Source: a virus
DNA: 20,154 nucleotides
Virus record (IMG/VR): IMGVR_UViG_3300037041_002378
Location: 1-20,154 of that record
Reading direction: 5' to 3' (one strand)
Below, one piece after another: positions 1 through 20,154 of the stretch. Position 1 is the stretch's first letter. Each line of letters opens with the position of its first letter. The translations under genes were made by a program, and so were the position numbers. The notes under the pieces are model-generated. The model had not been told where the DNA came from. It saw nothing but the letters and a program-made list of their open reading frames with translations, and ran no database searches.

Positions 1-74
1 TCACTCGATCGGGTATAAAACGAAGTATGTGCAACCGTTAACTTCTCCCTTGATTTAGCTCTTAATATCTTCAT
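1..74 (-). CDS. Partial CDS, unknown function, runs off the left edge
   Basis: An ATG at 72-74 follows a purine-rich AGGTGG ribosome site with a spacing of about 8 bases. It opens a frame of 24 codons that is still open at base 1. The visible N-terminus (MKILRAKSREKLTVAHTSFY) is basic and has no motif I recognise. It lies about 50 bases downstream of the 26-residue membrane ORF and is probably the next gene of the same operon. Because only the start is visible, no function can be given. The open frame and the ribosome site are the whole support. Confidence 0.5.
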   Translation of the reverse strand, partial: MKILRAKSREKLTVAHTSFYTRSS

Positions 75-124
75 AACACACACCACCTTTATTTGTTGTA
101 TACTTTAAAGATATCCTTAGTATC

Positions 125-205
125 CTATTGTGCCAATAGTATAGCACCAGTAACGACTACTAGACCAAAAAGTCCAATTACAATTAAAATGAAACCTGCT
201 AGCAT
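125..205 (-). CDS. 26-residue single-span membrane miniprotein
   Basis: The frame reads MLAGFILIVIGLFGLVVVTG followed by AILLAQ and a TAG stop. It is one uninterrupted hydrophobic helix of about 23 residues with almost no soluble part. A GAGAGG ribosome site sits 6 bases before the ATG, and the start is 16 bases after the queE stop, so it would be translated from the same message. The good ribosome site, tight spacing and hydrophobic composition argue for a real gene, though it is too short for a statistical case. Small phage membrane proteins can be holin-like, lysis regulators or superinfection factors. Nothing here chooses between these. Confidence 0.55.
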   Translation of the reverse strand: MLAGFILIVIGLFGLVVVTGAILLAQ

Positions 206-221
206 AAACGGCCTCTCAACT

Positions 222-800
222 TTACCTTAGATTTAATAACTTATGTACCTGAACTCCCAGTTTCCATTCTTTACCTAATCTCTCTACTTCGTTAAGGGCG
301 CCCTCAATATTCTTGTTGTCGATTGGCTGAATGAATTTATTTTCCGCTGGAAATGAAACAAAGTCATCCGCACTAGTATCATCAAGGTAGGGATAAAGAA
401 TCTTGAGACTATGACATCTTTTAATCATAGTACGACTAGGGCTCTGTTTTGGTGATAATGAGATATGTCCAAAATAATGGATATAGTCGCATGGTATCGA
501 ACCGTTCGTCTCAAGATAAAATTCTCGAGGTGATTCACGTATCAGTGTCTGAATTATTGGTTCTAGATCATGTATCAAAGGTTCTCCTCCTGTAAATACT
601 ACAGGTAGATTATATTTTGATAAGGACTCTATGCTATCAACTATGTGACTACATTCATGATAAACAAAGTTACTATAGTTAGTATCACAAAATTGACAGT
701 GTAAATTACATCCACTCAACCTCACAAACACACATACCTCACCAGTACAGGCACCCTCTCCTTGCACCGATTTAAAAATCTCGACTACTTTATATAGCAT
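222..800 (-). CDS. queE: QueE, 7-carboxy-7-deazaguanine synthase (radical SAM)
   Basis: QueE converts 6-carboxy-5,6,7,8-tetrahydropterin to 7-carboxy-7-deazaguanine (CDG), the ring-contraction step of the 7-deazaguanine pathway. The 192-residue protein has the family start VEIFKSVQGEGACTG. It also has the radical-SAM cluster motif CNLHCQFC (C31, C35, C38, spacing CX3CX2C), which binds the 4Fe-4S cluster, and the SAM-binding TGGEPL motif near residues 70-75. It is slightly shorter than bacterial QueE. Its ATG lies inside the 3' end of queD (16-base overlap), which indicates translational coupling. With QueD, the QueC-like protein and DpdA upstream it forms a DNA-base modification cassette. Confidence 0.93.
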   Translation of the reverse strand: MLYKVVEIFKSVQGEGACTGEVCVFVRLSGCNLHCQFCDTNYSNFVYHECSHIVDSIESLSKYNLPVVFTGGEPLIHDLEPIIQTLIRESPREFYLETNGSIPCDYIHYFGHISLSPKQSPSRTMIKRCHSLKILYPYLDDTSADDFVSFPAENKFIQPIDNKNIEGALNEVERLGKEWKLGVQVHKLLNLR

Positions 801-1108
801 ACGCTATTTCCCTCGCTTTCTTGCACTTCAACTTTATAGCAATATGGAATCTGTTCACAAAGCCATCGTGCAATGTTCTCGGCTGTAGGTTGAACAATTA
901 AAGGATTAAGTTCAGAATGATCCAGTTGCATAACAATACTCTTTATAGATGCGAAATCCACAATCATACCTTCCTTATTAAGCTCCAAGGACTTGCAGTA
1001 TACAGTTATAATCCAATTATGTCCATGATACTGCTTACATTTGCTCTCATAAGGAAGGTCAAGATAATGTGCTCCTGAAATCTCAAGTCTCTTTTTTAAA
1101 TAATACAT
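785..1108 (-). CDS. queD: QueD, 6-carboxy-tetrahydropterin synthase
   Basis: QueD turns dihydroneopterin triphosphate, the product of GTP cyclohydrolase I, into 6-carboxytetrahydropterin, the substrate of QueE. The 107-residue protein has the full active-site set. The zinc-binding histidines are H14, H28 and H30 (SGAHYL and YHGHNW), the catalytic cysteine is C24 (KCKQYHGH), D63-H64 form the catalytic pair (LDHSELN), and the substrate-binding PTAEN and VQE stretches follow. An AAGGGT ribosome site stands 8 bases before the ATG, and the gap to the QueC-like gene is 24 bases. No GTP cyclohydrolase I gene is seen in the window, so the substrate probably comes from the host or from a gene outside it. 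Confidence 0.93.
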   Translation of the reverse strand: MYYLKKRLEISGAHYLDLPYESKCKQYHGHNWIITVYCKSLELNKEGMIVDFASIKSIVMQLDHSELNPLIVQPTAENIARWLCEQIPYCYKVEVQESEGNSVCYIK

Positions 1109-1132
1109 AAATCACTACCCTTCTACCTTATT

Positions 1133-2176
1133 TTATACTAAAGGTTTTTCTGTGTTTAGTCTCAACGTATCCCCCAGTGGAGTATGCTCAGCATCACAGA
1201 CTTCATACCCTAGGTCCCTGAGCGCTATATATAAATGTCCTTGAGTAACCTTTACTGCAACTAGGCGGTTTGGAATATATCTCGGTCTAGGTAAACGTGA
1301 AAGTGCCTGTTTAATACCCCACTGTGCCCAGTCACTATCGGTATTTAAAATATTTTTACCTAATTCTTCAACACTATCAACCTTTACCACACTCAGTTTT
1401 CGTAACGGTGCAAAGTGACGAAAAACCTCAAATATTTCTCTTCCCCAGTTTCCTGTTGTATATACTACAAAGTCACTTGGTAGAGACTTTACACCCGCAA
1501 AAGTAAACAATGCAGGAATGAATTTAAACGATCTTCCCTCGCCACCATTAATATCAAACACTGTACCATGATGACCTGCATGGTACACTTCAATAAGCCC
1601 TATTAAGATCTCAGAGGATATCTTCGGAAATAGTTCCTGCACTGAGTTCAAAAAGCGTGCCCCTGTTTTATTTGTGTAGTTAATATAGTTAGTAAGCGAA
1701 GAGTGTACTAGATCTAATGGTACCCCCATATCAAGTGCTGTAGCGAGTATACCACTTTTATCTTTCAAAGACTTGACAGGATATACTAAGTCGACATTGT
1801 AGAGATTAAGTAAATCACGTACCTTAAGCAGATATTCGTAACTCGAATCAAGGTATGTTGAATCAGGTTCCGCTCCAATCACTATTTTATTATATCCATT
1901 TGTCAGAGCAAATTTTAATGCTGCGACTATGAACTGAAGATTTCTCACCGGGATTTCATGCAATGTATTACCATCTCCTACCTCTAAAGTCTGTACTATA
2001 TGAGGAACATTCCAATTTCTACAAAGCGTTGCTGCCTTTTTCAATTCTTCTGCATTAAGCTGACCATAGGAAAATGACAGAGCGAGTATCTCTTCATTTT
2101 CTCTGTTGTCAACTTCTAATGCCAAGCATGTTGCACTATCTAGCCCTCCTGAAAATAGTACTATAGTTCTTTTCAT
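1133..2176 (-). CDS. queC: Divergent QueC-like ATP-dependent ligase with a C-terminal extension
   Basis: The first ~160 residues follow QueC: a PP-loop SGGLDSAT (residues 9-16) for adenylation, FSYGQLNAEEL (35-45), PVRN (76-79), and a GAEPDSTYLDSSY stretch at the place of the family G-x(3)-D-x-sgY-PDCR region. Canonical QueC uses ATP and ammonia to turn CDG into preQ0 and holds a structural zinc with a SCY plus CGxCxxC set. Here the SCY position reads HSSLTNY (158-164) and no cysteine cluster follows. The only cysteines are C17, C52 and about C327. The protein is 347 residues against roughly 220-230 for the family, and the last ~165 residues match nothing I recognise. It may make preQ0, an amide, or act on CDG differently. 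An AGGAGG ribosome site precedes the ATG and forms part of a 14-bp palindrome at 2188-2201. Confidence 0.8.
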   Translation of the reverse strand: MKRTIVLFSGGLDSATCLALEVDNRENEEILALSFSYGQLNAEELKKAATLCRNWNVPHIVQTLEVGDGNTLHEIPVRNLQFIVAALKFALTNGYNKIVIGAEPDSTYLDSSYEYLLKVRDLLNLYNVDLVYPVKSLKDKSGILATALDMGVPLDLVHSSLTNYINYTNKTGARFLNSVQELFPKISSEILIGLIEVYHAGHHGTVFDINGGEGRSFKFIPALFTFAGVKSLPSDFVVYTTGNWGREIFEVFRHFAPLRKLSVVKVDSVEELGKNILNTDSDWAQWGIKQALSRLPRPRYIPNRLVAVKVTQGHLYIALRDLGYEVCDAEHTPLGDTLRLNTEKPLV

Positions 2177-2179
2177 AGT

Positions 2180-3028
2180 TTATCCCTCCTTTTTAAAAAG
2201 GTCAATTGATTTACCTTTGATAAAATATTGATAGCATGCATATAGTACATCTATATGCTCAGCACTAGAAACTACTAAATACATTTGCACTCCTTGTTCT
2301 TCAAGTTTTTGTACCTGATATAAAAATGCCGCGCAGGTAGTTGCAAAAGGAACAGATATACCTAGATATTTCCCCTTTGTATGTCGCCATTCTGGATCAT
2401 TTAGTTTGTCATAATCCTTCTCTTGAAATCCAAACTTTTTAACTGACGAGAATCCTATTTTTGCCTCATTGTGATAATTATAATCCTTCCTTCTAAGCTC
2501 ACCATATTTTGTGCCGTTTAACCAAGTTGAATTATCACAGGATCGAGGCTTGTAGTACCAAAGAAGATTAACATCAGAATAGGCAAAAAGATGAATCTTT
2601 GAAGTATCAATACAACTTTCTAGTAACCATCGTACATATTGCTTTTTCTTTCGTACCCCACCACACCCCACATACTCATGATGCTTAACTAATGAATTTA
2701 GTAAATTAATCTGATCACTATATTCTGCATAGGTAAATATTGGAATTACGTTTGATCCGAGACGTTCATGTATCTTAAAGTTCTTACTAGTCTGCTCCTG
2801 GTCATAAATCTTATCTAACTGAAAGGCGCCATCATACTGTACCTTTGGATCGAATGATTTTAACCAGTCACAGTATTCTTCAATACTAATAACCTTTCCT
2901 AATGTCAGCGCAGAATATGCTCCGGAATCAATTATAATCCGAAAACTATCAGAATAGAGATTTATCCGATCTAATACTTTTTCAGATTTACGTAACACAT
3001 AATACGAAAGCAACACGGGTATCTTCAT
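2180..3028 (-). CDS. dpdA: DpdA-like DNA guanine transglycosylase
   Basis: This looks like a phage member of the tRNA-guanine transglycosylase superfamily, which exchanges guanine in DNA for a 7-deazaguanine base. The 282 residues carry DSGAYS (34-39) at the place of the DSGG motif of TGT, where the Asp acts in base exchange. GCGGV (121-125) matches the base-recognition glycine loop. CDNSTW (164-169) resembles the DpdA nucleophile region, with D165 as the likely nucleophile. The TGT C-terminal zinc site is absent, as is usual for DpdA. The gene overlaps the ParB-like gene by ATGA and is followed 3 bases later by the QueC-like gene. The assignment rests on motifs plus the adjacent queC/D/E genes. 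The DpdA subfamily cannot be decided here. Confidence 0.82.
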   Translation of the reverse strand: MKIPVLLSYYVLRKSEKVLDRINLYSDSFRIIIDSGAYSALTLGKVISIEEYCDWLKSFDPKVQYDGAFQLDKIYDQEQTSKNFKIHERLGSNVIPIFTYAEYSDQINLLNSLVKHHEYVGCGGVRKKKQYVRWLLESCIDTSKIHLFAYSDVNLLWYYKPRSCDNSTWLNGTKYGELRRKDYNYHNEAKIGFSSVKKFGFQEKDYDKLNDPEWRHTKGKYLGISVPFATTCAAFLYQVQKLEEQGVQMYLVVSSAEHIDVLYACYQYFIKGKSIDLFKKEG

Positions 3029-3621
3029 CTTTGCACCTCAATATTTTTTATTCCCGACGCATTAATCCACTTTTCAAGCATCTCAATAATACTCTCTCTT
3101 GACGAGTGATCAACTATTAGTACTACAATCTTAGCCTTAAGAGTGCTATAAACAGCATTTATTTTCTTTATCTTTTCCATATCAAATCCCATTTTCATCA
3201 GATTTACTTCTTCTGCACTAAACGCAACATCCGCTTTTATTTCGTCAACCTCAAGTAACTCTGATAGCATTTTTTCATCCCATTCCGACCATTCACCCGA
3301 CAAGTTATCGTCAAGAGCATAGGCTGTCGCTGCTGCCTCACTTTTAAATTGTACAAATTTAACTTCCACCTCTGTTGCACCAATTAGCTTTAAAGCTTTC
3401 CATGTAGTATTCCCTTTATAAATTGTATTGTTCTTAACCCATACTATCAAGGGAGAAATCTGTCCATGTCTTTTGAGTACTTCCGCTAGTTTTGGGATTG
3501 CACCTTCATTATTTCTCGGATTTTTCTTCCATGGTTTTACAGAATCAATCGGAACTATCTTCGTTGTCCCTCTTCCAATAGTATAATGCTGTAACTTCTT
3601 ATCACTGCGCTCTTGTTTCAT
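3025..3621 (-). CDS. ParB-fold (ParB/sulfiredoxin) protein, possible DpdB-like partner of DpdA
   Basis: Residues ~20-115 have the ParB N-terminal layout: IVPIDSVKPWKKNPRN, then a helix ending in GQISPLIV (53-60), then IYKGNTTWKA, where ParB has the GERRxRA nucleotide-binding box, and KVKF-type strands. This fold occurs in CTPases, nucleases and modification proteins. In the bacterial Dpd system the DpdB protein also carries a ParB-type domain and is needed for base insertion with DpdA, so a partner role is reasonable but inferred. The ATG directly follows the primase-helicase TAG, with AGGAG 7 bases upstream. The stop overlaps the dpdA start (ATGA), which implies coupled translation. The C-terminal ~80 residues have no recognised motif. 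Confidence 0.75.
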   Translation of the reverse strand: MKQERSDKKLQHYTIGRGTTKIVPIDSVKPWKKNPRNNEGAIPKLAEVLKRHGQISPLIVWVKNNTIYKGNTTWKALKLIGATEVEVKFVQFKSEAAATAYALDDNLSGEWSEWDEKMLSELLEVDEIKADVAFSAEEVNLMKMGFDMEKIKKINAVYSTLKAKIVVLIVDHSSRESIIEMLEKWINASGIKNIEVQR

Positions 3622-5655
3622 CTATAAACTCCTTTCACCATAAACTGATGATTGTCTAGTAAGATTAAGTATCAAATCTGATAACTTATATTTGAATCGT
3701 GATTCACTTTCTTTTTCCTTTGTCAATATCTCCAAAACACACATACCACTAACTGTCTCTTGTGTAGCAATCTCAGGAAGCTGTGACATCTGTCGTATCT
3801 CACTCATCGACCATTCTTTAAATCTATCTTTGTTAAAGATACCACCTAAGATAATTTCTATTTTTGGAGGTACAGTTGAGATTGCAGTTTTACATAATAT
3901 TTTATACTCGTCAAGTGATGCTTCTACTTTATGCCTAAATTGACAGATGCCAATTAGCAACTTATATAACTGTTTTGCCAAACGTGTGGGCCTTTCAATA
4001 AATGGTCTATGTGTTATTTCTTTTGAAAACTTATCTCGAATAATCGACCCTCGTAATCGTGCTGCCCACTGGGAAAGAAAAATAATTTTTTCTTTCATCT
4101 CTCTACATACCTCAATTTTAACTGAACTAAAATCAAAGTTAAGTGCCTGTTGTGCAATATCTCTAAGCTCGTGTTGCATTTGATCCTCCAATGAAGAGTT
4201 TTCCATTGCTTTGCGGCATAGTATTCGCTCTATTTCCAGATCGTCTGTTTCTTGGATCTTATGCTTTAAACAGCGTTCACCAAATGCTGTTTGATTTTCA
4301 ATGAATAACTCGATTGCAGGGGTAACTCCTGCAATCATTCCAAACTTTGACTCAACAGTTCTCAATCCTGTTCCAACACTACGAGTTGCCTTCCCGTCAT
4401 AGGCATCACGTAAGATTGAACTAATCTCATCTTTATGTAAAGGGTTACCATTTAGAATGGTAGTAAAATCCTTAATAGCTAAAATTTTATTATTTAACTT
4501 AGGAAGCAATGAAAAGTCTTGTCCTGAGGTCATACCATATCCTGAAATTAAACTAGCCGGAGTCATTGAAGATACGGCAACCACCTCCTTCCATGACGAG
4601 ATTGACATAATAAAGACACTTTTTGCATCTCCTGACTTACCGACCAAAAAAATCCATACTGGATCACCCGGCATACGATTGGCAATAATAGTACCGTAGA
4701 TTATATCCACCACATCGGTGTCAATTAGATGGAGCCACTTTTGATATACCCTATAAACCTCCTTATGACTAACCCCACTTCCTTTGTATTTCACCGGTAA
4801 AACTTTCTCTTGCTCAATCTCAGTCAGTCCAGGAGGTAATGGTTTTAATCGCTTATTTAATCCTGCAAGAAGTTTCTCTGAGCTATAAGAAAGTTTCTTA
4901 TATAAGTCGCGAACGTCAAAACCGTTTTTTAAACCTTCTTCCCAGTGGATAAATTTGACTTCCCGTACTACTGATTTGATAATTGCAAAAACCTTTTTTG
5001 ATCCTGTTTTTCCTGCACCCTCAATTACTCGACCGTTAACTTCTCTATCAAGATCATTATCAAACAAGACATTAACTGATTTGTCACGAAATAACTCTTT
5101 CCATTCTGCCTTAAACTGGGTTGCGCCCGGAACTGCGACGACTATATTATTAGTTAAGATATTTTGCTTTTTTAATACCTCATTCATTACCAATGCATCC
5201 CACTCGCCTTCACATAACCATACAGTCCCAACTTTTGTACCTAACTGATCTTCCTGATATAGATAGATATTTGCACCCACAACATTCCTTATAATCTCAT
5301 AATCATAAAGTCGTATAGTACGAAATTCGTTATTATAAAAGTATGGAATTGTAAAGTATCCATTGAACCAACCCCATTTCTCAAACTGTTTTTTATCAAT
5401 CCCGCGGTGTTCAGACAGATTTTTTAACATTAAGTTTAAATCACGATGCTTTAGTGACACTTGATATATTTCTTCCACAAAGGTTTTATATCCACCATGC
5501 ATGCCACAAACTTTACAGTCCCAGAGTCCATTATCTTCGTTAATATAAAACTTATCTTTTTTACAAAAAATGCAATTACCAATTGCATGTTTACCACTTG
5601 AACTTACTTTTTTAAAACCAAATTGGTAAAATAATTTTAGATTATTCTTTTCCAT
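3622..5655 (-). CDS. Phage DNA primase-helicase
   Basis: The 677-residue protein combines priming and unwinding at the phage fork. It starts with a CHC2-like zinc ribbon (C28, C31, C47, C50). A Toprim domain follows, with EGEWDAL (E149) and FDNDLD (D199, D201, D203) as metal ligands, then a linker and an ATPase domain. The Walker A is GKSGDAKS at 339-346, with Ala where most P-loops have Gly. A Walker B-like LAIKDF lies near 392-397, followed by a long helical C-terminus. The order matches phage primase-helicases of the Toprim-helicase type. It overlaps the small upstream ORF by 14 bases and abuts the ParB-like gene. The Ala in the P-loop is unusual but Lys and Ser are kept. Confidence 0.88.
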   Translation of the reverse strand: MEKNNLKLFYQFGFKKVSSSGKHAIGNCIFCKKDKFYINEDNGLWDCKVCGMHGGYKTFVEEIYQVSLKHRDLNLMLKNLSEHRGIDKKQFEKWGWFNGYFTIPYFYNNEFRTIRLYDYEIIRNVVGANIYLYQEDQLGTKVGTVWLCEGEWDALVMNEVLKKQNILTNNIVVAVPGATQFKAEWKELFRDKSVNVLFDNDLDREVNGRVIEGAGKTGSKKVFAIIKSVVREVKFIHWEEGLKNGFDVRDLYKKLSYSSEKLLAGLNKRLKPLPPGLTEIEQEKVLPVKYKGSGVSHKEVYRVYQKWLHLIDTDVVDIIYGTIIANRMPGDPVWIFLVGKSGDAKSVFIMSISSWKEVVAVSSMTPASLISGYGMTSGQDFSLLPKLNNKILAIKDFTTILNGNPLHKDEISSILRDAYDGKATRSVGTGLRTVESKFGMIAGVTPAIELFIENQTAFGERCLKHKIQETDDLEIERILCRKAMENSSLEDQMQHELRDIAQQALNFDFSSVKIEVCREMKEKIIFLSQWAARLRGSIIRDKFSKEITHRPFIERPTRLAKQLYKLLIGICQFRHKVEASLDEYKILCKTAISTVPPKIEIILGGIFNKDRFKEWSMSEIRQMSQLPEIATQETVSGMCVLEILTKEKESESRFKYKLSDLILNLTRQSSVYGERSL

Positions 5656-5806
5656 TCGTTACCACCTTACGTCTTTCATGCTCCTTTGCATAAAACATTA
5701 GATCAATAAGCTGACGTTTGGTAAAATAACCCTTGCTTTTTTTACCACCAGGAAGATTAAAAAGAATACATATCTCCTTTACAAGCTCAACACGTTTTAT
5801 TTTCAT
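5642..5806 (-). CDS. 54-residue basic protein between polymerase and primase
   Basis: The frame starts MKIKRVELVKEICILFNLPG and ends VVTNGKE, with a highly basic middle (GGKKSKGYFTKRQ and KEHERRKVV). A GGAGG ribosome site stands about 10 bases before the ATG. It overlaps the 3' end of the polymerase gene by 20 bases and the primase-helicase start by 14 bases, filling the only gap between them. The coupling and the ribosome site make it very likely to be real. The basic, helical character suggests binding to nucleic acid or to a replication protein, but I recognise no family. Confidence 0.75.
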   Translation of the reverse strand: MKIKRVELVKEICILFNLPGGKKSKGYFTKRQLIDLMFYAKEHERRKVVTNGKE

Positions 5807-7517
5807 ACTTTTTAGCCTCCGCCCAATTAGTAAAAGTTGTCCTCCATGAAGTACGTAGTCTGAGTGAAACCCAATCTATATTCTCAACCTCCTCTTTTGC
5901 TCCTTTAATTATAGTATCTAAATCTGAGTATAAACATACCGGAGCCTCACAAATTAACTCATCATGAATAGGGAGTAAGATCTTAATCTCGTTATATTTT
6001 AACTTAAAATATTTATAGAGTTGTACTTGTGCTCTCTTAAATACTCCTGCTGCCGTACCTTGTATAAGATAGTTAGCTGCTGAAAAAACCTTAGTTTGAT
6101 TAATCCGTAACCGACGACCGAAAATAGTAGTAACATATCCTTGAGCCTTCACTTGAGATGCCACCGTATGTGAAAAGTTAACTAATTCGGGCGCAACTGC
6201 TCTATAACGTTCTATGGCCTCATTTGCCTGGTTTAAAGTCATTTTAAGAGTAACTGAAAGTCTATCTGCTCCTGCACCATATTGCAAAGCGTATGTCGCG
6301 TTTTTTGCCGCTGAGCGATATGTCTCAAATGTATGTGCTGGAAGTGAGTCCAAAAATTCTTTCCCATAAAAGATCTCGGCACTCCTACGAATAATATCCT
6401 CACCGGCAAGAAACTTTTCTTTGTAAAATCTGCAGTTAGTAATTATAGCCATCAGGTAAAGCTCAATAGATTTATAATCAAACAGTATTAAAAAATGGTT
6501 TCTACGAGCACAAAACACCTTTCGCATGGGCACCGGATACGGATTTTGTAGTACTTCCTCTTTTGCTATATTTTGTAAATTAGGTTTACTTGATGATTGC
6601 CTTCCGGTGCGTGCTTGATTAGTATTAATAGTCGTGCGTAATATAAAGCGATTATCAATCCGAGATAGATAGTTTTTAATGTTTGCAATTCCTGTAGTAT
6701 AAGATCTCCACTTTAAAATCAGGTTAAATAAAAGTTTATCACGTGCACTCTCTCTCATCTCAACCAGAACGTTTTTATCAGTTGAGGGATTTCCCTTTTC
6801 AGTGAACACAGTTGGCTTATATCCAAGTTGCCCAAACAATAATTGACTTAGTTGTTTTTCAGATCCTAAATTAATATATTCGCCTAATTTGTTATACACA
6901 TCAAAGACTAGCTTCTCTTTTTCTTTTAGTAACCATTTTAGCAACTCCTGTGCATTCTCATAGTGAATTTTAATCCCATTGTGTTCCATTTCTAGAGCCA
7001 CATCTATTAGCGCTATCTCATTTCTATAATCGTCCCACAGTTTCCCGGTAAAATATGGTCTCATTATTTTGTAAAGTAGCATCGTACGCTCCCCATCCGC
7101 AACTTGGTAACGATGCATAATATCCTCGGGTACTTGCTCCCATTGATTATTGCACCCCTTCAAATATTCTTCAAGCTCTTCATCTTGGTCCTTTGGGTAA
7201 CCACAGTATTTATATGCCAAGTTATCCAACCCATGAGATGGTTCAAGGTTACTTAACAATTGCGACATTAAAACTGTATCATGCCAAAATACTTTTTCTG
7301 TATTATAATTTTCATATTTAAAAAATGCACGTTCAAATTTTGAGTAATGACAAATAATCTCTCTATGCGAATTTAAAAAATGCTGTAAATGAGGTCTAAA
7401 ATTATGTCTATAAACCTCAACCGTACCGTCGTTATATGCGACGCAAAACGCGAAGATCTTATCACCAAGTCTGGGGTTCCTACCAGTTGTTTCAATATCA
7501 ATTGCAATTGCATCCAT
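5787..7517 (-). CDS. Family A DNA polymerase with 3'-5' exonuclease domain
   Basis: This 576-residue replicative polymerase has no 5' nuclease domain. The exonuclease comes first: D7-x-E9 (AIDIETTGR), then HYSKFERAFF with Glu at the usual Asp of Exo II, then YQVADGERT for Exo III. The polymerase domain has motif A LFDYKSIEL, a variant of DYSQIEL, motif B RSAAKNATYALQYGAG, and motif C LPIHDELICE with the HDE metal ligands. In motif B the position of E. coli Pol I F762 is Tyr, as in T7 polymerase. The ATG overlaps none upstream, has AGGA about 9 bases before it, and sits after a long hairpin. It is certainly the phage replicase. Confidence 0.93.
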   Translation of the reverse strand: MDAIAIDIETTGRNPRLGDKIFAFCVAYNDGTVEVYRHNFRPHLQHFLNSHREIICHYSKFERAFFKYENYNTEKVFWHDTVLMSQLLSNLEPSHGLDNLAYKYCGYPKDQDEELEEYLKGCNNQWEQVPEDIMHRYQVADGERTMLLYKIMRPYFTGKLWDDYRNEIALIDVALEMEHNGIKIHYENAQELLKWLLKEKEKLVFDVYNKLGEYINLGSEKQLSQLLFGQLGYKPTVFTEKGNPSTDKNVLVEMRESARDKLLFNLILKWRSYTTGIANIKNYLSRIDNRFILRTTINTNQARTGRQSSSKPNLQNIAKEEVLQNPYPVPMRKVFCARRNHFLILFDYKSIELYLMAIITNCRFYKEKFLAGEDIIRRSAEIFYGKEFLDSLPAHTFETYRSAAKNATYALQYGAGADRLSVTLKMTLNQANEAIERYRAVAPELVNFSHTVASQVKAQGYVTTIFGRRLRINQTKVFSAANYLIQGTAAGVFKRAQVQLYKYFKLKYNEIKILLPIHDELICEAPVCLYSDLDTIIKGAKEEVENIDWVSLRLRTSWRTTFTNWAEAKKYENKTC

Positions 7518-7590
7518 AATTCCTGTTCCTGCCCCTCATTTAAACGGTTAAAATTTAATAATAAAACTTTGCACAACACTTAGTACGTTA

Positions 7591-7640
7591 AATACCCTCC
7601 TGCCCTACATTATGACGTCACAAAAGGGTAGAAGGGTATT
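7591..7640 (-). promoter_or_regulatory. Long hairpin with a palindromic loop in the polymerase leader
   Basis: Two 16-base arms (7591-7606 and 7625-7640) pair with 14 Watson-Crick pairs, one G-U pair and one mismatch when read as minus-strand RNA. The 18-base loop contains the perfect palindrome TGACGTCA (7613-7620). It lies in the 162-base gap between the stop of the DUF669-like gene and the polymerase start. No run of U follows on the minus strand, so it does not look like a simple terminator. An RNA processing site, an mRNA stabiliser or a protein-binding site are all possible. Confidence 0.6.
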
Positions 7641-7679
7641 AATGTTTATCTTCTTGATAAAGATTAAAAACTATCTTTC

Positions 7680-8459
7680 TTATCTTTTCTTTTTTACCTC
7701 CCTTTTCGAAACCGATTTTATAATTCGCGCTTCCATATCAAGTTCCCGGAGAAAATCATCCCAGCCACCTTCTTTTAGATCTTCTTCCGGATAATCGTAC
7801 TTGTCAATAATTGCTTTAATCCCCTCATCACTCTCGGTACCATCTAAGTCAATACCCTGGGCTTCACAAAAGTTACTCAATCTTGTGAACAAAACATCAG
7901 GGCCGTCTTCATCTGCTTTTGCAGCAACCCGAGTCACCTTGACTCTGTCAGTCTTTTTAGGTTCAGGCGACTGCTCACTGTCTTCAGGAATATTGTCATC
8001 GTTATAGATCTCCTGAATTGTAGCACGTTGGAAGTCGCTATCTTTTTGGTCGCTTACCCGAACCTTGCACTGATACGAAAACTCATGATTTATACGCTGT
8101 ACAAGTTCCTCAAGGTCGGCAGGGTCAGCAGGTAAATCTTTTTCTCCAGTAACCATTTTTAGATATCCGCGAATTATTCCCGTACCGATTTCATGAGCTC
8201 CATAGACCATGTTATCAGATATCTTTCTCCCTTTGTTTTCACCTTCCACAATAATATGCTCCCTGTGGAGCATCAGAGAGTTGTTTTTTGAGATTCTCCA
8301 TTCGATCAAGGACAGCTTTGCAAGATAGGTACCTGGATCAATCTTCTCGTTCATGCTCTCAAATTGCTGTCCTTGTTCATAAACCTCTTTACCTTCACGG
8401 AGATACTTTGCAAAAGTACCCGGTTTATTTTTGTTTACTGCAATACGTTCTTTAGACAT
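7680..8459 (-). CDS. DUF669-like phage ssDNA-binding protein
   Basis: The N-terminal ~140 residues resemble the DUF669 group of phage replication proteins. They contain DPGTYLAKLSLIEWRISKNN, then a hydrophobic strand, EGENKGRKISDNMV, and HEFSYQCKVRVSDQ, which together suggest an OB-type beta barrel. A charged linker rich in D, E and P follows, then a ~75-residue acidic region and a basic tail ending EVKKKR. I chose the ATG at 8459 because GGAGG lies 10 bases upstream of it. The longer TTG start at 8480 would place that site inside the coding region. The next genes upstream are a Sak4-like ATPase and a RecB-like nuclease, a usual neighbourhood for this family. Its exact role is inferred. Confidence 0.68.
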   Translation of the reverse strand: MSKERIAVNKNKPGTFAKYLREGKEVYEQGQQFESMNEKIDPGTYLAKLSLIEWRISKNNSLMLHREHIIVEGENKGRKISDNMVYGAHEIGTGIIRGYLKMVTGEKDLPADPADLEELVQRINHEFSYQCKVRVSDQKDSDFQRATIQEIYNDDNIPEDSEQSPEPKKTDRVKVTRVAAKADEDGPDVLFTRLSNFCEAQGIDLDGTESDEGIKAIIDKYDYPEEDLKEGGWDDFLRELDMEARIIKSVSKREVKKKR

Positions 8460-8523
8460 ATATACATGACCTCCATTCAAAAAAAGTAATTTGATATTTT
8501 TTTATAGATACTTACTTCTACAC

Positions 8524-9330
8524 TTACTTACGCTCACGCTTACCTTTTAAATTTATTTTTCCTCCTTCCTTTATCAATCTATTATAAAAAGCGTCTGATA
8601 AGTGCTCAAAAGCATACTTAGCCGGATTCTTTTTACCTGAAAAATCCATTGGTATAGACATAATAGGGGAACCATCTGAAAAGAAAAAGTTTTCTTCAGT
8701 TCTGGTTCCTGCCTCAACAAAATCATCACCTCGGATTATGAGCTCTCGTTTACCGTTTGAATCATAGTTATAGTGACATAGAATATCTACGAACCCATTA
8801 TAAAACCGTGTGGCCTGTCCTCCCAGTTGCGTAGTAAGTTTGGAGTAGGTAACACCGTCTCTTTTCTTAACTTCTTTTATTTCAGTATGAGCTGTAATTA
8901 TGAGCCCGAAACCAGCATTGATAAGATCTGAATGCACTGAACGAAACTCTCTCTCAATTAATTTCCATGCATTACCCCAACTTTCGTCACTGGGTTTATC
9001 AATTCCCATAGTTCTGAGACAGTAATCAAAACACAGTTCATAGAACATATATCCTGTATCAATGACTACGGTCTTACAGTAGTCTCGCTGGGAACAAAGT
9101 TGGAATACAACAGATTTAACGTCCTCCCATCGATCAATATTAATGATTCTGGCTTTCAACGCCTTGCCTCCTGGCTCACACATTAAGAATAAGGTATCCG
9201 GAAATTGTGCACATAGAGAACTCTTTCCAATTTTTCTTTCTCCAGAGATGAGAAACGTAAACCGGTTCATATCACTTTCAGGTATGGACTCCTCTTCAGG
9301 AAGCTGAACTGATCTAATTTTCATTTTCAT
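8524..9330 (-). CDS. RecA-core AAA ATPase, Sak4-like phage recombination protein
   Basis: The 268 residues hold a P-loop GERKIGKS (30-37), a Walker B TVVIDT near residue 90, and a sensor-like ITAHTEIK near residue 150. This matches the phage AAA_24 / Sak4 group, a minimal RecA core without C-terminal DNA-binding domain. Such proteins promote annealing or strand exchange together with the phage SSB and a nuclease. Those partners are exactly its neighbours: the DUF669-like gene downstream and the PD-(D/E)XK nuclease upstream, which it overlaps by an ATGA. The C-terminus ends in a very basic KGKRERK tail. Recombination is the best reading, but some family members are only called nucleotide-binding proteins. 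Confidence 0.8.
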   Translation of the reverse strand: MKMKIRSVQLPEEESIPESDMNRFTFLISGERKIGKSSLCAQFPDTLFLMCEPGGKALKARIINIDRWEDVKSVVFQLCSQRDYCKTVVIDTGYMFYELCFDYCLRTMGIDKPSDESWGNAWKLIEREFRSVHSDLINAGFGLIITAHTEIKEVKKRDGVTYSKLTTQLGGQATRFYNGFVDILCHYNYDSNGKRELIIRGDDFVEAGTRTEENFFFSDGSPIMSIPMDFSGKKNPAKYAFEHLSDAFYNRLIKEGGKINLKGKRERK

Positions 9331-10223
9331 ACACTCTCCAATTCTGCAAAATATTTGTCCCTTACTGTGTATCCAGTTGTTGATCCACTAGAACACAGAT
9401 CTAAGAACTCACACTCACCATAGATATTACAATGAGATGAGTTCCGATAGAAATGGTTATTTTTAATTGTAGTACTTATATTACTTAATATGTAATGTAG
9501 TTGATACTCAAAATCCTTTCTGTCTTTGTTAGTATATATAATCTGATACCGCTTAAAATAATGTTTAGGCCTTAGTCTGATTTCATTTTGTAAACGTTTA
9601 CTATAATCAGAAAAAGAACCTGAATACTTTAGTCCAGGATTTCTTATTACATTATGGTAACACCCTGCAACCTTCTTTCCTGTCTCCTGTTCATAACAGT
9701 AACCATAATAAAGATGCTGAAAATCAAACGCTAGTGCTTTTTCCAGTGAGGTTTCATCAATTCGTGAAGACGTCTTGTGATCTAGTGTATATATCTTTCC
9801 CATGATTTCTAGCCCTAGATCAATTTTGGTACGATGTAGAATATTATCTATGCTTATCTCTCCCTCACGTTCAACAAAAAGCACCTTCCACTTTTTAAAA
9901 TCCTTTGAATAGATCCTCTGGTACTCCTTTGCAACTACCTCAACTTGAAGCTTTACTAGTTCCAACTCTTCGACTAATCCTGTTAGTTGACTAATGTTTT
10001 TCTTACAGTATGATTCAATTGTTTCAGTAATCTCTTTTGAAGTCAACCCTCTGTTTATATAAATGTTCTCGAGGGTTGCGTGCATAATTGATCCAAATCC
10101 AGTGTTCCTACCTTTTTTTCCAACTCGCTCGAGTCGCTGAGTGAAATAAGAAAACTTCATTGGACAGTTCATAAAATTCTTAATTTGTGATTGTGTAATA
10201 CCAATGTCTTTTAATGAATACAT
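9327..10223 (-). CDS. PD-(D/E)XK nuclease, RecB/Cas4-like with Fe-S cysteines
   Basis: The 298-residue protein follows the RecB-nuclease/Cas4 plan. SQIKNFMNCP gives C20, then GSIMHATLENIY carries the conserved His. TKIDLGLEIMG supplies the active-site Asp, YTLDHKTSS is the (D/E)xK motif, and QHLYYGYCYE is the QxxxY motif. HCNIYGECEFLDLC near the C-terminus supplies three cysteines that with C20 would hold a 4Fe-4S cluster. Its likely job is to resect DNA ends for the adjacent Sak4-like ATPase. A GGAGGA ribosome site precedes the ATG, which lies inside the end of the glycosylase gene (13-base overlap). No cas1 or cas2 is nearby, so a CRISPR role is not indicated. Confidence 0.85.
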   Translation of the reverse strand: MYSLKDIGITQSQIKNFMNCPMKFSYFTQRLERVGKKGRNTGFGSIMHATLENIYINRGLTSKEITETIESYCKKNISQLTGLVEELELVKLQVEVVAKEYQRIYSKDFKKWKVLFVEREGEISIDNILHRTKIDLGLEIMGKIYTLDHKTSSRIDETSLEKALAFDFQHLYYGYCYEQETGKKVAGCYHNVIRNPGLKYSGSFSDYSKRLQNEIRLRPKHYFKRYQIIYTNKDRKDFEYQLHYILSNISTTIKNNHFYRNSSHCNIYGECEFLDLCSSGSTTGYTVRDKYFAELESV

Positions 10224-10714
10224 ATTTCCTCCAGCTTTCTTTTTACTGTTAAAAAATATGGCGAATGTATCCCACCCGTCCGTAATAAAAATGCAGGATG
10301 AAATAGCATAATATTAGGTCTTAAAATTTTAGAATAATATTTTTCGGAAATCTTTCCTAAAAATATCACTAGTTTCGGTCTAATAATTCTATTGATCTCA
10401 ATCACATTATCATAACACCTTGATACTTCTATAGCAGTAGGCTCTCTATTGTCTCCTCCTACTGAATCGCAAGGATGACACATTACTATATTAGTTATAT
10501 AATATGTAAATTTACAATTTTGCAGTAACTTTTGTAGTAGTATTCCACTTTCGCCCACAAATGCTTCACCTAAGGCATCCTCACTCTTTCCAGGGGCCTC
10601 GCCTAATATAAGAACGTCGGCAGGTACTGACCCTCGTCCTTGCACAATGCTCCTACGCATAGTGTATAATCCACACCGTTTGCACTCATTAATTGTAACC
10701 ATATTCATATTCAT
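10211..10714 (-). CDS. Family 4 type uracil-DNA glycosylase
   Basis: It removes uracil from DNA. The core shows the family 4 signs: an N-terminal C-x2-C (ECKRCGLY), VLILGEAPGKSED with a G-E-x-P-G active-site loop, EAFVGESG, YITNIVMCHPC, NREPTAIEVSRC and LFHPAFLLR. The Cys pair plus two later cysteines would bind the 4Fe-4S cluster. The start is uncertain. A GTG at 10738 adds 8 residues but has no ribosome site, and several ATGs at 10714, 10708 and 10702 follow a weak AAGAAG. I give the first ATG. It lies between the zinc-ribbon gene and the nuclease gene with overlap at the 3' end. Confidence 0.85.
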   Translation of the reverse strand: MNMNMVTINECKRCGLYTMRRSIVQGRGSVPADVLILGEAPGKSEDALGEAFVGESGILLQKLLQNCKFTYYITNIVMCHPCDSVGGDNREPTAIEVSRCYDNVIEINRIIRPKLVIFLGKISEKYYSKILRPNIMLFHPAFLLRTGGIHSPYFLTVKRKLEEICIH

Positions 10715-10741
10715 ACTTCTTATATTACAAATGTACACTAA

Positions 10742-10939
10742 TTAAGTATCGTCACCAAACTTGCACTTAACTGGTATATATGATGAAGCTTTCACCGGAC
10801 GGAGTTCACGCCCGCACCATGGACAAAACTTAAAACCGCACTCAATCCAATCTCTTAAATTCTGTTTGGACTCATCACAACACTCATGCTTGTCCTGTTC
10901 GTTATGGACTCTACTGCTATTTTTAGTTTTGTTGGACAT
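10742..10939 (-). CDS. 65-residue zinc-ribbon protein
   Basis: The protein has two cysteine pairs. HECCDESK lies near the N-terminus and FCPWCGREL, a classic zinc-knuckle CxxCG, lies near residue 40. A single C in KCKFGDD follows. A GAGGAG ribosome site sits 5 bases before the ATG, and the gene fits tightly between the RuvC-like and glycosylase genes. The middle (LRDWIECGFKFCPWCGREL) is a common phage small-protein layout with no defined function. It may bind nucleic acid or support a neighbouring enzyme. I recognise no named family. Confidence 0.75.
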   Translation of the reverse strand: MSNKTKNSSRVHNEQDKHECCDESKQNLRDWIECGFKFCPWCGRELRPVKASSYIPVKCKFGDDT

Positions 10940-10957
10940 ATAACTCCTCTACTAGTA

Positions 10958-11428
10958 TTATAAAAATCTTATCCTTTTATCAAGCTTGCCAAGTACAGCA
11001 AGTCCTATTCCTACTGCGTCATACTCATGTGAGTTGTCTAGTATATATCCCTCTAATTGTACACGTTCACGAACTGCCTCTTTAGGTAGTTGCGCCTTCC
11101 ACTGACGGGGAAGAAGTATTTTTGTATCATATCCATGTTTCTGCAGTATAATGTTATAAGCACCAATAAGGTAACTTAGTTCTGTTAAATAACCACTTCG
11201 TGCAGATGTCTGAGACGTTATATCACCATAGATTTGTACACCTTCAATAAATGCTTTTTTCTCATAATCTCCAAATGCAAGTTTATCAATAACGTCACTA
11301 AAAATATGTGCCATATATTTTAGCTTGTTACTTTCTTTTTTTTTAGCAGTAAAATAATATACATCACATAATTTTCTATCTTTCCAAACTGCAACTGCAG
11401 TATTCCACCCTGGGTCTATTGTAAGCAT
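10958..11428 (-). CDS. RuvC-like Holliday junction resolvase
   Basis: The 156-residue protein has the RNase H-like nuclease pattern of RuvC: D5 in LTIDPGWNTAVAVW, E62 in AFIEGVQIYGD, and H134/D137 in HEYDAVGIGLAV. A helical middle has TSARSGYLTELSYLIGAY, which resembles the RuvC pattern of small residues before the basic path. It should resolve branched DNA before packaging. It overlaps the upstream helicase gene by 13 bases, so helicase and resolvase are probably made together. The length fits RuvC (about 150-175 residues). Other RNase H-fold nucleases are possible but less likely. Confidence 0.8.
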   Translation of the reverse strand: MLTIDPGWNTAVAVWKDRKLCDVYYFTAKKKESNKLKYMAHIFSDVIDKLAFGDYEKKAFIEGVQIYGDITSQTSARSGYLTELSYLIGAYNIILQKHGYDTKILLPRQWKAQLPKEAVRERVQLEGYILDNSHEYDAVGIGLAVLGKLDKRIRFL

Positions 11429-12696
11429 TTTTTAGAAATCCTTTCAAGTGACCATCCATTATAAATTCCTTGTACTATATCTTCCTCAATTGTATCACTT
11501 ATTACAAGATCAATATATAGTAGTGGTTCATTTTTGTCTAGGTCAATCAAACGGGCCTCAGCTTGCTCTCGCGCCTCACCAACTGGAGTACTGTAAAAGA
11601 TTAAAGTATTTGCTTTTGAGAGATCCTTTCCAAACTTCATAGTCATAGGTTGAAAAAGTATAATTTTAGTCTCCTTAACTTGAAACAGTCTAATAATCTC
11701 ATCTCGCTCCTTAATTGGAATATCACCATGGATTACTTCACAGTGTACTGCTTTTTTTATCTCTTCGATTTCATCTCTGTACTGCGCACAAATTAAAATG
11801 CTTTCTCCTTTGAGTTCTGTACCAATTAGATAGATAAGCTCATTAAGTTTTGATCTAAATACTAACTTACCTTCAACCATACCACTACATAATCTTCGCA
11901 TCCACAAAAATTTCTCACAAGCAAATACTGTACTACATTTTGTTGTTTGGTATTCAATTCTAAATTTCTTGTCTAAAAGCTTGTATATATCATTAAAATC
12001 TTTTTTTGGTCTCGGTATCTCACGAATCATATAAGTTTTATCTTTTGCAAAACCAACTTCCGCACGCCGCTGGAAGAAACATCCATGTTTTAATCTCTGA
12101 AACTCTCCGCTCTTAAATCTGTTAAGAGAAAATTTATGAGGTTCATATTCTATAAAGAACTTGTTTCTGAAATCATAATAACTGAGTTCTGTTAGTTCAA
12201 GAAATCTAAAATGATTTATGAAATCAATATCCTCTAGCGTAGTCCCAGTTAAAAGATATTTCACTAGTGTATTAAAGTGTTTAATATAATAGTTAGAGAC
12301 CTTAGTTTTTGGATTATTAATAAAAGTTGCCTCATCAAGCACAACTGATTCAAAACACTTTGTAAATAATTCTGGTACTACTAGATGGATTTCTTTATTT
12401 ACAAGATAAAACTTTGACGGTTGCATCAATAACTTTAATCGTTGACTACGGTTACCGACAACCTCAATGTACTTCTGTTGAGCCATCCTGAGGAAATACC
12501 TCCATCCAGCGAATGCTGAATAAGGCATTACCACAAGACATGGAAAGGCATTTTTTTGAATGACTGAGTTAATGACAACCGAAGTCTTTCTTAAACGCAT
12601 TTCCATGTAAAGTGCAGAGGTTCTATTTTTCATAGTATAATTTAGAGCCTCTATTTGATGTCTATCGAGTGGTATACTCATACTCACCAGTCGCAT
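11416..12696 (-). CDS. SNF2-type superfamily 2 helicase with altered Walker A
   Basis: The order of motifs fits phage SNF2-like helicases: LDRHQIEAL (Q-like), YMEMRLRKTSV (motif I, K37), LVVMPYSAFAGW (Ia), VLDEATFINNPKTK (motif II, DEAT), YLLTGTTLED (III), ILICAQYRDEIEEI (IV), and QPMTMKFGKDLSKANTLIFY with REQAEARLIDLDK (V-VI). In motif I the usual G before KT is Arg (RLRKT rather than RLGKT). Lys and Thr remain, so activity is uncertain. It is 426 residues, short for SNF2 but usual for phage. The start is unclear: the ATG at 12696 lies 35 bases inside the upstream gene, and an ATG at 12681 is also possible. Neither has a strong ribosome site. Confidence 0.8.
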   Translation of the reverse strand: MRLVSMSIPLDRHQIEALNYTMKNRTSALYMEMRLRKTSVVINSVIQKNAFPCLVVMPYSAFAGWRYFLRMAQQKYIEVVGNRSQRLKLLMQPSKFYLVNKEIHLVVPELFTKCFESVVLDEATFINNPKTKVSNYYIKHFNTLVKYLLTGTTLEDIDFINHFRFLELTELSYYDFRNKFFIEYEPHKFSLNRFKSGEFQRLKHGCFFQRRAEVGFAKDKTYMIREIPRPKKDFNDIYKLLDKKFRIEYQTTKCSTVFACEKFLWMRRLCSGMVEGKLVFRSKLNELIYLIGTELKGESILICAQYRDEIEEIKKAVHCEVIHGDIPIKERDEIIRLFQVKETKIILFQPMTMKFGKDLSKANTLIFYSTPVGEAREQAEARLIDLDKNEPLLYIDLVISDTIEEDIVQGIYNGWSLERISKKCLQ

Positions 12697-12928
12697 TGAG
12701 CAGCTCGAGAACTGACTGTACTACCTTTTTGTCCCCGACAATCTCGGCATACGGAACCAGTTTATAAATTTTGGTTGAATTGGTGAGTGATTGTCCAGCG
12801 GCTCTTTTTTTCTTCCTTTCTTCTCTGCGTAACTTTCGCTGTACCAACGCATCCACACTGCGATTATCATTGTCCGCATCTTTTACAACAACGGCCAACT
12901 CACTTACTTGTTTCTCTACTTTTGCCAT
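12662..12928 (-). CDS. Small basic protein, unknown function
   Basis: The 88 residues begin MAKVEKQVSELAVVVKDADN, carry a very basic stretch (QRKLRREERKKKRAAGQ) near residues 30-46, and end with KLVPYAEIVGDKKVVQSVLE-type alternating hydrophobic sequence. AAGGAG stands 6 bases before the ATG. It overlaps the helicase start by 35 bases. The basic block suggests nucleic-acid binding, but no family is recognised. It belongs to a run of small genes at the head of the early operon. Confidence 0.72.
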   Translation of the reverse strand: MAKVEKQVSELAVVVKDADNDNRSVDALVQRKLRREERKKKRAAGQSLTNSTKIYKLVPYAEIVGDKKVVQSVLELLNATGEYEYTTR

Positions 12929-13082
12929 CTTGCACTCCTTTGTTTAAATGTGTAAAAATATAAAACTCACCTTCTATAATAATGAATCTTATGCCGATGT
13001 CAATCTTCTCATCACATTTACCGCAACAGCAATCGCCCCAATTGCGAGTTGCAATGTAACCAAGTTTTCGTAGTTGTTTCAC
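12900..13082 (-). CDS. Small cysteine-cluster protein with an uncertain start
   Basis: The clearest coding part reads KQLRKLGYIATRNWGDCCCG, then KCDEKIDIGIRFIIIEGEFY, with four cysteines in GDCCCGKCDEK that could bind a metal. The frame is open back to a TTG at 13181, but that start lies 89 bases inside the upstream gene. The GTG at 13082 avoids the overlap but has no ribosome site, and no ATG exists in frame. The end overlaps the next gene by 29 bases. The frame is +1 relative to the upstream gene, so a frameshift fusion to that gene is another reading. The protein is likely real; its start is not settled. Confidence 0.5.
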   Translation of the reverse strand: MKQLRKLGYIATRNWGDCCCGKCDEKIDIGIRFIIIEGEFYIFTHLNKGVQDGKSRETSK

Positions 13083-13092
13083 TTCAGCGTTA

Positions 13093-13452
13093 TTATTTGC
13101 TAAAGCGAACGGCCCAACGAGTGGCTTGTTTGACGAATCTCTCACTGACTGAGGGACTAAATTGTTTTGAGACCCTGTCAATGATTTCTTGCTTTGATAC
13201 CGTAGGTACTAAGCTCAGAATTAATGTGCATACATCTTTTTTGACGTCCTTGGGCTGTTTAGGTGCAACAACCTTAGCCGATGTAGTAGTACCTACGTTG
13301 ACGACTGACTTCAGTTCCTTTTTTACCAATGAATTCTTAGTATCATCGACCTCGGTTCTGAGATAACCCTTCGATAAAGGAAGGGTCTTGTTTGGATTCT
13401 TGGCAGATTTAGAATCCTTGATTTCATTTTGCCGATTGATAATTTTTGCCAT
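13093..13452 (-). CDS. 119-residue basic protein, unknown function
   Basis: It begins MAKIINRQNEIKDSKSAKNP, with a Lys/Ser/Asn-rich N-terminal half that is probably disordered. The second half (DVCTLILSLVPTVSKQEIID, then RFVKQATRWAVRFSK) looks like two or three helices, possibly a small helix-turn-helix. An AAGGAG site lies 7 bases before the ATG. It ends at a TAA followed directly by another in-register TAA-like stretch, and the next frame takes over within 10 bases. No family is recognised. Confidence 0.72.
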   Translation of the reverse strand: MAKIINRQNEIKDSKSAKNPNKTLPLSKGYLRTEVDDTKNSLVKKELKSVVNVGTTTSAKVVAPKQPKDVKKDVCTLILSLVPTVSKQEIIDRVSKQFSPSVSERFVKQATRWAVRFSK

Positions 13453-13456
13453 AAAA

Positions 13457-13537
13457 CTACTCCTTTGATAAAGTTTTACAAACTAATTTATAATGCTTGA
13501 CGGGAAGAAGTGACATAATCAGAGGCACCTCAATCAT
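13457..13537 (-). CDS. Possible 26-residue small protein
   Basis: The frame reads MIEVPLIMSLLPVKHYKLVC followed by KTLSKE and stops with a TAG that overlaps the AAGGAG site of the next gene. It exactly fills the 114-base gap between two genes. A weak AAAGGT lies 11 bases before the ATG. The location and end are typical of coupled phage mini-genes, but the short length and poor ribosome site leave real doubt. Confidence 0.35.
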   Translation of the reverse strand: MIEVPLIMSLLPVKHYKLVCKTLSKE

Positions 13538-13566
13538 GCCACTTTTTTACCTTTCCGCCAAGACGA

Positions 13567-13845
13567 TTAATGTTGACAAAGTTGAAGTTTAAAACTCAGT
13601 GCATGATCTGCTACTTTCACTACCTCATCCAGCATCGAACCAAAACTTAGTTTTGGTCGCCGTACCTGCTTACGTAGATGGCTGTTTCTCACTTGACATA
13701 GATATATTGTTGCATCAATATCTAACTTTTTAAAATTGTAGACCAGCCATTCTTCTAATTGCTTATAATCCCTTTCAATAGCATCTTTAACCGTTAGCTC
13801 TTTCCTGAGAATTGTTATTTTTGAATAAAGACTTAGTTTAGTCAT
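13567..13845 (-). CDS. 92-residue protein, unknown function
   Basis: The sequence starts MTKLSLYSKITILRKELTVK and continues with a mixed helical pattern (DYKQLEEWLVYNFKKLDIDA) and a basic HLRKQVRRPKLSFG segment. It ends with KVADHALSFKLQLCQH. A full AGGAGGT ribosome site stands about 10 bases before the ATG. It looks like a small alpha-helical soluble protein. No motif allows a function. Confidence 0.7.
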   Translation of the reverse strand: MTKLSLYSKITILRKELTVKDAIERDYKQLEEWLVYNFKKLDIDATIYLCQVRNSHLRKQVRRPKLSFGSMLDEVVKVADHALSFKLQLCQH

Positions 13846-13888
13846 ATATTTTAGTACCTCCTAAAAAAAATATTTAATGAGAACGGCT

Positions 13889-14068
13889 TTACAATCCCAT
13901 ATCTAATCGTGCTGCTCGTGCTGATGTACCGCACAGGTCACGCAATATTCTGTTCTTTTCACGACGCTGCTTGTTGCACCGGATTTTGCGTATTTTTTCC
14001 CTGTCTGATCTTGACTTGTTGTCACTTTCGATTTCTGCTATTATTTCTGCTGCAAATTTTGATACCGT
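13889..14068 (-). CDS. 59-residue basic ORF with no ordinary start codon (candidate ACG)
   Basis: The frame has no ATG, GTG or TTG near its head. It opens after a TAA at about 14086 and has a perfect AGGAG sequence. Eight bases after that comes an ACG (14066-14068), giving VSKFAAEIIAEIESDNKSRS, then a very basic helix (DREKIRKIRCNKQRREKNRI) and LCGTSARAARLDMGL. The composition is protein-like and unlike a chance frame. ACG is a rare but known near-cognate start. A sequence error or mutated ATG is equally possible. If real it would be a small RNA- or DNA-binding protein made at low level. Confidence 0.42.
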   Translation of the reverse strand, partial: TVSKFAAEIIAEIESDNKSRSDREKIRKIRCNKQRREKNRILRDLCGTSARAARLDMGL

Positions 14069-14095
14069 TTTATACTCTCCTCGTTATTGGTTATT

Positions 14096-14142
14096 CCCCG
14101 GATTCGGACGGGGATTTCGGTTTACGGGGCACGTGCCCCGTC
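14096..14142 (-). promoter_or_regulatory. Two GC-rich stems that can pair in two exclusive ways
   Basis: The 18-base perfect palindrome ACGGGGCACGTGCCCCGT (14124-14141) forms a 7-bp stem. A second stem uses CCCCG at 14096-14100 with CGGGG at 14109-14113. The minus-strand sequence GACGGGG (14136-14142) is also perfectly complementary to CCCCGTC (14107-14113), so the RNA can swap partners. It begins about 17 bases after the stop of the first early gene and ends about 10 bases before the ribosome site of the ACG ORF. The GC-rich patch stands out in an AT-rich genome. No U-run follows, so it is not an ordinary terminator. Confidence 0.55.
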
Positions 14143-14158
14143 GTCACCTGTTCAAACT

Positions 14159-14626
14159 TTATTTCTTTGTTGTTACCACACCTACGGTACCAACTAATTC
14201 TGTTTTAACAACTACTCCTTTTACCTTCGAGATCTTTTTGACACAAAGAGCTGCATCTTCTTTTGGCATATACGCAATAATAGACGTACTGCAAGCAAGT
14301 TCCACCTTTCCCATCTTTTTGATAGCGTTGTTTATTAGTGATACTATCTCTGGTGAAACAGTTGCATCAAGTGCAATCATAACTTTCATAGGGAATTTCT
14401 TCAGATCAACTTTGATTTCTGTCTTTTTCTGCATTGAAACGACTTTATCGTTTTGAGGAAGGGTCTGTTGAACGCGCTGTACTCTATTCACCATCTCAAA
14501 GTCCATTTCTTTGGTATACTTGCGAATCAACTGCTCACAGACATAATGGGGAAAGGATGTAGTTAAAAAATGGCTAAGTTTTCCTGCCTCTAACTGTACC
14601 GCTGCTGCTTTTGTGATACTCGACAT
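14159..14626 (-). CDS. First gene of the early operon, 155 residues, unknown function
   Basis: The protein starts MSSITKAAAVQLEAGKLSHF. It has a central basic region (KKTEIKVDLKKFPMKVMIAL) and a C-terminal half made of alternating strands and helices (ATVSPEIVSLINNAIKKMGK, then IIAYMPKEDAALCVKKISK). An AGGAGG site is 6 bases before the ATG, and the promoter lies about 100 bases upstream. As the first product of the operon it may act early on the host, on restriction or on transcription, but this is only from position. No family is recognised. Confidence 0.75.
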   Translation of the reverse strand: MSSITKAAAVQLEAGKLSHFLTTSFPHYVCEQLIRKYTKEMDFEMVNRVQRVQQTLPQNDKVVSMQKKTEIKVDLKKFPMKVMIALDATVSPEIVSLINNAIKKMGKVELACSTSIIAYMPKEDAALCVKKISKVKGVVVKTELVGTVGVVTTKK

Positions 14627-14672
14627 AATGTGCCTCCTACTGAAACGTTTGACCTGATTATTGAGTGTTTCT

Positions 14673-14690
14673 CAAATCATCCAAATCATC
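14673..14690. repeat. Tandem 9-bp repeat in the early leader
   Basis: CAAATCATC occurs twice without a gap (14673-14681 and 14682-14690), directly next to the 18-bp inverted repeat and just past the expected transcription start. It would be in the 5' end of the early mRNA. It may be part of the binding site of a regulator. Its small size leaves chance as an option. Confidence 0.4.
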
Positions 14691-14708
14691 ATGTTATAAA
14701 TATAACAT
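14691..14708. promoter_or_regulatory. 18-bp inverted repeat over the -10 box, candidate operator
   Basis: ATGTTATA and TATAACAT are perfect 8-bp inverted arms with a 2-base centre. The repeat covers the whole -10 hexamer of the early promoter (14699-14704) and the start site side. A dimeric repressor bound here would block the polymerase. The symmetry is seen directly. The regulator is not identified in the window. Confidence 0.6.
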
Positions 14709-14727
14709 ATATTTTTAATTTTGTCAA
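14699..14727 (-). promoter_or_regulatory. Strong sigma70/sigmaA-type promoter of the early operon
   Basis: On the minus strand TTGACA (14722-14727) is followed by a spacer of exactly 17 bases and TATATT (14699-14704), with TGT just upstream of the -10 box as an extended -10. A-tracts stand directly upstream of the -35. Transcription should start near 14692 and run into the first early gene at 14626 and onward. This is the best promoter in the window. Confidence 0.85.
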
Positions 14728-14758
14728 CTTATTTTTAACTTTTTTTAAACTTTTTTTA
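14726..14758 (-). promoter_or_regulatory. Three phased A-tracts upstream of the -35 box (UP-like element)
   Basis: On the plus strand the block AACTT followed by T-rich sequence starts at 14726, 14737 and 14748, an 11-base period. Read on the minus strand this is three A-tracts spaced about one helical turn, ending at the -35 hexamer. Such tracts bend DNA and bind the polymerase alpha subunit. The period is exact, which argues against plain AT richness. Confidence 0.6.
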
Positions 14759-14806
14759 TTTTAATTTATAACTCTATCAAAATCAATCAGTTACATTATT
14801 AGTTAC

Positions 14807-14840
14807 CGTAATAAACATAATTTTCCGTCGCAATAAACAT
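14807..14840. repeat. Direct repeat pair CGnAATAAACAT
   Basis: Two 12-base copies (14807-14818 and 14829-14840) differ at one base and are 22 bases apart, about two helical turns. The intervening sequence includes a further CCG. It may be an iteron pair or a regulator site. Confidence 0.5.
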
Positions 14841-14853
14841 TGGTAAGTATACA

Positions 14854-14888
14854 ATAATTTATAAATAATAATATATAATTTATAAATA
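14854..14888. repeat. Direct repeat pair ATAATTTATAAATA
   Basis: Two identical 14-base copies (14854-14867 and 14875-14888) start 21 bases apart. In such AT-rich DNA chance is possible, but identity over 14 bases plus the spacing of two turns, next to the other pair, makes a functional array likely. Confidence 0.5.
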
Positions 14889-14922
14889 TATTGGTATGTA
14901 TATACATTAATATAGACGGATT

Positions 14923-16533
14923 TTATAGCTGCATTATGGAAAGTGTTATCTGGTTAGAATCTATCTCTGAGTAACTGATTGACATGATGCGAAAAGGCGT
15001 CTCTATTCCATATTCATCCGATTTTATAATCACTACATCACCGGGTCTCAAGTACAAATATGTTAGATTTACAGTAAGTGAGCCGTTCATAAACGGATAA
15101 CTTTCCTGTCTCATAATTTGAGTAAGACGATTTAGTGCCGCGGTACTTGACATAAAACATGAAAGATCAACTGACTTCTCTCTTTGCGACTTTGTCAATT
15201 CAATATTTGCTTCATCTTTAAGTGTAATAGTCGTAGGGTAATCATTCCGGAAAGCACACTCAGTAGCATAAATCTGATCGGGCCCGGGTATATTTTGATA
15301 GACGTATGCCCGCCCTGATTCGCGTCTTGGATAATATGTACCAACAAAACAGTTAAACGTTTCATCCCATGACTTTCTTCTCAGCGAAAAATTAATCATT
15401 TCAGTATCAGTTATTATAGCTAATGGATTGTTTTTGTCCTCATCTTTTAGGATCTTTATTACATATAAATCATTTTGGTCCTTTGTCAAAAATGAGTTAG
15501 TCCATAATTGTATTCTAGTAATAATGTCTTTTATGGATTGTTTTTGATTAATAACAAAATTTAATCCATACTCTTGTTGCAAAAAATATTCTGCAGCAAC
15601 AACAAAATTATCTACATCTATTTTATCTTCATCAATGTTACCTCCATAAATTTTATTAACTAGTAGATCATAGTAAACTACTGCTGGATTATTACCTGAG
15701 TGATATGTTGACAAAGTCGAAAACATAATTGGTTGAGTAAGATATATAATATTATATGGTAGCAATTTTGCAGGTATCTCAGTTGCATTAAAAGTTCTGC
15801 CTACATAAAAAGAAAAATTAGGTATCTGTGCAACACCACTCTCCAGGTCAATCCATGTAGATGAAGGAGGTGTATTAATACCAGTTGCATAATTTTCGTA
15901 CTGATGCATACCTACACATACATGAGTCACATTTTTTAAAGGATAACCTGAAAAGTTTGCAAGCACATCAGGTATAAAATCAAAAGCAGGATCAACACTC
16001 TTTACAGGAAACATATTTGTTCCTGTTTGCAAAAAGTGATATGGCGGTGACCATCGTTTTATCCTATCTACATCAGCTATCAGAGACACGGCCGTAGATC
16101 CCTCATCGTATGTCATGTATAGATCGGGCATAAATGCAAAGAACCTAGGAATATCATCTACATAAATGTTATAATTTTGTTGACGAGATGCTTTATACAA
16201 ATCAATCCAGTACAAACCGTAAGGGCTACTATACCTCCACCCCTCTAATACATCCCCCATACATAGTGTCAACCAAGCTCTATAGCGATAATATGAGCCA
16301 CCAACCCGTTCTGCCTTCCACCAAATAAGGTTGCCACTGAGTACTGCATTACCATATAATATAGGTATTACCATTCCCTCACTTTGCTGTGTCACCGAGA
16401 AATCCGCAAGAGCAACTTTACTATAATCGTTCAAATGAGACAGAGCTTTTTTTGCCTCTTGCGAAAGAATATAACTTGTCACAAAACTTGCTACTGCTAT
16501 CACAGCTATTACTATTACATATCCAATACTCAT
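14923..16533 (-). CDS. Central tail-tip protein (lambda J-like / baseplate hub)
   Basis: The 536-residue protein starts with a hydrophobic segment (residues 4-25, GYVIVIAVIAVASFVTSYIL). It continues with the tail-tip motif GMVIPILYGNAVLSGNLIWW that is common in the N-terminus of phage central tail-tip proteins. Later parts are mixed beta structure, and the C-terminus has RPGDVVIIKSDEYGIETPFR, typical of the hub domain. It closes the M-L-K-J order and overlaps the NlpC gene by ATGA. It should form the tail tip that contacts the host and trigger ejection. It is much shorter than lambda J, so receptor-binding domains must lie elsewhere, perhaps in the RCC1 protein. Confidence 0.8.
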   Translation of the reverse strand: MSIGYVIVIAVIAVASFVTSYILSQEAKKALSHLNDYSKVALADFSVTQQSEGMVIPILYGNAVLSGNLIWWKAERVGGSYYRYRAWLTLCMGDVLEGWRYSSPYGLYWIDLYKASRQQNYNIYVDDIPRFFAFMPDLYMTYDEGSTAVSLIADVDRIKRWSPPYHFLQTGTNMFPVKSVDPAFDFIPDVLANFSGYPLKNVTHVCVGMHQYENYATGINTPPSSTWIDLESGVAQIPNFSFYVGRTFNATEIPAKLLPYNIIYLTQPIMFSTLSTYHSGNNPAVVYYDLLVNKIYGGNIDEDKIDVDNFVVAAEYFLQQEYGLNFVINQKQSIKDIITRIQLWTNSFLTKDQNDLYVIKILKDEDKNNPLAIITDTEMINFSLRRKSWDETFNCFVGTYYPRRESGRAYVYQNIPGPDQIYATECAFRNDYPTTITLKDEANIELTKSQREKSVDLSCFMSSTAALNRLTQIMRQESYPFMNGSLTVNLTYLYLRPGDVVIIKSDEYGIETPFRIMSISYSEIDSNQITLSIMQL

Positions 16534-17000
16534 AACTGTACTATCCTATAGCAGTGTGTCTGATTTAATTTATACTCATCTGTAAACGCCTGGATACACA
16601 CCCCACACCGCTGAAGGGAATGTATTATTTTATCACCTTCTAAATATAATGCTATATGATTTGTCAATTTAGACCTCATAGCAAATGTTAATAAATCGCC
16701 TCTTCTACAATCAGATATCTTTTCTTCCAGCGAAAATTCTTGATACAATGCCTGTTTAAATGAGGTATTAATCTGCTCTAATATTATTTCTCTAGTTCCA
16801 AAAGTAAACCAAAATCTATCATGGTAATCATATTCTATAGGACGTATGATTTTCAGAGTTACAAAAATCTCATTTATAAATAACGCACAATCTGCACCAG
16901 TACCTTTTTCTCTTTTAAAATGACCGTATGGTGTTCCAATCCAAGTGAAAACCTCTTCTTTAAATTTCTCATATAACATCTCATTTTTAAATGCATCCAT
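16530..17000 (-). CDS. NlpC/P60 tail-associated peptidase (lambda K-like)
   Basis: The protein has the NlpC/P60 catalytic pattern. WIGTPYGHFKREKGTGADCA supplies the nucleophile C38, and KLTNHIALYLEGDKIIHS supplies H115 as second catalytic residue and H127 near the third position. It should cut peptidoglycan stem peptides while the tail tip passes the wall. It is 156 residues, a single domain without the JAB part that lambda K has. It sits between the L-like and J-like genes, as in lambda. No clear ribosome site precedes the ATG at 17000, 5 bases after the upstream stop, so coupled translation is likely. Confidence 0.87.
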   Translation of the reverse strand: MDAFKNEMLYEKFKEEVFTWIGTPYGHFKREKGTGADCALFINEIFVTLKIIRPIEYDYHDRFWFTFGTREIILEQINTSFKQALYQEFSLEEKISDCRRGDLLTFAMRSKLTNHIALYLEGDKIIHSLQRCGVCIQAFTDEYKLNQTHCYRIVQL

Positions 17001-17005
17001 AACTA

Positions 17006-17818
17006 TTATAGCTGTATACTTTTGGTTACAGGATTGGGCAACTTTTTGACAAAAGGCATCCCTAGGAAATTAGGTTCGTTATTAAACTTTGTTCTGCATG
17101 TAGAGATACTTTTGTCACATCCGGCATAGAGTTTTAACGTTGAGCCACTAGGAATTGTTTCAAAAGGATAATATAATTCTATCCAATCAGACCCTTGAGC
17201 AGAGATATAGCGCATATCAGTTTTATACTCTGCAATTCCACCTATATAATAATCAGTTAATCCAACGGGAAAACCTCCTATAATATAAAGTTTTATTGGA
17301 TCTAAATCAGGAATAACGCTCCAATTTTGAACTAGATTTCCCTTTATCAATGTACAGCGCTCACTGTATAATGCCAAGTTACATTTGACCTGAATAACAA
17401 TTCTTGGAATAGTTCTATTAAGTTCATCCATTGAGGAAACACATTCCACAGTTGCCACTTGACGTTCAAAACTAATTGAGCTTACTGTGCCTTTAAACCT
17501 TAGATCGCTGGAGATAAGATCATCTAGATAAATTCGTCTAATCTCGACTTGAATTGGTACAAAAGGAGCCTGAGAAATATACTGTGAGAATACAGTTGAG
17601 ACGGGCGCTTGAACCATACACCTGACCGCACCTTCAACCACATCGGTTGTGAAACCTGAACGCTTAATTGGAACAGCTTGATACTGGTCACCATTATAAG
17701 TAATATGTTCTGAGTATGATGTATAAAAATAGGTTGTAACCCCAGTTGAAAATAAAAATAGTTCGGCTGAGTCACCCATTTGTTGGTATGCATCTTTAGC
17801 CTTAATAATTGGATTCAT
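17006..17818 (-). CDS. Minor tail protein, lambda L-like (DUF2163/BR0599 type)
   Basis: The 270-residue protein starts MNPIIKAKDAYQQMGDSAEL. It has a beta-rich body and the family C-terminus CDKSISTCRTKFNNEPNFLG with MPFVKKLPNP after it. Further cysteines lie upstream (QVKCNLALYSERC), so four cysteines could hold a 4Fe-4S cluster as reported for lambda L. I chose the ATG at 17818 because it overlaps the stop of the upstream gene (ATGA) and has GGAGGT 6 bases before it. A start further upstream at 17869 lies inside that gene. It should sit between tail tube and tip. Confidence 0.83.
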   Translation of the reverse strand: MNPIIKAKDAYQQMGDSAELFLFSTGVTTYFYTSYSEHITYNGDQYQAVPIKRSGFTTDVVEGAVRCMVQAPVSTVFSQYISQAPFVPIQVEIRRIYLDDLISSDLRFKGTVSSISFERQVATVECVSSMDELNRTIPRIVIQVKCNLALYSERCTLIKGNLVQNWSVIPDLDPIKLYIIGGFPVGLTDYYIGGIAEYKTDMRYISAQGSDWIELYYPFETIPSGSTLKLYAGCDKSISTCRTKFNNEPNFLGMPFVKKLPNPVTKSIQL

Positions 17819-18369
17819 GAAGCTACCTCCAGTGACTCTTGATAAACTTCCTGGAATGTAAGTGTACATGAGCTTGCTGCATTTGATTTAAAATCGAACA
17901 TACACTCGTCCTCGTTAAACCGAACTAAAAATAATCGTCCAAAAAAGTGAATTTCGTTTTGTGCTATGACAGGAAGTGTAGTTTTGAGCACAATAAGTTC
18001 AGTCGTACCATGATCTACGACTGCTGTAACTTCTCTTGTATAAAAAGTGCCATTTTTTAATTTTATAAAAATTCTTTCTGCTCCTCTGTCAACCTCATTA
18101 AAACCGGTGTTTATTGTTTCAACTACGTCTCCGCCTAAAAAAGGAACTGCCAGGACAAACGAGTTTTTATAATAAGGTAACCAAAACCGTTTTAGTTTCC
18201 CTTGACAACTAATAAAAAAATTTGTCAGTATATACTCATCTTGTTTTGATACGTTGGTAAACTGGTACTTTAGAGTATGGTTGATTAAAGAACCAAGACT
18301 ATAAATCTGTAATCTGGTTCCAAGATACTGATATAGTTCTCGATTGTCCGAATAGTTAAGTTCGAGCAT
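17815..18369 (-). CDS. Minor tail protein, lambda M-like (distal tail)
   Basis: The protein starts MLELNYSDNRELYQYLGTRL and has FISCQGKLKRFWLPYYKNSF, a stretch common in M-like and related minor tail proteins. It ends with SCTLTFQEVYQESLEVAS, where the family has a C-x-L-x-F-x-E pattern. It precedes the L-like gene, as in the lambda order. I use the ATG at 18369, one base after the upstream TAA, rather than the TTG at 18390 inside the upstream gene. A weak GGA lies 6 bases upstream. The fold is beta-rich, and the position gives most of the confidence. Confidence 0.7.
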   Translation of the reverse strand: MLELNYSDNRELYQYLGTRLQIYSLGSLINHTLKYQFTNVSKQDEYILTNFFISCQGKLKRFWLPYYKNSFVLAVPFLGGDVVETINTGFNEVDRGAERIFIKLKNGTFYTREVTAVVDHGTTELIVLKTTLPVIAQNEIHFFGRLFLVRFNEDECMFDFKSNAASSCTLTFQEVYQESLEVAS

Positions 18370-18370
18370 T

Positions 18371-19666
18371 TTATTTCCAATCTGGCTCAACAGGAAAAAT
18401 AATCTTTGTTAGGCCTAGTCCTTCTTGAAACTTTGATATAAAATTAGCCGTCAAGACCTTGTCAGATTGAACATTCAGATCAGTGCGTGATGGCGTTGTA
18501 AGTCCATCTGACCAGTTAAGGAAGTAATACCCGGTGTTGGGCACTGCCGTTACTTGTGAGCCATTATTCCCTTGAATCACTGTCTGAGATGTGTTTCCGG
18601 TGAGAGTCCCGCCAGCACCGGCAATGTATGTGAGTGTATATGTTATAAGTGTAAAATTAGCCGTTACAGTTTTGTCGCCTGTGACATTTAGATCGGTGCG
18701 GGCTGCGGTCAATACTCCGTCTGACCAAGATGAAAAGGCACATCCAGGGTTAGGTACTGCCACAACTTGTGAACCAGAATAATTAAAAAGATATGCTGTT
18801 TGATTGAGTATTCCAGTTATAGAACCATTTAATCCTGGGATATACGTAAGATGAAAATGTGGAACATCACATTGTCCATCGCTATTATATCCCCAAGCGA
18901 CAACAGTTCCATCACTCTTCAATGCCAATGAATGATAACTTGCTCCTGAAATTTCAATAACACCAGTTAATCCTACAGGAACATCACATTGTCCATTGTT
19001 ATTTCTTCCCCAAGCGACAACAGTCCCGTCACTCTTCAAAGCCAATGAATGATAACCTGCTCCTGAAATTTCAATAACACCAGTTAATCCTATGGGAATA
19101 TCACATTGACCATCGCTATTATCTCCCCAAGCAACAACCGTCCCGTCACTCTTCAATGCTAGTGAGTGAAACCAACCTCCTGAAATTTCAATAACACCAG
19201 TTAATCCTACAGGAATATCACATTGACCACTACCATTTGTTCCCCAAGCGACAACAGTCCCGTCACTCTTCAATGCTAAAGAGTGACTATATCCTCCTGA
19301 AACTGCAATGACACCAGTTAATCCTATGGGAACATCACATTGTCCATTATCATTCTTACCCCATGCAACTACAGTGTTATCACTCTTCAAAGCCAATGAA
19401 TGATAACCTGCTCCTGAAATTTCAATAACACCAGTTAATCCTACAGGAACATCACATTGTCCATTGTTATTTCTTCCCCAAGCGACAACAGTCCCGTCAC
19501 TCTTCAATGCTAAAGAGAAAGCCCCTCCTCCTGAAACTGCAATAACATTAATTAATCCCACAGGAATAGTACATTGGCCAAAGGCATTATGTCCCCAGGC
19601 GACCACAGTCCCGTCACCATTCAATCCAATACTATGAGCGCCACCAGCACCTATTTTTAATGCCAT
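18371..19666 (-). CDS. Tail protein with seven RCC1 repeats and two InlB-type repeats, candidate receptor-binding protein
   Basis: Residues 1-271 are seven copies of a 39-residue unit with the core SLALKSDGTVVAWGxNxxGQ followed by CDVPxGLTG. Seven such units should close into a seven-bladed RCC1-type propeller. Residues ~272-341 and ~342-413 are two copies of an InlB B-repeat-like domain (Y.AG..G.LTG, then GSQVxAVPNxG, then FxxWSDG and TxNF). The rest is a short tail ending VEPDWK. It stands inside the tail operon where an adhesin or fibre is expected. The unit-to-unit variation sits in two loops, which fits binding of a receptor. AGGG lies 6 bases before the ATG. Binding itself is inferred. 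Confidence 0.75.
   Translation of the reverse strand: MALKIGAGGAHSIGLNGDGTVVAWGHNAFGQCTIPVGLINVIAVSGGGAFSLALKSDGTVVAWGRNNNGQCDVPVGLTGVIEISGAGYHSLALKSDNTVVAWGKNDNGQCDVPIGLTGVIAVSGGYSHSLALKSDGTVVAWGTNGSGQCDIPVGLTGVIEISGGWFHSLALKSDGTVVAWGDNSDGQCDIPIGLTGVIEISGAGYHSLALKSDGTVVAWGRNNNGQCDVPVGLTGVIEISGASYHSLALKSDGTVVAWGYNSDGQCDVPHFHLTYIPGLNGSITGILNQTAYLFNYSGSQVVAVPNPGCAFSSWSDGVLTAARTDLNVTGDKTVTANFTLITYTLTYIAGAGGTLTGNTSQTVIQGNNGSQVTAVPNTGYYFLNWSDGLTTPSRTDLNVQSDKVLTANFISKFQEGLGLTKIIFPVEPDWK
18428..18853 (-). repeat. Two InlB B-type repeats (coding repeat)
   Basis: Two ~70-residue copies share GSQV.AVPN.G, F..WSDG, RTDLNV and K..TANF, at residues ~272-341 and ~342-413 of the RCC1 protein. The second copy has more Thr and Asn. 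Such domains are beta-sandwich spacers in surface adhesins. They probably present the propeller to the host surface. Confidence 0.7.
18854..19666 (-). repeat. Seven 117-bp RCC1 repeats
   Basis: The units are 117 bases each, except the slightly longer first and shorter last one. A block of about 130 bases at 18912-19042 repeats almost exactly at 19380-19510, a shift of 468 bases or four units. This points to recent duplication or gene conversion within the gene. Confidence 0.8.
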
Positions 19667-19714
19667 ATCAATCCCTACCTAAACCAGCACATTAAAGTTA
19701 TTTTAAGTAACATA

Positions 19715-20154
19715 TTAAGTATCCTCCCGTATTTCTGTAAATTCAAGATCCATCTGAGTCATGTTATCAGTTATATCTTGTCTAGTTTTACTTGACAAAA
19801 AAGCTCGAAATACTGGAAATACCCAGGTATACTCTCTCAGAAAATTATCTACTACTGCACTGCAGTGAATCTCAACATTATTTATTAGATTCGTAAGAAT
19901 AACTAATTCACTTTTAAGATTATTTTCTCTTAGGTCAACTAACAAACAGTAGCTGGTTAGATTTCTTAAGTTATAGTAGAACTCAAAGTTGTTCACTATT
20001 AAACTAGTAGCGCCAACCAATGAACCGGTTCCAGAAATCTTTAACGGCTCAGTAAATATCGGAACTAAAAAGCTACTTGCATGTCTTCTTACAAAATAGT
20101 TCCAGATAGTTTCGTAGTTATCGTTTTCAGTAATGGTAAATATGTGTTTACGAA
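19715..20154 (-). CDS. Minor tail protein, 5'-truncated by the right window edge
   Basis: The frame is open from the window edge to a stop at 19715, giving about 146 residues. The head of the visible part reads RKHIFTITENDNYETIWNYF and then FVRRHASSFLVPIFTEP, where the aromatic and R-x-x-x-S-F-L-V-P pattern recalls the M-like protein 3' of it. The end reads DLEFTEIREDT, like its F-x-E tail. It is probably a related minor tail protein. The start lies outside the window, and a TTG at 20020 that also opens this frame is internal. The gap of 48 bases to the RCC1 gene has only its ribosome site. Confidence 0.6.
   Translation of the reverse strand, partial: RKHIFTITENDNYETIWNYFVRRHASSFLVPIFTEPLKISGTGSLVGATSLIVNNFEFYYNLRNLTSYCLLVDLRENNLKSELVILTNLINNVEIHCSAVVDNFLREYTWVFPVFRAFLSSKTRQDITDNMTQMDLEFTEIREDT

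Follow-up and report, generated by a model that had tools for sequence, protein, structure and literature searches.

The window analysed here is the whole stretch of DNA, 20,154 nucleotides in length, that makes up positions 1 to 20,154 of IMG/VR virus record IMGVR_UViG_3300037041_002378. Its minus strand encodes, in order, a ParB-like protein, DpdA, the QueC-like protein P0001, QueD, and QueE:

3025..3621, minus strand: ParB-like protein, overlapping the start of dpdA (PF02195, E 6e-5, below the Pfam cut-off; PHROG)
2180..3028, minus strand: DpdA-like DNA transglycosylase (phrog_887, E 9e-25)
1133..2176, minus strand: P0001, a QueC-like protein of 347 amino acids (open reading frame and translation, PF06508, phrog_1550)
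785..1108, minus strand: QueD-like CPH4 synthase of 107 amino acids (PF01242, E 5.7e-21)
222..800, minus strand: QueE-like radical SAM CDG synthase (TIGR04508, E 2.8e-25, below the cut-off)

These genes constitute a DNA 7-deazaguanine modification cassette. The DpdA-like protein retains DSGAYS and the aspartate of SCDNSTW, the QueD-like protein retains its Cys, HGHN, DH, and E residues, and the QueE-like protein retains CNLHCQFC (CxxxCxxC) and GGEPL. P0001 is directly followed by queD and queE, the arrangement sought for a canonical QueC. FolE is absent within the window, which ends 221 bases past queE. Arthrobacter phage Sonali has the identical order ParB-DpdA-QueC-QueD-QueE, followed by FolE. 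The order in mycobacteriophage StAugustine is nearly the same (a DnaQ-like gene lies between ParB and DpdA, and QueC is longer), and Cellulophaga phi38:2 carries a related set in the order DpdA, ParB, QueC, QueD, QueE. The window's ParB-like protein matches several PHROG ParB-like families (best ParB-named family, E 4e-24). ParB-like genes are also found near dpdA in Sonali, StAugustine, and phi38:2, and this recurrent proximity suggests that the ParB-like protein and DpdA share a role.

The P0001 gene starts with ATG and is preceded by a strong ribosome-binding site (AAGGAGG). P0001 is a member of the PF06508 (QueC) superfamily, scoring 76.3 bits (E 3.2e-21) against a Pfam gathering cut-off of 22, and it matches phrog_1550, a phage QueC-like family, with an E value of 2.5e-18; the QueC-like assignment made in an earlier note on this DNA is thus confirmed. 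Against the TIGR00364 QueC equivalog model, P0001 scores 63.9 bits, compared to an NCBIfam cut-off of 150.3. As it falls short of this score and also lacks the zinc motif (discussed below), we file P0001 as a QueC-type variant rather than as QueC proper. The in-frame codon score is 0.214 for residues 166-347 and 0.216 for residues 1-165, resembling other genes; the other two frames give negative scores and contain no missing cysteine motif. The C-terminal extra part is therefore real coding sequence, and these scores rule out a hidden frameshift masking a cysteine cluster. Viral contigs scanned with the complete P0001 sequence, DpdA, QueE, DNA polymerase, or the C-terminal part yielded no close relative, and neither did genome contigs scanned with the C-terminal part.

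Active-site motifs were compared with those of 126 QueC sequences, nearly all of which are from phage and viral records:

2135..2152, minus strand: SGGLDS pyrophosphate loop, residues 9-14 (identical in all comparators)
2045..2068, minus strand: YGQLNAEE, residues 37-44, the YxQxHxxE motif with H changed to N at N41 (comparator alignment)
1940..1954, minus strand: IPVRN, residues 75-79, the VPxRN motif (comparator alignment, PMC13329287)
1844..1855, minus strand: YLDS, residues 108-111, the YPDC motif with its CDG-binding Y and D kept and C changed to S at S111 (alignments, PMC13279940)

P0001 keeps the invariant or nearly invariant residues S9, G10, G11, D13, S14, Y37, E44, R78, N79, Y108, D110, P133, and K140, which include every residue looked for in a canonical QueC (SGGxDS, the Y of YxQxHxxE as defined in PMC13329287, the R of VPxRN, the Y/D of YPDC, and the K). 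Conservation of SGGxDS and of the YGQ region is partly by construction, as retrieval of the comparators relied in part on both; R78, N79, D110, P133, and K140 played no part in it. R78 and N79 are present in 99% of comparators, and the earlier finding that the PP-loop and RN motifs are kept holds. In E. coli QueC, the residues corresponding to Y37 and R78 are essential (PMC13329287). The Cap9 structure shows the YxD tyrosine and aspartate stacking on and reading the 7-deazaguanine; the same pair occurs in B. subtilis QueC and is replaced by threonines in QatC (PMC13279940). The SxL pocket loop, which most comparators have, is absent from P0001 between residues 64 and 73. With its ATP- and CDG-linked residues retained, P0001 looks, judging from its sequence, as though it is built for CDG.

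P0001 also departs from the canonical pattern in the zinc region:

1685..1705, minus strand: HSSLTNY, residues 158-164, occupying the position of the first zinc cysteine, in ambiguous register (alignments)
1499..1696, minus strand: residues 161-226, mostly helical in the model, located where QueC has its zinc lobe and containing HAGHH at 199-203 (model, alignment A5)

As previously noted, there is no zinc cysteine cluster: the chain contains just three cysteines (C17, C52, and C329), CxxCxxC occurs nowhere in it, and the canonical C(x)8CxxCxxC is missing. The SCY region had been read as HSSLTNY, which is correct as to the letters, but its register can be drawn in two ways. Aligned to short QueCs such as L056, the (S/T)CY site lands on S160 (HSSL); aligned to long QueCs (RHETLTCYNG), it falls without gaps onto LTNYIN and would retain the tyrosine as Y164. 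This tyrosine is essential in E. coli QueC (PMC13329287). Alignment A5 sets HAGHHGTV on CGxCGTC, with R after it, and two other alignments put the lobe elsewhere; HAGHH is a possible candidate for an alternative metal site.

Loss of the zinc cysteines is not peculiar to P0001. At least two further groups of phage QueCs lack them: one with the pattern TDYNG...DNPAS (L055, L080, L096, L119, L143) and one with SHTAYDG...TGKDHA (Rhizobium RHph_Y55, Stenotrophomonas ply2008005c, Microcystis Me-ZS1, and L087, with L072 similar). All four cysteine-less QueCs that were scored with TIGR00364 exceed its cut-off of 150.3:

L055:3989-4663, 220 bits
L119:4965-5663, 199 bits
L087:3977-4747, 187 bits
L012:2929-3774, 154 bits

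FolE, QueD, QueE, and DpdA adjoin most of the cysteine-less QueC loci (the neighbourhoods of L077, L096, and L119 end at contig ends); none of the four is present in the available stretch of L072. In a poorly resolved tree built by a quick method, the cysteine-less label requires four changes, at least two of them on well supported branches; L052 was scored cysteine-less by a crude pattern and in reality has an insertion inside its CxxC motif. P0001 sits on a long branch of unsure placement and does not group with these proteins. Like P0001, they have lost the zinc cysteines and lie nearly all in a DNA-modification cassette; unlike P0001, they have YPDC and the SxL loop with few exceptions and are closer to QueC, and their tails show no similarity to that of P0001.

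Zinc loss is thus recurrent in phage QueCs, and by itself it is no sign of another product. Nor does it predict the amide: Campylobacter phage CP220 has been reported to carry dADG at 100% of dG (PMC8306585), and its QueC retains all zinc cysteines and the SCY motif, and on this ground we rejected zinc loss as an indicator that the amide is made. The earlier proposal that a missing zinc site implies other chemistry is not supported, given CP220, the cysteine-less QueCs that score above the cut-off in FolE-QueD-QueE-DpdA cassettes, and the fact that P0001 still has the substrate Y/D pair along with the invariant R, N, P, and K residues. P0001 and the other phage QueCs without the cysteines make it possible to test whether the zinc site is important for catalysis at all.

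An AlphaFold model of P0001 from the single sequence was poor (pLDDT 42). With 54 aligned sequences, residues 1-160 are predicted with confidence (pLDDT mostly above 85), helices at 170-182, 188-202, and 215-226 have moderate pLDDT, and confidence is low at 201-216:

1697..2176, minus strand: QueC core, residues 1-160, PP-loop ATP pyrophosphatase fold (AlphaFold and structural matches)
1136..1498, minus strand: orphan C-terminal part, residues 227-347 (no relative found; pLDDT mostly under 60)

The best solved structural match is Cap9 (9nto_B, Z 21.8, rmsd 2.3, 172 residues), followed by B. subtilis QueC (3bl5_A, Z 19.9) and Erwinia QueC (Z 18.4). The structure prediction and structural search that had been proposed therefore place the core with Cap9 and QueC; for approximately residues 227-347, where the model is poor, we claim no fold, which does not imply that the fold is new. 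The roughly 165 extra residues had been described as matchless, and no sequence match was found. As the model superposes on QueC up to residue ~226, however, the strictly orphan stretch is nearer 120 residues.

Even with the E value relaxed to 10, neither Pfam nor PHROG offers a match to the extra C-terminal part. Searches of phages, plasmids, viral and genome contigs, and PDB sequences gave nothing significant, and the same part is in none of 146 QueC loci from two profile scans. A search of 50 QueC-locus records returned one weak match (E 0.004, 28% over 91 residues), which we read as chance. A match of residues ~180-216 to Photorhabdus methyltransferases among PDB sequences (glycine motif VFDINGGEG, E 0.07) was likewise weak and discounted as evidence.

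With respect to known QueC-type systems, P0001 shares with QueC (PDB 3bl5, 2pg3) the fold, SGGxDS, YxQ...E, VPxRN (as IPVRN), the Y/D of YPDC, the K, and the place in the pathway. It differs in lacking C(x)8CxxCxxC and the SxL loop, in having YLDS for YPDC and N for H, in its ~120-residue C-terminal extension, and in its low TIGR00364 score. Cap9 of type IV CBASS (PDB 9nto) resembles P0001 in its compact core and 7-deazaguanine Y/D pair, but has zinc cysteines, YxQ(x)5E spacing, and a CD-NTase partner, whereas P0001 partners DpdA, QueD, and QueE. Neither of the Cap9 motifs YxQ(x)5E and H(x)4YxDC (PMC13329287) is present: E44 lies at Q+5, the spacing of QueC, and residue 103, where Cap9 has its H, is E. 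The genes next to P0001 are those for DpdA and QueD, and scanning of the window proteins revealed no CD-NTase. QatC of qatABCD also combines a QueC core with an extension, but keeps its zinc cysteines and has T/T in place of Y/D; P0001 has Y108 and D110 and no cysteine motif, in contrast to the T/T and C(x)19CGxCxxRR looked for in a QatC. Assignment as Cap9 or as QatC is rejected on these features. Gat-QueC (phage 9g and relatives) has a QueC core, an extra domain, and a DpdA cassette, but that domain is an N-terminal class II glutamine amidotransferase, and the extra part of P0001 is C-terminal and unrelated to it in sequence. With only 8 residues preceding SGGLDS, P0001 has no N-terminal domain and is not a Gat-QueC. 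The Gat-QueC of phage 9g failed to complement an E. coli queC deletion strain (PMC6884629).

P0001 is most likely an enzyme that makes a modified base for phage DNA. We consider it reasonably probable that it is a divergent, CDG-activating QueC-type enzyme feeding DpdA, with preQ0 a likelier product than the amide. ATP would be bound through SGGLDS, and CDG (7-carboxy-7-deazaguanine) would be supplied by the neighbouring QueD and QueE. Activation of the CDG carboxylate and attack by ammonia would give 7-amido-7-deazaguanine, and a second ATP-dependent round would, most likely, yield 7-cyano-7-deazaguanine (preQ0). DpdA would then replace guanine in phage DNA with this product, probably conferring protection from restriction; a minimal set with QueC yields dPreQ0 in phages (PMC6884629). 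The helical lobe without cysteines would stand in for the zinc ribbon, and the ~120 added C-terminal residues possibly serve stability, ammonia delivery, or DpdA contact. P0001 would then illustrate drift of the QueC scaffold in phages with catalytic residues retained. Against this reading stand the TIGR00364 score, the lost SxL loop, the C to S and H to N changes in YPDC and YxQxHxxE, the tyrosine that follows the first zinc cysteine (kept in only one of the two possible alignments), the absence of FolE from the window, and the fact that the searches gave no relative sharing the C-terminal part.

As for the product, preQ0 ranks as the more likely, ahead of ADG, and conjugation to another acceptor comes third. 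Halting at an amide, or use of another acceptor, as suggested earlier, is possible, yet nothing here favours either. The same enzyme could stop after the first round, the amide ADG being inserted as dADG. Such DNA has been reported for CP220, and the altered pocket (the lost SxL loop and the C to S change) could hinder a second round; that phage's zinc-bearing QueC, however, shows that the amide does not follow from zinc loss, and no residue identified here separates amide from nitrile formation. We think this outcome unlikely. A separate question, compatible with either product, is whether an insertion of ~35 residues was followed by rebuilding of the metal site from H199, H202, H203, and perhaps H158, P0001 then being a long-branch ordinary QueC. 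The A5 placement of HAGHHGTV and the wider C(x)19C spacing of QatC (PMC13329287) are consistent with such a site, but the alignment is weak here, two others disagree, and the model has low confidence at 201-216; we hold the idea tentatively, as somewhat doubtful.

Departures from the free-base pathway fare less well. In a Cap9-like conjugation, the C-terminal part would select a protein or small molecule, and activated CDG would be joined to an amine of that acceptor. Cap9 is the closest solved fold (ahead of QueC, at 19.9), the compact core of P0001 scores 62.5 bits over 2-160 of the PADLOC QueC profile, about the same as with TIGR00364 (the other phage QueCs scored favour TIGR00364 over the PADLOC profile), and QatC binds its partner through N- and C-terminal extensions (PMC13279940). 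The Cap9 spacing, histidine, and zinc motif are nevertheless all absent, the window proteins scanned include no CD-NTase, no cassette protein begins Met-Gly, and the neighbouring genes are for free-base synthesis and DNA insertion, which makes this very unlikely. It is scarcely more credible that the rebuilt pocket and unique C-terminal domain pass activated CDG to an acceptor other than ammonia, or alter it otherwise, such that DpdA inserts an undescribed 7-deazaguanine or the base ends up on a protein; if the C-terminal part does redirect the activated base, it would point to a new DNA base. DpdL is a CDG decarboxylase, and the earlier note was right to refrain from assigning P0001 to it; the decarboxylation also raised in that note finds no support here. 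That P0001 is a non-catalytic relic or a scaffold for DpdA would explain why the pocket loop and the cysteine of YPDC are missing along with the zinc cysteines, but the known ATP and CDG residues are retained and the coding bias is normal, and we regard this as highly improbable.

Three other loci were encountered in passing. In Bacteroides phage BS162P1 (L011:5202-6828), unannotated QueC-like and DpdA-like genes are adjacent, with a QueE-like gene downstream; this QueC-like protein is very divergent, keeping the zinc cysteines and lacking the YGQ motif. At L057:3950-5050, a phage QueC frame carries an in-frame insertion of ~125 residues shortly past the YFDC region, beginning SLTPEWIAGFIDGEGSF; this insertion resembles a LAGLIDADG-type homing endonuclease or an intein. 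Within the window, at 18371-19666 on the minus strand, a protein that contains divergent InlB B-repeats as well as seven RCC1 repeats adjoins the tail genes.
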